This document shows, one piece after another, positions 1 through 64,000 of a DNA stretch of 64,000 nucleotides. The position numbers and the translations under genes were made by a program. The notes under the pieces were generated by a model that saw nothing but the letters and a program-made list of their open reading frames with translations, was not told the origin of the DNA and made no database searches. Every line of letters starts with the position of its first letter. The first letter of the stretch is position 1. Origin of the DNA: Campylobacteraceae bacterium (GTDB taxonomy: Bacteria > Campylobacterota > Campylobacteria > Campylobacterales > Sulfurovaceae); contig JAMOOQ010000048.1 in assembly GCA_027100635.1 (NCBI GenBank), positions 1 through 64,000 of the forward strand. Reading direction: 5' to 3'.

Positions 1-1
1 A

Positions 2-85
2 GGGACTCAATTGGATTATTTTAATGAAAATCATGAGATTATTTTGGAGTGCTTAGGGGATAATTACGAGGAGTTTTATGATTAG
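2..85 (+). pseudogene. C-terminal tail of an IS1634-type transposase, cut by the window edge
   Basis: The frame is open from base 2 to a TAG at 83-85 and encodes a tail with QLDYFNENHEIILECLGDNY. Almost the same peptide (QLDYFNENHKIILECLGDDY) is encoded on the minus strand near 4989-5070, where upstream sequence identifies an IS1634-type DDE transposase. The rest of this copy lies outside the window, so it cannot be said whether it is intact. The family call is borrowed from the second copy. Confidence 0.6.
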
Positions 86-95
86 TTGTTTTATA

Positions 96-130
96 TTAGT
101 TTAAGTTTAGAGGGGTGATGAATGTCGATT
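96..130 (+). repeat. Terminal end of the IS1634-type element
   Basis: The string TTTAGAGGGGTGATGAATGTCG follows the transposase stop codon and recurs inverted at about 20074-20103, with no transposase next to it there. Shared sequence stops just after the TCG, which probably marks the element's outer end. The ATG inside this end is the start codon of the next open frame. Confidence 0.55.
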
Positions 131-660
131 AAAATAATAATAACCGTTCTTTTGATTATTAACTTTTTAGATGCTAAGGATATGGATATAACATTTGATA
201 TTAGTAAAAAGAGTGCTTATCAAGGTGAGGCAATTTTACTAGATGTAAATCTATCTCAACTTGACCACTCAAAAGTTATGTTATTTAATTTTTCCATCAA
301 AAAAAGTCAAAAATTTAGATTTAGACAGATTGATTTTAGAGAAGATAATAGGTATCATAATCTAAAACAGTATTATAAATTTTTAATATATCCAATCTCT
401 AGTGGCAATATAAATATTAAATTTAATATGATAAAGTCTATAACAGATGATGAAAAAGTAGCATATTCAATATCAGGAGATAAAGATAATGTTAAAGGGC
501 TCGTTAAAAACGATATTATCTTAAATATAAAACTAAAATAAAAAATAGTTTTGAAATAGAGGTTGATAGATCTAAAACTCCAAAAGAGCTATTTTTACTT
601 CTTATTGCTCAAAATGATAAAAAATTTGATAAGATAATTAGTGTAGCTTCATTTCATTAG
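122..660 (+). pseudogene. Broken BatD-like protein, 5' end abutting an IS end
   Basis: The first frame (122-541, 139 aa) has a signal-peptide-like start, then a beta-rich domain of the BatD type (ITFDISKKSAYQGEAILLDV). At an A-rich run near 541 the reading continues in the -1 frame as KNSFEIEVDRSKTPKELFLLLIAQ up to a TAG at 658-660, so at least one frameshift separates the pieces. BatD proteins are exported or membrane-anchored partners of the Bat aerotolerance genes, and none of those genes are nearby. The start codon lies inside the IS end, so the insertion probably replaced the native 5' end. The family call rests on recalled similarity and the gene is probably not functional. Confidence 0.55.
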
Positions 661-928
661 AATTTTATTAGAAATTTTAAGGTTAGGGTTGGGCTTTGCA
701 ATTTAAGCTATGTATCATAGAGTTGAATCTCAGCGAACCATTGCTGAAGTTTCAAAATTATCTATGATTATGTTAAAACTAAGGGTAACGGTACTTTTAT
801 AAAAAATATCTTAAAACTTACACCTATGATAAAGTTGGAGACCTCTCTACAATACCATTCTTTGCTATCCTTCTAGTTTTATCCTCTTTGAGGTATGGCG
901 AATTAAAATAAGAAATAGGGGGTAACTT
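661..928. other. Non-coding, degraded interval
   Basis: No sustained open frame is seen here. A short hydrophobic stretch ending ...VLSSLRYGELK is readable up to a TAA at 909-911 and may be the end of a decayed membrane protein. It was not recognised. The stretch fits the decay seen across the first 900 bases. Confidence 0.35.
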
Positions 929-995
929 ATGAAAGAGGTTTTTAAAAAAAATATGTTATTATATCAAATAATTTTCTATAAGATAAAGGTACAAG

Positions 996-1313
996 ATGAG
1001 TTTAGAAGAGATGCAAGATATTATTGCAACAAAAGATGGGGTTTTAATATATTTTTGGGGAGATAATTGTAATGTTTGTGAAGCTCTTAGACCCAAATTC
1101 AGAGAGGCATTTGATAAAAATTTTCCAAAAATAGAGCAGATTTATTTAAATGCAAAAGATAATATAGAGATTTCATCTTTTTATGGAGTATTTTCTATCC
1201 CAACTATGATTGTATTTTTGGATGGTAAAGAGTTTGCAAGAGAGGGTAGAAGTGTTAGTATAAGTAAATTAGTTACTCAATTAAAACGACCATATTCAAT
1301 AATGTTAGGATAA
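996..1313 (+). CDS. Thioredoxin-family protein
   Basis: A protein of 105 aa with the thioredoxin fold signature: a hydrophobic strand (VLIYFWGDNC), a CxxC motif written C-N-V-C instead of CGPC, and the cis-proline segment SIPTMIVFLDG. No signal peptide is visible, so it is probably a cytoplasmic thiol-disulfide reductase. It lies 7 bases before murJ and may be cotranscribed with it. The variant CNVC motif suggests a specialised thioredoxin-like protein rather than the housekeeping TrxA. The partner is unknown. Confidence 0.85.
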   Translation: MSLEEMQDIIATKDGVLIYFWGDNCNVCEALRPKFREAFDKNFPKIEQIYLNAKDNIEISSFYGVFSIPTMIVFLDGKEFAREGRSVSISKLVTQLKRPYSIMLG

Positions 1314-1320
1314 CTATTTA

Positions 1321-2724
1321 ATGAAGGTCAAATCTATATTTACCAATAGTTTTGGTATTTTAATATCAAGAATTTTAGGTTTTATTAGAGATATGATTAT
1401 GGCTTCCACTTTGGGAGTAAACATATTCTCGGATATTTTTGCTATAGCATTTAAACTTCCAAATTTATTTCGTAGAATTTTTGCAGAGGGTGCTTTTGTT
1501 CAGAGTTTTTTACCATCTTTTGTGGCATCAAAGCACAAGGGAGTTTTCTCTACGGCAATAGTTCTACGATTTTTAATCTTTATTATTTTTGGCTCAATCA
1601 TTGTAAATATATTTTCTGATTTAGCGACTAAAACTATTGCAATAGGGTTTGATGATGAGACCGTGGCATTAGCATCTCCCCTTGTAGCAATTAATTTTTG
1701 GTATCTTGATTTAATATTTGTGATTACATTTTTGGCAACACTTCTACAATATAAAAATCATTTTGCCACTACTGCATTTTCTACATCTTTGCTTAATATC
1801 TCAATGATAGGGGCGATGATAATATATGCCAAAGATGACCCTATTGATATTGTATATGCTCTTAGTTTTTCTGTTTTGATTGGTGGAGTGATGCAACTTA
1901 TTGTTCATATTATTGCTATCAAAAAATTTAATCTTCATAAATTACTAATAGGTGGTTGGAAATATAGAAAACAAAAAGATATAACTGTAGAAAAGAAAAC
2001 TTTTATATCTCAGTTTATCCCTGCTATGTGGGGAAATTCCACTGCTCAAATAGCTGCTTTTTTAGATACTTGGATGGCATCATTTTTGGTTACAGGTTCA
2101 ATTAGTTATCTATATTATGCTAATCGTATCTTTCAGCTTCCTCTTGCTATTTTTGCTATTGCAACAGCTACCGTTTTATTTCCCTCAATTTCAAAGTCAA
2201 TCAAAAATAATAAAATTAAAGAGATTGATAAAAATTTAGCTAAAGCATTTTGGATGTTAGCTTTTACATTGGGTTTTGCGATGGCTGGAGGAATAATTTT
2301 ATCTCAAGTGATAGTTTGGTTACTTTTTGAAAGAGGTGAATTTACAGATATTGATAGAATGAATAGTGCTAATATATTGGTGATGTATATGATTGGATTA
2401 TTACCTTTTGGGTTATCTAAACTCTTTTCATTATTTTTATACACATCTAAAAGGCAAGGTAAAGCTGCGATTATTGCAACCTATTCACTAGCAATAAACC
2501 TTATTTTATCTTTTATTTTAATGCAGTATATGGGTGCAATGGGATTAGCATTAGCATCTAGTATTGGTGGTTGGGTTTTATTTATTTTAACTCTTAAAGA
2601 AGTTGGATTTGATAAGTTTAAAGATATAATAAAGTCAAAAAATAGTCTGTATTTTATAATAGTTATGGCTTTATTCTCTATAATACTTTTGTATATAAAT
2701 AATATTTTAGAGAAGATGATTTAA
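1321..2724 (+). CDS. murJ: Lipid II flippase MurJ (MviN)
   Basis: A 467-aa polytopic protein with the MurJ opening SFGILISRILGFIRDMIMAS and about 14 hydrophobic segments. It contains the conserved LPNLFRRIFAEGAF loop in the N-terminal part. MurJ flips the peptidoglycan precursor lipid II across the inner membrane, and the length fits the family. It starts 7 bases after the thioredoxin-like gene. The DUF234 reading frame begins within 10 bases of its stop, so the three genes may form one operon. Confidence 0.95.
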   Translation: MKVKSIFTNSFGILISRILGFIRDMIMASTLGVNIFSDIFAIAFKLPNLFRRIFAEGAFVQSFLPSFVASKHKGVFSTAIVLRFLIFIIFGSIIVNIFSDLATKTIAIGFDDETVALASPLVAINFWYLDLIFVITFLATLLQYKNHFATTAFSTSLLNISMIGAMIIYAKDDPIDIVYALSFSVLIGGVMQLIVHIIAIKKFNLHKLLIGGWKYRKQKDITVEKKTFISQFIPAMWGNSTAQIAAFLDTWMASFLVTGSISYLYYANRIFQLPLAIFAIATATVLFPSISKSIKNNKIKEIDKNLAKAFWMLAFTLGFAMAGGIILSQVIVWLLFERGEFTDIDRMNSANILVMYMIGLLPFGLSKLFSLFLYTSKRQGKAAIIATYSLAINLILSFILMQYMGAMGLALASSIGGWVLFILTLKEVGFDKFKDIIKSKNSLYFIIVMALFSIILLYINNILEKMI

Positions 2725-2731
2725 AGGATAT

Positions 2732-3622
2732 ATTATAAACACTCAATTTAAGAATTTTTATAAATTTCATAATGATTTTGATATAGAAAAAACTATTGAT
2801 TATTTTTCTCTATTTGGTGGAGTAGAGATGCTTGTCTCTCTTGATTTAAATGATGATATTATCTTATCTGTAGATTTAAATATTCTTCAAAATTTTCAAG
2901 TTTATGATGATATAGTTTTCCCAGACTTTTTAATAAAAAAACCATATAGAGATATTTTAATATCAATTGCGAGAGGGGACTCAAAACTTTTACATATATT
3001 TAATAAAGCACATATTGGAGAATCTTTGGGTAAGGATATTATATATCAACTGGTTGAACTTGATATTCTATCTATTTTGCCATCTCGTGAATCTCCAATC
3101 AAAATAAATCCTAAGCAGAAGCTAAAAAGGGAATTAAGGTCATATAAAGTTCAGTCTATAATAAGATTTAAAAATCCATTTTACTATTTTTGGTTTGGTT
3201 TTGTAGAACCATACAGAATAGATATAGAAAATAGTGAATATGATAGGTTTTGGGAATACTTTTTAAGCCATTATCATAGATGTACAAGCCTAGTTTTTGA
3301 ACAGCTATCTTCTGATATTATAAATTATAGATTTGATATAGTAAGTTATGGTAATTATTGGGATAGAAAGAATGAGTTTGATATATTGTCTATTACCACA
3401 GATAAAAAAACTATTTTGGGAGAATGTAAATATAAAAATAAAAAGATATGTAAAAATGAGCTAAATAGGTTAATTAGTAAATCTATTGTATCAGATATAA
3501 ACGCAGATTATTATGCACTATTTTCAAAAAATGGATACTCAAATGAGTTGAAAAATCTTAAAACCCCAAATATACTATTGTATGATTTAAGCGATTTTGA
3601 GATTTTATTGGAGATAAATTAA
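2732..3622 (+). CDS. DUF234-domain protein, probable ATT start
   Basis: The frame called at 2828 (264 aa) extends upstream without a stop to the end of murJ. The extra 32 residues (NTQFKNFYKFHNDFDIEKTI and then DYFSLFGG) look like genuine protein and, from memory, resemble the N-terminus of DUF234 relatives. No ATG, GTG or TTG exists in that extension. ATT at 2732, close behind AAAGGA, is the best start; ATA at 2735 or the internal ATG at 2828 are the alternatives. The C-terminal half has a nuclease-like E-C-K patch (ILGECKYKNKK) typical of DUF234. The ATPase domain often fused to DUF234 is absent. The role is unknown. Confidence 0.7.
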   Translation: MINTQFKNFYKFHNDFDIEKTIDYFSLFGGVEMLVSLDLNDDIILSVDLNILQNFQVYDDIVFPDFLIKKPYRDILISIARGDSKLLHIFNKAHIGESLGKDIIYQLVELDILSILPSRESPIKINPKQKLKRELRSYKVQSIIRFKNPFYYFWFGFVEPYRIDIENSEYDRFWEYFLSHYHRCTSLVFEQLSSDIINYRFDIVSYGNYWDRKNEFDILSITTDKKTILGECKYKNKKICKNELNRLISKSIVSDINADYYALFSKNGYSNELKNLKTPNILLYDLSDFEILLEIN

Positions 3623-3650
3623 AAACTGATATTATCCATATTTAAATTAT

Positions 3651-4181
3651 TTATCTCATCACTCTAATATATTTAGCACTTACCCAACCACTATAAATAG
3701 AGGGATGTTGGACTTTACACCATCTCTTTCCTCTTGGAGTATATTTACATCTAATCACTTTAATATTTTTAGTATGGTAATATAATTCATCTACTTTTCT
3801 ATTATATATCCCTGCATCACTTCGTACACTGAGCGTATCATCACTTCTTATATTAACTACACGGTATCTTTTTCCGATAGATTCTCTGTTATGTGATGAA
3901 CGATATTGAGGAGTAATATATCTAGCACTTACCCAACCTGTATAGATAGATGGATGTTGCACTTTACACCATTCTCTATTATTGTAGGCAAGTTTACATC
4001 TAATAACTTTAATATTTTTTGTATTATATGCTAATTCATCTATTTTTCTAAAAGACACACCAGCATTACTTCTTACACTTAGAGTATCATCACTTCGTAT
4101 CTTAATCACCTTATATGATTCTGCATAAGCAAAAGTTACAAATAATAGTAAGAAAAGCTTTAATAAAATTTTCATAATCAT
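3651..4181 (-). CDS. Exported protein with two SH3b domains
   Basis: A 176-aa protein with an N-terminal signal peptide (ILLKLFLLLFVTFAYA) and two near-identical copies of about 70 residues. Each copy runs from K(V/I)...IRSDDTLSVRS through KVIRCK to WCKVQHPSIY and GWVSA(R/K)YI. This is the bacterial SH3 layout, which usually binds peptidoglycan or cell-wall peptides. Two cysteines per repeat (IRCK and WCKV) could form a disulfide in the periplasm. It is divergent from the M15-type peptidase next door, which suggests a shared cell-wall theme. Confidence 0.85.
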   Translation of the reverse strand: MIMKILLKLFLLLFVTFAYAESYKVIKIRSDDTLSVRSNAGVSFRKIDELAYNTKNIKVIRCKLAYNNREWCKVQHPSIYTGWVSARYITPQYRSSHNRESIGKRYRVVNIRSDDTLSVRSDAGIYNRKVDELYYHTKNIKVIRCKYTPRGKRWCKVQHPSIYSGWVSAKYIRVMR

Positions 4182-4200
4182 TCTCCTTTAATTTATATGT

Positions 4201-4206
4201 TATAAT
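4201..4206 (+). promoter_or_regulatory. Likely -10 element of the M15-type peptidase gene
   Basis: A perfect TATAAT lies 31 bases before the preferred start codon, in AT-rich sequence. No clear -35 is seen, which is usual for Campylobacterota vegetative promoters. Confidence 0.4.
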
Positions 4207-4236
4207 TGTATCTAAAATAATATGAAAAGTATAAAT

Positions 4237-4881
4237 ATGAAAAAAATTCTAGTAATGACAATTGCATTAACCTATATAATTTTGGCAGATGGATATGATT
4301 ATAAAATATCTAAAATTGAACCTGATATATTGGAACGGATGATAAATGGAAATAGCTACAAAGAAAATTGTCCTGTAAAAGATATAGACCTAAGATATAT
4401 AGAATTAAATTATATAGATTTCAATGGTAAAACTCAAACAGGAGAGCTTATAGTTCATTATAAAGTGGCTCATAATGTAGTGAAGGTTTTTAGAGAGCTT
4501 TATAATATAAAATATCCAATTAGAGAAATGGCTCTTATAAGTGATTTTAAAGGTAGTGATTTTGCCTCAATTGAGGCTGATAATACAAGTGCTTTTAATT
4601 GTAGAAATATTGCAGGGACTTCTAGGTGGTCAAAACATGCTTATGGTAAAGCAATAGATATTAATCCAATTGAAAACCCTTATATCTCAAAAAGTGGTAA
4701 TATATCACATACAAAATCACTAAAATATAGAGATAGAAGACATACCAAAAATACATCTGCTAGTCGTGCTATGATACTTGCCGATGATAAAGCCAGAAAA
4801 ATATTTACCAAATATGGCTGGAGTTGGGGTGGATATTGGAAAAGTATCAAAGATTATCAACACTTTGAATATAAAAAGTAA
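4237..4881 (+). CDS. Exported M15-type D-Ala-D-Ala carboxypeptidase-like protein
   Basis: A 214-aa protein when started at the second ATG, which gives a clean signal peptide (MKKILVMTIALTYIILADG). The upstream ATG at 4222 would add only five residues. Peptidase M15 signatures are present: SRWSKHAYGKAIDINP (zinc ligands H and D in SxHxxGxAxD) and the C-terminal GYWKSIKDYQHFEY, with the third ligand histidine. M15 enzymes trim peptidoglycan cross-bridges or stem peptides in the periplasm. A scar region follows it, with no partner gene downstream. Confidence 0.85.
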   Translation: MKKILVMTIALTYIILADGYDYKISKIEPDILERMINGNSYKENCPVKDIDLRYIELNYIDFNGKTQTGELIVHYKVAHNVVKVFRELYNIKYPIREMALISDFKGSDFASIEADNTSAFNCRNIAGTSRWSKHAYGKAIDINPIENPYISKSGNISHTKSLKYRDRRHTKNTSASRAMILADDKARKIFTKYGWSWGGYWKSIKDYQHFEYKK

Positions 4882-4988
4882 TATATATATCTAAAACTAT
4901 GTTTTAATTTTCTTAAAACCTATTAAGAGAGTCAAATTGAACAAAAATAGTATAGATGTATATGGAGTGAGAAAGAATAATCTAAAAA

Positions 4989-5400
4989 CTATAAGTAAAA
5001 ATACTTGTAATCATCGCCTAAACACTCCAAAATAATCTTATGATTTTCATTAAAATAGTCCAATTGGTTTTCCCTTCTGATTTGGAAAAGTAAGGTTATT
5101 TTTTTTCATATTTTTGCAAACTTTATACTCTAATGCAGAATATACCAATAACGATAATCTCATAATCATTAACAGTGATGCAATCCGTTCAGGTTTTTTA
5201 AAAAGATAGAATCAGCTTTCCACTAGATACTTGCTGATATATTGGCAATTTTGCCCTATTTTCTACTATCATATTAAGAGCTATTTGATTCAAATCTGCT
5301 CTATAATCTTTGCTATGACCTTTTCATATCTCAATTGTTCCATCACCCCATATCTTTCTCTTGTATAATACAAGGGTGCTTTCCCACAAAAGCACAGATA
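4989..5400 (-). pseudogene. Degenerate IS1634-type transposase
   Basis: Minus-strand pieces in different frames give GHSKDYRADLNQIALNMIVE, then KKPERIASLLMIMRLSLLVY, then NNLTFPNQKGKP, and end with QLDYFNENHKIILECLGDDY and a stop at 4989-4991. The GHSKDxRxDLNQ and PERIxxLLMIM...LVY blocks are characteristic of IS1634-family DDE transposases. Frameshifts and an internal deletion make it non-functional. The remaining 4882-4988 and 5401-5510 hold no recognisable gene. Confidence 0.7.
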
Positions 5401-5510
5401 ATATTTCAATGATAAATTAAACTATATCCCCTTAGTAGCAATCTGGAAATTCTATTAGTAAAAGCAATTTTATCTTTTGGTTCAATTTTTTTTGAAAGTT
5501 TAGCATACTA

Positions 5511-5816
5511 TTATGATTTTAATATCTCTATTATTTGAAAATATCCTATCATAGCTTCAAAACACATTCTCCAAACTATCTCCATAAATATAAACATTAA
5601 TACCATCAAAAATATAGATATTACTCTATATTTTAAACTCAATCTACTAAAAAGTTTCATTAAGTAATTATAAAAATCATCTAATATTTTAAATCTTTTT
5701 TGTAGATAAGATTTACTTAACCACATACTAATAGGAATAATAATAGCACCTATATAATAAGATAGTATAAGTATATCTATTGAGATAAAAGTTTTAAATG
5801 TTAAAAAATCTATCAT
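5511..5816 (-). CDS. Small membrane protein of unknown function
   Basis: A 101-aa protein with two hydrophobic segments, near residues 12-32 and 66-88, separated by a basic, aromatic stretch. Two predicted transmembrane helices with a cytoplasmic loop would fit. It begins 3 bases after the stop of the CopD-like gene, so the two are probably translated from one message and may act together. The family was not recognised. Confidence 0.6.
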   Translation of the reverse strand: MIDFLTFKTFISIDILILSYYIGAIIIPISMWLSKSYLQKRFKILDDFYNYLMKLFSRLSLKYRVISIFLMVLMFIFMEIVWRMCFEAMIGYFQIIEILKS

Positions 5817-5819
5817 ATT

Positions 5820-6269
5820 TTATAATATACTTCTAATTACAATAGCATAATGCATTACAAAAAGATTGATTATAAATATAGCCATTGAAGAGGCTCTTGA
5901 TATCAGATGTTCTAATTTAGTTCGCTCTATATTATTTGTTTTAAATGCAATATAAGTGTGAACTATTGTAACTAAAATTATTGTAGCAACTAGCATTAAT
6001 TTTATACGAAGAGAATCTATAACTTTTGTATTTACACTATCATCAAATAAAATTGTAATAAGTCCATTATCTATAATCATATAAATTCCAGTTGATACCA
6101 AAATAAGAAGAGATACTATCTCAAAGTATCCAAATATTGGTCCTACTCGTGGATATACTGCTTTTTGGTCATCTTTATCCCTAAGTGAAACTCCCAAAAT
6201 AAACATAAATACACTTCCACCTATCCACGAAATAGCCGCGATTAGGTGTATATGAAAAGTCCAACCCAT
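5820..6269 (-). CDS. CopD-like four-helix membrane protein
   Basis: A 149-aa protein with about four transmembrane helices. The opening (MGWTFHIHLIAAISWIGGSV) has the histidine-plus-WxGG pattern of the CopD/DUF2269-type membrane domain, linked in some relatives to copper handling or to heme-binding membrane helices. It lies 1 base after lepA on the same strand and directly before the small membrane protein. The substrate cannot be told from sequence. The copper-resistance name is only a family label. Confidence 0.55.
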   Translation of the reverse strand: MGWTFHIHLIAAISWIGGSVFMFILGVSLRDKDDQKAVYPRVGPIFGYFEIVSLLILVSTGIYMIIDNGLITILFDDSVNTKVIDSLRIKLMLVATIILVTIVHTYIAFKTNNIERTKLEHLISRASSMAIFIINLFVMHYAIVIRSIL

Positions 6270-6270
6270 A

Positions 6271-8067
6271 TTAACTCTCTATATTAAGTACGGCCATAAA
6301 TGCCTCTTGAGGGACTTGAACACTACCGATTGATTTCATTCTCTTTTTCCCAGCTTTTTGTTTCTCTAATAGTTTTCTTTTTCGTGTAATATCTCCACCA
6401 TAACATTTTGCAGTTACATTTTTACCCATAGATTTTACATTACTTCTAGCAATTACATTATTCCCAATACTTGCCTGAATTGCTACTTCAAAAAGTTGTC
6501 TAGGAATTAACTCTTTTAGAGATTTTACAAATGCCAATCCTCTTGTTCTTGATTTTGTTTCTGGAACAATAATTGAAAGAGCATCAACCACTTCACCTGC
6601 CACTTTAATATCAAGCTTTACTAAATCACCCTCTCTAAAACCAATAGCTTCATAATCAAAACTAGCATAACCTTTTGTTGTACTCTTTAGCTTATCATAA
6701 AAGTCCATTACAATCTCATTCATTGGAATATCATATTCTAATAAAACTCTTGTTTCATTTAGGTAATCCATTTTTATCTGAATCCCGCGACGGTCATTAA
6801 GAAGTTTTATAATATTTCCAACAAACTCTTGAGGAGTAAGAATCGTTGCTTTAATATATGGTTCTAAAATAAAATCAATATTTTGAGGTTCGGGCAAATC
6901 ACTTGGATTTTGGATTACAATCTCTTCACCATTTGTTTTTTGAACTCTATATACAACAGTTGGTGCAGTAGCGATTAAATCAAGATCAAATTCTCTTTCT
7001 AATCTCTCTTTGATAACCTCCATATGGAGCATTCCCAAAAATCCAGTTCTAAATCCTGAACCTAAAGCAAGAGAACTCTCTGGTTCAAAACTAATAGAGC
7101 TATCATTTAGTTTAAGCTTATTAAGAGCATCTCTTAACTCTTCAAATTTATCAGTTTCAATTGGATAAAGTCCAGCAAAAACAAAAGATTTAGCCTCTTC
7201 AAATCCATCAATTATCTCATCAGTTGGGTTTTTTGTCATTGTAACTGTATCACCTACTTGAATCCCATCAACTGTTTTTAGTCCCATTACCACAATACCA
7301 ATTTCACCAGTTTTGATCTCATCTGTTTTAATTGGAGCAATTGGATTTGGGTACATTAAATCTAATACTTGATGGTCATCTTTTGTACCTTTTATATGAG
7401 CCATCTCACCTTTTTTAATACTTCCATCAAAAACTCTTACAAGAGCCAAAGCTCCTAAATATTGATCAAACCAACTATCATAGATAAGAGCTTTTGTAGG
7501 TTTGTTAGCATCACCATTTGGTGCAGGAATTTTTTCTACAATTGTATCTATTAAATCTTTTACACCAAGTCCAGTTTTTGCAGAAACCAAACTATGTTCT
7601 GTACAATCAAGTCCAATTGCATCTTCAACCTCTGCTAAAACTCTATCAGGGTCTGCTGATGGTAAATCAATCTTATTTACAACAGGTAAAAGTTCAAGAT
7701 CATTTTCAATAGCAATATATACATTTGCAATTGTTTGAGCCTCCACTCCTTGAGCAGCATCTACAATTAATAAAGCTCCATCACTTGATGCTAAAGAACG
7801 ACTTACCTCATAAGAGAAATCAACATGCCCAGGGGTATCTATTAGATTTAAGATATAAGCTTCACCATCTTTTATATAATCAAGCCTTACACTTTGAGCT
7901 TTGATTGTGATACCTCGTTCTTTTTCTATATCCATAGTATCCATCACTTGAGCAGACATTTTTCTATCTGATACTGCACCACACTCTTGAATAATTCTAT
8001 CTGCTAGAGTAGATTTACCATGGTCAATATGAGCAATAATTGAGAAGTTACGAATATTTTTTTGCAT
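6271..8067 (-). CDS. lepA: Elongation factor 4 (LepA)
   Basis: A 598-aa translational GTPase of standard length. It shows the P-loop [10 protein letters not shown], switch I around [17 protein letters not shown], and the NKIDLP specificity motif, followed by the domain II, elongation factor G-like and LepA-specific C-terminal domains. LepA promotes back-translocation or recovery of stalled ribosomes under stress. Its ATG shares one base with the prs stop (TAATG), so the two are translationally coupled. Confidence 0.97.
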
Positions 8068-9002
8068 TAATCAATCTCAAATAGTGAGTTGATACTCTCA
8101 TTGTGATGTACTCTTCTAATAACTTCTGCTAACATTGGAGCAGTAGGAAGAACTTTTATTTTTTTCAGCTTTTTTGCAAGAGGAATTGTATCAGAAACAA
8201 CAAGCTCATCTAAATCTCCCTCTTCTATTCTATTAAATGCAGGACCAGAAAGCACAGGATGAGTACAACATGCCATAACCGAAGTCGCACCAAGATTTTT
8301 AAGAGCAGTTGCAGCTTTCACCATAGTTCCTGCTGTATCAATCATATCATCAATTAATATAATATCTTTACCTTTTACATCACCTATAATATTCATAACC
8401 TCAGACTCATTAGCTTTTTCTCGTCTTTTATCAACAATTGCCATCTCAAGACCCAGTTTATCAGCAAAATATCTTGCCCGTGCAACTCCACCAACATCAG
8501 GTGAAGCTATCATTGGATTTTTTAGATTCTTAGATTTAATATAATCCATAAATATAATTGCACCATAAAGATTATCTACAGGAATATCAAAAAATCCTTG
8601 AATTTGAGAAGCATGTAAATCAACTGTTACCATTCTTGTAATTCCTGATGTCTCCATCAAGTTTGCTACAAGTTTTGCTGTAATTGGAACTCTAGGAGCT
8701 GCTTTTCTATCTTGTCTTGCATATCCATAATATGGAACAACTGCTGTAATTGATCTAGCAGAAGAGCGTTTAAGAGCATCTGTCATAATTAAAAGCTCCA
8801 TCAAGTTTGCATTTACAGGAGCTGAAGTTGGTTGTATAATAAATATATCTTTACCCCTTACACTCTCGGTAATTTGTATATTTATCTCTCCATCAGAAAA
8901 TCTATTTATGTTTGCTTTTGATACAGGAAGCTCAAGATATGAAGCTATATCCTCAGCTAATTTAGGATTCGAAGTTCCAGAAAAAATCATATAATCATTC
9001 AT
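8067..9002 (-). CDS. prs: Ribose-phosphate pyrophosphokinase
   Basis: A 311-aa protein matching class I PRPP synthetases. Visible landmarks are [14 protein letters not shown] at the start, the ATP/ribose-5-phosphate loop region ([10 protein letters not shown]), [17 protein letters not shown], and the PRPP-binding loop [12 protein letters not shown]. It makes PRPP for purine, pyrimidine, histidine and tryptophan synthesis. It is the first gene of the prs-lepA block, with an 83-base leader region after the MFS gene's stop. Confidence 0.97.
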
Positions 9003-9085
9003 TAAAAAAACCTTTATTCTATTATTAAAATTATAGATATATTACTATTATTTATATAAGAGCGTGTTTGAAATTAAATTTAATT

Positions 9086-10291
9086 TTAATCCTTTAGCTT
9101 AAAAGAAAAATATAGTGATAAAAATAGTACAATTAATGAGCTACTATATAATATAGTATAGTTTAGAAAGTGTAAAATTATACCACCAATTATAGAAAAG
9201 AATAGACCAAAAGATACAATATTCATCTGCAAAGCCACATAAATACCTCTTTTTTGTTCAGGAGCAAGAGCCAAAATAAGATTCCCTGATGCAATACGAT
9301 TTCCATCAATTGATGCACCAACAAGAAAAAATATAAAAGAGTATTCATATAAGGAAGATGCGTTAAATACGATAATAATAGCCAAAATTTGTAGAGATAT
9401 TGAGATATTTGCTGTTAATTTATTAAACCCTTTTCCACTAAGTTTCCCCCATAAAAAGTTACTAAACATCGCTCCAATCATCTGTGTTGTAATTAAACTA
9501 GCGATAGCCACACCATCAAGATTAATTTTATTTTGAGCATCAAGAATTATAAATGGTAAAGCGATCAAATATCCATAAGCTAATAAAAAAGTCTTAAGTT
9601 GAATTTGTAAGTCTCTATCCTCTTTTAATGTAGTTAATGAATTATGTAAGAATTTTTTAAATGATTTTTCCTCTTTTACTGTAATCTCTTTTTTAGGTTC
9701 ATCAATTGTTCCGAAAGATAAATATCCAAATCCCATAATAAATGAGCTTATAATAAAAAGGTATCCATAGCTATAAGGTGGCTCAAAAGATGCTAAAATC
9801 CAACCTGCCAATGCTCCACTAATTAATCCACCAAAGGCACTAAAAAATTGACGATATGCCATAGTTTTTCCACGAAATTTATGAGAAAATATCTTAGCAA
9901 TAATATCTTTAAAATATATTGCCCCAAAACCAGCACTAAATGAAAATATAAAAAGTCCAAGACCAATAAGAAAAAGTGTTAAATCAGGAGAGGTCTTGCC
10001 AAAAACTATTATACTTATTCCAATTCCGAACCAAGCAAAAAATCTAATAATAAATACTCGTCTAATATATGGTAACATTAATGTATAGCTTTGTGATTGA
10101 AATGCAGCAAAAAGTTGAACTATAATTGCACCACCACGAAGGAGTGATGCAAAAAATCCAACAAGCAAAGAACTCCCACCAAAATAGTTGATAATAAGAG
10201 GTAATATAGTTGATGGTTCAGCGATAGTTGTTCCGATTGATAAAAAAAATCCATGAAGTATATTTCTTATATGATTATGAAACTTATCCAT
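9086..10291 (-). CDS. MFS transporter
   Basis: A 401-aa protein with about 12 hydrophobic segments, typical of the major facilitator superfamily. A basic patch follows helix 2-3, and FRGKTMAYRQFFSAFGG between helices 4 and 5 fits the family. It begins 1 base from the stop of the upstream anthranilate-phosphoribosyltransferase-like gene, so they are probably cotranscribed. No substrate-specific motif was recognised. Confidence 0.85.
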   Translation of the reverse strand: MDKFHNHIRNILHGFFLSIGTTIAEPSTILPLIINYFGGSSLLVGFFASLLRGGAIIVQLFAAFQSQSYTLMLPYIRRVFIIRFFAWFGIGISIIVFGKTSPDLTLFLIGLGLFIFSFSAGFGAIYFKDIIAKIFSHKFRGKTMAYRQFFSAFGGLISGALAGWILASFEPPYSYGYLFIISSFIMGFGYLSFGTIDEPKKEITVKEEKSFKKFLHNSLTTLKEDRDLQIQLKTFLLAYGYLIALPFIILDAQNKINLDGVAIASLITTQMIGAMFSNFLWGKLSGKGFNKLTANISISLQILAIIIVFNASSLYEYSFIFFLVGASIDGNRIASGNLILALAPEQKRGIYVALQMNIVSFGLFFSIIGGIILHFLNYTILYSSSLIVLFLSLYFSFKLKD

Positions 10292-11185
10292 CTAGTTTAA
10301 TATCTCCCATGCTTGGTCAATATCTTTTGCTTGATTAGTTACAAAAAGCCAAATAGCACCATTTAATTTTGCTAATTTTAGATACTCTTGAGATGGATTT
10401 TTTATTTGAGCAATTGATTCATCAAGAGTAATTTCTTGCCATGATTTTTGATAGTTAATATTATAACGCTTTGGGTCAATAATAAATTCATCAACATCAT
10501 CACCATTTGCCATCCATAATCGTCCTTTTGAAAAAAGTTCAGGTGTACCTTCATTTCCTTGAAGTATAGCAAATCTTTTATATCTATTTGCAAAAATTTC
10601 TATATATTTTTTTAGATAAGGTTTATGAAAAATACCCGTTATCGCAAATTCACTATTAGCAACTCCTGTTAGTTTTTCTATTGTATTTATTCCTGAACGA
10701 AGCCCCAGATTCATACGAATTTCTGTAAGATTACTCATCTGTGTAAAAAAATCAGCACGATCAAAATAGTGGGTATTTGAACTTAATTCAATATTATTAC
10801 AAATCTCTTTTGTTGTAATTCCACCTTTTGCAGGTGCTAATTTATCTCCTGAAACAATTAGATTTATATTTAAATCTTCAAGTATTTTACTAACAAGAGG
10901 AAATATATAAGGATTTTTTACCTTTCCATCATAAGGATAACCCAACTCTATTGAATTTTTAATAGTTGTTTTTTTGATAAAATCATCACAACCACTTAAT
11001 ACCCCTGCAAATTCTATGGTAGTCTCTGGTTTTAGCCTCCATCCAAGTAAAAAACCTGCTGATTGTTCTTTAGAGATAGTCTGATTTAACATCTGTTGCA
11101 TCATATCTTTTGACTCTTCAAAGCTTAAATCTCTGTTTCCCTTTACGCCAGTCCCTACTGCGTGTATATATTTAAAAAAATCCAT
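10292..11185 (-). CDS. Anthranilate phosphoribosyltransferase-like protein (TrpD2/YbiB type)
   Basis: A 297-aa protein with the alpha/beta glycosyl-transferase fold of the TrpD/thymidine phosphorylase superfamily. It has an N-terminal helical domain (LSFEESKDMMQQMLNQTISK) and a phosphoribosyl region with GDKLAPAKGGITTKE in place of the GTGGD-type loop. It is shorter than genuine TrpD, and the anthranilate-binding residues are not evident, so it is probably a TrpD2-like protein. Some relatives bind nucleic acid rather than catalyse. Pairing with an MFS transporter gives no clear pathway. Confidence 0.65.
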   Translation of the reverse strand: MDFFKYIHAVGTGVKGNRDLSFEESKDMMQQMLNQTISKEQSAGFLLGWRLKPETTIEFAGVLSGCDDFIKKTTIKNSIELGYPYDGKVKNPYIFPLVSKILEDLNINLIVSGDKLAPAKGGITTKEICNNIELSSNTHYFDRADFFTQMSNLTEIRMNLGLRSGINTIEKLTGVANSEFAITGIFHKPYLKKYIEIFANRYKRFAILQGNEGTPELFSKGRLWMANGDDVDEFIIDPKRYNINYQKSWQEITLDESIAQIKNPSQEYLKLAKLNGAIWLFVTNQAKDIDQAWEILN

Positions 11186-11250
11186 CTGCCCTCTTATATT
11201 TATTTTTTAATAATGATATACTACTATAAATTATTTAATAAAGGTCATTT

Positions 11251-11370
11251 ATGACAAAAGATATTTTAATGGTACTTATATTAACTTTTCTTATGCTCTT
11301 ATTTGGTATATATTTGGGGATAAAATTGAGTGACTATCTTGAAAAAGACTATAATATAAGATATAAATAG
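11251..11370 (+). CDS. Single-helix small membrane protein
   Basis: A 39-aa open frame (MTKDILMVLILTFLMLLFGI...) too short for the ORF track. AAGG lies 6 bases upstream of the ATG. One transmembrane helix is followed by a charged tail (DYLEKDYNIRYK). It sits upstream of the FNR-type box of the nir operon and is transcribed in the same direction. The clean ribosome binding site and a compact TM design support it. The function is unknown. Confidence 0.5.
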   Translation: MTKDILMVLILTFLMLLFGIYLGIKLSDYLEKDYNIRYK

Positions 11371-11443
11371 CTTTTTATTATATTGTTTCAATATGTTACA
11401 TCTATTATAAAAAGATTATTTCATTTTAGTTTGCCTCTATAAA

Positions 11444-11457
11444 TTGATTCATATCAA
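11444..11457 (+). promoter_or_regulatory. FNR/NNR-type operator of the nir operon
   Basis: TTGAT-TCAT-ATCAA is a perfect match to the FNR/DNR consensus (TTGATnnnnATCAA). Its centre (11450.5) is 32 bases before the centre of a TATACT -10 element, which puts the site at about -41.5, the class II activation position. Control by low oxygen, or by nitrite or NO through a Crp/Fnr-family regulator, is therefore expected. Confidence 0.8.
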
Positions 11458-11479
11458 TTTTTTTTAATTTAAATAGAGA

Positions 11480-11485
11480 TATACT
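11480..11485 (+). promoter_or_regulatory. -10 element of the nir operon
   Basis: TATACT lies downstream of the FNR-type box at class II spacing and 44 bases before the ATG of the first small gene. Transcription is expected to start near 11492. Confidence 0.6.
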
Positions 11486-11528
11486 ACATTTGATTCTAAA
11501 ATATTAAAACGGTTATTAAGGAGTGAAA

Positions 11529-11787
11529 ATGATAGACTCATCCATAATTAGACCTAGACTAGAGATAGCTTTTTTGGATGAATGCATTTGCTAATGCTAA
11601 CTTTTTGGGTGCTAGTAAAATTTTAGTATACCAATGTGACAGATGTTATATCAAGTTTTTTGCTTGGTTAAATCAGGCTTCACTAAGACTTAGTATTTTT
11701 CTTCATACAGTTATTATAGTTTCAATGTTTTGGATTTATAAACAAGAGAAAAATTATTTAGAAAAAGAAGGCGAAGAGTCTTTATAG
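11529..11787 (+). CDS. Small membrane protein leading the nir operon, frameshifted
   Basis: The ATG at 11529 has a strong AAGGAG behind it, but its frame ends after 21 codons. Removing one T from the six-T run at 11570-11575 joins it to the open frame at 11578-11787. That gives a coherent protein of about 85 aa: MIDSSIIRPRLEIAFWMNAF, a cysteine pair (YQCDRC), one transmembrane helix (SIFLHTVIIVSMFWIY) and a charged tail. The frameshift could be a real lesion, slippage, or a homopolymer sequencing error. The protein is not recognised. Its place between the FNR-controlled promoter and nirS suggests a role in nitrite reduction or heme d1 export and assembly. Confidence 0.55.
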
Positions 11788-11789
11788 TT

Positions 11790-11807
11790 GGCCGACTTAG
11801 GTTGGTC
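11790..11807 (+). promoter_or_regulatory. Hairpin in front of nirS
   Basis: GGCCGAC-TTAG-GTTGGTC forms a 7-bp stem with two G-U pairs and a 4-base loop. It lies between the small gene's stop and the AAGGAG of nirS. No T-run follows, so it is more likely an mRNA processing or stability element than a terminator. Confidence 0.4.
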
Positions 11808-11832
11808 TCATCTTAATTTAAAGGAGAAATAA

Positions 11833-13473
11833 ATGAGATTTAATAAATTAGTTATGTCAGTTGCTGCAATGACAGTAGTAAGTTCAGGGGTATTTGCTGG
11901 AACATCTAAAATGGATGTTGAGAAAGTATTTGAAAAAGAGTGTCAAGGTTGTCACGGTCCAAATCACGAAGGTGGTGTTGGTGCTGATTTACGTCCTTCT
12001 GTAACAGCGAAGAAAAATGCTTATACATTATCTGAAACTATTTTAAATGGTAGACCAGGTACTGCTATGCCTGAATTTAAAAGTAAATTTTCAAAAGATG
12101 ATGCTGATAAAATGGTTGATTATATTCAACATTTTAAAGGTAAGAAAATGGATGTTCTTACAATGGATAATGTTAAAGCTGGGTGGAAACCACTTAATGA
12201 TAGAATGAAATTCTTCAAAAAGTATCCACATGCTGTAGATGTTAAGAAAAATACAGATATCTGTTTTGTAACAGAAAGAGATGCAGAAAGAGTTGCATTT
12301 GTTGATGGTACTAATGGTAAAGTTTTATCTAAACACCCTGCTGGTTTTGCAGTTCATGTTACAGTAACTAATAAGCGTCAACCAAGATATGCTTACTCTA
12401 TCTCTCGTTCAGGTTTAGTAACAATGTTTGACCTTAACACTCCAGGTCAGCAAAAAATTGCAGAGATCCAAGTTGGTTCTGATTCTCGTGGTCTTGCAGT
12501 ATCTCCAGATGGAAAATACTTAATGGCTGGAAACTATGTACCAGGTGGAGCAATCTTAATGGATGCTATGACTCTTGAGCCATTAAAAGTTTATCCTACA
12601 TCAAGTGTTATTAATAATGAAGGTAGCATTGAGTCTTCTCGTGTAGCTGGTATTTTTGATACTCCATATGGTCCTTATATCGCATTTGCACTTAAAGATG
12701 CTGGTCATGTTTATATTATAGATTATTCTAAGCCTGATTTCCCAATCGTTGGAGATATTCCAAATATTGGTAATATCCTTCATGATGGTTTCTTAAACGA
12801 AGGTAAAGAGATTGGTAGATATTTATTTATCGCTTCTCAAGGTTCTGATGTTATTGGTGTTGTAGATTTTAAAACTAAATCTTTAGTTACAAAAATTTAT
12901 ACAGGTCCTTCAGCTAAGCCACATCCAGGTCAAGGTTCTTCATGGTTTAATGAGGGTCTAGGTCAGCAACTTGGTGCTACAGTTAATATGAACTTAGGTC
13001 AGGTAACTATTTGGGATGATAACTTTGATGTAATTCGTCAAATCCCTATCGGTGGTGGTGGACTATTTATTGGTACATCTGAGCATACTCCATTCTTATG
13101 GGCAGATAATGTTCTTGGTGGTTCATCTAACTGGAATAAAGTTCACTTAATTAATAAGCAAACTTTAGAATTAGATAGAATTATCACTGTTGGTACTAAA
13201 AAAGGTACAGTTACAGATCCTGTAACTCACAAAGTTCTTTTTGAATGGAAAGTTCCAACTGTTAAAGATAAAAAAGGTAAAGCTATTACTCCTAGAATTC
13301 TTCACGCTGAACCAGCAAACCATGGTCATTGGACTATGATTTCTGAGTGGAATTGTGGAAGAATAGGTATCTATGAAGCTAAAACAGGTAAGTTTGTTAA
13401 GTATATTAAAGGCTTAGAAACACCTACATTTACATACTCAATTGAACATAGACAGACTATACCAGGTGCATAA
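11833..13473 (+). CDS. nirS: Cytochrome cd1 nitrite reductase
   Basis: A 546-aa exported protein with a signal peptide ending near VFAG. It has an N-terminal cytochrome c domain (C37-Q-G-C-H) and an eight-bladed d1 propeller. Histidines matching the d1 ligand (GFAVH, H175) and the two active-site histidines (KPHPGQGSSW, H364; SEHTPFLWADN, H418) are all present. It reduces nitrite to NO in the periplasm. The strong AAAGGAG start and unusually regular codons suggest high expression. NirN has the same architecture and cannot be fully excluded, but the lead position and FNR promoter favour NirS. Confidence 0.88.
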   Translation: MRFNKLVMSVAAMTVVSSGVFAGTSKMDVEKVFEKECQGCHGPNHEGGVGADLRPSVTAKKNAYTLSETILNGRPGTAMPEFKSKFSKDDADKMVDYIQHFKGKKMDVLTMDNVKAGWKPLNDRMKFFKKYPHAVDVKKNTDICFVTERDAERVAFVDGTNGKVLSKHPAGFAVHVTVTNKRQPRYAYSISRSGLVTMFDLNTPGQQKIAEIQVGSDSRGLAVSPDGKYLMAGNYVPGGAILMDAMTLEPLKVYPTSSVINNEGSIESSRVAGIFDTPYGPYIAFALKDAGHVYIIDYSKPDFPIVGDIPNIGNILHDGFLNEGKEIGRYLFIASQGSDVIGVVDFKTKSLVTKIYTGPSAKPHPGQGSSWFNEGLGQQLGATVNMNLGQVTIWDDNFDVIRQIPIGGGGLFIGTSEHTPFLWADNVLGGSSNWNKVHLINKQTLELDRIITVGTKKGTVTDPVTHKVLFEWKVPTVKDKKGKAITPRILHAEPANHGHWTMISEWNCGRIGIYEAKTGKFVKYIKGLETPTFTYSIEHRQTIPGA

Positions 13474-13481
13474 TCGCACAC

Positions 13482-13499
13482 TTTCCCCTTTTGGGGAGA
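13482..13499 (+). terminator. Hairpin after nirS, probable processing or partial termination site
   Basis: TTTCCCC-TTTT-GGGGAGA forms a 7-bp stem just after the nirS stop. There is no T-tract immediately behind it. It may protect or terminate part of the nirS message so that the downstream heme d1 genes are made at lower levels. The rest of 13500-13652 shows no gene. Confidence 0.4.
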
Positions 13500-13652
13500 G
13501 ATTTACCTCCTCTCTATAAACCTACATCTATTAAAAATATATTAAAATTCATATATCTATACATACCTTTAATTTTTTAAAATTCATACTATTTATAATC
13601 TTTGTTTCAAGCTTATTTTAGCTAGAATACTAGATAAAATGAAAGAAAAATT

Positions 13653-13958
13653 ATGAAAAAATATCTTCTATTAGTAGTAATTTTTTCATCTATTTTATTA
13701 GCAGATAAACTAGACGGAAAAAAAGTTTTTGAAACTTATTGTTGGGGTTGTCATCATCAAATTTCTATGGCATTTGGACCATCGTTTACAGAGATTGCAA
13801 ACAAACGATCAAGTCAAGAGATAGAGGCTTATATTATAGATCCAAAATCTATGTATAAAATTTTTGGTTATAAGCGAACAGTAATGACTCAATTAAAATT
13901 AAATAATTTAGAGAGAAAACTAATAACAAAATATATTCTCTCATATAAAGGTAAATAA
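13653..13958 (+). CDS. Small monoheme cytochrome c (NirC/NirM-like)
   Basis: A 101-aa protein with a signal peptide (LLLVVIFSSILLA) and one heme site C30-W-G-C-H. A downstream methionine (KRTVMTQL) is a candidate sixth ligand. Small cytochromes in nir operons donate electrons to NirS or help mature heme d1, and which role applies here cannot be told. It begins 180 bases after nirS, and its stop shares one base with the nirJ ATG. Confidence 0.85.
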   Translation: MKKYLLLVVIFSSILLADKLDGKKVFETYCWGCHHQISMAFGPSFTEIANKRSSQEIEAYIIDPKSMYKIFGYKRTVMTQLKLNNLERKLITKYILSYKGK

Positions 13959-15079
13959 TGTTTAGACTATCAAATCTTATATCTTCTGTAATAGAAGGAA
14001 AAAAAGAGAGAGTTTTGGATGGCTCTATTGCTATATGGAATTTTACAAATCGTTGTAATTTATCATGTTTGCATTGTTATTCAAAATCAACATTAGATGA
14101 AATTGACACTCTCACTACACCACAAATTAAAAAAACAATTTTGCAAATGAAAGCAAATGGAGTTAAATTTATTATCTTCTCTGGTGGAGAGCCTTTAACA
14201 AGAAAAGATCTTTTTGAGATAGCTAATTTTTGTAAGGAAAATGGGATTATTACATATCTTTCAAGTAATGGGCTTTACTTTACAAAAGGCAACATTCAAA
14301 AAATCGTAGATTCCTTTAATTATATTGGAGTTAGTATCGATGGTGATGAACCGACTCATGATTTCTTCCGTGGGTTAAAAGGTGCATTCAAAGAAACTTT
14401 AAAAGCAGTTCAACTTGCAAACTCTACAGGAGCAAAAGTTGGTATTAGATTTACGATAACGAAAGATACTATAAACTCTTTAGAGTATATTTTTGACCTT
14501 GTAGAAAAAGAGAATATTCCTAAAATTTATATATCTCATCTCGTTTATTCTGGTCGTGGTTTGGATAATTTAAAAATGGATTTAAGCAAAGAGCAAAGAA
14601 GAGAGTCTGTTGAATTTATTTTAAATAAAGCATTTGAGTATTATAAAACAGGTAGAGATATAGAGATTGTAACAGGAAATATGGAGATGGATGCAATCTT
14701 GTTTTTAAATAAATTTGCCATAGAATATCCTGATTTAAAAGATACAATGAGAGAAAGATTAGTTACATGGGGTGGAAACTCTGCAGGAAGAAAACTATTG
14801 AATATTAATAGCGAAGGTGATGTAAGACCTGATCCATTTTTCCCTTTAACTGTTGGAAACACTATAGAACAAGATTTTGGAGATATTTGGAAAGGTGGAG
14901 ATTTGTTAGATAAGCTTAGAATCCATCCACGAAAACAGATAACTGGAATATGTTCTGATTGTGAGCAGATAGATATATGTAATGGCGGTTCTCGTGCAAG
15001 AGCCTATGCAATTACTGGTGATTTATGGAGTGAAGATCCATCATGTTACTTAACAGAAGAAGAAAGAAGGAAAAATTAA
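13958..15079 (+). CDS. nirJ: Heme d1 biosynthesis radical SAM protein NirJ
   Basis: A 373-aa radical SAM enzyme with the cluster motif C33-NLS-C37-LH-C40, the SAM-binding GGEPL stretch (IFSGGEPLTRKD) and a C-terminal cysteine-rich SPASM-like region (GICSDCEQIDIC ... DPSCYL). NirJ replaces propionate side chains with oxo groups during heme d1 synthesis. Its ATG overlaps the cytochrome stop by one base and its own stop overlaps the nirF ATG in the same way. PqqE-like enzymes share the fold, but the context supports NirJ. Confidence 0.9.
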   Translation: MFRLSNLISSVIEGKKERVLDGSIAIWNFTNRCNLSCLHCYSKSTLDEIDTLTTPQIKKTILQMKANGVKFIIFSGGEPLTRKDLFEIANFCKENGIITYLSSNGLYFTKGNIQKIVDSFNYIGVSIDGDEPTHDFFRGLKGAFKETLKAVQLANSTGAKVGIRFTITKDTINSLEYIFDLVEKENIPKIYISHLVYSGRGLDNLKMDLSKEQRRESVEFILNKAFEYYKTGRDIEIVTGNMEMDAILFLNKFAIEYPDLKDTMRERLVTWGGNSAGRKLLNINSEGDVRPDPFFPLTVGNTIEQDFGDIWKGGDLLDKLRIHPRKQITGICSDCEQIDICNGGSRARAYAITGDLWSEDPSCYLTEEERRKN

Positions 15080-16221
15080 TGATTAAAAAATTGCTATTAG
15101 CATCAACTGTTGCATCAGCACTATTTATAACTCTTCAAGCAGAAGTTATCAAGCCATTTATAATAAATGGTTCAACTGAAAAAATATTTGTGGTTGAAAG
15201 AGAGAGTAGCTCTTTGGCTATTATAGAAAAGGGACTCCCTCGTTCGCGTATTAAAAATATGCATGATATGAATCATGGCGTTGTTAAATTTTATGGCAAT
15301 GATGGTTATGTAATTAGTAGAGATGGTTTTGTTGTTAAATTTGACCCAGAAACTGAAAAGATACTAAAAGAATATAAAACTAGCGAAAGTGCTATTGGTT
15401 TTGTAATTAACGATTATTATGTGGCAGTTGCCAATTATGATAATAAAAGTGTTGATATTTTAGACCGTAATCTAAATCCAATAAAAACATTTAAAACTAA
15501 TTCAAAAAATGTTGGTATCAAAATCTATAAAGATTATCTAGTTTTTTCACAAATGGATAATGATAAAATAACTGTTTTAAAAGATAAAAATAAAGGTAAA
15601 AAGATTCCAGATTTTGAAATTTTTAAGGAGTTTACTGATGTGGGAGTTATGCCTTTTGATGCGATGATTAAAGATAATAATTTTATAACAGGTTTTTTTA
15701 ATAGTCCATTTTTTGGTGTACTTGACCTTGATAAGATGGAATATAAAAAGATAGATATTCTTTTAGGTGATAGAAAACCAGTATTAAAAGTGCCTCATTT
15801 TGGTTTTTGGAGTATTAGTGAAGGAAATGTATTTATCCCAGCAGTTGGAGATAATAAAGTACTTGTTTATACACCTGATTTTAAATTTGTAAAGAATATA
15901 GAAACAGAGGGTCTGCCTGTATTTACAGCACTATCCCCTGATAAAAAATATTTAGCCGTAACATTTAGTGGTAAAAAATTTCCAGTGATTCAGATTATAG
16001 ATACTAAAACTTTAAAAATAATCAAAAGATTTGAGTTTGATGGAAAAGTTTTACATTTAAGATGGTCTAAGCAAAAACCACTACTTTATGTATCTGTAAA
16101 TGATACAAATAAGGTTGCTGTTTTAAATACGAGAGATTGGTATTTAGCTCGTGAGATTTTTACAATAAATAAACCATCAGGTATATTTATTTATGAGCAA
16201 AAAAATAAGGATCTAAAATAA
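15079..16221 (+). CDS. nirF: Heme d1 biosynthesis protein NirF
   Basis: The track starts at 15043, but the preferred start is the ATG at 15079. It shares a base with the nirJ stop and gives a proper signal peptide (MIKKLLLASTVASALFITLQ). The 380-aa product is an eight-bladed propeller resembling the d1 domain of NirS but without a cytochrome c domain or CxxCH. NirF is needed for a late step of heme d1 formation in the periplasm. It is coupled to both neighbours through TAATG junctions. Confidence 0.88.
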   Translation: MIKKLLLASTVASALFITLQAEVIKPFIINGSTEKIFVVERESSSLAIIEKGLPRSRIKNMHDMNHGVVKFYGNDGYVISRDGFVVKFDPETEKILKEYKTSESAIGFVINDYYVAVANYDNKSVDILDRNLNPIKTFKTNSKNVGIKIYKDYLVFSQMDNDKITVLKDKNKGKKIPDFEIFKEFTDVGVMPFDAMIKDNNFITGFFNSPFFGVLDLDKMEYKKIDILLGDRKPVLKVPHFGFWSISEGNVFIPAVGDNKVLVYTPDFKFVKNIETEGLPVFTALSPDKKYLAVTFSGKKFPVIQIIDTKTLKIIKRFEFDGKVLHLRWSKQKPLLYVSVNDTNKVAVLNTRDWYLAREIFTINKPSGIFIYEQKNKDLK

Positions 16222-16964
16222 TGGGTAAAGTATATTTAACAGGAGCAGGTCCTGGTGATATTGAATTATTAACATTAAAAGCATTAAGAGTAATTGAGGA
16301 TGCAGATGTTATTATATATGATAGATTAGCCAATCCAGATATTTTAGAAAAAGCAAAAAGTGGATGTGAATTTGTATATGTTGGAAAAGAAGACGGTAGA
16401 CATATTATGCCTCAAGATGATATTAATGAGACTATTTATCAAAATGCACTAAAATATAAAACTGTAGTTCGTCTTAAAGGTGGAGACCCTTTTGTATTTG
16501 GAAGAGGTGGTGAAGAGGCTAATTATCTTTATGAAAGAGATGTAAAATTTGAGATTATTCCTGGGATAACTTCTGCTGTTTCTGCTCCTGCTTATGCTGG
16601 AATTCCAGTAACTCATCGTGGAGTAGCAGTTAGCTTTAGGGTGGTAACTGGTCATGAATCACCAAATAAAAAAACATCTCAGATACCATGGGATAATTTT
16701 AAAACAGATGATACTATTGTATTTTTGATGGGACTTCATAATCTGCCAAAAATTAGCAATAAACTAATTGAAATAGGAAAAAGCCCTGATTATCCTGTGG
16801 CAGTTATATCAAAAGGGACAACAAAAGACCAAAAAGTTGTGGTTGGAACACTAGAAAATATCGTAGAAAAAACAAAAGATATTCCAACTCCTGCACTAAT
16901 TGTTGTGGGTCGTGTAGTTGAACTTAGAAATCAATTAAAATGGTTTGAAGATTCTAATAGTTAA
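16221..16964 (+). CDS. Uroporphyrinogen-III C-methyltransferase (NirE/CobA type)
   Basis: A 247-aa single-domain SUMT with GKVYLTGAGPGDIELLTLKA at the start, VRLKGGDPFVFGRGGEE and PGITSAVSAPAYAGIPVTHR. It methylates uroporphyrinogen III twice to precorrin-2, the precursor of siroheme and heme d1. In this operon it is best read as NirE, but it may also serve siroheme or cobalamin synthesis. There is no fused CysG domain. Its ATG overlaps the nirF stop by one base. Confidence 0.92.
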   Translation: MGKVYLTGAGPGDIELLTLKALRVIEDADVIIYDRLANPDILEKAKSGCEFVYVGKEDGRHIMPQDDINETIYQNALKYKTVVRLKGGDPFVFGRGGEEANYLYERDVKFEIIPGITSAVSAPAYAGIPVTHRGVAVSFRVVTGHESPNKKTSQIPWDNFKTDDTIVFLMGLHNLPKISNKLIEIGKSPDYPVAVISKGTTKDQKVVVGTLENIVEKTKDIPTPALIVVGRVVELRNQLKWFEDSNS

Positions 16965-16967
16965 TTT

Positions 16968-17729
16968 ATGCTAGAGATAGATAATTACACAGATTCTATC
17001 CTAAAACATATAAACTATCATATTAAAGATAGTTTGCTAATTTTAGGTGCAAATGGAGCGGGTAAGAGTAGTTTAGCCAAACTGCTCTGTGGAATTACTC
17101 CAAGTGATTCTATAAAAATTAATATTTTAAAACTTGGAACAGGTGCTTTTGGTGAGGCTAAAGCCATCACTTCCGATAAATCACAGGAACAGTATAATAT
17201 AAATCTACAAACTCTTTCATTACAAGATAGAGCCAAAATTATAAATTATATCCCATCTAAACTAGATATTTTTGATGAATATATTACCCTAAAAGATTAT
17301 CTTATACTTTCTAAAATAGATTTTAATATCAATATAGATGATACTATAGATACTCTTGGTTTAAATGATTTGAAAGATAGACCTTGTATAAATCTTAGCA
17401 GTGGAGAGTCTCAACTTACTCTAATGGCATCTGCTATTATCCATAACGCAAAAATTACAATCTTTGATGAACCTACAGCTAACCTTGACCCTCAAAAAAC
17501 TTCTCAAATCTATAAAATATTATCAAATAAAAAAAATTTAAAAATAAAAATAGTTATAACTCATGATTTAAACTTAGCATATAGATTAGGATTTGATGTG
17601 ATTTATCTTAAAGATGGTAAAATTATATTTAAAGGAACTAACAAAGAGTTTTTTAATAAAAAAAATATAGAAAAAACTTTTGCTAATAGAGTTAAAAAAA
17701 TAGAAAATTTTTGGGTTGTGGATATATAA
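16968..17729 (+). CDS. ABC transporter ATP-binding protein with an internal insertion
   Basis: A 253-aa ATPase of the FecE/BtuD type: Walker A GANGAGKSS, signature LSSGESQ, Walker B ITIFDEPTA and switch histidine VITHD. No permease or binding protein is adjacent. It follows the SUMT gene by 3 bases, so it may be the operon's last gene. About 25 residues (around KLGTGAFGEAKAITSDKSQE) sit between Walker A and the expected INLQTLSLQDRAKI, where relatives have a short loop. The DNA of that insert holds an imperfect palindrome. The substrate is unknown: iron, heme, cobamide or a metal. Confidence 0.8.
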   Translation: MLEIDNYTDSILKHINYHIKDSLLILGANGAGKSSLAKLLCGITPSDSIKINILKLGTGAFGEAKAITSDKSQEQYNINLQTLSLQDRAKIINYIPSKLDIFDEYITLKDYLILSKIDFNINIDDTIDTLGLNDLKDRPCINLSSGESQLTLMASAIIHNAKITIFDEPTANLDPQKTSQIYKILSNKKNLKIKIVITHDLNLAYRLGFDVIYLKDGKIIFKGTNKEFFNKKNIEKTFANRVKKIENFWVVDI

Positions 17730-17743
17730 TATATATTTCAATT

Positions 17744-19777
17744 TTAAAATGTATATTTCATATTTGCATAAATATATCTACCAGGTTCATTTATTAGCAT
17801 AGTATCAGAACCATCTGTCATAAGAATCAAATCTTTATAAGTATTTGTTGTTGTATAAGTCTTATCCAATAGATTATCTATTCCAATAGTCATTTTCATA
17901 CCATTATCAAACTCTCTTGTCGTTTTAAAGTTTACAATTCCATAACCAGCTAATGTCTGTTCCCCATTCTCTTCATCTACACTATCCCATCTACTTCCTG
18001 CTACAAATGATAGTTCTATCTCACCATCTTCATCATAATCATAAGTAACTGATGCGTTTAGTTTTAAAGGTGTAATTTCTGCTAAATCTGTATCACTTTG
18101 TCCTGTTGTAAGAGTGTCTTTTTCACCTTTTTTATAGGATATTCCAATATCAAAATATAAATCATCAGTTGGCATATATGAGGTACTTAATTCTGCTCCA
18201 TAAATTGTAGCATCAATATTTTCAAAATTATTTTTCTTTATTGAAGGATTTCCATTATAATATATATAATCTTCTAACTTACTATAAAATGCTTTGAATT
18301 TAACCTTAGAGTTTTCAAATTTCTTTTCAAATCCTAAATCAATCTCATAATTTGTAGTTTGCTCTAAATCAGGATTTCCATTTAATATTCTTACTACTGG
18401 TTTTACTGTTGTATTGTATCTTACATTATAAAGCTCTCTTGCATCTGGAACTCTGCTTGATTTACCAATACCAAAAAAATATTTTGTATCTTTATCTGCG
18501 TTATATGTGGTAAATATAGAACCACTAACTGAATCAAACTCTCTGTCTTTTTCGCTATTAGAAGCAGTTTCTATTGTGGTATCGTCATATCTTGTGCCAA
18601 CCTCTATATCCATTTTACCAAAGTTTTTTTCAAATTTCATAAAAAATGCACGATTTTCTGTATCTACATCATCAATACTTTGTCCAATAGTTTTTACCAT
18701 ATTAGTTGTAAGGTTTGTAGATGTATATTTACCATCCCAGTTTCTCTTACTAGCATCAAGACCATACGTAATAGTGGTATCCCATAAATCAAAACTATTT
18801 TTAAGCTTTAATCCACTCATCTCTGTAGTTAGGTGGTGTGTCATAAATGCACCTTTTGAAAGGGCTACTTGACGATACTCTGTACTCATTGGGTGATCCA
18901 CTTCAGAATTATAAATTTGAAGATGTAGATTTTTTGAATATGCCCCAAGATTTTTGGCACTATACTCTAAATTCATAATATCACTATCATCCCAAATAGC
19001 ATCCATTTTACTCGATGGATATAGAACATTCTCACTTCTATTTGCAGTATAACTTAATTTTAACTCTTGATTTTCAGTAATATCTATAAAAATCTTACCC
19101 ATATACATAGTCTTTTCAAATGCATCCATATTTTTATTAGTATTGCTATAATTAAAACCACCTACTTTTGTACCAGTTGTGTAGTTTGAAAGTTGTGTAG
19201 AAAATGTGTTACCGTCTCCATCTTCATACTGCTCACCTTTTTCTTTAGAAGCACTAAAAAGTACTTTGATAAAATCATTTCCACCACTTAGAGTTGTAGA
19301 GAATTTTTGGTATCCATAACTTCCTGCATTTATACCAAATTCACCACTAAATTTCTCAGTAAGCTTTTTAGTCTTGATTTTAATAGAACCACTTAGAGAA
19401 CCAAACTCTTCTATATCAAAAGGACCCTCAAGAACCTCTACATTCTCAATCGCATGAGTTACAACATGAGAAGTAGGAGGATCCATTCTATTAACACAAG
19501 CACCACAAACCACAGTACCATCAATTGTTACCTTGATATTATCTCTTTTTTGCCCTCGTAACATAATGTCATTAGCTATACCACTTCTTCTAATAAGTGA
19601 GATACTAGGTATATTTTTATTTAATGCTTCTGCTAAATCGGCTGATTTTACCTCCTCGCCACTTATATTCTCAACAACTTTTACATTGACTCTTTCACTA
19701 ACCTCAATAGTCCCTAAATCAGTCTCTGCGTTTAATGCTACAATACAAATTGCTAAAAGATAAATCTTTTTATTCAT
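17744..19777 (-). CDS. TonB-dependent copper receptor, OprC/NosA-like
   Basis: A 677-aa outer-membrane receptor with a signal peptide, plug domain and beta-barrel ending in aromatic YIYANMKYTF. The plug has C94-VNR-M98 followed by DPPTSHV, and an extracellular loop has H295-P-M297. Together these match the CxxxM-HxM copper site known from OprC and the NRMDPP signature of the NosA/OprC group. It probably imports copper, for example for nitrous oxide reductase or copper oxidases. It converges on the nir operon. The exbB-exbD-tonB genes at 42853 could energise it. Confidence 0.8.
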   Translation of the reverse strand: MNKKIYLLAICIVALNAETDLGTIEVSERVNVKVVENISGEEVKSADLAEALNKNIPSISLIRRSGIANDIMLRGQKRDNIKVTIDGTVVCGACVNRMDPPTSHVVTHAIENVEVLEGPFDIEEFGSLSGSIKIKTKKLTEKFSGEFGINAGSYGYQKFSTTLSGGNDFIKVLFSASKEKGEQYEDGDGNTFSTQLSNYTTGTKVGGFNYSNTNKNMDAFEKTMYMGKIFIDITENQELKLSYTANRSENVLYPSSKMDAIWDDSDIMNLEYSAKNLGAYSKNLHLQIYNSEVDHPMSTEYRQVALSKGAFMTHHLTTEMSGLKLKNSFDLWDTTITYGLDASKRNWDGKYTSTNLTTNMVKTIGQSIDDVDTENRAFFMKFEKNFGKMDIEVGTRYDDTTIETASNSEKDREFDSVSGSIFTTYNADKDTKYFFGIGKSSRVPDARELYNVRYNTTVKPVVRILNGNPDLEQTTNYEIDLGFEKKFENSKVKFKAFYSKLEDYIYYNGNPSIKKNNFENIDATIYGAELSTSYMPTDDLYFDIGISYKKGEKDTLTTGQSDTDLAEITPLKLNASVTYDYDEDGEIELSFVAGSRWDSVDEENGEQTLAGYGIVNFKTTREFDNGMKMTIGIDNLLDKTYTTTNTYKDLILMTDGSDTMLINEPGRYIYANMKYTF

Positions 19778-20073
19778 TTTTTTTCCTAATTATTCTAAAT
19801 TTTATCAATTAAAGAATTTTATAGGAAAATTGTTAATTATTTGTTAAGTTTTTAAATAAGTGGCTTGTAAATTCAATTACCAAAAGCATCTAATTCTTAC
19901 TCATAAATAGCTCAACTATTAAATTCCATTTGAAGATGCTTTCTCCAATATGAGAATATAAAGAGTTTGTAGCACCCTCTATAACTTTTGTCAATTCTCC
20001 ATATGGAAGAGATTAAAAAATAAAATCTCCCTCTTTGGGCTGATAATTTATTTATAAAATTTATTTATAACCG

Positions 20074-20103
20074 ACATTCATCACCCCTCTAAACTTAAAT
20101 AAA
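20074..20103 (-). repeat. Solo IS1634-type terminal end
   Basis: The reverse complement carries TTTAGAGGGGTGATGAATGTCG, identical to the IS end at the window start. No transposase remnant is visible beside it. The flanking 19860-20073 holds no recognisable gene. It is either a relic of an element that was deleted or a recombination scar. Confidence 0.5.
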
Positions 20104-20208
20104 GTACAGTTAATATTTTTTTTCCTATTCATCCTATGTAGAAACGAGGTAAATTCCATTGTTGCCATCACTTTATTATCTGATTGTGCAACTAATCTAT
20201 CAAACTAA

Positions 20209-20304
20209 TCAAGTTGCTTTTATATTTGAAAGTAAATCTTTATACTCAGTTGGTATATTGACAATACCATTTTCTATAGATGCTTGAAATTCAACTGCAT
20301 ACAT
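20209..20304 (-). pseudogene. Truncated antitoxin-like gene
   Basis: A minus-strand frame beginning MYAVEFQASIENGIVNIPTE stops after 31 codons, and decayed sequence follows. The opening has the style of small antitoxins found beside type II toxins in Campylobacterota. AAAGGA lies at ribosome-binding distance. No toxin gene is visible, so this is probably a relic of a toxin-antitoxin pair. The family call is recalled, not searched. Confidence 0.45.
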
Positions 20305-20367
20305 TTTGAAGTCCTTTACTATAAATTATTAATTAAAACTACTATATACTAAAATAGCCTTAATATA

Positions 20368-20394
20368 AATAATCAGACAAAAGTCCGATTATTT
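20368..20394 (-). terminator. Terminator hairpin of guaA
   Basis: AATAATC-A-GAC-AAAA-GTC-C-GATTATT forms a near-perfect stem starting 3 bases after the guaA stop. On the minus strand a TATTTATATT-like stretch follows. Confidence 0.6.
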
Positions 20395-20396
20395 AG

Positions 20397-21935
20397 TTAC
20401 TCCCACTCAATAGTAGCAGGAGGTTTAGAACTAATATCATAAACCACTCTATTAATCCCATCAATTTCATTAATAATTCTTCTACTAATTCCCTCTAACA
20501 CATCGTGAGGGACATGAGCGAATGTAGCAGTCATTCCATCTACTGATTCTACCATTCTTACACAAACTGTATTATCATAAGTACGATTATCGCCCATCAC
20601 TCCAACAGATTGTACATTTAAAAGTACTGTAAATGCTTGCCAAACTTTATCGTAATATCCTGTTGCTCTTAACTCTTCTTGCATAATTGCATCAGATTCT
20701 CTAATAAGTCTTAGTCCATCATCTGTAACTGCACCCATTGTTCGTATTGCAAGTCCAGGTCCAGGGAAAGGGTGTCTGCCTATCATCTTTTTTGGAAGAC
20801 CAAGTTCAAGTCCTAATGCTCTTACTTCATCTTTAAAAATTTCTCTTAAAGGCTCAACAAGTTCAAATGTCATCCAATCAGGAAGTCCACCTACATTATG
20901 ATGAGATTTGATTGTTTTTGATGGTCCTTTAACTGAAACTGATTCAATTACATCAGTATAAAGTGTACCTTGTGCTAAAAATGCTACGGCAGTATGTTTT
21001 TTTGCCTCTTTATCAAATACCTCTATAAATGTCTCTCCAATAACCTTTCTTTTGGTTTCTGGGTCGCTTATTCCCTCTAGTTTATCCAAAAATAGTTTTT
21101 GAGCATCAATAGTAATTAGGTTCATATCAAGCATTTTAAACATATCTTGAACATCTTTTGCTTCATCTTTTCTAAGTAACCCTTGGTCAACAAATACACA
21201 AATTATCTGCTCTTTATCTAGTGCTTCATTGAGTATTCTTGCTACTACAGAGCTATCTACCCCACCACTTACACCACAAAGGACTTTTTTATCTCCTACT
21301 TGTGCTTTGATTTGAGCAATTTTCTCTTTGGCAAATCCACCCATATTCCATGTACTATCACAACCACAAATATGTTTTGAGAAGTTTTTAAGGAGCTTTG
21401 TACCCTCTACACTATGATGGACTTCTGGGTGAAATTGAAATGCGTATATATTTTTATCAACAGATGCAATCCCTGCATAAGGAGAGTTTTCACTTGTTGC
21501 AATTACATCAAATCCATTTGGAAGAGTCTCTACTCTATCTCCATGGCTCATCCATACTATCTCATCATCACTCATACCATTGAAAATATCATTTTCTACA
21601 CTAAAAGATAGTTTAGCCTTACCATATTCGTGATGATTAGCAGATACTACCTCTCCACCAAAGTGTTGAGTAATTAGTTGCATTCCATAACAAATCCCCA
21701 TAATAGGGATATTAAGCTCCCAAATATCTTCACTTGGCTTATAAGCATCTTCTGCATAAACAGAAGCAGGACCACCTGAAAGGATAATACCTTTTGGAGT
21801 TCTTGCTTTTATATCCTCTATATTCTCACGATATGGTACAATCTCACAATAGACCCCACTCTCTCTAAGTTTTCTAGCGATTAATTGAGTATATTGCGAA
21901 CCAAAGTCAAGTACTACGATAGGTACATGTTTCAT
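20397..21935 (-). CDS. guaA: GMP synthase (glutamine-hydrolysing)
   Basis: A 512-aa protein of standard length. It has the glutamine amidotransferase domain with nucleophile motif GICYGMQ and [10 protein letters not shown], the ATP pyrophosphatase loop [10 protein letters not shown], and the C-terminal dimerisation domain ending KPPATIEWE. It converts XMP to GMP. It is monocistronic, with its own terminator, and lies downstream of the exonuclease-family gene on the same strand. Confidence 0.97.
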
Positions 21936-22006
21936 ATTTTAAGCCTTTTAAATTTTTTGTAGATTATACCTTGTTTATATCTCTATATCAAGATAAAATA
22001 TTATGA

Positions 22007-23557
22007 TTATTTAGAATTGTTAAATACTTTAAAATCATCTTTACCATAAATTAATAGTTGATTGGTGTTATAATATCCAATCTGAACATATAGTAATTTT
22101 AGTTTTGAACCATCTTTTGGCTTAGCTTTTTTATCTCTAAAATATATTGGTATTTTTTGGGAGTTCAAATAGAAAAAACCTTTTTTGTAAACACCTATAA
22201 GATTTACAAAAATATCATTTTGATTTATAGTATTGAGATTAAATTGAGTTTGATTTTTGATATACTTAGAGCTATTAATATCTTGAAGTTCTACAATCTT
22301 TGATATTTTTGTAATCTCTTTAAGACCATTATAATTATCAATCCTATCAACTTGAATATTATAAGATTTTCCCTCTTTTAAATTTAATGCAATATTATAA
22401 AGATATATTCCCCTTGCATCAATTTCTTGTTTTATAATAGCATTTTTACCTCTTTTAAATATCACTTTTATATTTTTAAGGGGAATAGGTTCTCTAATAT
22501 TTTCAATTTTATACAAATCATCAATAGTATGTATTTTATTATACTCTAATATATTTTTTTTATAAATTTCAAAACTTGCATATATTGGTAAATGATCAGA
22601 ATAGCCTTTTCCAATATGTCTATTATTCTTAAATTGCCATCTATTTATTGCACCTTTTTTTGTAAAAAGATACCTTGGTTTAAAAATATTAAAAGAGTTT
22701 AGGATATACTCAATCTTGTCTTTATCAAACATATTATGGGGCAAGATTATACTATCAACAGAGCCTTTATATGAAAAATATCGCCTACTAAATCTACTGT
22801 TTTTATCAACCTCTAACCACAAATTATAATGAAGTTTATTATACTTTTTACCAATTAAATCTCTAGTTACTAATATATTCTTATTTATCGTCTTTAAAAT
22901 ATGATTTATCCCTGTGATAGAATTAGTATCATTGAATTTATTTTTTATTGTAAGATACTCATCATAGTTACTATTAAAATCACCCAATATAATATACTCT
23001 TTATCTTTTGGTAAATTTTTAATTCTATTAATTAAAGCTTTTGCAGATTTTATCCTTTTACTCTCTTTGCCTAAATTATATTTAGATTTCCAATGATTTA
23101 CAAAAATAATTAAGCTATTATTTTCTATATTAAGATGAACCTCTAAAATAGATCGTTTTTGTTTTGAATTATCAATTTTAATTTCAGAAGATTCTATTAT
23201 TTTATATTTTGAGAGCAAAGCAACTTTTACGGATGAATTTTGCTTATTAGCGATTGAACTATATCTGTATTCACAACCAACTTTTTTAAGTCGTTTTCGA
23301 AGTAAATTGAATGCGTTAATATTTTCTACCTCTTGAAGAGCTATAATATCTGCATTTATATCACATATCACATTAGAAATATTATTAAGTTTTATATCTA
23401 AAGTTTTTTGATTCCAACCATTTTTATGTGGGATATATCTACTATATTCACCACCTTGGGTTTTAATATCAAAAAGATTCTGAATATTATAAGTTGCTAT
23501 TTTAATCTCATAAGAGTATAAAATAATAGATAAAAATAGTGATATAAATAATTTAAT
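22007..23557 (-). CDS. Exported endonuclease/exonuclease/phosphatase-family protein, probable ATT start
   Basis: The track starts at an internal GTG (23371). The frame stays open upstream to 23557 and encodes a signal peptide (IKLFISLFLSIILYSYE) and the conserved family start IKIATYNIQNLFD, which must belong to the protein. The only start available is ATT at 23557-23555, overlapping the TAA of the histidine kinase. The product is 516 aa. Catalytic motifs are ADIIALQEVEN, ILGDFNSNYDE and KGYSDHLPIYASF, typical of DNase I-like phosphodiesterases. A beta-rich domain follows the catalytic part. It is probably a periplasmic or secreted nuclease. Confidence 0.75.
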   Translation of the reverse strand: MKLFISLFLSIILYSYEIKIATYNIQNLFDIKTQGGEYSRYIPHKNGWNQKTLDIKLNNISNVICDINADIIALQEVENINAFNLLRKRLKKVGCEYRYSSIANKQNSSVKVALLSKYKIIESSEIKIDNSKQKRSILEVHLNIENNSLIIFVNHWKSKYNLGKESKRIKSAKALINRIKNLPKDKEYIILGDFNSNYDEYLTIKNKFNDTNSITGINHILKTINKNILVTRDLIGKKYNKLHYNLWLEVDKNSRFSRRYFSYKGSVDSIILPHNMFDKDKIEYILNSFNIFKPRYLFTKKGAINRWQFKNNRHIGKGYSDHLPIYASFEIYKKNILEYNKIHTIDDLYKIENIREPIPLKNIKVIFKRGKNAIIKQEIDARGIYLYNIALNLKEGKSYNIQVDRIDNYNGLKEITKISKIVELQDINSSKYIKNQTQFNLNTINQNDIFVNLIGVYKKGFFYLNSQKIPIYFRDKKAKPKDGSKLKLLYVQIGYYNTNQLLIYGKDDFKVFNNSK

Positions 23558-24521
23558 TTATTAAGCTTTTTTGTTGATATATAGGTATTTTAAAGGTAAA
23601 TATTGCCCCATCATCACTATTTTCTACCGATATTGTACCTTGATATTTATTTGCAATTTGCATACTTAAATATAATCCAATACCTGTACCTTTCCCGCTT
23701 GGTTTTGTAGTAACATTTGGCTTAAATATTTCATCTATTATATTTGTTGGAATCCCACCTGCATTATCTTGAAAATATATATTTAGATATTGCTTATAAA
23801 TTTTAGAACTTATTTTAATTCTTCTATTTTTTATATCTTTTTCATTAAAAGCATCTTTTGAATTATTTATCATATTTAGCATAAGATGCTTAATATCATT
23901 CTCTTTTGCTTGAATAAGATGATCTGTATCAATTATCACTTCTATTGCAATATTATTTTTCATAAATTCATCTTTAACTAATAATAAAACAGAATCAATC
24001 GTTTTATTTATATTAAAAACTTCTATATTTTGCTCTTCTCTAAAAAAACCTCTAAACTCATCTAATGTTTTTACCATATGATGGACTTGCAACATCGTAC
24101 CCTCTAAAAAATTATCAATATACTCTTGATCCACAATACCATCTTCAAAGTCACTTCTTAACAACTCTTCATACATAGTAATGGCATTTAATGGTTGTTT
24201 CCATTGATGAGCCACAGCATCCATCATTTCACCCATAGCTGCCATTTTGGTTTGTTGTTCTAAAATCTTTTCTTGTTGTACTCGCCTCGTTAATTCCTCT
24301 GCGATTCTATCTTCAAGAGAATCATTTAAATCTTTTAATTTCTTTTCTATAATATGATTAGTATTTATCTCTTTTTTTAACATATAATTAATATATAGAG
24401 TAATTGAAGATACAATAGATAATATTGATATCAGTAACATATCTTCATCCATCTGCAATATATTCTCAAATAAAATTCCAATAGATGTGATAATTAATAC
24501 TAATATAATTAAAAATTTCAT
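23553..24521 (-). CDS. Sensor histidine kinase
   Basis: A 322-aa protein with two N-terminal transmembrane helices and almost no periplasmic loop, then a coiled coil. The dimerisation domain has phospho-acceptor AVAHQWKQPLNA, and the ATPase has an N box NMINNSKDAF, DNAGGIP and GKGTGIGLYLS. No response regulator is nearby, so it is an orphan kinase. The lack of a sensor loop suggests it senses within the membrane or cytoplasm. Its stop overlaps the start of the exonuclease-family gene. Confidence 0.9.
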   Translation of the reverse strand: MKFLIILVLIITSIGILFENILQMDEDMLLISILSIVSSITLYINYMLKKEINTNHIIEKKLKDLNDSLEDRIAEELTRRVQQEKILEQQTKMAAMGEMMDAVAHQWKQPLNAITMYEELLRSDFEDGIVDQEYIDNFLEGTMLQVHHMVKTLDEFRGFFREEQNIEVFNINKTIDSVLLLVKDEFMKNNIAIEVIIDTDHLIQAKENDIKHLMLNMINNSKDAFNEKDIKNRRIKISSKIYKQYLNIYFQDNAGGIPTNIIDEIFKPNVTTKPSGKGTGIGLYLSMQIANKYQGTISVENSDDGAIFTFKIPIYQQKSLIN

Positions 24522-24641
24522 ATTTACCTCTTATTTCTAAACTTTAAGATTATTATATATAATAGCATTTTATATATTACTAAAGCATTAAAAATATATA
24601 ACATAAGTATTTCTATCAATCTACTTTAATAACTCATTAGA

Positions 24642-24647
24642 TATAAT
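24642..24647 (+). promoter_or_regulatory. Likely -10 element of trpB
   Basis: TATAAT lies 26 bases before the trpB ATG in the divergent histidine kinase/trpB gap. No clear -35 is visible. Confidence 0.4.
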
Positions 24648-24673
24648 TATTAAAAATCAATTAAGAAGTATAA

Positions 24674-25909
24674 ATGAAAAATAGTTATAACCCACAAACA
24701 GACATATATATCCCCACTCCTAGCTCTTTTGATCCCGATTCTAATGGTCATTTTGGTATATTTGGAGGTAGATTTGTGCCTGAAACTTTGATGCCAACTC
24801 TTGAACAATTAAGATTAGATTATGAAGCAATTAGATTCGATAAAGAGTTTTGGAGTGAAGTTGATTACTATTATAAAAATTATGTTGGAAGACCATCCTC
24901 TTTATATTTTGCAGAAAATATTTCAAAAGAGATTGGTGCAAAAGTTTATTTAAAACGAGAAGATTTAAACCATACAGGAGCTCATAAAATAAATCATACA
25001 GTTGCTCAGGCACTTTTAGCAAAAAGACTTGGTAAAAAAAAGATAATTGCAGAAACTGGAGCAGGTCAGCATGGTGTGGCAACAGCAACAGTAGCAGCAC
25101 TTTTTGGGCTTGAATGTGAGGTTTTTATGGGTGCAAAAGATGTGGCTCGTCAAGAGTTAAATGTTTTTAGGATGAAACTTTTGGGGGCAAAAGTTCACGC
25201 TGTTGAATCAGGAAGTAAAACTCTAAAAGATGCAATGAATGATGCTATTCGTCACTGGGTAACAAATGCAAGAGATACATTTTATGTTATTGGAACAGTA
25301 GCAGGACCTCACCCTTATCCTATGATGGTGCGAGATATTCAATCAATTATTGGATGGGAAGCAAAGGCTCAATTAGATAAAGTTGAAGGGTGTTTACCAG
25401 ATAAAGTTATCGCTTGTATTGGTGGAGGAAGTAACGCTTTAGGAATTTTCAATCACTTTTTAAATGATGAAAGTGTTGAATGTATTGGAATAGAAGCTGG
25501 TGGATTTGGACTTGATTGTAAACATGGTTGTTCTTTGGCAAAAGGAAGCCCAGGGGTATTACATGGTCAGCTTAGTTATCTATTACAAGATGAAGATGGT
25601 CAAGTACAAGAGGCTCATTCAATTTCGGCAGGATTAGATTACCCAGGAATTGGACCAGAACATGCATTTTTAAAAGATGAAAATATTGTTAGTTATGATT
25701 ATATTACAGATGATGAAGCGATGGATGCATTTGTTTGGCTTACAAGAACAGAAGGAATTATACCTGCATTTGAAAGCTCTCATGCTATTGCGTATCTTAA
25801 AAAGATGAAAAAAGAGGATATTCAAGGGCAAACTATTTTAGTTAATCTTTCAGGAAGAGGTGATAAAGATATGATTCAAGCTCAAGAGATTTTAAAAGGG
25901 AAGATATAG
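24674..25909 (+). CDS. trpB: Tryptophan synthase beta chain
   Basis: A 411-aa PLP enzyme of the TrpB1 type. It shows the opening [20 protein letters not shown], the lysine that binds PLP ([13 protein letters not shown]), [12 protein letters not shown] and the phosphate-binding GGGSNALG. It condenses indole with serine. trpA is not adjacent, and the gene stands alone between a divergent kinase and repeat-rich DNA. Confidence 0.97.
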
Positions 25910-25929
25910 AATAGCTTCTATATTTAATA

Positions 25930-26098
25930 GACCCTAAATCAAGTTCAGGGCAACGAAGGTTGTCATTCTATGTGATAAAAGTTTGTCATTTTGTACAATA
26001 CTACAGTAAGAGTTGTAAAGTATTGCCGTTTATTTGCTTCGTACAATAATAAGCATCTGTACAATACAATCGTCATTCCGTGCTTGACACGGAATCTT
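25930..26098. repeat. Dispersed palindromic repeats downstream of trpB
   Basis: CCCTAAATCAAGTTCAGGG (from 25932) and CGTCATTCCGTGCTTGACACGG (from 26071) are imperfect palindromes with relatives at 26711, 38530 and 46756. They are REP-like intergenic elements. The track's short frame over this stretch is not a gene. Confidence 0.6.
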
Positions 26099-26130
26099 TT
26101 TAATCAAAAGTATCTATTGCTTTTAATATT

Positions 26131-26580
26131 TTATATTTTATCTAAACTATTCTCTGGATTCACTACCACCAAATCTATATTCTCTGATGGAAAGTGAACC
26201 ATATCTCTAATATTTTTTTGTACAGATATAGAAGCATATAAGCTTAAGAAAAATGATATTGCATAAAAGCCTTTTTCACTAAGTATCATATTTGCATTCC
26301 ATAATCCAACTGCTAATAAAATTACAGCAGTAAAAAATGAAAACCAACAAATTCCAAAATATGTACTTGTTACTGGTATATTTTCCAGTCTATCTCTTAC
26401 TGATTTTTGTAATGAAATTGCTGAAAATAATCCAAAGATTAATAATGTAAAGTAATATCCTTTTTCATTTAACTCCATATCTGCATTCCATAATCCAACC
26501 AAAAATGCTGATATACCTACTAAAAATGCTATCCAAGAAGCTAAGATAAAAGCCTCTGATGGTCTGTTAATATTATTCAT
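26131..26580 (-). CDS. YiaA/YiaB-type inner-membrane protein
   Basis: A 149-aa protein built of two copies of a two-helix unit, each with the pattern ...VGLWNA(D/N)M.L.EKG(Y/F)Y... followed by a helix and a basic RD(R/M). This is the yiaAB two-helix domain. The internal duplication is obvious (GLWNADMELNEKGYYF against GLWNANMILSEKGFYA). Four transmembrane helices are expected. No function is known from sequence. It is flanked on both sides by dispersed repeats. Confidence 0.8.
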   Translation of the reverse strand: MNNINRPSEAFILASWIAFLVGISAFLVGLWNADMELNEKGYYFTLLIFGLFSAISLQKSVRDRLENIPVTSTYFGICWFSFFTAVILLAVGLWNANMILSEKGFYAISFFLSLYASISVQKNIRDMVHFPSENIDLVVVNPENSLDKI

Positions 26581-26710
26581 AATAATCCTCCTTTTGAAGA
26601 ATTATAACATATAAAGTATAAAGTGTTGCCTTACGCTTTTAATAATGGGTAAAACTTTTGAATAAAAGGTTAAGATAGAATATAATATTTATATAAAGGA
26701 TATTTATTAA

Positions 26711-26800
26711 AGTTCTTTCAAAACTAGATTCTAAATTAAATTCAGAATAACAAACAATCGTCATTCCGTGCTTGATACGGAATCTAAAATAAGTTTTCTA
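26711..26800. repeat. Long copy of the dispersed double-palindrome repeat
   Basis: From TTCTTTCAAAACTAGATTCT to AAGTTTT it matches the reverse complement of about 46756-46850 with only a few differences. It contains two inverted repeats: AGATTCTAAATT...ATTCAGAAT and ATTCCGT-GCTTGAT-ACGGAAT. It lies between yiaA-like and serA. The rest of 26581-26840 has no gene. Confidence 0.7.
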
Positions 26801-26811
26801 AAAAAGAGTAT

Positions 26812-26831
26812 CTACTCCAAAAAAGGAGTAG
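26812..26831 (-). terminator. Terminator of serA
   Basis: On the minus strand CTACTCC-TTTTTT-GGAGTAG forms a 7-bp stem shortly after the serA stop and is followed by ATACTCTTTTTT, a usable T-run. Confidence 0.55.
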
Positions 26832-26840
26832 AGTTAAATA

Positions 26841-28430
26841 TTAAAGTGTAGAAAAAGAGACACTTATACACGCTTTTAAGTTTGCAAGTTCATCTTTTAA
26901 ATCTTGAGTTATATTTCCATCAACTTTTACTACAGCTAATGCTTTTCCATTATTATCTCTTCCTAATCTAAAATCAGCTATGTTTAGACCATGCTTAGAT
27001 ATTAAATGACCAACATCACCAATAACACCTGGTTCGTCACTATTTCTAAAGAATATCATTTTGCCAGAAGGTTCAACATCAAGTGCGTAATCATCTATCA
27101 TAATTACTCTTTGAATATTTTCACCAAAAATAGTCCCTGCAATTACTAAAGTTGAATCATCTGTCGTAAGTTTAATGTATACTTTATTATTAAATCCACT
27201 ATGATTTGGCTTCTCCTCTTTGATAATCTCAATGCCTCTATCCTCTGCCACAAATTCAGCATTTACATAGTTTACATGGTCTGCCAAAGACTCTGTTAAT
27301 ACTCCAACTGTTGCGAAAGTACCAAGAGAATCTACAAATTTTGCAATTTCACCTTTTGCTGTTACTCTTATAGATTTGATTGGAGACTTTGTAATCTCTG
27401 CACTCATATGACCCATTTTTTGGATAAGTTCTAAAAAAGGTCTTACAAAATCAGGTAGTTCATTCTCTTTAATTGGTAAATTTAATGCATTCGGATATGC
27501 AATACCTTTTGCTGATTCAAGAGCTTGTTTTGCTGCACTAATTGCAATATTTTGTTGAGATTCTCTCGTATTTGCACCAAGATGAGGAGTTACAATCACA
27601 TTATCAAAATCTAAGAATGGATGATCAGTAGCTGGTTCTTTGTCAAAAACATCAATCCCTAACATTCTAATTTTTTTACTCTCTAATGCTTTAATTAATG
27701 ATTTTTCATTATACAATCCACCTCTAGCACAATTAATCAAAACTACACCATCTTTCATCTGAGCAATTTCAGAATCAGTTATCATATCAATAGTTTCAGC
27801 AGTTTTTGGAGTATGAATTGTAATAATATCACAATCTAAAATATCATTAAAATCTTTTGTATATTCAATATCTAAATCAGTTGCTTTACTTGAAGGAACA
27901 TAAGGATCAAAGGCAATCACATTCATATCAAAAGCTTTTGCTCTGATTCCTACACGAGAACCAATATTACCAAAACCAATAATTCCTAGCTTTTTATCTT
28001 TAAGTTCTGTACCATACCAATCTTGTCTTCTCCATACACGATCAATTTTTAGATTATTATGAGCATAAGGAAATTTTCTAACACAAGATAACATATGTGT
28101 CATCGTAAGTTCAACAGCAGCAATAGTATTAGCAGTTGGAACATTCATCACAACTATACCTCTTTTGCTACAACCATCAATATCAACATTATCAACACCA
28201 ACACCAGCTCTTACAATAGCTTTTAACTTAGTTGCATATTGTAATAAGTTTTCATCTACATCAGTAGAACTTCTTGTAATTATCACATCTGCATTTGGAA
28301 TTACTTTAGAAATTAATATATCTTTTGGTTCATCTGCAGCATTAATCATAATTATATCATTATCTTCACTTAATAGAGTTAATCCCTTTTCATGAATATG
28401 ATCACATACAACAATTGTCATTTTAGACAT
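26841..28430 (-). CDS. serA: D-3-phosphoglycerate dehydrogenase
   Basis: A 529-aa long-form SerA: an NAD-binding domain with GIIGFGNIGSRVG, the catalytic arginine and histidine regions (NCARGGLYNE, VTPHLGANT), an intervening ASB domain and a C-terminal ACT domain (FFRNSDEPGVIGDVGHLI) for serine feedback. It makes 3-phosphohydroxypyruvate for serine synthesis. It follows rpsA with a hairpin in the gap. Confidence 0.96.
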   Translation of the reverse strand: MSKMTIVVCDHIHEKGLTLLSEDNDIIMINAADEPKDILISKVIPNADVIITRSSTDVDENLLQYATKLKAIVRAGVGVDNVDIDGCSKRGIVVMNVPTANTIAAVELTMTHMLSCVRKFPYAHNNLKIDRVWRRQDWYGTELKDKKLGIIGFGNIGSRVGIRAKAFDMNVIAFDPYVPSSKATDLDIEYTKDFNDILDCDIITIHTPKTAETIDMITDSEIAQMKDGVVLINCARGGLYNEKSLIKALESKKIRMLGIDVFDKEPATDHPFLDFDNVIVTPHLGANTRESQQNIAISAAKQALESAKGIAYPNALNLPIKENELPDFVRPFLELIQKMGHMSAEITKSPIKSIRVTAKGEIAKFVDSLGTFATVGVLTESLADHVNYVNAEFVAEDRGIEIIKEEKPNHSGFNNKVYIKLTTDDSTLVIAGTIFGENIQRVIMIDDYALDVEPSGKMIFFRNSDEPGVIGDVGHLISKHGLNIADFRLGRDNNGKALAVVKVDGNITQDLKDELANLKACISVSFSTL

Positions 28431-28542
28431 CTGTTTAACCTTTTTTAATAATTTGAGAAATCTTATAAAACTTTGGGGAGATGATGCTTCAGATCCACCA
28501 AAAATAATTAATCTATTTTTTAGTTTTACAAGAAGTCTTAGA

Positions 28543-28562
28543 AGACGGGATAATACCCGTCT
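28543..28562 (-). terminator. Hairpin after rpsA
   Basis: AGACGGG-ATAATA-CCCGTCT is a perfect 7-bp stem 28 bases downstream of the rpsA stop. The minus-strand tail is only moderately T-rich, so termination may be partial. The short plus-strand frame across it is a shadow. Confidence 0.5.
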
Positions 28563-28589
28563 AAGAAAAAATATATTTTATTATATATC

Positions 28590-30251
28590 TTATTTAAATT
28601 TGTCTTTTAAAGCATCACCAAGAGTCATACTATTATCTTGATTAAGATTAAGTTGCTTCATAGCTTCTCTCTCTTCTTGTTTCTCAAGTCTTCTTACTGA
28701 TACTCTAATTCTATTATTTCTAGCATCTATAAATGAAATCACAGCTGTAATTTCTTGACCTTTTTCAATTTCATCTATTTTTAGTGGATAAAGGTCTTCT
28801 GTTCTAATAAGAGCATCTAATCTATTACCTAACTCAATAAATACACCAAAATCTTTTTTATCTTTAACTGTTCCAGTAACAACATCATTAACTTTATTAG
28901 TTTTAGAGAACTCTTCTATTGGAGATACCTCTAATGCTTTTTTACTTAATGATATTCTTTCAGCATCTTTGTCAATATTGATAATTTTAATCTCAATATC
29001 ATCACCAATTTTAAGAGAATTTTTTGCTGTAATAGATTTATCCCAAGATAACTCTTGATTGTGTAATAGTCCTTCAACAGCACCTATCTTAATAAATGCA
29101 CCAAAATCAGTAGTAGATGAAATTGAACCAGTTACGATATCTCCTATTTTATACTCTTTTGTAAATGCATCCATTGGTTTAGGAAGTAATGTTTTAAGAC
29201 TAACTCTTAATCTTCTACCCTCTTTATCAATTTCAATAACCTCAACATTAATTTCACTATTTACTTCTATGTAATCTTTTGGATGTTTAACATTTTTATC
29301 CCAAGAAATTTCAGATACATGTAAGAATGCTTCAAGATCTTCACCTAAATCAACAAATACACCATAAGGTTCAATGTTACTTACAGTTGCAGTTACAGTA
29401 TCACCAACTCCTAAAATTTCATCAATACTCTTCCATGGATCAGGATTAGCATCTTTAATTGATAAAGATAAATGTCTTTTCTTTTTATCATAATCAAGAG
29501 CTATTACACTTACCTCATCACCTTCATCAAAATATTTTGAAGGGTTTACAGGACCTTTGTGAGAAATTTGTGAATAATGAACAAGTCCATCCATTCCACC
29601 AACATCTACAAACATACCATAACTTGTAATTTTTTTGATTGTCCCAAGTACTGGATCTTTACTTTCAAGTAATCTATTTACAATCTCTTGAGTTTTAGCT
29701 TTATCTCTTTCTATTAACTCTTTTCTTGAAATTACAACAGAGTTTTTATCTTTATCAACTTTGATAATAATAGCTTTTACTTTTTTACCCATAGCATCAT
29801 TCTTAGGGCTTAAGTAAGATAATGTTTTTGGCATAAAGAATTCTAAACCTTCACAATCAACTACATAACCACCTTTATTTTTCTTAGAGATAATACCATC
29901 AATAATATACTCTTGCTCATCATCATAATCATTGATAAATTCACTTAAAGCTGCTTTTTTCTTAGCTAACTCATAAGAGATAGCCGCTCTTTCACCTCTA
30001 TTACCAGTTACTATTACAGGTATTTCATCATTAACATTAAATAGTATAACACCATCTTCATCTCTTAGTTGATCTAATGATAAAAACGCTTCATTTTTTC
30101 TACCAATATCAATTATTGCTTGATTTTCATCTTCTAAAATCTTTACAACTATACCATTCACTAGATCATTTCTTGATTCTTGTTTTTTAAACGATTCCTC
30201 AAGCATCGCTCCAAAATCTACATCTTCGTCTTGAATATCTTCAAATTTCAT
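28590..30251 (-). CDS. rpsA: 30S ribosomal protein S1
   Basis: A 553-aa protein with six consecutive S1/OB-fold domains. The later ones carry repeats such as GTIKKITSYGMFVDVGGMDG, ATVSNIEPYGVFVDLG and GSISSTTDFGAFIKIG. It binds mRNA for translation initiation. It is the last gene of the ispH-rpsA run and is separated from ispH by about 65 bases. Confidence 0.96.
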   Translation of the reverse strand: MKFEDIQDEDVDFGAMLEESFKKQESRNDLVNGIVVKILEDENQAIIDIGRKNEAFLSLDQLRDEDGVILFNVNDEIPVIVTGNRGERAAISYELAKKKAALSEFINDYDDEQEYIIDGIISKKNKGGYVVDCEGLEFFMPKTLSYLSPKNDAMGKKVKAIIIKVDKDKNSVVISRKELIERDKAKTQEIVNRLLESKDPVLGTIKKITSYGMFVDVGGMDGLVHYSQISHKGPVNPSKYFDEGDEVSVIALDYDKKKRHLSLSIKDANPDPWKSIDEILGVGDTVTATVSNIEPYGVFVDLGEDLEAFLHVSEISWDKNVKHPKDYIEVNSEINVEVIEIDKEGRRLRVSLKTLLPKPMDAFTKEYKIGDIVTGSISSTTDFGAFIKIGAVEGLLHNQELSWDKSITAKNSLKIGDDIEIKIINIDKDAERISLSKKALEVSPIEEFSKTNKVNDVVTGTVKDKKDFGVFIELGNRLDALIRTEDLYPLKIDEIEKGQEITAVISFIDARNNRIRVSVRRLEKQEEREAMKQLNLNQDNSMTLGDALKDKFK

Positions 30252-30315
30252 TAAACCAGTCCTTCATTTTTGCCTATTAAGTACAAGATTATACACTTTT
30301 TTATATTAAACCTAA

Positions 30316-31152
30316 TCAAGATTCTTTAAATATCTTTATATTCTTGATTACATTTTGAACTATCCAGTCAGGAGTTGAAGCACCAGCACTAATTCCACAA
30401 AGATTTTTATCCTTAAACCACTCTATTTTTAATTCTATTTCATTCTCTATTAAATAACTATCTTCACAATATTCCTTACATATACTATGAAGTTGTTTTG
30501 TATTAGATGAGTGCTTTCCACCAATTACTATCATCACATCAGCTTCTCTTGCTAACTCTGCGGCAGCATCTTGATTTTCAAAAGTTGCATTACATATCGT
30601 ATTAAATACTCTTACTTCTTTTATTCTACCAACAAGTACCTCTACAATCTCAATAAAATCTTTCGGTTTTCGCGTAGTTTGTGCAACAACTGCAACTTTT
30701 GATTTTAGCTTCTCAAACTCTATATCTTGTGGAGTATTTACAATAAATGTATTTTCAGTATCTCCATAACTATAAACACCTTTTATCTCTGGATGATTCT
30801 TATCTCCAAATATAACAACAGAATAATCCTCTTTACTCATTGATTCAACAATTTGTTGAGGTTTAGTTACATAAGGACAAGTAGCATTTATCATTTTATG
30901 ATTATTTCTTTTTAGAGTTTTTAATTCATTTTTAGGAATACCATGAGTTCTTATTACAATTGTTTTTGTATCTTCTGCATCTTTTAAATTTTCTGCCAAT
31001 CCTATATTATAATTTTCTTTTAATCTATTAATTTCATCTTTATTATGGATTAATGGTCCATAAGTTTTACTCCCTGGATGTTGCTCTGCTATCTCTATTG
31101 CTCGTTTAACACCATAACAAAATCCATAACTTTCTGCTAGTTTAATTTTCAT
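30316..31152 (-). CDS. ispH: 4-hydroxy-3-methylbut-2-enyl diphosphate reductase
   Basis: A 278-aa protein with the IspH opening (ESYGFCYGVKRAIEIAE), the three cluster cysteines (GFCYG, NATCPYV, FNTICNAT) and EHPGSKTYGPLIHN. It is the [4Fe-4S] enzyme of the last step of the MEP isoprenoid pathway. It overlaps the 3' end of trmA by about 11 bases. Confidence 0.96.
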   Translation of the reverse strand: MKIKLAESYGFCYGVKRAIEIAEQHPGSKTYGPLIHNKDEINRLKENYNIGLAENLKDAEDTKTIVIRTHGIPKNELKTLKRNNHKMINATCPYVTKPQQIVESMSKEDYSVVIFGDKNHPEIKGVYSYGDTENTFIVNTPQDIEFEKLKSKVAVVAQTTRKPKDFIEIVEVLVGRIKEVRVFNTICNATFENQDAAAELAREADVMIVIGGKHSSNTKQLHSICKEYCEDSYLIENEIELKIEWFKDKNLCGISAGASTPDWIVQNVIKNIKIFKES

Positions 31153-32281
31153 ATTTTTCCTTTCTAATTAAACCTATTTTTCTTAAAATTACACCAGTTT
31201 CAACATGAGAAGTATATGCAAACTGGTCAAATATTGCAAAGTTAATTATCTCATATTCATCTATTAACTCTTTTAAATCTCGTTTAAGTGTCTCTTGAGA
31301 ACAAGATACATAAATTATATTATCAAACTTTTTAACCAAATTTATACTATGTTCATCTAATCCACTTCTAGGAGGATCCACAAAGATATGTGAAAAATTA
31401 TAACTATCCAAATCTACATCTTTAAGTCGTGTAAATACCCTTTTTTTATTAATTGCTTCTGTTAGCTCCTCGGCACTCAAACGGATAAACTTAATGCTAT
31501 CAATATTATTAAGCGTACAATTAATCTTTGCCGATTTTATAGAAGTTTTAGAAATCTCTGTGGCAAGAACTCTATTAAATTCACTACTTAATGCAATTGT
31601 GAAATTTCCATGACCACAATAAGCCTCTAATAAATCCCTCTTATCTCCAGCTAAATTACTCTTTACCCATCCAATCATTTTTGCATTAACTGCACAATTT
31701 GGTTGAATAAAACTATTTTCATATATTTGGTATCTATATTTATCACCATTTACATTAATCTCATCTGTTATAAAATCATCGCTCAAAACTCTTCTAACTT
31801 TTCTACTTCGTCCAATAAGTTTTATATTAAGCTTATCTGATAACTTTTTTCCCTCCTCATCCCAACTCTCATCTATTTTTTTATGATAAATCATTGTCAC
31901 AAGCATCTCACCCAAATTAGAGGTCAAAAATTCAATAGAAAATAGTTTAAATCTAAGCATCTTATTATCGACAATCTCATCAATAATCTTTGGCATCACA
32001 CTATAAATACTATTATGAACAATCTCACAACTATCAATCGTCACCACACCTTGTCTATCAAGTCTATTCATTGCATAACTAATATCATCCTCAATATGAT
32101 AAATTCTAAACTCAGCCCTACATCTAAAATGACTCGTATTTGAAGCAATAATATCAATATTATTAACTCCAAACTCTTTAAAACTATTTATAGTCTCATT
32201 TTTTTTTAATTCTAATTGCTCTTTATAACTTTTCTTATAAAGCGTACAACTCCCACATATCCCAAAATATTTACACTGCAT
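31142..32281 (-). CDS. trmA: tRNA (uracil-5-)-methyltransferase TrmA-type
   Basis: A 379-aa SAM-dependent RNA uridine methyltransferase. It starts with a cysteine-rich patch (CKYFGICGSCTLY), then has the SAM site LLEAYCGHGNFTIAL, the FVDPPRSGLDE motif and the catalytic cysteine VSCSQETLKRDL. The size and QPN motif (FIQPNCAVNAKM) fit TrmA. A short RlmD-like role cannot be excluded from sequence alone. Confidence 0.88.
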   Translation of the reverse strand: MQCKYFGICGSCTLYKKSYKEQLELKKNETINSFKEFGVNNIDIIASNTSHFRCRAEFRIYHIEDDISYAMNRLDRQGVVTIDSCEIVHNSIYSVMPKIIDEIVDNKMLRFKLFSIEFLTSNLGEMLVTMIYHKKIDESWDEEGKKLSDKLNIKLIGRSRKVRRVLSDDFITDEINVNGDKYRYQIYENSFIQPNCAVNAKMIGWVKSNLAGDKRDLLEAYCGHGNFTIALSSEFNRVLATEISKTSIKSAKINCTLNNIDSIKFIRLSAEELTEAINKKRVFTRLKDVDLDSYNFSHIFVDPPRSGLDEHSINLVKKFDNIIYVSCSQETLKRDLKELIDEYEIINFAIFDQFAYTSHVETGVILRKIGLIRKEKYEN

Positions 32282-32322
32282 TAATTTTCCTTTAATCTAT
32301 TCACTTACCATTTGAACTTTAT

Positions 32323-32832
32323 TTAATCTAAAAGATGTCCTGTATTTTTTATCATATATGTTGTGATAATTTTTGAAAAAAAATTGAATATACTTTTTGT
32401 ATCTATAATTTTATCATCACTACCTAAAAAAATTTCAATTATTATACCTTTTTCTTGTAAAGTTTTAATTCTATCTTTATCCCATTGATACTCTAAAAGC
32501 TCTTTAAGTTCATCCACCGAGCCTTCTTTTAGATATTGATTAAGATTTATATTATTTGGATAGGCTACATTTAAAAGAAATTGTTTAGTGTATTCTTGTG
32601 GTGAATTTTGAAAGTATCTTAATTGTCTTCTTGCATAATTTTTTGGTTGATTTTGAAAAAATGCAGGAGATAAGAGAATCAATCTATCCACTCTATCTCT
32701 GGTATTATAGGCATATTCAAAGGCTTTAATCGCACCATAGCTAAATCCCACAACACTAAAATCACTATTTATTATGTAGTCTTTAAATAATTTATCTTCA
32801 TTTGCTAAAGAAAATCCACTAAAAAATTTCAC
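32323..32832 (-). CDS. bioV: Pimeloyl-ACP methyl ester esterase BioV-like
   Basis: A 169-aa alpha/beta hydrolase, shorter than BioH. It has a nucleophile elbow G-F-S-Y-G, a catalytic aspartate region (IFLGSDDKIID) and a histidine near the end (NTGHLLD). The opening [15 protein letters not shown] and SYGAIKAFEYA match the Helicobacter BioV type, which frees pimeloyl-ACP for biotin synthesis. It overlaps the FtsH-like gene by 14 bases. Confidence 0.8.
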   Translation of the reverse strand: MKFFSGFSLANEDKLFKDYIINSDFSVVGFSYGAIKAFEYAYNTRDRVDRLILLSPAFFQNQPKNYARRQLRYFQNSPQEYTKQFLLNVAYPNNINLNQYLKEGSVDELKELLEYQWDKDRIKTLQEKGIIIEIFLGSDDKIIDTKSIFNFFSKIITTYMIKNTGHLLD

Positions 32833-34480
32833 GGATTATCTCTTTTGTTTTACTTTGAGTTATATTTTCATACTGTAATAGATATATTGAAACTTTATCA
32901 ATCGCGATATCTAACTTATCTACAAGTGTTTCAATCTCTTGAATTAGAGATTTATAAACTTCATCTTTTTGGCTCTCAGATGAGCTAAAATCATTACCCA
33001 TAGAGTATCTATCTAACATATTATTAATCATATTTTTTGCCATTTTTATATCATCAGCAGAATTTGTAAACTGCTCTTTATAAACTTTTTTTATAGCAAT
33101 AAAACCTGCAAGATATATTTTAATTCTATTTAACATCTGATTCTGAGAGATTATCTCGTTATCATATTGCGTAAGAATAGTTGTTACAATTCCTATTTTT
33201 TGAAACTCTACATCATACCAAGTTGCGACTATAGCTTTTGAGGCTTGATATATCGCCTCTATCTCTCGTTCTTTATATGTTAAACTAGCAATTTTTCTTT
33301 TGCCTTTTAGAACTTTATCTTTAACTGCTTCAAAATCATCATCACTTAAATTATCTCTACCATTTTTAAATGCATATAAAGCAGCTTCATTAGTGATAGT
33401 TGATAGTCCTGCATTATTAAATCCAACAGTACTAATAGCCAACTGTTCTATATCAACTGTATGTTTTTTTTTAGATAGATATAACTCCAAAGTTTTTTGT
33501 CTATCTTCTAAATCGGGCAGAGGAATATATACTCTTCTATCAAATCTTCCTGAGCGAAGAAGTGCATCATCTAATACATCAACATTATTTGTTGCTCCAA
33601 TAACTATCACACCAGAGCTATCTTCAAATCCATCCATCTCTGTCAGAAGTTGATTTAAAGTGGTCTCTCTTTCATCATTTCTAAGCTCTCCACGGCGTTT
33701 ACCTACAGCGTCAATCTCATCAATAAATATAATACTAGGAGCCATTCTTTTTGCTTTCGCAAACAAATCTTTAACACTAGCAGCGCCTGTTCCCACATAC
33801 AGATGAACAAATGTTGCTCCACTTTGATAAAAAAAGGGTACAGATGCCTCACCAGCCACTGCTTTTGCTATAAATGTTTTTCCTACCCCAGGAGGACCGA
33901 TTAGTAAAACACCCTTAGGTAATCTAATATCTAATTTTTTATATTTTTTTGGTTCTTTTAAAAACTCTATTATCTCTTGAAGATCCTCTTTTACCTCGCT
34001 CATTCCTGCTATATCATCAAAAGTAACTGCTGATTTAATCGCTTTTATACTATTTTTAGTAGAATGTATATTCTCTTTTTGGAACTCTTTTTGTGCAACG
34101 GTTATCTCTGTATTCTCTTTTGTTTTACCACTTTTAAGCCTAAATAATAAAAATATGATAATAAGAAGAAGCAGAATATTAAAAAAATATTTTTTATCAT
34201 ATTTTAATTCAACTTTATATCTATTATAGATAAACTTTTTATTTACTGCATCTTTCAGTATTCTGTAGTGTTTCTCTTTTGTATTTAGATAAAACCAATT
34301 TTTATCTTGATATACGCTTACTATAATATCTTTTTTAACCAAAATATCAGCCTGTGTCAAGCTAATCACTTTAGATCTGTCTCTTAAAGCTGAAAATAGT
34401 AAAAGAAGCATTAGTATTATAGATAATACAATGATTATTTTTATATTTTTTTCTCTAAAACTCAGCCATATTGCCTTCAT
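32819..34480 (-). CDS. FtsH-like AAA ATPase lacking the zinc protease motif
   Basis: A 553-aa protein with the full FtsH layout: two transmembrane helices (about 15-31 and 99-113) flanking a periplasmic domain, an AAA module (Walker A GPPGVGKT 195-202, Walker [20 protein letters not shown]) and an M41-like C-terminal part. Where FtsH has HEAGH, this protein reads Y411-Q-A-S-K415, so both zinc histidines and the catalytic glutamate are lost. It is therefore a predicted pseudoprotease that may unfold or extract membrane proteins. The place between mtaB and bioV recalls the Helicobacter gene order. Confidence 0.85.
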
Positions 34481-35702
34481 CTTTTACCTCTACATTATTT
34501 AATAATACCCAAGAAGAAGATAAATCTTGAGATGATAAGACTTTAACTCTATTAAAATATTGATCAAGTCCACTATATATATTATCTTTACCACTTTCTA
34601 ATAAAACTTCAAGATTGGTGTTGTTTCTTTTTCTAAAATCTAAATTCTTATCTTTTATAATTTTAGTAAGCTCTTTATGTCTAGCCTTTGCCACATCCCC
34701 TCTAATAATATCACTCATAAGAGCAGACGGTGTGTTATCTCTTTTTGAATAACTAAAGGCATGAATATGAGTTAATGGCAGTTGCTTAACTCTAACAATT
34801 GCCTCTTGCCAAATCTTTTCACTCTCTCCAGGGTGACCAACAATAAAATCTGTTCCTATTGCATAACCTTTACTTGATATATCTTCTAATAAAGCCATAT
34901 CTTCTTTAAAGCTATTTCGTCTATTCATAATCTTTAACATATTATCATCTGTATGTTGAAGTGCAATATGTATATGTTTTGCCATCCAAGATTCACCCAT
35001 TAGCTCTTTTAGTTCATCATCTATCTGTATTGGTTCAATACTACCTAATCTAATTCTTCTTACGCCTCTTATATTAGATATTCTTTTTAAAAGTTTTGCC
35101 ATAGATGAACCATCTTTTTTACCATAACTTCCAACATTTGTTCCTGTTAAGATAAACTCTCCAAAACCATTTGAAGCTAGTTTTTGAATTTGAGTTAAAA
35201 TATTATCTTCTGAATAATTTCTCGCATCTCCTCGGACTGAAGGGATAATACAATATGAACATCTAAAATCACAACCCTCTTGGATTTTTATAAACGCTCT
35301 ACTTTTACCAATAAATTGCTCTACAACTGTAGTATCAATATGATTTAAATCTCCTATTTGATAAAAAGGCTTTGGCTCTTTTAAAATTTGATTAATATTC
35401 TCTTTTTCAGAATGCCCCATAACACCAAATACTTTTTTATCTTTAAATAAAGTTTCACCTTTCGAGTGAGAGCCACAACCTGCCAAAATTATCTTTGCAT
35501 TTGGATTTTTTCTTGATATAGAATTGATATATCCACGCACAGAACTGTCTGCACCATTTGTAACAGTACAAGAGTTCACCACAATTGTATCTGCTGTAAG
35601 TTCATTATTTGATAATATAAAATCATCTAGTTTAGAAATCATAATTTGAGTGTCAAATTGATTTGTTCTGCATCCAAAAGTTTTAAAAAATACTTTATTC
35701 AA
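34455..35702 (-). CDS. mtaB: tRNA t6A methylthiotransferase MtaB
   Basis: A 415-aa MiaB-family enzyme. The N-terminal UPF0004 domain has three cluster cysteines (FGCRTNQFD, VNSCTVT, AGCGSH). The radical SAM motif is C-DFR-C-SY-C (EGCDFRCSYCIIPSVRG), and a TRAM-like tail follows. It adds a methylthio group to t6A37 of tRNA. It overlaps the genes on both sides. Confidence 0.92.
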   Translation of the reverse strand: MNKVFFKTFGCRTNQFDTQIMISKLDDFILSNNELTADTIVVNSCTVTNGADSSVRGYINSISRKNPNAKIILAGCGSHSKGETLFKDKKVFGVMGHSEKENINQILKEPKPFYQIGDLNHIDTTVVEQFIGKSRAFIKIQEGCDFRCSYCIIPSVRGDARNYSEDNILTQIQKLASNGFGEFILTGTNVGSYGKKDGSSMAKLLKRISNIRGVRRIRLGSIEPIQIDDELKELMGESWMAKHIHIALQHTDDNMLKIMNRRNSFKEDMALLEDISSKGYAIGTDFIVGHPGESEKIWQEAIVRVKQLPLTHIHAFSYSKRDNTPSALMSDIIRGDVAKARHKELTKIIKDKNLDFRKRNNTNLEVLLESGKDNIYSGLDQYFNRVKVLSSQDLSSSWVLLNNVEVKDEGNMAEF

Positions 35703-37356
35703 TATTTTCCTCCTTTATATATTCTTTATTTTTTGTATCTATAGTACTTGAAGTTTTTACATTTTTATCTATATAAACAGTTTGAGTAGGAAATGCCATA
35801 GAGATATTTTTTTCATCTTTTATTCTTTCCATTATCTCCATAGAGATAGTACTTCTTAACTTCAATGTTGCATAAGAATTTGTCATATACCAAGAGCTTA
35901 TTTTCACTCCATAAGTATCAAAAAATGAAAATATTCGTGGTTCTACATTTGTATTTTTTAAACTATATTCTGTTCTTAAACCATTTAACTGTTTTCTTGT
36001 AATATCAGTATAACCTTTAGAATATTTTTTTGTTACCTCTGTGACTATTGAGATAGTCTTGTTTATATCTGAATCAAATGTAACAACAAAATCAATACCA
36101 TCCCAAACTGTTTTAAGACTAGAATGAGAATAATTTGCAATCATATCTGTAAATATAAAATTATTTGGTATAAATATAAACCTACCAGCTCTTCTATTTA
36201 TATTATATGTTGTAAGTGTTATATCCTCTTGTAAAGTCATCCTTAATAATGAGATATCGACAATATCTCCTACATATTGGATATTTCCACGTACAAATTT
36301 TACTCTATCGCCAATTTTCATACTTCCACCCATAATCAAGACAAGCCAACCCATAATACTCATAAACCAATCTTTCATGGCAATGGCAATACCAGCAGAA
36401 GCAAAACCTAGAACGGTAACTAAATATGATACATTTTCAATATATGTAAATAAAAGAGTTAATAGTAAAATAGTGATAAAAGTCATATTTAGAGCTTTAT
36501 TTACTCTATATGTTCTATCATCATCTTTAATATATTTTCTTGTAATAAATTTTAAAATAAACAAAAATATTATAAATGCTATAAGAATAGAAAGTGTAAG
36601 AAGTGTTTTTTGAACCTCTCTTTTTATCTCATTTGATAAATTTAATTTAATTTCATCAATTTTTTTATCATATATTTTTTTAGTTGTTGTAAAAATCTCT
36701 AATAATGGATTAAAAACATCTAGTTGACTATTAATCTCTTTTAACTCTGTTTTATATATCTCATTATCATCTATTTTAGATAGTTGAGTTAAAATCTCTT
36801 TTTCTCCCATCAGTTTTACAACAATCTGGGTTAAAGAATCATATTTATATTTATACTCCTCTTGATTTATAGTAAGTTTTTTTTGATAAGATATAGCACC
36901 TAATACAGCAATTGGATTTCCAATAATCGGTATATCCTCAAACTCATCATGCTTAAGTAATTTAGAAAAAGGATCATCTTCATATTCTACAAGAAGCTCC
37001 AACTTTCCTTTAAGAGTTTTCTCTTTTATTTTTAATGCATCTAATTGTTTATCTTGTTTACTTGTTAATCTTCTTTTGCTCTCTAATCTTTTAATATCTC
37101 GTTCAATATCTTTATATTCATTTTTTAATTCAAGATATGTTTTATAATTACTATATATCTTTGTCCATATATTTTCTTGATGCATCTCCTTTTTTAAGAC
37201 TATTTGTTCATTTAATAATTCCTCTTTTTTCTTCTGAAGAATTATCTTCTCTCGTTGTTTTATCATTGCTTTTATATTTTTATTTTTTTGAGTAGCATTA
37301 TCTTCAGCAAAAGTAACACTAATAATTAATAACAGTAGTATAATTTTTTTTAACAT
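35695..37356 (-). CDS. Mechanosensitive ion channel, MscS family
   Basis: A 553-aa protein: signal peptide, a long charged coiled-coil region (about residues 25-240), then transmembrane helices and the pore segment (GFASAGIAIAMKDWFMSIMGWLVLIMGG) followed by the beta domain (GDRVKFVRGNIQYVGDIVDI). The long periplasmic coiled coil resembles larger MscS-like channels. It follows aroB by 9 bases and overlaps mtaB. Confidence 0.88.
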   Translation of the reverse strand: MLKKIILLLLIISVTFAEDNATQKNKNIKAMIKQREKIILQKKKEELLNEQIVLKKEMHQENIWTKIYSNYKTYLELKNEYKDIERDIKRLESKRRLTSKQDKQLDALKIKEKTLKGKLELLVEYEDDPFSKLLKHDEFEDIPIIGNPIAVLGAISYQKKLTINQEEYKYKYDSLTQIVVKLMGEKEILTQLSKIDDNEIYKTELKEINSQLDVFNPLLEIFTTTKKIYDKKIDEIKLNLSNEIKREVQKTLLTLSILIAFIIFLFILKFITRKYIKDDDRTYRVNKALNMTFITILLLTLLFTYIENVSYLVTVLGFASAGIAIAMKDWFMSIMGWLVLIMGGSMKIGDRVKFVRGNIQYVGDIVDISLLRMTLQEDITLTTYNINRRAGRFIFIPNNFIFTDMIANYSHSSLKTVWDGIDFVVTFDSDINKTISIVTEVTKKYSKGYTDITRKQLNGLRTEYSLKNTNVEPRIFSFFDTYGVKISSWYMTNSYATLKLRSTISMEIMERIKDEKNISMAFPTQTVYIDKNVKTSSTIDTKNKEYIKEENIE

Positions 37357-37365
37357 AATATCTTT

Positions 37366-38409
37366 TTATCCAAATCTTTTTAGTACTTTTTTAATAATAT
37401 CTTCATCTATATCATTTTTAATAATATGAGATCCAATACCATCTGCTAATATAAATTTTATCTTATTATTAAAGCTCTTTTTATCTAAGAAAAAATGTTC
37501 ATAAAAACTATCTATATTTTCTATTTTATAATTAACTGGTAAATTATATCTAACTAATAACTCTTTTATCTCATTAAACTCATCTCTATTTAAAAGACCC
37601 AGTTCATAAGAAAGTTCATTTGCCATAATAATACCAATTGCTACAGCTTCACCATGAAGATACTTTATATAATTTGTTTCATTTTCTATAACATGAGCAA
37701 ATGTATGACCATAATTTAAAACAGCTCTTATCCCTGCTTCTTTTTCATCTTGATTAACTACATTTGCTTTAAGTTCAACACTTTTTTTGATAGTCATCTT
37801 TAAATTTTCTTTATTATCTAAACTATTTTCTTGCATATATTTAAAATAATCTTTATCAAACATCACAGCCATTTTTATAATTTCAGCTACCCCTGCAGAA
37901 AACTCACGAGTAGGTAAAGTCTCTAAAAATTTAGGGTCAATATATACAGCAATTGGTTGATAAAAAGCTCCTACAAGATTTTTTCCATATTTATTATTTA
38001 CACCAGTTTTTCCACCAACACTAGCATCAACTTGACTTAATAGTGTTGTTGGAATCTGCACAAAATCTATCCCTCTTTGATATAAACTAGCAGTAAAACC
38101 TGTCATATCACCAATAACACCACCACCAAGAGCAATTATTATAGATTTTCTATCAAGCTTAAATTTAAAAAGTTCGTCTAGAATATATTCTATTGTTTCA
38201 AGATTCTTATATTGTTCTCCATCTTTTATTGTAACCACACTTACATTATTTGCTTCAATTTTACTTAATAAAAAGTCAAGATGAAGAGGAGCAATAGTAT
38301 CATTTGTAATAATTGCCACTTTTGTATCAAATTTTAGTGAAGGTAAATTATCTATAACTATATTATATTCTATATTTTTTGAATTTTCAAGAGAGATTGA
38401 CACTACCAT
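37366..38409 (-). CDS. aroB: 3-dehydroquinate synthase
   Basis: A 347-aa enzyme with the NAD-binding GGGVIGDMTGFTASLYQRGI, PTTLLSQVDASVGGKTGVN and metal-ligand NYGHTFAHVIE motifs. It closes the ring in the shikimate pathway. It is the first gene of the aroB-mscS-mtaB-ftsH-like-bioV run, which is conserved in Helicobacter as far as remembered. A short open frame overlaps its start. Confidence 0.96.
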   Translation of the reverse strand: MVVSISLENSKNIEYNIVIDNLPSLKFDTKVAIITNDTIAPLHLDFLLSKIEANNVSVVTIKDGEQYKNLETIEYILDELFKFKLDRKSIIIALGGGVIGDMTGFTASLYQRGIDFVQIPTTLLSQVDASVGGKTGVNNKYGKNLVGAFYQPIAVYIDPKFLETLPTREFSAGVAEIIKMAVMFDKDYFKYMQENSLDNKENLKMTIKKSVELKANVVNQDEKEAGIRAVLNYGHTFAHVIENETNYIKYLHGEAVAIGIIMANELSYELGLLNRDEFNEIKELLVRYNLPVNYKIENIDSFYEHFFLDKKSFNNKIKFILADGIGSHIIKNDIDEDIIKKVLKRFG

Positions 38410-38498
38410 ATTTTTATACCTTTTGGATGTTTATTAATTTTACCTATTTTACTTAAATATCCTTTAGAGATAACTTTAAGAAGTTTAGTATTAACCAT
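38403..38498 (-). CDS. Possible leader peptide overlapping aroB
   Basis: A 31-aa basic open frame (MVNTKLLKVISKGYLSKIGK...) has AAAGGA upstream of its ATG and ends inside the first codons of aroB (ATATGGTAG). The overlap would allow translational coupling. It could also be chance. It is not recognised as any family. Confidence 0.3.
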   Translation of the reverse strand: MVNTKLLKVISKGYLSKIGKINKHPKGIKIW

Positions 38499-38529
38499 GA
38501 CATCCTTTATAAATAGTGTACAATTTACA

Positions 38530-38615
38530 AGACCCTAAATCAAGTTTAGAGTGACGAGAATCCATCATCATTATACACAATAGAACTGTCATTTTGTGCT
38601 TGATGCGGAATTCCT
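38530..38615. repeat. Dispersed palindromic repeat pair upstream of aroB
   Basis: GACCCTAAATCAAGTTTAGA and GTCATTTTGTGCTTGATGCG are degenerate copies of the same REP-like units seen at 25930-26098. They fill much of the aroB/pqiA-like gap. Confidence 0.5.
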
Positions 38616-38675
38616 GAAATCAAGAGTGTCTGGTCTAGTACTACTTTTGATACTTTATAAAAGATGTTAAATAGT

Positions 38676-39893
38676 TTATCTATGTTTTATCAATCTTGTA
38701 TCAAAAGATAGAGCAGAAAGTAATGTAAAAAAAACCATAATAGCAAAAGCCGAAGCTGCTGGTCCAGCTACTATATTAAGAGTTGATAGATGAACAAGAG
38801 ATGATAGAATAGAAACAACAAATACATCTATCATAGATAGAGGTCCTATTATCTCTGTGATATAATATATTTTTTGTTTATCAACCTTTTTAATATCTTT
38901 ATTTGAGCTTATTACAAGAAAAAGTATCAGTATAAATTTAATAATAGGTATAAAAATAGATGCAAAAAGTATAATAAATGCTATAGGATAAGACCCCTCA
39001 TCCCACATCTCTATCGCTCCACCTATAATAGTACTTTGAGTTCGATTTCCAAATTTATAAGTAATAAGCATAGGATAAAAATTAGCTGGAATAAAAGCTA
39101 TCATTGCTGTAAGTAGATATGCTAATGTAAAATTTATACTTTTAGTTTTAGAATGATATATTCTTTGATGACATCTTCTACAATCTATCTCTTTATCTGT
39201 ATCAATATTAACTGCTTCACACTTATGACATCTAACCAGCTGATTTTCCAAAAAATCTTTTTTTTCTTTTTTTATATTAAAATTCTTTTGATATACTCTC
39301 CACAAATCATATATTTTTATACTTTTATTTAAATATAAATCAAAAATAACAAATAGTATTAAAGCATAAAATGAGATACCAAGGTTCAGCTCAAAATAAC
39401 TTAATAGCTTAACTAATGCAACTAAAATACTGATTAAAAATATATCTATCATATTCCAATCTTTTATATTAGATAATAAGATTAAAAGTTGTTTTGTTAT
39501 ATTTGGAGAAATTTTAAACTTTATAAATATAGATATAAATATATATAAGGATATAGATAAAAATGGAATTATTATTAATAAAAATAGGAGCATAAATCCA
39601 ACTATATAATACTGCTTCTCTAAAAGCATCAAAACCATAGATGGTAGACTAAAAGATTCTCTGCTACCCAGTACTAGAATCTCTATTATTGGAAACAAAA
39701 GAGAGATAATAAATAGTATCATAGTGGATATACTTATTGATAAAATAATATTTAAAAGATTTGGATTATTTTGATATAAAACTGTTTTACACTTAGAACA
39801 ATAAACTTTTGATTTATAATCTATCTCCATTGTATGATGAAGCGTATGGCATTTATGACAGATAATAAGACTATCTAAATCATAACTATCCAT
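38676..39893 (-). CDS. PqiA/LetA-like intermembrane lipid-transport membrane protein
   Basis: A 405-aa protein made of two repeats. Each has a zinc-ribbon pair (CHKCHTLHH...YCSKCKTVLY and CHKCEAVNI...CRRCHQRIYH) followed by four transmembrane helices. This is the paraquat-inducible protein A layout, whose LetA/PqiA members work with MCE proteins to move lipids between membranes. No pqiB/letB gene is adjacent. Its start overlaps the HAD phosphatase gene. Confidence 0.88.
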   Translation of the reverse strand: MDSYDLDSLIICHKCHTLHHTMEIDYKSKVYCSKCKTVLYQNNPNLLNIILSISISTMILFIISLLFPIIEILVLGSRESFSLPSMVLMLLEKQYYIVGFMLLFLLIIIPFLSISLYIFISIFIKFKISPNITKQLLILLSNIKDWNMIDIFLISILVALVKLLSYFELNLGISFYALILFVIFDLYLNKSIKIYDLWRVYQKNFNIKKEKKDFLENQLVRCHKCEAVNIDTDKEIDCRRCHQRIYHSKTKSINFTLAYLLTAMIAFIPANFYPMLITYKFGNRTQSTIIGGAIEMWDEGSYPIAFIILFASIFIPIIKFILILFLVISSNKDIKKVDKQKIYYITEIIGPLSMIDVFVVSILSSLVHLSTLNIVAGPAASAFAIMVFFTLLSALSFDTRLIKHR

Positions 39894-40518
39894 AGATTAA
39901 TTTATAACTTAATTTATCTACACTTGATATAGCATCTTGATGGTCTGAAAAACCCCAATTTACCATAATATAATCAATATCTGCTCTTTGTGCGGCTGTT
40001 TTATCTCTACTACCATCACCTATAAATATACTATTATTATTTGATACCTCTAACTCATCTAATATTTTATATAACATATCAGGATGAGGTTTACCCATTT
40101 TTACCTCATCATAACAGGCAATAGAATCAAAAATATCATAAATTTCCAAAAATTCAAGAGATTCAACAGTAGAATTTTTATAAGCATTTGTTGCAACTGC
40201 TAATAAAGCACCCTTTTCTTTTAAATTAATTAATAAATCTTTTACTCCATCATAAAGGACTAACTCTTTTTTATGATTTTGTGTATAATATTCTTGAAAC
40301 CAACTTTCATGTCTAGATTCAAATTTATTTAATCCATAAAAATATCTTGCAGGATGGATGGTTTGGTCATTAACTTTTTCTATGATATGATTAATATCCA
40401 TAGGTTCTAAATCTATTTTTTGTCTTACAAAATTGATAGCATTTGCAATAGTAATAGAGCTATTAATTAATGTTCCATCCATATCAAATATATATAAATC
40501 TTTAGATAGTCTTGACAT
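39886..40518 (-). CDS. HAD-superfamily hydrolase, Gph-like
   Basis: A 210-aa HAD phosphatase with FDMDGTLINS (nucleophile D), VATNAYKNS (motif II), a lysine (VKMGKPHPD) and FIGDGSRDKTAA. A helical cap domain lies after motif I. It resembles phosphoglycolate phosphatases, but the substrate is not certain. Its start is 2 bases after the psd stop and it overlaps the pqiA-like gene, so this is a tight operon. Confidence 0.85.
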   Translation of the reverse strand: MSRLSKDLYIFDMDGTLINSSITIANAINFVRQKIDLEPMDINHIIEKVNDQTIHPARYFYGLNKFESRHESWFQEYYTQNHKKELVLYDGVKDLLINLKEKGALLAVATNAYKNSTVESLEFLEIYDIFDSIACYDEVKMGKPHPDMLYKILDELEVSNNNSIFIGDGSRDKTAAQRADIDYIMVNWGFSDHQDAISSVDKLSYKLIYG

Positions 40519-40520
40519 TA

Positions 40521-41357
40521 CTATAATACACTACCTATTTTATCGGCAAACTTAACACTCTTTCCAACCTCTAAATTATATTTAACTGCATCTTTTTGAG
40601 AGAACATAAGAATTGTTGAACCCATCTCAAACCAACCAAATAAATCACCTTTTTTTAGTTTCATCTTCTTATCATAAATATTATCATCTGTGTATGTATA
40701 GTGCGTACTTTTTGTAGTATCAATATTTGTTTTAATTCTATCTTCAAAAGTTACAACCATCTTACCAACATTTAATGCTCCAACAAGAACTAAAAAGTGA
40801 ATTTTACCTTTTGAATCAACTGTTTTTACAATAACTCTCTCATTTTCTATAAATAAATTTTTCTTCTTATTTAAATATTTTTTATTTACAGGGTATAACT
40901 TTCCTGGAATATGAGTAGTACTTAGAACTTTTAATGGCATTGGCATATGGTACCTGTGATAATCTTTTGGAGATAAATATAAATTTACAAAATCACCATT
41001 TTCTAATAAAGCAATATCTTCACTATAATTATGACCTAACAATTCATCTATTTTGTATTCCATTCCTTTAATCTGATAAGATGTACCATCTGTTATATCT
41101 CCACATTCTGTAACAAGTCCATCAACAGGAGATACTATACTATCATCATATTTATCAAATTTTCTAGGTTCTTTTAACGCTCTTGTAAACAATGCATTTA
41201 AACTCTCATATTTAGAAGGTTCATTAAATTCACTCATATCAAGCCCCATTAGCTTAACATAACTATTATTTATAATCTTCTGTGTAAATTTAGAAAACTT
41301 TTTATTGGCAAAACCACCAAAAACTTGTGACATACGAGATGTATAATATTTAGACAT
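40521..41357 (-). CDS. psd: Phosphatidylserine decarboxylase
   Basis: A 278-aa proenzyme. It has VSPVDGLVTECG, the histidine motif YHRYHMPMP and the self-cleavage site in EMGSTILMF (a variant of LGST), where the serine becomes the pyruvoyl group. It makes phosphatidylethanolamine at the membrane. It overlaps the helical protein's 3' end by 8 bases. Confidence 0.93.
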   Translation of the reverse strand: MSKYYTSRMSQVFGGFANKKFSKFTQKIINNSYVKLMGLDMSEFNEPSKYESLNALFTRALKEPRKFDKYDDSIVSPVDGLVTECGDITDGTSYQIKGMEYKIDELLGHNYSEDIALLENGDFVNLYLSPKDYHRYHMPMPLKVLSTTHIPGKLYPVNKKYLNKKKNLFIENERVIVKTVDSKGKIHFLVLVGALNVGKMVVTFEDRIKTNIDTTKSTHYTYTDDNIYDKKMKLKKGDLFGWFEMGSTILMFSQKDAVKYNLEVGKSVKFADKIGSVL

Positions 41358-42183
41358 TTTTTTCCTTTGTATAATATTCTAATGCTTCTTTCATTAAAGC
41401 GATATGATAATTTTCTTGATAATTAATAAAGTCAAAAAACTTTGCTAACTCCTGACTATCGTTAGAAACTGCATCAGCCAATTTTTTACACTCCTCTTTC
41501 GCCAAAAGCTCTTCATTAATTCCATCTTTTAAAAACTCAACAACATTAGTTACTTTATATAACTCTTTGTGTATCACTCTTGGTACTCCTAATATCCCCA
41601 TCTTTGCCATCATATCACCAAAACTTTTTAAATGAAAGAAACTTTCATCAATAAGAATATTAAAAATACGATTTAAAAAAGCATCTGTACTATTTGCCTT
41701 AAGATAATTATAAATCATAATAAGTTCATACTCTTTATAACTCTCTTCAAATAAAAATAGTGTTAAAGCATCTGTTGCTTCTTCATTTAACTCTATATTA
41801 TCAAGCTTTCTTTGGGTATTAAATGCAGTTACGCTCTCTTCTGGTAAAGATGAAAGTAAAAATCTCATATATTTAATATCACTATTAACTCTTTCTGCTA
41901 AATCTCTATCATCTAATTTAATAAGCTCTAATTCAATTGTTGATAGTCTTAAATTTATATCATTTAAAATAATACTTAATTTTTCCACTTTAACAGGAAT
42001 CATATCTCTATCATAATCATAATCAATTTTGGACTTGATTAAATCATTTTCAATCCAAGTAAAATGACGAAATATAATATCTGACATATCATATAGTTTT
42101 AACTTACTCTCATTTTTACTCATAAACCCTGCCATAAGCGTAACTAACCACACTTCATGAACTCTTTTAGATAAACTTAACAT
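41350..42183 (-). CDS. Helical protein of unknown function, possibly ferritin-like
   Basis: The track starts at 42219, but the ATG at 42183 is preferred because it lies 2 bases after the IscU-like stop. The product is 277 aa and almost entirely helical. Carboxylate-and-histidine patches occur (LFEESYKEYELI, DESFFHLKSF, YQENYHIALM). They recall ferritin-like diiron helices, but only one true ExxH is visible. Genes on both sides overlap or abut it, so it shares an operon with the IscU-like scaffold and psd. The iron-binding idea is inference. Confidence 0.55.
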   Translation of the reverse strand: MLSLSKRVHEVWLVTLMAGFMSKNESKLKLYDMSDIIFRHFTWIENDLIKSKIDYDYDRDMIPVKVEKLSIILNDINLRLSTIELELIKLDDRDLAERVNSDIKYMRFLLSSLPEESVTAFNTQRKLDNIELNEEATDALTLFLFEESYKEYELIMIYNYLKANSTDAFLNRIFNILIDESFFHLKSFGDMMAKMGILGVPRVIHKELYKVTNVVEFLKDGINEELLAKEECKKLADAVSNDSQELAKFFDFINYQENYHIALMKEALEYYTKEKNV

Positions 42184-42185
42184 TT

Positions 42186-42623
42186 TTATATTTCCTCTTC
42201 TATCTCTTTTGGTTGACATGTACTTGATATCATTTTAGTAATTGTTGGATAATTTGCATCTTCTAATCTAAAATTATATGTTTCTAGCGAAGACTTATAT
42301 GCAATTGCCACCATTTCAGAACAAGCAGCATCTTCTGAACTCATACCATCTAGCATATTTAATATTTCATCTGCCAATTCATCTGCATCTTCTAATGATT
42401 GACCTTTTACAGAATCTGTAAATATTGACCCTGCCACTATAGTAGTACTACATCCAATAGCTTGAAATTTTATATCAGATATTTTATTATCCTCTACTTT
42501 TAAGTATATTGCAACTTTTTCTGAATTTTCAGGATTTTTTCCAATTCCATCTGCATCACAATTATTCATATTCCCATAATTCCTAGGTTCCATCATGTGA
42601 TTTAATATCTCACTCATCTCCAT
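42186..42623 (-). CDS. IscU/NifU-like Fe-S scaffold with an altered cysteine set
   Basis: A 145-aa protein of the IscU fold: MEPRNYGNM, FQAIGCSTTIVAGSIFTDSVKG (second ligand, C58) and AACSEMVAIAY (third, C101). The first ligand region, normally ACGD, reads NPENSEKV and has no cysteine. Extra cysteines are at C22 and C136. It may therefore hold a cluster differently or act in another role. No iscS is adjacent. Confidence 0.8.
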   Translation of the reverse strand: MEMSEILNHMMEPRNYGNMNNCDADGIGKNPENSEKVAIYLKVEDNKISDIKFQAIGCSTTIVAGSIFTDSVKGQSLEDADELADEILNMLDGMSSEDAACSEMVAIAYKSSLETYNFRLEDANYPTITKMISSTCQPKEIEEEI

Positions 42624-42852
42624 ACAAGACAGCCTTTTATTGTTAATTTCGGATTATATCATTTTAATAATTTAAGTTTAAAGTGATTATAAGAAAAAAA
42701 ATAACTTAAATAGAGTTTGAGTAAATTATGAGCATCAATAATAACTCTATTCAACCACTTCAAAGTAAGAAGAACACTAAAGATAAAATTTTAATCATTA
42801 TTATAGTTTCTTATGATACAATTAAGATATGCAATAAAAAAGGTGATAGTAT

Positions 42853-43299
42853 ATGAATATAGAACTTATAAAAGAGATAGTTGATTATGGAATTATTGGG
42901 ATTTTGGGATTGATGAGTTTTTTATCAATTTGGTTTTATATTGAAAGGCTTATTTTTTTTGCTAGATTAGATGTCTCTAAATATAAGTACAGAGAGGAGC
43001 TTGAGATTGATGCGACAAATCATATATCTATTATCTCTTCTTTTGGTTCTAATGCCCCTTATATTGGTTTATTAGGGACTGTAATTGGTATTATTATCAC
43101 TTTTTATACTATGGGAATGGGTGGTGAGATTGATGTTAAGACCATTATGAGTTCTTTGGCATTGGCTCTAAAAGCTACTGCTATGGGTCTTGTGGTGGCT
43201 ATTCCATCTATGATGTTTTATAACCATTTAGGGCGAAAAATAGAAGTTTTGATAGCTCTTTGGGAGATAGAACAAAAAAAGAATTTTGATGCAAATTAA
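42853..43299 (+). CDS. exbB: TonB-system proton channel ExbB
   Basis: A 148-aa MotA/TolQ/ExbB protein with a first transmembrane helix near residues 10-30 and two more around GTVIGIIITFYTMG and LKATAMGLVVAIPSMMFYN. It is shorter than E. coli ExbB, as is common in Campylobacterota. With exbD and tonB, which overlap in order, it forms the motor that drives TonB receptors. A TATGAT-type -10 lies about 40 bases upstream. Confidence 0.92.
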   Translation: MNIELIKEIVDYGIIGILGLMSFLSIWFYIERLIFFARLDVSKYKYREELEIDATNHISIISSFGSNAPYIGLLGTVIGIIITFYTMGMGGEIDVKTIMSSLALALKATAMGLVVAIPSMMFYNHLGRKIEVLIALWEIEQKKNFDAN

Positions 43300-43669
43300 A
43301 AAATTTGACTCTATGAATGTTGTGCCATTTATAGATATTATGCTTGTGCTTTTGGTAATAGTTTTGACTACAGCCACATTTGTGGCTCGTGGGGTTATTC
43401 CAATTGATTTGAGTGATTCTACAAGTTCTGATAAGATTACAAAAGAGATTCCATTAGAGATTACTATCAAATCAAATGGGGATATATTTTTTAATAAAGA
43501 ACAGGTACTCAAAGAGAATATTATAAATAAATTAGAGAAATTTAAGATAAAAACGGCGATAAGTATTAGTTGTGATAAAAATTCAAAGTTTGAAAATTTT
43601 GTATTTATTATAGATATATTAAAAGACAAAGGATATAAAAACTTAGGAATAGTTACAAAATATGAATAG
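43286..43669 (+). CDS. exbD: TonB-system protein ExbD
   Basis: A 127-aa protein with one N-terminal helix bearing the essential aspartate (NVVPFIDIMLVLLVIVLTT), followed by a periplasmic domain. It overlaps exbB by 14 bases and tonB by 8, so all three are translationally coupled. Confidence 0.93.
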   Translation: MMQIKKFDSMNVVPFIDIMLVLLVIVLTTATFVARGVIPIDLSDSTSSDKITKEIPLEITIKSNGDIFFNKEQVLKENIINKLEKFKIKTAISISCDKNSKFENFVFIIDILKDKGYKNLGIVTKYE

Positions 43670-44453
43670 ATATCTATCCTCTTTTATTATAACTGCTTTT
43701 ATTTACTTTGGTTTTATTGCAGGTTTTTTATATTATTTTAATAATCCAAAACCAATTGAAATAAAAACAAAAAAAAGTATAGAGAGTGTTAAATTTACTG
43801 TAATCAAACAAGAGAAGATAGAGCCTAAGATAGAAGAACCAAAAAAACCTGAACCAATTATAGAACCAGAGATAATAATTCCACCTATACCAATTCCAAA
43901 ACCTACTATAAAACCTAAACCAATAATAAAAAAAGATTTAAATATAACCATAGAAAAACCAAAACCTATTATTAAGCCTAAACCTATAGTCAAACCTAAA
44001 AAGATAAGAAAAGTAATACCTAAAAAGATTATAAAGAAAAAGATTATAAAAAAGAGTAGAAAAACTGTAAAAAATAGCAATAAAAGAGAAGTTAAGAAAA
44101 CTCAAATTAAAACAAATAAATCAATATCTAAAAAAGGTGTGATTGGTAGTAAAGTTAATGTTAAGAAAAAACAACAACAAAAGAGCTATTATAGTAAAAT
44201 TACAAGAGCCATTAATAAAAACAAATCATACCCATCAAAAGCAAAAAGAAGAGAGATAGAGGGAAGTGTAAAAGTAAAGGTTATATTATCTAGGAAAGGT
44301 AAACTTTTATCGTATAAAATATTAAGTGGTAAAAAGGTATTTAAAAAATCAATAACAAAAGCGATTAAAAATAGCTTTCCATTAAAACCACCAAAAGGTA
44401 TTTTTTCTTCTAATATTGAGTTTTCATTTACTGTTAGGTATAGATTATATTGA
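43662..44453 (+). CDS. tonB: TonB
   Basis: A 263-aa protein with an N-terminal anchor helix (about residues 8-26), a long proline/lysine-rich spacer (residues about 40-150; repeated KPKPI units) and a C-terminal TonB domain (YPSKAKRREIEGSVKVKVIL). It links the ExbB-ExbD motor to outer-membrane receptors such as the OprC-like protein at 17744. The spacer is very basic. Confidence 0.92.
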   Translation: MNRYLSSFIITAFIYFGFIAGFLYYFNNPKPIEIKTKKSIESVKFTVIKQEKIEPKIEEPKKPEPIIEPEIIIPPIPIPKPTIKPKPIIKKDLNITIEKPKPIIKPKPIVKPKKIRKVIPKKIIKKKIIKKSRKTVKNSNKREVKKTQIKTNKSISKKGVIGSKVNVKKKQQQKSYYSKITRAINKNKSYPSKAKRREIEGSVKVKVILSRKGKLLSYKILSGKKVFKKSITKAIKNSFPLKPPKGIFSSNIEFSFTVRYRLY

Positions 44454-44501
44454 TATCTAAAAATACAGATACAAACTAAATATTCTAAGATATACTATAA
44501 C

Positions 44502-44545
44502 GCCAATAAATTAAAAAAAATCTTACTAAAACTTAATTTATTGGC
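44502..44545. terminator. Bidirectional terminator between tonB and gmhB
   Basis: GCCAATAAATTAA and TTAATTTATTGGC form a perfect 13-bp stem with an 18-base loop in the gap between convergent genes. A- and T-rich flanks would serve both strands. Confidence 0.65.
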
Positions 44546-44564
44546 ATTAGACTATATCTTATTT

Positions 44565-45080
44565 TTAACTTGAAGATAGATATTTTTTATACTCATATAT
44601 ACTATTAAAAGATAAAGAGGCTCTATTTAATGATTTTTTATTGATATAGATAGTCTTTTCAATTCCCACATTAATTGCCATATCAATATCGCTTGGTTTA
44701 TCTCCAATCATTATAGAATTTTTTAAATCTACATCAAATTCATTTAATATAGTATCAATCATACCTCTATTTGGTTTTCTGCAATTACTTTTCTCTCCTG
44801 TTAGATATGGACAAAAAACTACCTTATCTATATTAATATTTTTTTGCTGTAGTTTTTGGAGCATCCATAACGTTAGAGTTTCATAATCTTGAATTGTATA
44901 ATATCCTCTTGCAATTCCTGATTGATTTGTAACAATAAAGATATAATAATCTTTCTTTTGAAAATATCGTAAGATATCAAATATTCCATCAGAAAAATCA
45001 AAATCTTCTATCTTATAAATATAACCATAATCTATATTTATTACACCATCTCTATCAAGAAAAAGAGCTTTTTTAGACAT
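44565..45080 (-). CDS. gmhB: D-glycero-beta-D-manno-heptose-1,7-bisphosphate 7-phosphatase
   Basis: A 171-aa HAD phosphatase of the histidinol-phosphatase/GmhB subfamily: FLDRDGVINIDYGY, VTNQSGIARGYYT, a zinc-loop cysteine pair (FCPYLTG and NCRKPNRGM) and MIGDKPSDIDMA. It dephosphorylates heptose bisphosphate for the LPS inner core. It starts directly after the YfaZ-like gene's stop, on the same strand. Confidence 0.9.
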   Translation of the reverse strand: MSKKALFLDRDGVINIDYGYIYKIEDFDFSDGIFDILRYFQKKDYYIFIVTNQSGIARGYYTIQDYETLTLWMLQKLQQKNINIDKVVFCPYLTGEKSNCRKPNRGMIDTILNEFDVDLKNSIMIGDKPSDIDMAINVGIEKTIYINKKSLNRASLSFNSIYEYKKYLSSS

Positions 45081-45653
45081 CTAAAATTTCATCTCCACTC
45101 CACCATACATAGATTTATCAATACTTTTACCATAGTCTTCATATTCTGTATCAATTGTTCTATATCCAGAAAATAAACTTACATTATCAATTACATTAAC
45201 GGCTGCTTGAATTCTAAACTCACTATAAGAGATAGCATCAGAAAAACTTAAAGATGATGGTGCATATAAAAATCTAGCTGAAACATGTGATGTTGGGATA
45301 TCATCTATTGGCAGCTTATAAATAGCTTTTGCCATTAATGGAATTGCAAAAAAAGTATCTTGTTTATTATCACTCATTATAAATTTAGCTCCAAGAGCAA
45401 ACTTAAGACCATTAATTTGGCTCACCTCTCCATTTACACTAATTCCTGTTCCAAAAAGATAATGATATGTATTGTTTAAATAACTAGCTTCTAAGTTATA
45501 GTGAGTAGTTCCATCACTTGATATATAACCAGTAATATCTCTACTACCCTCTATCTCAACATTATCAGCATTCATATTTAAAGCAATGGTATCACTAGAA
45601 AAAAGAAAAGATGAAAAAATTGATATAATTAATATGGATTTTTTAGTCAGCAT
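45081..45653 (-). CDS. YfaZ-like outer-membrane protein
   Basis: A 190-aa protein with a signal peptide (SILIISIFSSFLFSS) and alternating beta strands ending in MYGGVEMKF, a C-terminal phenylalanine typical of outer-membrane barrels. The layout fits the YfaZ family of unknown function. It abuts gmhB. A TGATATAAGTATATCA palindrome lies about 20 bases upstream of its start. Confidence 0.65.
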   Translation of the reverse strand: MLTKKSILIISIFSSFLFSSDTIALNMNADNVEIEGSRDITGYISSDGTTHYNLEASYLNNTYHYLFGTGISVNGEVSQINGLKFALGAKFIMSDNKQDTFFAIPLMAKAIYKLPIDDIPTSHVSARFLYAPSSLSFSDAISYSEFRIQAAVNVIDNVSLFSGYRTIDTEYEDYGKSIDKSMYGGVEMKF

Positions 45654-45704
45654 GATATACCTTTCATATTATTTGATATAAGTATATCATAAAAAACCTA
45701 TAAT

Positions 45705-46733
45705 TTAACTTTTGTTCTCTTCTTTTAATAAGTCGGCAATCTTAACACTAGCATATTTTTCTACTATACCCATAAGTTTAATACTTTTATAAGATAAATC
45801 TTCATCTAAGATAGAGATAATCTTATCTATATCTATCTTATCTTGAGGCATTATCCAAGACATCTCTTTATCTAAAAAGAATTTAGCATTATGATATTGA
45901 TGATTTCCAGCAGCATGAGGATATGGAATGAATATTGTAGGAAGAGCGTTTGCTCCAAGTTCCCATAAAGTTGATGCACCAGACCTTGAAATTGCCAAAT
46001 CAGCTTCATTCATATGAGATGATAGTTTATCTGTAAAACCAAAAACTTTAGCATCAATACCCAGTTTTTGATACTCTTTAGTTACAAAATCTATATTATT
46101 TTCTCCAGCTTGATGTATGATTTTAATATCTCTTTCTTTTAACTGGGGTGCTATTTTTAAAGCTAACTCATTAATCGCTAAAGCACCTTGAGAGCCACCC
46201 AAAAATATTATACAGTTTATATCTCTTCTTGTTCTTTGTTTTTGAAAAAATTCATCTTTTGTAGGATATGCTTTGATTGGAGAATCTTCTATATATGAAG
46301 ATATAAAATATTTAGCATAGGGGAGAAGAGTTTGGTTTACTCTGCCAATAAAAGCATTTTGTTCATGAATTATTAGAGGAATTTTAAGAACTTTCGCTGC
46401 AAATCCTGCTGGAGCAGAAGAGTATCCCCCTACAGAAAAAACTACACCAACATTATTTTTTTTTAAAATTTTTATAGCTTTTTTGGTTGCTAGTGCTATT
46501 TTAAGTAGAGATATAAACTTTGAAAACACATTTTTATTTACTACTCCTGTAGTATTTAAAAAATATCTATTTCTAAAGTCTCCATCATTCTCAAACCATT
46601 TTTTATCCTGACCATTTTTTGAACCAATATAGATTAAATCTTCATAAGGAAGATGTTCTTTAATTGCTTCAATTATAACTAAATGTCCACCTGTCCCTCC
46701 ACCTGTCATAACTATAGTTTTTTTATTATTCAT
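45705..46733 (-). CDS. murG: Lipid II synthase MurG
   Basis: A 342-aa glycosyltransferase. The ATG at 46733 is preferred over the track's 46760 because AAGGAAAAGAA lies directly before it and the family start follows (TIVMTGGGTGGHLVI). The UDP-GlcNAc site is seen in ISRSGASTLWELGA. It adds GlcNAc to lipid I on the inner membrane. A dispersed repeat separates it from ftsW. Confidence 0.95.
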   Translation of the reverse strand: MNNKKTIVMTGGGTGGHLVIIEAIKEHLPYEDLIYIGSKNGQDKKWFENDGDFRNRYFLNTTGVVNKNVFSKFISLLKIALATKKAIKILKKNNVGVVFSVGGYSSAPAGFAAKVLKIPLIIHEQNAFIGRVNQTLLPYAKYFISSYIEDSPIKAYPTKDEFFQKQRTRRDINCIIFLGGSQGALAINELALKIAPQLKERDIKIIHQAGENNIDFVTKEYQKLGIDAKVFGFTDKLSSHMNEADLAISRSGASTLWELGANALPTIFIPYPHAAGNHQYHNAKFFLDKEMSWIMPQDKIDIDKIISILDEDLSYKSIKLMGIVEKYASVKIADLLKEENKS

Positions 46734-46755
46734 TTCTTTTCCTTTTCTAATTATT

Positions 46756-46850
46756 TTCAAAACTTATTTTTAGATTCCGTATCAAGCACGGAATGACGGT
46801 TGTTTGTCATTCTGAATTTAATTCAGAATCTAGTTTTGAAAGAAATCTAC
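46756..46850. repeat. Long double-palindrome repeat between ftsW and murG
   Basis: It is the inverted counterpart of 26711-26800. It holds ATTCCGT-ATCAAGC-ACGGAAT and a perfect ATTCTGAATT-T-AATTCAGAAT. It reaches into the last codons of ftsW and to the murG leader. Confidence 0.7.
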
Positions 46851-48061
46851 TCCTTTTCTTTTTTATCTTGTTCTTTTTGCTCTACTTTTTGTGGTTTTAT
46901 CTCTATAACTCTTTTTTTTGAAATCATTAGTATTAATCCTATTGAAAAACATGAAGCTAATATATGAGAACCACCATAACTAAGAAAAGGTATAGCTATC
47001 CCTTTGACAGGAAAAATTCCAGATATTCCAAAACTATTAATAATAAAAGACAATGAGATAAGTAATCCAACTCCTACAGAAAATAGATAGTATGTTGGAT
47101 TTTTTACTAACGCTGCAATTTTAAATATTCTATAAACTACAAATAAAAGTACTAACGAGACGGTGGCTAATCCAATAAAACCCAACTCTTCTGTAATTCC
47201 TGCTAAAACAAAATCTGTGTGAACTTCACTTAAATAACCAAGTTCAAACTGTCCAGTACTCAATCCTTGACCCCACATACCACCATTATGCATTGCATTG
47301 AATGAGTTTGATATTTGATAAGGTTCTCTTGCTACTTCAACTTTTAACTCTTGAACCACTTCAAATGGTATTATATTTAATATTGTCCCTTGAACCGTAG
47401 ACCACCAACTTGATATTCTTGCTATTCTGTGTGGTGCCATCATTATAAGTATAGCAACACTAACCATAGCACTTGCCATCAACGATAGAAAAAACTTAAA
47501 GCTACTTCCTACAAATAAAAATAGTATAGCTAAAGTTCCACCTAATACAACAACCTGCCCTAAATCTTTTTGCAATACTGCAATTAATATAACAGCTACA
47601 AAAAATACCATAATATATGGGAAAAATACTTTTATCTCTTCTTTAAAGCTCATCCCTTTTCTATCAATTAGTTTTCTGGAAAAACTCCATGCTAAAAAAA
47701 AGACAAATCCTACTTTAAAAAATTCAACAGGAGCGATGGATAAGGAGCCTAACTTTATCCACCTTTTTGCTCCACTAATTACATTTACATAATTACTTGG
47801 TAAAAATTGCATAACTATTAAAAGTAATAAGAATAGTATAAATGTGGTAAGCCCGATTCTATTAAACCATTTGTCTGGGTCAATCCAGCTAAGAGTAATC
47901 ATTAGAATAAAACCGATAGAAACGGCAAAAAGCTGTCTAATGAAAAAATGAGTGTCTGAATATCCATAATGTATTACGGTGTATGTTGTAAGAGAATAAC
48001 TCATAACAAGAGAGACTCCGAGTAAAAACATAATAGAGAATAATAGTGTTTTATCTACCAT
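46847..48061 (-). CDS. ftsW: Septal peptidoglycan polymerase FtsW
   Basis: A 404-aa SEDS protein with about 10 transmembrane helices. Conserved stretches include GAKRWIKLGSLSIAPVEFFK, LQKDLGQVVVLGG and GITEELGFIGL. It polymerises glycan strands with a class B PBP. The end of the gene overlaps the repeat, and the divergent ftsI-type gene lies across a 96-base gap. Confidence 0.93.
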   Translation of the reverse strand: MVDKTLLFSIMFLLGVSLVMSYSLTTYTVIHYGYSDTHFFIRQLFAVSIGFILMITLSWIDPDKWFNRIGLTTFILFLLLLIVMQFLPSNYVNVISGAKRWIKLGSLSIAPVEFFKVGFVFFLAWSFSRKLIDRKGMSFKEEIKVFFPYIMVFFVAVILIAVLQKDLGQVVVLGGTLAILFLFVGSSFKFFLSLMASAMVSVAILIMMAPHRIARISSWWSTVQGTILNIIPFEVVQELKVEVAREPYQISNSFNAMHNGGMWGQGLSTGQFELGYLSEVHTDFVLAGITEELGFIGLATVSLVLLFVVYRIFKIAALVKNPTYYLFSVGVGLLISLSFIINSFGISGIFPVKGIAIPFLSYGGSHILASCFSIGLILMISKKRVIEIKPQKVEQKEQDKKEKE

Positions 48062-48157
48062 ATAAATCTTTCTTTTTAAACTTATTTAATATAATATCTA
48101 AATTCATACTAAAACTAAAGATAAAATCATATAAAATTATAAAATATAAAGGTTAAT

Positions 48158-49966
48158 ATGAATAAATATAAAAAAAATCAATCAAAAGATATTAGAAGTA
48201 GCAAATTATTATTACTTTTTATTATAATAGCATTGGCGATGGGTATATTTTTAAATAGAGTCTATAATATTATTTCAGAAGATAGAAATCTTCCACCATC
48301 AACTTCACAAATAAAAGAGAGAGCAAAAAGAGGTAGCATTATATCAGCAGATAATTATACTTTAAGTTATAGTAAAAAAATATACAAAGCCACAATTAAT
48401 ACATCTAGTATATATCCTGATAAATTAGATCTTTTTATAGAACTTTTTAGTATTTATAGTAAAATAGATAGAGATATAATTAAAGGTGAACTTTTTGATA
48501 AGAATGGGAAACTGCTACCTGGAAGAGTAACGATAAGCCATAATATTAGTGCGAGAAGAGCTATACACCTTAAATCATTAGCATATAAATTAAGACGGCT
48601 TAAAGTTTTTCGTTCAATTAAAAACTCAAAAGGTGTAAATATAATGTATGGATTAGATATTATTGAAAATGGAGAGGCAAGAGATTTCCCTCTTAATGAT
48701 ATATTAGCTCCAACTTTGGGATATACTCGTAAAGATGACCATAGTAAATATGCAAGACTACAAGGTATGAAAGGATTAGAAAGATATTATAATGATTTTT
48801 TAAAATCAAAAAGAGATGGTTACTTGATAGGTAAAAGAGATGTAGCAGGATATATATCTTATGGAGACTATAGCAAGAAAAAAGAACTAGTAAATGGATT
48901 GGATCTTTATTTAAATATATCTTTAGGTCTTCAGGCCAGGATTGAAAGAGTACTTGATAATATGAAAAAATCTATTGATGCTGATGAGATAATAGCATCT
49001 GTGATGGAGAGTAAAACAGGGAAGATATTATCTTTAGCTAGTAGTGAAAGGTTTAACCCGAATAAGATTACACAAGATAAAATATATGCACTTAATCCAA
49101 AATTTACAGAGTATCTATATGAACCTGGTTCTGTTTTAAAACCAATAACTTTGGCAATTGTTATGGATAAAGGAAAGGTAAAACCAAACACATGGTTTCA
49201 GACATATAATGGAAAGCTTAGAATTGGTAAAAGATATGTAATAAGAGATGATGAGAAGTTTAAATCATTAAGTGCCACAGGGATTATAGTTCACTCTTCT
49301 AACGTTGGTATATCTCAGATTTCATGGAGAATTACAGGTGGAGAATTTTATGAAGGGCTTAGAAAATTTGGACTTGGTCAAAAAACAGGTATTGATTTAT
49401 CGAGAGAGTTATCAGGAAGGATTAAAAGTGTTTATAAATTAAATCATAAATTACACCGTGCAAATAGCTCTTATGGATATGGTATGCATACAACATTTAT
49501 GCAAATTTTAAAAGCTTATGGTTCATTTAATAATGATGGTCTTGCAATGACGCCTCAAATTATTGACTATATGAAAGATAATCAAACTAATGAATATTAT
49601 AAATTAGAATCCTCAGTAGAAAATTTACAAACTACATCAAAGAAAAGTGCAAAGGCTATCAACAAGATATTAAAAATGGTTGTAAAAAAAGGTACAGGTG
49701 TTAAAGCACAATATAAAGGTTTAGAGATTGGTGGGAAAACAGGAACAGCATATATATCAGAAAAAGGTGTTTATGTAAAAAAATATAATAGTAGTTTTTT
49801 CGGTTTTGCGAATGATAATAATGGGAAAAAATATACTATTGGTGTCTTAGTAATTGATGCAAAAAAACCTTATAAATATTTTGCATCAGAATCAGCAGTA
49901 CCAACATTTAAAAAAATGGTAGAACAGATGGTAGGATTAGGATATCTTAAAGTCTCTACTAAATAA
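48158..49966 (+). CDS. ftsI: Septal transpeptidase (PBP3/FtsI)
   Basis: A 602-aa class B PBP: one N-terminal helix, a dimerisation domain (SIISADNYTLSYSK), and a transpeptidase with S-V-L-K (EPGSVLKPIT), S-S-N (HSSNVGIS) and K-T-G (GGKTGTA). It cross-links peptidoglycan at the septum. It is divergent from ftsW, its usual partner. Confidence 0.93.
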   Translation: MNKYKKNQSKDIRSSKLLLLFIIIALAMGIFLNRVYNIISEDRNLPPSTSQIKERAKRGSIISADNYTLSYSKKIYKATINTSSIYPDKLDLFIELFSIYSKIDRDIIKGELFDKNGKLLPGRVTISHNISARRAIHLKSLAYKLRRLKVFRSIKNSKGVNIMYGLDIIENGEARDFPLNDILAPTLGYTRKDDHSKYARLQGMKGLERYYNDFLKSKRDGYLIGKRDVAGYISYGDYSKKKELVNGLDLYLNISLGLQARIERVLDNMKKSIDADEIIASVMESKTGKILSLASSERFNPNKITQDKIYALNPKFTEYLYEPGSVLKPITLAIVMDKGKVKPNTWFQTYNGKLRIGKRYVIRDDEKFKSLSATGIIVHSSNVGISQISWRITGGEFYEGLRKFGLGQKTGIDLSRELSGRIKSVYKLNHKLHRANSSYGYGMHTTFMQILKAYGSFNNDGLAMTPQIIDYMKDNQTNEYYKLESSVENLQTTSKKSAKAINKILKMVVKKGTGVKAQYKGLEIGGKTGTAYISEKGVYVKKYNSSFFGFANDNNGKKYTIGVLVIDAKKPYKYFASESAVPTFKKMVEQMVGLGYLKVSTK

Positions 49967-49974
49967 AATAATGG

Positions 49975-49980
49975 TATAAT
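49975..49980 (+). promoter_or_regulatory. Likely -10 element of the lptA operon
   Basis: TATAAT sits 28 bases before the lptA TTG start, within the short gap after ftsI. Confidence 0.45.
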
Positions 49981-50007
49981 TTTATTAAAAAATTAGGTTT
50001 ATAAAAT

Positions 50008-50463
50008 TTGAAAAATATCATATTAATATCACTTATATTTTACTCAAACCTTTTTGCCTCTAGTGTAGAAATAACTTCTGATAGTTTTTTTGCAGATAAC
50101 AGCTCTAATAAATTATATTTCATAGATAATGTTAAGATAAAAAAAGAGAAAGATAGATTATTTGCTAATCTTTTAGTTGTATATTTTAATGAAAATAATG
50201 AAACAGCAAAATATGAGGCTAGTGGAGATGTAAAGTTTAATATATTTAAAGATAAAACTCACTATAAAGGTAGTGCAGATAGCGTAGAGTATATTGTAAA
50301 AACTACAAAGTATATACTTTTGGGTAATGCAATTGTAAAAGATTTAAGCTTTAAAAGAGACCTTTATGGTGATAAAATCATATTAAATATCTCAACAGGT
50401 AATACAAGAGTAAATAGTAAAAAAGATAAACCAAGTAAATTTATATTTGAAATGGAAGATTGA
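50008..50463 (+). CDS. lptA: LPS transport periplasmic protein LptA
   Basis: A 151-aa protein beginning at TTG, with a signal peptide (IILISLIFYSNLFASS). It has the OstA-type beta fold (VEITSDSFFADNSSNKLYFI, KYEASGDVKF, YKGSADSVEY). It bridges the periplasm for LPS export. Its stop overlaps the engB ATG (TGATG). lptC is not adjacent. Confidence 0.88.
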   Translation: MKNIILISLIFYSNLFASSVEITSDSFFADNSSNKLYFIDNVKIKKEKDRLFANLLVVYFNENNETAKYEASGDVKFNIFKDKTHYKGSADSVEYIVKTTKYILLGNAIVKDLSFKRDLYGDKIILNISTGNTRVNSKKDKPSKFIFEMED

Positions 50464-51107
50464 TGCAAAAAGAGATAATAGAGAATAAAAAGAAGATTAA
50501 TAAACCAAGATTAATAGAGGCAAATTTTATAAAATCAGCTCAAAGTATTAATGATTCATTAGAAGACACAGTTAGTGAGGTTGTTTTTTTAGGTCGTTCT
50601 AATGTTGGTAAAAGTTCTACGATAAATGGATTAACTTCTAGGAAGAATTTGGCAAAAAGTTCTGCAATACCAGGAAAAACACAACTTATTAATTTTTTTG
50701 ATGTAAAATATAGAGTTGATGAAGATAAAGATTATGAATTTAGATTTGTTGATTTACCAGGGTTTGGATATGCTAGAGTTTCAAAATCTCTAAAAGAGGT
50801 GTGGCAAAAAAACTTAGTAGAGTTTATTCAAAAAAGGGTATCAATTAGGGTATTTATCCATATTCGAGATGCAAGACATCCAAATGCTATGATTGATGGT
50901 GATGTGCAAAGTTATATATCAGACTTTATAAGAGGTGACCAAAAATATCTAACTATTTTTACAAAATATGATAAATTAAATCAAAAAGAGAGAGTAAAAC
51001 TTAAAAAAGAGTTTCCAAACTCTATTAAAATATCAAATTTAAAGAAAAGTGGTTATGATCAAATTCATCAAGAGATATTTAAACATATATTTGGAGAGAT
51101 TAATTGA
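50463..51107 (+). CDS. engB: Ribosome biogenesis GTPase EngB
   Basis: A 214-aa GTPase with GRSNVGKSSTINGL, DLPGFGYARVSK and FTKYDKLNQ motifs. The ATG at 50463 is favoured over the track's TTG one codon earlier because it overlaps the lptA stop. EngB assists large-subunit assembly. The GNAT gene follows with a 4-base overlap. Confidence 0.95.
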   Translation: MQKEIIENKKKINKPRLIEANFIKSAQSINDSLEDTVSEVVFLGRSNVGKSSTINGLTSRKNLAKSSAIPGKTQLINFFDVKYRVDEDKDYEFRFVDLPGFGYARVSKSLKEVWQKNLVEFIQKRVSIRVFIHIRDARHPNAMIDGDVQSYISDFIRGDQKYLTIFTKYDKLNQKERVKLKKEFPNSIKISNLKKSGYDQIHQEIFKHIFGEIN

Positions 51108-51568
51108 TAGAGCTTGTAAAAGCAAACTTAAATGATATTAGCGATATGCAAAAGTTGATAGAAGATAAAGTAAAAGAGGGAATTATTCTAAAAAGAGAGG
51201 ATGATGAAGTAGCAACAAATATAAGAAGTTATATTTTGGCAAAAGATAATAAAAAGATTATAGGATATGGAGCGTTACATATTCACTCTCCATCTCTAGC
51301 AGAGATAAGAAGTCTTATAATTGAACAAGAATATCAAGGGCTTGGTATTGGAAAAAGAGTTGTTAAATTTGCATTAGAAGAGGCTTCAAAACTTGGAGTT
51401 AAAAAAGTTTTAGTTTTAACTTATGTTGCAAAATTTTTTGAACAATTATCATTTTCAGAGATACCGAAAGAGTCTATTCCTGAACATAAAATTTGGGCAG
51501 ATTGTATTAACTGTATACATTTTCCTATCTGTAATGAAAAGTCTTTAATATATATAGTGAAAGAATAA
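51104..51568 (+). CDS. GNAT acetyltransferase, N-acetylglutamate synthase-like
   Basis: A 154-aa protein starting at TTG. The acetyl-CoA loop is QEYQGLGIGKRVVK, preceded by AEIRSLIIEQ. It resembles short ArgA enzymes, which begin arginine synthesis by acetylating glutamate. A cysteine set near the C-terminus (DCINCIHFPIC) might bind metal or regulate it. It overlaps engB and the next gene, so it is part of the lptA run. Confidence 0.75.
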   Translation: MIELVKANLNDISDMQKLIEDKVKEGIILKREDDEVATNIRSYILAKDNKKIIGYGALHIHSPSLAEIRSLIIEQEYQGLGIGKRVVKFALEEASKLGVKKVLVLTYVAKFFEQLSFSEIPKESIPEHKIWADCINCIHFPICNEKSLIYIVKE

Positions 51569-52023
51569 TGGCATCAAAACAAAATAGAATAAATAGATAT
51601 ACAATTTGGTTAATTATTTGGGGATTTATTATATTTTATCCAATAATCGCATCCATATACGGTTTTTCTCCCCCTTTACTAGGAGCTATGGCATATTTTG
51701 CGATACAGGGTTTTGAGAGAAAAAAATTTATTGTTATATTTGCCATTTTTATATATATGCTTAATCTTGATATAAACCTATCCCTACCTCTATTTTTAAG
51801 TATTTTTACTACAATTTTTATATATATAATTTTATATCCCAAAATAAAGATTTTAAATAATTGTAAAGTTTGTATTGCTATTATTGTTATAGTTTTATTT
51901 AATCTTGTATATATAGAGATGTTTATGTTATATAGTTTTGTCTTTCAATCATATATGCTAGATCTTGATATAATTTTAATAGCATATTTAATATTTGATT
52001 TAATATTGGTCTTTATTGTATGA
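51568..52023 (+). CDS. MreD-like rod-shape membrane protein
   Basis: A 151-aa protein with about five transmembrane helices and little else conserved. Its place just before mrdA (4-base overlap) matches mreD in many genomes, but no MreD motif was recognised. The identification is mainly positional. Confidence 0.5.
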   Translation: MASKQNRINRYTIWLIIWGFIIFYPIIASIYGFSPPLLGAMAYFAIQGFERKKFIVIFAIFIYMLNLDINLSLPLFLSIFTTIFIYIILYPKIKILNNCKVCIAIIVIVLFNLVYIEMFMLYSFVFQSYMLDLDIILIAYLIFDLILVFIV

Positions 52024-53849
52024 AAAATATAAAATATTATATAGTTATTACTATTTTTATAATATTTTGGAGTATACTTATTATAAGAGTTTATCATATT
52101 AGCATTAAATCAAATTTTCATTATGAACAACTAGCAAAAGAAAATATAGAAAGAAAACTGTATATAAAGCCTACTCGTGGTGAAATTATGGATAAAAAAG
52201 GGAGATTATTAGCCCTTAATAAAATAGGTTTTTCTCTGTTTATTGCTCCACATTTAAGTAAAAAAAATGGCGAATTAGACCGTACAATTAATAGAATAAT
52301 AGATATATTTCCTGATTTAAATAGAACTGTAATGCATAAAGTATATAAAAAACACTCATCATTATATAACCATAAATTTATTAAAGTTGTTGATTTTATT
52401 AAGTATGATAATATGATACCAAATTATCCATATCTTACCTCAGATAAAAATATAAAGATAGAAGCAGAGACAAATAGATTTTATCCTTATGGAAAATATA
52501 CGGCTCATATTGTAGGTTATATTGGTAGGTCTAATGCTTTAGATAATGAAAAAGATGATATAGTAAATATTATTGGAAGAGTGGGGAAAAGTGGTTTAGA
52601 AAAGAGTTATAATAGTGTTCTACAAGGTGAATTAGGATACAAAATATTTAAAGTAACTGCTAAAAATAAAGAGATTGACCTATTAAAAAATGTAGATGCA
52701 AAAGATAATAGAAATATAGTTACTAATATTGACATAGATTTACAAAAAATGGTATATGATAGATTTGGTGATGTATCAGGTGTTGTGATAGTTATGAGAA
52801 CAAATGGTGAGATTTTAGCAGCTGTTTCAGCTCCAAGTTTTAACCCAAATTTATTTGTAAGTGGTATTAGCGTAAAAGATTGGAAAGAGTTACAACAAAA
52901 CTTTAATCACCCTTTTACAAATAAATTTATTCACGGGACATATCCACCAGGATCTACAATTAAAATGGGAATGGCATTAGCATTTTCTAAATCAAATAAA
53001 ACTTCATTAGATAAAAGTGAAAAGTGTGAAGGTTATATAGAATTAGGTAGAAATCATCATAAATTTAGATGTTGGAATACTTATGGACATTGGAATACAT
53101 CTTTACGAAAAGCTATTAGAGAGAGTTGTGATGTTTTTTTCTATAAAAAAAGTTTAGAGGTCGGTATTGATAGTATAGCTGAATCTCTAAAAACATTTGG
53201 ATTTGGTGTAAAAACAGGAATTGATTTACCTACAGAATATCGTGGAATTATGCCAAATAAAGAGTGGAAACGGAAAAAATATGATCAACCATGGTATATG
53301 GGAGAGACTGTTATTGCATCAATTGGGCAAGGATATGTTCTCTCTACTCCTATGCAAATAGCAAGATATACTGCACTTATAGCTACATCAAATCTAGTAA
53401 CTCCAACTATTGCTTCTGTTGTAGATGGCAAAAAAGTACTAAATATTTCAGAACCTATGATATTTAATTCAGCTCATTTAAAAGAGATAAGAGCAGGGAT
53501 GTATGATGTATGTAATCATAAAAAAGGTACAGCATATAAGGCTTTAAGCAATATGCCCTTTGCTATTGCAGGAAAGACAGGAACTTCTCAAGTTGTATCA
53601 ATTCCACAAAGTGAGAAACATAGAATGAATGAAAAGGATATGGAGTATTATCAAAAGTCTCATGCTTGGATTACAACCTATGCACCTTTTAATGACCCAC
53701 AAATTATAATAACTGCTATGGTGGAACATGGTGGGCATGGTGGTAGCACAGCTGGGCCAATTGTGGCAGATATTTATAAGTGGTTGTATAAGAAAAAATT
53801 TATATCAAATACTAAATATACAAATAAAATTAAGCTTAAGATTGATTAG
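52020..53849 (+). CDS. mrdA: Elongation transpeptidase PBP2 (MrdA)
   Basis: A 609-aa class B PBP: an N-terminal helix (residues about 6-24), ARGEIMDKKGR-type pedestal sequence (PTRGEIMDKKGRLLALN) and transpeptidase motifs S-T-I-K (PPGSTIKMGM), S-C-D (RESCDVFFY) and K-T-G (AGKTGTSQ). It cross-links wall along the cell side with RodA, which is not present here. Confidence 0.94.
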   Translation: MKNIKYYIVITIFIIFWSILIIRVYHISIKSNFHYEQLAKENIERKLYIKPTRGEIMDKKGRLLALNKIGFSLFIAPHLSKKNGELDRTINRIIDIFPDLNRTVMHKVYKKHSSLYNHKFIKVVDFIKYDNMIPNYPYLTSDKNIKIEAETNRFYPYGKYTAHIVGYIGRSNALDNEKDDIVNIIGRVGKSGLEKSYNSVLQGELGYKIFKVTAKNKEIDLLKNVDAKDNRNIVTNIDIDLQKMVYDRFGDVSGVVIVMRTNGEILAAVSAPSFNPNLFVSGISVKDWKELQQNFNHPFTNKFIHGTYPPGSTIKMGMALAFSKSNKTSLDKSEKCEGYIELGRNHHKFRCWNTYGHWNTSLRKAIRESCDVFFYKKSLEVGIDSIAESLKTFGFGVKTGIDLPTEYRGIMPNKEWKRKKYDQPWYMGETVIASIGQGYVLSTPMQIARYTALIATSNLVTPTIASVVDGKKVLNISEPMIFNSAHLKEIRAGMYDVCNHKKGTAYKALSNMPFAIAGKTGTSQVVSIPQSEKHRMNEKDMEYYQKSHAWITTYAPFNDPQIIITAMVEHGGHGGSTAGPIVADIYKWLYKKKFISNTKYTNKIKLKID

Positions 53850-53856
53850 TTATTGG

Positions 53857-53862
53857 TATAAT
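53857..53862 (+). promoter_or_regulatory. Likely -10 element of the tamA-tamB pair
   Basis: TATAAT occurs 39 bases before the ATG of the BamA-family gene, right after mrdA, in AT-rich DNA. Confidence 0.4.
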
Positions 53863-53900
53863 TTTTTGATTAGCTATATTAATTCACTAGGATTATTTTA

Positions 53901-55643
53901 ATGAAAACAAGAGTTATATTTTTTATTATTTTAAGTTATTTAACTATTTTACAAGCAAATAGTGCTACCAATATAATTGTAACTATAGATGGAAATAAGA
54001 TTATAAATAATGATAAACTTCATAAAGAGATTGGTATAGAGGATAAATCTTGGTTTGAATTTTATAAAGATGATAATCTAACAATTAAAACAAAATATAT
54101 AAAAGATATAGATATAGTTATTAAGAACTTCTATGCTTCTGAAGGCTTTTATGATACAGAGGTGTCTGTAAAAAAAGATAAATTTAGTTTAAATATTAAG
54201 ATTAAAGAGAATAAATTTATTAAAGTAGATAATATAAATATATCAACAGATATAATGCTAGATGTAGAGTTTTTTAAAAAGAATCAGAGGTTTAGTGTAA
54301 ATAGATTTAAAGAGATTAAATCTAATATAAAAAAAGAGATGCTAAAACAGGGATATTGTGCCTATAAACTGAATAATAAAGCTTATGTAGATTTGGATAA
54401 TTATAGTGTAGATTTAGTATATACTCTACACAAAGGTGATATATGTAAATTTGGAAAAATATCTGTTGAGGGTTTAACCAATATAGATTCAGATATAGTT
54501 TTTTCTCGTATAAATATTTTTGAGGGTGAGAATTTTAATATTGATAAGATAAAAGAGTCTTATAATAAATTATATGGATTAGATGCCTTCTCTTCTATAC
54601 TTATTGATTATAATCAAAATCAAAATAACATTGTACCTTTAGATATATTTTTTGTGCAAAAAAGGAAAACCTCAAACTATAAAATAGGATTTGGTTATGA
54701 TTCAAATCTAGGACCTAAGGCATCGTTAAAATGGTGGAAAGATAATTTTATGGGAGATGCTCAGAAATTATCTTTTCGTGCAAAACTAGCAAAAGATATA
54801 TACAATATAAAAAATACTTTTTATCATCCAATACTCTTTAAAGTTTATGAAAATAATTTTGATTTTACAAATAGTTTAGGTTATAAGGTTGAAAAGTATA
54901 ATAATTATGTAAAAGCAAAAACCTTATATGAAAAATTTAAATTTGGTTATAGCAATAAATCTTTTAATTTTTATACAGGGTTTGGTTTAGAGAATATAGA
55001 CTTATATTTAGAAAAAGATAATACTCTTGTAAAAGAAGCACTCAATGATATTAATTCATTTATCATATATCCTTATCTTCAAGCAATTTATGATAAAAGA
55101 GATTCAAAGCTAAACCCAAAAAATGGATATTATTTATCTGGTTTAATAGAATATGGATTGCCATATAATGATAATGCTAGTAGTTATACAAAAATTATGG
55201 CTCAAGGACGTTATATAAAAACAGTTGGAGATTTGACTCTCGCTACTGTTGCAAAAGTAGGTTTTATCAATGAGTTGAAAAATCTAACACCTGATAGTAA
55301 AAAGTTTTTTGCAGGGGGTTCATTTTCTAATAGAGCCTACGGATATAACGATTTGGGTGTAATACTATCTTCAACGAGTGATTCTAATTTAAGTGGAGTA
55401 TCAGCAGTAAATTTATCTTTTGAGGGTGACTATCCAATTGTAGGAGATCTATCAGGAGCTATTTTTAGTGATATATCTATGGTATCAGATAAAGAAAGTG
55501 ATATATCTGGAAGCTGCGTTACAACAGTTGGTGCGGGGATAAGATATCTCACTCCAATGGGACCACTAAAAGTAGATGCTGGTTTTAATATTCATGATGC
55601 TAGTCAATATGGGATACAGTTTAGAATAGGGCAATCCTTTTGA
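53901..55643 (+). CDS. BamA/TamA-family outer-membrane protein
   Basis: A 580-aa Omp85 protein with a signal peptide, POTRA domains (about residues 25-250) and a C-terminal barrel ending ASQYGIQFRIGQSF. Barrel landmarks are KRDSKLNPKNGYYLSG-like and FFAGGSFSNRAYGYND. The shorter size than BamA (about 800 aa) and the tamB gene behind it indicate TamA. It helps insert or transport outer-membrane components. Confidence 0.85.
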   Translation: MKTRVIFFIILSYLTILQANSATNIIVTIDGNKIINNDKLHKEIGIEDKSWFEFYKDDNLTIKTKYIKDIDIVIKNFYASEGFYDTEVSVKKDKFSLNIKIKENKFIKVDNINISTDIMLDVEFFKKNQRFSVNRFKEIKSNIKKEMLKQGYCAYKLNNKAYVDLDNYSVDLVYTLHKGDICKFGKISVEGLTNIDSDIVFSRINIFEGENFNIDKIKESYNKLYGLDAFSSILIDYNQNQNNIVPLDIFFVQKRKTSNYKIGFGYDSNLGPKASLKWWKDNFMGDAQKLSFRAKLAKDIYNIKNTFYHPILFKVYENNFDFTNSLGYKVEKYNNYVKAKTLYEKFKFGYSNKSFNFYTGFGLENIDLYLEKDNTLVKEALNDINSFIIYPYLQAIYDKRDSKLNPKNGYYLSGLIEYGLPYNDNASSYTKIMAQGRYIKTVGDLTLATVAKVGFINELKNLTPDSKKFFAGGSFSNRAYGYNDLGVILSSTSDSNLSGVSAVNLSFEGDYPIVGDLSGAIFSDISMVSDKESDISGSCVTTVGAGIRYLTPMGPLKVDAGFNIHDASQYGIQFRIGQSF

Positions 55644-57634
55644 AATATATATTATCATTTTTTTCAATTTTTACCATAACTATACTTATAGCTATTTTTA
55701 GTTCATCTTATACCATAAAAATAGTAGCACAAGAGGTAGCACCAAAATATAATATTAGTTTTGATAATATATCAGGAGATATACTTAGTGGAATAAATAT
55801 CAAAAATTTAAGATACAAAAATAAAGAGTTAGCAAAAAATATTCTATTTTCATACAATCCCATATCACTTTTTAATAGAAATCTAAATATTACAAATATA
55901 TCAATAGATACCCTTAATCTTGATAATTTACTTTTTACTATTAAAGAGTTTTCATCAAATAAGATTCAAAAAGAGGAGATTAAAGAACAAGAAAACAATA
56001 GCTTACCAATATCAATTAGTTTAAATAATTTTGATATAACCATTTATAAATTTAAAAGAAATGAGATAAAGTTTAAAAAAGTAGAGTTTAAAATTGCAAA
56101 TCTATTAATAAAAGATAATAATATTTCAATAAAAAACATTAATTCAACAATAGAAACAAACATCGCTAATTTATCTATAAATGGCTCTATAATTAAAAAT
56201 ATATTAAAGTTAAAAACAGATGTTATAGACAAACCTATTAATATAAATTTGAAATATAATATAGATAAAGCCACAATAGATAGTAAAGTCAATATAGCTA
56301 ATAATAAAATATCTATTAATGGAAAAATAGATAATAAAGTAGATATAAAAGCGGATATTACATCTATAGAAAAACTTTTGAAAACGGTTAATTCTATATA
56401 TAAAATAGATACACCAAATATAAGTGGTAACATAAATCTAAAGAGTACAATTTATAAATTAAAAGATATATCACTATCTTTAAACTCAAAATCTATAACA
56501 ATTACTAATAAAAAAGATAAAACGATAATAAGTGATATAGCAATGAATCTTAAGTTAAATCAAAATAAGCTAAACTTAAATAATTATAAATTAACTTACG
56601 ATAATAATAAAATATTTTCTACAAAAGAATCTAATATAAAGTTTCAAGATAATTTTAATTTAATCACATTAAACCAATTTTGGATAAATGATGAACTAAC
56701 AATTAAAGGTAACTATAATATAAAAGGTAAAAAAGGTAATTTAAAAATTGATGCCAAAAACTTTACTCTAAAAAATAAATTTATAGACTCTAATCTTAAA
56801 ATTGATATTGATGCAATATTAAATAAAAATAGTAATTTCATTAAAGGTTTAGTGGCTATTAATGGTGGAAGAGTATTTTATGATATAGAACAAAAATCGT
56901 TTGCTACAGATGATGATATTATATTTATAAACAGAAAAAAGAAAAAAGAAGACAATAAATTTATGCAAAGTTTAAAACTTGATATAAAACTCTCATCTAG
57001 CAAACCTTTATTATATAAAACAGCTGATATAAAAGTCAAAACTTCATTAGATTTAAAAATATTAAAAAAGAGAAAAGAGGAATTAAAATTATTTGGAGAT
57101 GTTACTCTATTAAAAAATAGTAGTTACAAATTTGAAAATAAAAAAATAGTACTTCAAAAGAGTAAAATTAGATTTAAATCAAAAATATCAAGACCTATCT
57201 TAGATATTAAAGCAAACTATAAAAAAGGTAAATATCTTATCACAATCATCATATCAGGAGTACCTAGTGAACCTAATATAAACTTTATGAGTGAACCATA
57301 TCTATCAAAAGAAGAGATTCTATCAGTGATACTATTAGACTCTGATGTAGGAGCAAACACTAATAATTCTGAAGATATTTCATATATGCTAGGTGGAGCG
57401 ATGGCAAAATCTATCCTCTCAAATATAGGTATAAAACTAGATCACTTAATTTTATCAGCTAATAATAAATTTGAAATTGGAAAAAAGGTTAGCGAAAAAA
57501 TAACTATTATATATGTAAATGATGAGGTATCTAGTGTAAAAGTTAGATATGATTATTCTGATAGTATAGAAGCAGATTTTACAGTTAATCAAGAATCAAG
57601 TTCTGCTGATATTTTTTATAAAAAGAGATATTAG
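55640..57634 (+). CDS. tamB: TamB-like translocation/assembly module protein
   Basis: A 664-aa protein starting at TTG and overlapping the tamA-like stop. It has an N-terminal signal anchor, a long AsmA-like beta-repeat region rich in lysine and asparagine, and the C-terminal DUF490 domain (GVPSEPNINFMSEPYLSKEE, then SYMLGGAMAK and VKVRYDYSDSIEADF). It is shorter than enterobacterial TamB (about 1,250 aa). It probably spans the periplasm as a lipid or protein path. Confidence 0.85.
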   Translation: MKYILSFFSIFTITILIAIFSSSYTIKIVAQEVAPKYNISFDNISGDILSGINIKNLRYKNKELAKNILFSYNPISLFNRNLNITNISIDTLNLDNLLFTIKEFSSNKIQKEEIKEQENNSLPISISLNNFDITIYKFKRNEIKFKKVEFKIANLLIKDNNISIKNINSTIETNIANLSINGSIIKNILKLKTDVIDKPININLKYNIDKATIDSKVNIANNKISINGKIDNKVDIKADITSIEKLLKTVNSIYKIDTPNISGNINLKSTIYKLKDISLSLNSKSITITNKKDKTIISDIAMNLKLNQNKLNLNNYKLTYDNNKIFSTKESNIKFQDNFNLITLNQFWINDELTIKGNYNIKGKKGNLKIDAKNFTLKNKFIDSNLKIDIDAILNKNSNFIKGLVAINGGRVFYDIEQKSFATDDDIIFINRKKKKEDNKFMQSLKLDIKLSSSKPLLYKTADIKVKTSLDLKILKKRKEELKLFGDVTLLKNSSYKFENKKIVLQKSKIRFKSKISRPILDIKANYKKGKYLITIIISGVPSEPNINFMSEPYLSKEEILSVILLDSDVGANTNNSEDISYMLGGAMAKSILSNIGIKLDHLILSANNKFEIGKKVSEKITIIYVNDEVSSVKVRYDYSDSIEADFTVNQESSSADIFYKKRY

Positions 57635-57771
57635 AGTTCTTGGAAAAGTAATTACTATTAGAAAATGTGTATAGATTTATCACAGATAACTTCTTAAATA
57701 GAATTTGTGTAAATTATTGATATACTGTTATCTTTGTAGTGATAAAAATTTTAAATTAATTAGGAAAAATA

Positions 57772-58569
57772 ATGGAATTAGAAAATAAAATTTGTTTAGG
57801 TGTGGCAGGAAATTTTGCATACCATTTAGAACAAGCTGGAGAACTTGAAGATTTTAAAGATGTGATAACAGATGAGATTAATGCACCAAAAGGTATTTTT
57901 CCTTTTTATCTTCCAAAGGGAGATTCATTTTTATCAATATATCCAATAGGAATGGATGAGTTAAATCTACCTAAATATGAGGCAAATGCTCAAGTTGAAC
58001 CAGAGATTATTATAGATTTTGAGATAATATATAAAGAGGATAAAACTGTTTTAGAGCTTATAGCAAAAAGATTTACAACATTTAATGATTGTACAATTAG
58101 AAAAGATGGTGCTAAAAAAATATCTGAAAAAAAGAATTGGGGCAAAAATTCAAAAGGAATTTCAACTCAATGGATAGATATAGATAAGTTTGAAGAGGGT
58201 GGAATAATGGATAACTATCATATTTGTTCTTTTCTAAAAAGAGATAATAAACTTTATCCATATGGAGTAGATGCACCATTATTAGGATATAGTTACTTTT
58301 ATTCTAAGCTTAAAAATTGGTTGATTGATAAGATGAATAACCAACTTGATAAAGGTGTATTAGAAAATATATCTATGCACTTAAAAGATTGCGACTATCC
58401 AACTCATGCACTTATCTCTATTGGAGCAACCGCTTATGCTGAATTTGGAGAAAATAATTACTTAAAATCAGGTGATGAAATCTTTCTAATAAGTTATGAT
58501 AAAAGATATTCTAATGGTGATTTAGATATTTCTGATGATAAAATTATTTTAAAACAACTTGTAATATAA
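57772..58569 (+). CDS. DUF5718-like protein, fumarylacetoacetase-like appearance
   Basis: A 265-aa soluble protein. The start KICLGVAGNFAYHLEQAGE and the PKGIFPFYLPKGD and VEPEIIIDFEI stretches recall the fumarylacetoacetate hydrolase fold. From memory, proteins like this are labelled DUF5718 in Campylobacterota. No known reaction can be assigned. It stands alone, with TATACT about 50 bases upstream. Confidence 0.55.
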   Translation: MELENKICLGVAGNFAYHLEQAGELEDFKDVITDEINAPKGIFPFYLPKGDSFLSIYPIGMDELNLPKYEANAQVEPEIIIDFEIIYKEDKTVLELIAKRFTTFNDCTIRKDGAKKISEKKNWGKNSKGISTQWIDIDKFEEGGIMDNYHICSFLKRDNKLYPYGVDAPLLGYSYFYSKLKNWLIDKMNNQLDKGVLENISMHLKDCDYPTHALISIGATAYAEFGENNYLKSGDEIFLISYDKRYSNGDLDISDDKIILKQLVI

Positions 58570-58601
58570 AATATTTAATTATTATCTTATAATTTTTAGA
58601 G

Positions 58602-58607
58602 TATAAT
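58602..58607 (+). promoter_or_regulatory. -10 element of the small exported protein gene
   Basis: TATAAT after a T-rich stretch, 30 bases before the ATG at 58637. Confidence 0.5.
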
Positions 58608-58636
58608 TTTTTTTATATTTTATAAAGGAGATTATT

Positions 58637-58765
58637 ATGAAAAAAGCTATCGTATTCGTTGCACTTTTTGTTGCTACATTTGCATTTGCTTCAGAAGCTG
58701 CTGCACCTACAGAAACACCTGCTGACGCAAACACAACAGAAGCTGCTGTACCTGCTGCAAAGTAA
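58637..58765 (+). CDS. Tiny exported alanine/threonine-rich protein
   Basis: A 42-aa frame missed by the track. It has strong AAAGGAG, a textbook signal peptide (MKKAIVFVALFVATFAFASE), and a 20-odd-residue mature tail of Ala, Pro, Thr and Glu. Its own -10 and an immediate terminator make it a complete single-gene unit. Codons are richer in G+C than its neighbours. The function is unknown; it may be a secreted or periplasmic small protein. Confidence 0.7.
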   Translation: MKKAIVFVALFVATFAFASEAAAPTETPADANTTEAAVPAAK

Positions 58766-58773
58766 TTCTGTGA

Positions 58774-58796
58774 CAGAGTAGATTTTTTCTACTCTG
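58774..58796. terminator. Bidirectional terminator after the small exported protein
   Basis: CAGAGTAGA-TTTTT-TCTACTCTG forms a 9-bp stem in the gap between convergent genes. Confidence 0.6.
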
Positions 58797-58821
58797 CCTA
58801 AAATTCATAATATTTTTCTAA

Positions 58822-59727
58822 TTAAAATCTATAACCTATACCAAAATATGCATAATCTGTTGAAAGGTCATTTCTAAATACAGAAGCGATATTTGGAGTA
58901 TCAATTCCTGCAACAGTAGCTTCTATTGTATCTACATCCCAAGCTTTTGAAGTATATCCTATAGTAGCATATAAGTCTGACCAGCTTGAATCGCTACTTG
59001 GGCGAAGTTCCAGACCAATATCAAGAGCTCGATAATTTCCATCTACATCCATAGAAGAATCTACAATAGAGTTTTCTATATCACCTGTTTGATAAGCATA
59101 TATAAATGTTGAATATATAGATACATTTTCTCCAAAGTTATAACCAGCTTGCAATGATATACCAGCTTTATATGTCATAACATCAGTATCAGTATCTTTT
59201 AAGAATGCATATGTAAATGCCATAGCATCAATAGGATTTTCCATCTCTAAAAAAGGTGTTGATACACCTGCCATAAGACCCATTCCTATATATCCATCAT
59301 CACTCTTCATAATATCATAACCTAAACCAATATTAAAATCTATACCACTTATCTCATAGCTACTAGCAACAGGCACAAAATTACCCAAAACATCATTTGG
59401 ACTTGTATTATTGACACCTAAGATATTACTAATCGGTGTATTTGGCATTTTTGATAACATTACATTGTCAATTATATCTGTAGCTTTATCCACAGTATCA
59501 GAACTATAAATATCTAAATTTCCAAATAGATAATATCTTGAATCTTCAAAATTCATATGTTGCTCGTTAAGAGTAATCACATCAATATCAAGCTCAATAG
59601 AAGTATCAAATAAACTTGACATTCCAACTTTCCACTCAAAATCACCTTTTCCAACTCTAACATCTAATGCATTAAGATTAGAGATAAACAAACTTCCCAT
59701 GGTTAATGCCAAAACATATTTTTTCAT
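58822..59727 (-). CDS. Outer-membrane beta-barrel protein of unknown function
   Basis: A 301-aa protein with a signal peptide (MKKYVLALTMGSLFISNLNA) and regularly spaced amphipathic strands, ending TDYAYFGIGYRF with a terminal phenylalanine. No cysteine or known loop motif was seen. It follows frdB on the same strand by about 60 bases and probably has its own promoter. It was not recognised as a family. Confidence 0.7.
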   Translation of the reverse strand: MKKYVLALTMGSLFISNLNALDVRVGKGDFEWKVGMSSLFDTSIELDIDVITLNEQHMNFEDSRYYLFGNLDIYSSDTVDKATDIIDNVMLSKMPNTPISNILGVNNTSPNDVLGNFVPVASSYEISGIDFNIGLGYDIMKSDDGYIGMGLMAGVSTPFLEMENPIDAMAFTYAFLKDTDTDVMTYKAGISLQAGYNFGENVSIYSTFIYAYQTGDIENSIVDSSMDVDGNYRALDIGLELRPSSDSSWSDLYATIGYTSKAWDVDTIEATVAGIDTPNIASVFRNDLSTDYAYFGIGYRF

Positions 59728-59787
59728 AATTTTCTACCTTATTTATTGATTTTATTTATTATATCATAATAATTATTATAATAATAG

Positions 59788-60525
59788 TTATACTTTTACC
59801 ATTTTTCTTCTCATATATGCTATCTTAGTTTGTAGTGGTAACTTTTTTGGGCAATGATCTTCACATCCCATTAAACTCATACATCCAAATACTCCATCAT
59901 CATCACCAATTAATTCATAAAAATCTTCATCACTTCTTTCATCATGAGGGTCAATTGCAAATCTAGCTGTTCTATTTAAACCAACTGCTCCAATAAAATC
60001 ATCATTTATAATTTTTGTACTACAACTTGCCAAACATATTCCACACTCAATACATCTATCAAGCTCAAAAACATCATCTGCAATCTTTGGTTCAACTACT
60101 TTTTCTAGTTTACTAATATCAGTTTGCTCTTTATTCACAATCCAACTTTCAACCTTAACACTCATAGCATTCATCCAGTTTCCAGTATCAATGGATAAAT
60201 CTTTAATATGTTTAAATGTTGGAAGTGGTAAAAGTGTAATTTTTCCATCTTTAAATTCACTTGTAAGAGTTTTACACGCAAGTCTTGGTTTGCCATTTAC
60301 AACCATAGAACAACTTCCACAGATTCCAGCGCGACATACAAAGTCAAAACTTACATCATGATCCATTGTTGAAGCTATTTTTGTAAGAGCAATATATAGT
60401 GTCATTCCAGGAGTTTCAATAAGCTTATAATCCTGATATATCGGTTTTGAATTTTTATCATTTGGATTATATTTAAAGATTGTAATTGTTATCTCTCTTC
60501 CCTCTGTAAAATCTCTACTAGTCAT
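59788..60525 (-). CDS. frdB: Fumarate reductase iron-sulfur subunit FrdB
   Basis: A 245-aa protein with the [2Fe-2S] site [11 protein letters not shown]...C, the [4Fe-4S] site [11 protein letters not shown] and the third cluster region [17 protein letters not shown]. Its sequence closely follows Wolinella FrdB as remembered ([26 protein letters not shown]). It passes electrons from menaquinol to FrdA. The 5' end overlaps frdA by 8 bases. Confidence 0.94.
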
Positions 60526-62503
60526 AATCTACCCCTACTCTTTGATTTTTATCTTTATAATTTAGAGGTAGTTCAAACTTCATCAATGTATCTTGAATTT
60601 CAAATCTATCACTATTTTTCATTTTCTCTTTTATCTCTTTGATCTTCTCTTCTCTAATTAAACTACTTGGATTTTCTATTAATGAACCCTTTATACCATA
60701 ACCTCTAAATGCAGGAGCAATCTCCATTACAGAAATATCAATATCTTCATAAGTTATAGTTGGCATTGTATCATTTGGATTACTCCAAGTTGTAATTGTT
60801 CTCTTAAGCCAATTTGCATCATCTCTTTTTACAAAATCTTCTCTATAATGAGCTCCTCTACTCTCTGTTCTTTCTAATGCACCTTTTGCTACACAAAGAG
60901 CTAATTTTATCATCTTAGGAACTCTATATGCCTCATTTAGTTCTGGATTATTACCTCTAAATTTTGTGGCTATATTTATCTTTTTTGTATCCTTTAAAAG
61001 CTCTTCTAATCTTGTAACTGCACGAGTTAGACCATCATGATTTCTAAATATTCCAACATCATCTTGCATAATATTTCTCATCTCATCTTTAATATCAAAA
61101 ATATTCTTATCTCCATCATAAGATAATATCTCATCAAGATAATCTGATTGTTGTTTTAAAAAATTTTCAATAGTTAAGGTATTCATATCCAGATGAGCAT
61201 CATTACAAAAATCTGAAAAATACTCTCCAACTATCATCCCTGATACAACAGCTTCACTCACAGAGTTTCCACCTAAACGGTTAAAGCCGTGCAAATCCCA
61301 ACAAGAGGCTTCTCCAGCACAAAAAAGTCCTTTCATTGTGGTACTTTCCCCATTTTGTTTGGTTCTAATTCCACCCATTGAATAATGTTGCATTGGTAAA
61401 ACTGGCATCCAACCTTTTTCACCTTCATCAGCTGGGTCAATCCCATTAAATGTTTTACTTATATCTTGAACATCTCTTAAATTTTTTTCAATATGCTCTC
61501 GCCCAAGAAGTGAAATATCAAGCCATAGATGATCGCCATAAACAGATGATACACCTTTTCCTGCTCTAATATGTTCTATCATTCGTCTGCTAACAACATC
61601 ACGGGAAGCTAACTCTTTCTTTTCTGGTTCATAATCTGGCATAAATCTATATCCATCTTTATCTCTTAAAATTCCACCATCGCCTCTACAACCCTCAGTT
61701 AAAAGAATCCCTGATGGTACAATAGGAGTTGGATGAAACTGAACAGCTTCCATATTTCCTAACGACGCAATACCTGTTTCAAGAGCCACTGCTATTCCAA
61801 TACCTTTACATATTGTAGCATTCGTTGATTGTTTATAAATTCTACCATATCCACCCGTTGCAATCATTGTCCCTTTTGCAACATAAGCGATAAGTTCACC
61901 ATCAATTAAATCTCGCACGATCACACCAAAACATCGGTTATTTTCATGAATTATAGATATAACCTCTTTTTTATCATGAATTATAACCTTTCTTTTAAGT
62001 GCCTCATTTGCCACAGCATAAAGCATTGTATGACCAGTGGCATCAGCAGTAAAACAGGTTCTCCATTTTTTTGTTCCACCAAAATCTCTTGCATTAATCA
62101 ACCCATGAGAATCTTTACTCTCTTTAATGGTAGTTTTTTCACCATTCATAACAACTTCTCTATCTCCAGCAGAGATTCTACTCCATGGCACACCCCAACT
62201 AGCTAACTCCCTGATAGCTTTTGGAGCGGTTGTTACAAACATTCTTGCTACTTCTTGGTCACAACCCCAATCACTACCCTTTACAGTATCTTCAAAATGG
62301 ACATCTTCATTATCTCCACTACCCATAATACTATTCCCCAAACTACTTTGCATTCCACCTTGAGCAGCTGCCGAATGAGAGCGTTTAACAGGAACCATAC
62401 TTAAAACAATTGTATCCAAACCTTTATTTTTTGTGGCAATTGCAGTTCTAAGCCCTGCTAGTCCACCTCCAACAATTAATGCATCAGTATATATAATCTT
62501 CAT
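60518..62503 (-). CDS. frdA: Fumarate reductase flavoprotein subunit FrdA
   Basis: A 661-aa flavoprotein with [12 protein letters not shown], the FAD-linking histidine region [20 protein letters not shown] and the catalytic arginine region ([12 protein letters not shown]). It is very like Wolinella FrdA. It reduces fumarate, or runs in reverse as succinate dehydrogenase, on the inner face of the membrane. The cytochrome b anchor gene frdC, usually first in frdCAB, is not upstream here. The 62504-62754 gap holds no gene. Confidence 0.95.
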
Positions 62504-62754
62504 CTATTTAGACTCCATTTATAGAATTTTTTTACTAATGCTATTTTATCTCTAAAATTTTAAAAGTTCATTTAATTTATATCAAATCCCTCATATAATA
62601 AATTAATTCCAAGAAAAGCTTAAATTATAAAGAAAAATTATTAATCTATATTAAGTTGATATAATTACAATATAAAAAGATAAATTATAATTAAAATATA
62701 GCTAAACTATGGTAATATAATGTTTTTAATTGAATCTAAATGGCGGACTAATAA

Positions 62755-63429
62755 TTGAAACATATATTTAAACACAAAACAAGAAGCAAAAGTATAGATA
62801 GTTTTATAAAAAAATATAAAATACCTAGAGAATTCTTATCAGTCAATAGAAAGTCTATATCTTTAGGTTTATATGTTGGAATATTTATAGCTTTCATTCC
62901 TATGCCTTTTCAGATGTTAGCAGTTCTTGCTTTAACACCATTTTTAAAATTTAATATACCCATTGCTATAGCTATGGTATGGTTAAGTAATCCTCTAACA
63001 ATGCCTGTTATATACTATATAGAGTATATAACAGGTAACTTTTTTCTATCTGCAGATGGTATTTCTGATATTAAATTAACACTAGATTGGTTTGAAAATC
63101 ATATAGATGAGATTATATTACCACTATATTTAGGTGCTTTATTTTATAGTGTAATGATTTCAACTACAGTCTATTATTTTATAAATTACTCATGGATTAA
63201 TGAGGTTGTAAGAGAGAAAAAATTAAAGGCATCAAATATAAAGTGGATAAAATCTTTATCAGAAGATAAAAAATTTAGAACTTGGATAGCATCAGTTAGA
63301 GAAAAAAGAAAATTAAATAGAAAAAAGACAAATACTAAATGGATTAAATTAGTTTTACAAAGAAGAAAGTTTAAAAAATGGATTAAAGAGGTAAAAAAGA
63401 AGAGAGAATTAAAGAAAATGGATAAGTAA
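62755..63429 (+). CDS. DUF2062 membrane protein with a repeated basic tail
   Basis: A 224-aa protein starting at TTG. The first 150 residues form the DUF2062 domain (GLYVGIFIAFIPMPFQMLAV, WLSNPLTMPVIYYIEY) with three helices. The tail holds two copies of a unit of about 30 residues: NIKWIKSLSEDKKFRTWIAS and NTKWIKLVLQRRKFKKWIKE, each followed by a basic stretch. It converges with the AsmA-like gene. The function is unknown. Confidence 0.75.
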   Translation: MKHIFKHKTRSKSIDSFIKKYKIPREFLSVNRKSISLGLYVGIFIAFIPMPFQMLAVLALTPFLKFNIPIAIAMVWLSNPLTMPVIYYIEYITGNFFLSADGISDIKLTLDWFENHIDEIILPLYLGALFYSVMISTTVYYFINYSWINEVVREKKLKASNIKWIKSLSEDKKFRTWIASVREKRKLNRKKTNTKWIKLVLQRRKFKKWIKEVKKKRELKKMDK

Positions 63430-63441
63430 TTTTTAACCCTC

Positions 63442-64000
63442 TTATTTAATAAGATATTTTGGTGCTTTAAGTAGTCTTTCAATCATTTTAAATGGCATTG
63501 TCACCATATCTTCTATAGTATGTGTATCAACTTTTGGATTATCTAATGAACCTGTTATAGTTAATCCCACAGCTATGCTTTTATTATCTCCCATTAATAT
63601 ATAACCTATTATTGGTATATTACCAATAACCTTACCAATCTCTCTGGCTGTTTGAATCACTATATCCATATTTATAGTACCATTTTTAATATCAATTTCA
63701 CCTGCTCCTAATATTGTGGATGATTTCCCAACAATAAATATTTTAGTAAACTTTATCTTTCCATTATCTATCTCATAATCTATTTCACCTCTTTTAATCT
63801 TAAAACCCTTATTACTAAAACCTGGATTACTAAAAGTTATCAAAGCAGGTAGAGTATTTATAAATGCTACAACATTATTATATGCCTTAAATTTTTTAAT
63901 TAATCCACCCTCTAAAATAATTTTACCTCTCATCTTCCCTCCAACAGTACCATTTTGTTCTAGTGAATATATACCATTTTGAAGTGCTTTAAAATTAATA
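63442..64000 (-). CDS. AsmA-like protein, C-terminal part (cut by the window edge)
   Basis: The track's 163-aa frame begins at an internal ATG. The reading frame stays open to base 64000, so the 5' end lies outside. The visible part is the AsmA-like C-terminal domain (KIFIVGKSSTILGAGEIDIK, GNIPIIGYILMGDNKSIAVG, TGSLDNPKVDTH), as in large YhdP/AsmA-type proteins that span the periplasm and act in envelope lipid transport. Confidence 0.75.
   Translation of the reverse strand, partial: INFKALQNGIYSLEQNGTVGGKMRGKIILEGGLIKKFKAYNNVVAFINTLPALITFSNPGFSNKGFKIKRGEIDYEIDNGKIKFTKIFIVGKSSTILGAGEIDIKNGTINMDIVIQTAREIGKVIGNIPIIGYILMGDNKSIAVGLTITGSLDNPKVDTHTIEDMVTMPFKMIERLLKAPKYLIK

Follow-up and report, generated by a model that had tools for sequence, protein, structure and literature searches.

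A probable AUU start codon in a secreted nuclease gene, and rare AUH starts in Sulfurovum-like Campylobacterota

Where does translation begin when the conserved N-terminus of a protein lies far upstream of the first ATG, GTG or TTG of its gene? A secreted nuclease of a Sulfurovaceae bacterium raises this question. Its gene lies in a stretch of 64,000 nucleotides that we analysed as a whole and call the window. The reading frame opens with ATT, one of the AUH codons (AUA, AUC or AUU, H being A, C or U). To our knowledge, very few bacterial genes are known to begin with an AUH codon. Annotation that is restricted to ATG, GTG and TTG shortens or misses proteins that start in this way.

Table 1. 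Coordinates of the nuclease gene, its neighbour and the DUF234 gene in the window
Feature	Position	Strand	Remarks
ATT start codon of the nuclease gene	23555..23557	-	directly after TAATAA; aligns with the ATG/GTG/TTG starts of 29 relatives
Secreted endonuclease/exonuclease/phosphatase-family protein, 516 codons	22007..23557	-	PF19580 at 75 bits; 91/94 near-invariant residues kept
Probable signal peptide (M)KLFISLFLSIILYSY	23507..23557	-	short basic and hydrophobic stretch; one of similar kind in all relatives read
Histidine kinase, TAA overlaps the nuclease ATT	23553..24521	-	HATPase_c 58.5 bits; proposed source of re-initiating ribosomes
DUF234 gene, ATA start	2735..3622	+	PF03008; no canonical start before codon 32 counted from ATA
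AAAGGA Shine-Dalgarno (SD) of the DUF234 gene	2723..2728	+	6 nt before ATA; overlaps the murJ stop; duplex energy -4.7 kcal/mol

The nuclease gene and its first codon

Read on the minus strand, the nuclease frame runs ...GCT TAA TAA ATT AAA TTA TTT ATA TCA, and from ATT onwards it reads IKLFISLFLSIILYSYEIKIATYNIQNLFD. ATT (23557-23555) is codon 1 of this frame. Two stops (TAATAA) lie immediately upstream in the same frame and rule out a longer N-terminus. Downstream, the next in-frame ATG, GTG or TTG is a GTG at nt +186 (codon 63, position 23371).

The protein matches PF19580 over residues 20-328 with 75.3 bits, above the Pfam cut-off of 27 bits. Its match to the ExeM/NucH extracellular DNase covers part of the profile only and, at 55.3 bits, falls below the NCBIfam cut-off of 300 bits. 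A search for a solved relative returned only weak matches to TDP2, which are uninformative on the start.

More can be learned from the 29 relatives of the gene. In all of them an ATG, GTG or TTG aligns with ATT or lies no more than a few codons away. After this canonical start come a signal peptide, made up of a short basic and hydrophobic stretch, and then the motif (A)(T/S)YN(V/I)xNLFD. Since the nuclease shares the signal peptide and catalytic motif that follow, its ATT takes the place of a conserved start codon. The signal peptide of the nuclease was judged by eye and is probable.

A column of the alignment was taken as near-invariant when it is identical in at least 27 of the 29 relatives, which gives 94 columns. 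The nuclease keeps 91 of these, and 14 of the kept ones precede the GTG at codon 63. They include Y23, N24 and N27 of motif 1, whose Asn is presumably catalytic. With these 14 residues lost, a protein started at GTG would therefore lack its secretion signal and part of the catalytic site.

The gene thus has no canonical codon at or upstream of its conserved N-terminus, and its AUH codon aligns with the starts of its orthologues. These alignments leave ATT as the single plausible start of the nuclease gene, which is intact and conserved. The initial annotation had argued that the nuclease needs its upstream residues and that ATT is the sole possible start; the stops directly 5' of ATT, the distance to the next canonical codon and the conserved residues in between bear it out on both points.

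The ATT itself is not conserved, because none of the 29 relatives read has a non-canonical start in this gene; in this it differs from AUH starts of the ccpN and infC type. A scan of genome contigs found no near relatives of the nuclease, and its ATT is known from a single MAG. The nuclease ATT is species-specific. Since it stands in one MAG only, the nuclease is a weaker case than the other AUH genes described below. The 22 nt preceding the nuclease ATT showed no SD pairing, whereas the other AUH genes here do have an SD. About 12% of the canonical starts in the source genome likewise lack one.

AUH starts in other genes of the genome and its relatives

The initial annotation hinted that ATT starts may be used more widely in this organism. 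Our scan for N-termini beyond the first ATG, GTG or TTG covered 707 kb of the source genome, the window plus 643 kb outside it (about 44% of the genome, as stretches), and was compared with 1.6 Mb from three related genomes. The proteome scan used an overlap filter against antisense shadow ORFs, although a few of these remain in both totals (397 and 509 genes). A gene was counted as an AUH case if homology extended well upstream of its first canonical start and an AUH codon stood at or near the expected start.

Six of the 397 genes with homologues (about 1.5% of testable genes) appear to be AUH-started. They are the nuclease (ATT), the DUF234 gene of the window (ATA), a second DUF234 gene (L126), tsaD (ATA), a DEAD-box helicase (ATT) and a PabC-like gene (ATA or ATT). 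The reference genomes yielded two cases among 509 genes, a DUF234 gene and an MBOAT-like gene (ATT). With counts this small and gene sets that are not the same, we claim no significant difference between 6/397 and 2/509. GC content is 28.7% in the source genome vs 43-44% in the reference genomes. The expected wider use holds in part: tsaD, the helicase, both DUF234 genes and the PabC-like gene lack canonical starts, but ATT is not specifically spread. AUA is as frequent here, and AUC in the relatives.

The DUF234 gene had been taken for a second ATT gene. It does lack a canonical start, but alignment and SD spacing place its start at ATA (2735-2737). The ATT, one codon before it and nearer the SD, is out of register with the relatives and was dropped. 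We compared the gene with two overlapping sets. One comprises 29 relatives taken from whole genomes, the other 80 records that belong to a second collection and are named mostly Sulfurovum, Sulfurovaceae or Campylobacteraceae. In the whole-genome relatives the start-aligned codon is nearly always AUH. The 80 records and the window gene together have ATC in 35 cases, ATT in 23, ATA in 21, and ATG and TTG in one each. AUH is thus conserved at this codon in 79 of 81 sequences, and 57 of the 81 have no ATG, GTG or TTG from the upstream stop through codon +8. In several members only 2-3 codons separate the upstream stop from AUH, and hence no other start is available. An SD of ordinary strength usually lies 3-9 nt before the AUH. 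Two single-contig genomes (G026 and G034, 100 and 99% complete) have AUH at this position as well, so that it is not an artefact of draft assembly. DUF234 offers a clean natural system for asking what maintains a weak start in evolution and whether such a start is under the control of IF3. Conserved across Sulfurovaceae (L271-L350), this start merits study apart from the nuclease.

The DEAD-box helicase (RhlE-like; L120 5717 (+), with L232 and L233) starts with ATT in the source genome. Its start is ATA in G001 (78% identical) and in G066 (other family, 44%). Each of these three genomes has an AAAGGA-like SD and no canonical start; it is on these three that the absence of an upstream canonical start rests. 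Five more cases come from pattern matches placed exactly at the start coordinates, with ATC in G049, G282 and G170, and ATA in G159 and G250. The AUH start of the helicase is thus conserved in at least 8 genomes of two families. Because AUH recurs in many related genomes, sequencing error cannot explain it in DUF234 and the helicase.

The product of tsaD modifies tRNA, and many bacteria cannot live without it. In the source genome (L092 5185 (+)) the gene reads AAAAAAGGATATATT-ATA-ATA-TTA, and the first canonical codon is at ORF index 95. Its relatives mostly have ATG at the same place (MILSIESSCDD), others TTG or a nearby ATG; ATA occurs in the source genome only. Barring an assembly error at tsaD, the organism must therefore be able to use an AUA start.

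Some further genes were noted along the way. In the PabC-like aminotransferase (L106, minus-strand ORF 1671-2288) the start is ATA or ATT, and canonical codons are absent up to position 61; one relative (L259) likewise lacks them near its N-terminus. The MBOAT-like gene, named from our reading of the sequence (L155, minus-strand ORF 5817-7266, in the single-contig reference G026), has ATT where a relative has ATG, with AAAGG upstream. A response-regulator ORF (L112, minus-strand 7631-8024) and a DUF1566-like ORF (L107, 98-518 +) have no usable starts. These two may be fragments or further non-canonical cases and were left out of the AUH count.

Judged from sequence, AUH starts are a real, if rare, feature of the Sulfurovum-like group. 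We read the strong conservation in the DUF234 and helicase families as a sign that AUH is kept there for low or IF3-responsive expression, a purpose that we infer. In the source lineage, on our reading, AT-biased mutation may have turned the AUG of a few more genes into AUA or AUU. A more general proposal is tentative, and we think it rather doubtful: Sulfurovum-group Campylobacterota would keep a set of AUH genes (DUF234, DEAD-box helicase) in which selection against a third-base G lets the IF3 level set translation, and low-GC lineages would recruit more genes into this set (tsaD, the nuclease).

The kinase junction and rival explanations

The gene upstream of the nuclease encodes a histidine kinase. 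Its 3' end reads ...AAA AGC TTA ATA AAT TAA on the minus strand, with the stop at 23555-23553. Base 23555 is common to the kinase TAA and the nuclease ATT, as the initial annotation had seen in the string AATTAA. The two genes overlap by this one base (ATTAA), and start and stop are as close as in a translationally coupled pair. Among 30 loci compared, the kinase adjoins the nuclease only in the source genome; hence the arrangement is probably young.

We propose re-initiation because the nuclease start lacks an SD and overlaps the kinase stop by one base. After termination at this stop, ribosomes would re-initiate at the overlapping AUU, which would be read by initiator fMet-tRNA. In E. coli, an SD is not indispensable for re-initiation, but in its absence an excess of IF3 is inhibitory; as the authors also note, non-canonical starts are inhibited when IF3 is raised (PMC2268962). 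Taken together with the non-canonical start, this leads us to expect that the nuclease is weakly expressed and tied to kinase translation, and its expression would be sensitive to IF3. Thus we consider it likely that AUU is a working weak start of an intact secreted nuclease, used by re-initiation after the kinase, and that the gene belongs to a small set of AUH genes. If this reading is true, the nuclease provides a natural example of re-initiation at AUU with no SD.

Alternatively, the start may have been lost recently, by mutation or by rearrangement beside the kinase, leaving a nearly silent gene on its way to becoming a pseudogene. The ATT is conserved in no relative, the kinase neighbourhood is unique to the source genome and there is no SD, all of which would fit such decay. 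However, a frame of 516 codons has stayed open in a genome of about 28% GC, and nearly all near-invariant residues are kept. Furthermore, other genes here, tsaD included, work with AUH or must be lost too. We regard decay as unlikely.

Still less probable is a consensus error that hides a true ATG, GTG or TTG. The nuclease ATT comes from one MAG, and the source genome is a draft (57 contigs, 77% complete). Yet an error that struck precisely this codon has a low prior probability, and the assembly contains further genes whose AUH starts recur in independent genomes.

We give little credence to a general relaxation of start-codon discrimination, in which a changed IF3, initiator tRNA or ribosome would make AUH efficient everywhere in this organism. 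The higher share of AUH genes here than in the references points in this direction, with counts too small for a firm difference. Against it, a canonical codon (ATG, TTG or GTG) stands close to the expected start in 353 of the 397 genes, and DUF234 has AUH starts in genomes of normal GC too. A changed IF3, which the initial annotation had raised, was rejected, since infC encodes a full-length IF3 of ordinary sequence; it starts with TTG, as in most relatives read.

Translation from the GTG at codon 63, the first canonical in-frame codon, or a +1 frameshift at the kinase end (AAT TAA), which does enter the nuclease frame and would fuse the two proteins, is the least credible account, as the GTG product would lack the signal peptide and the 14 conserved residues with the motif-1 Asn, and a fusion would bury the signal peptide and join genes that are adjacent in no relative.

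Comparison with known systems

We return to the preferred reading, a weak AUU start used after termination on the kinase. Its closest parallel at the junction is translational coupling of the ATGA type, where start and stop also share bases and re-initiation is possible without an SD (PMC2268962). In the nuclease, however, the overlap is ATTAA, a single base, and AUU stands in place of AUG.

The best-known AUH start is that of infC, AUU in E. coli and AUA in S. aureus (PMC13009471). It resembles the starts described here in its AUH codon, in weak initiation and in discrimination by IF3. There, infC autoregulates IF3 through its start, whereas infC here starts with TTG and the nuclease has no SD. 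Three more genes, ccpN (AUA), cvfC1 (AUU) and citZ (AUA), reach about 10% of the expression from AUG, and ccpN up to 30% in rich medium (PMC13009471). The conserved AUH codons of ccpN and cvfC1 in Firmicutes are preceded by an SD, as in DUF234 and the helicase. The genes and the phylum differ, and the SD is unusually extended there and ordinary here. Initiation at ccpN and cvfC1 has been shown by experiment, whereas for the AUH genes here it is predicted from sequence.

In Streptomyces, sigR has a GUC start that is under the control of IF3 and repressed by it (PMC5472188). The likeness lies in a rare start codon that holds expression down. The codon is GUC there and AUH here, and the regulatory role that was shown for sigR is only proposed for our genes. 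A survey of start-codon switches counted two switches to AUU among about 66,000 AUG or GUG starts (PMC5622118). The literature searched contained no papers on AUH starts in Campylobacterota or for DUF234. Hence the class of mechanism is already known, and the genes described here, as well as the group that carries them, the Campylobacterota, appear to be new members of it.
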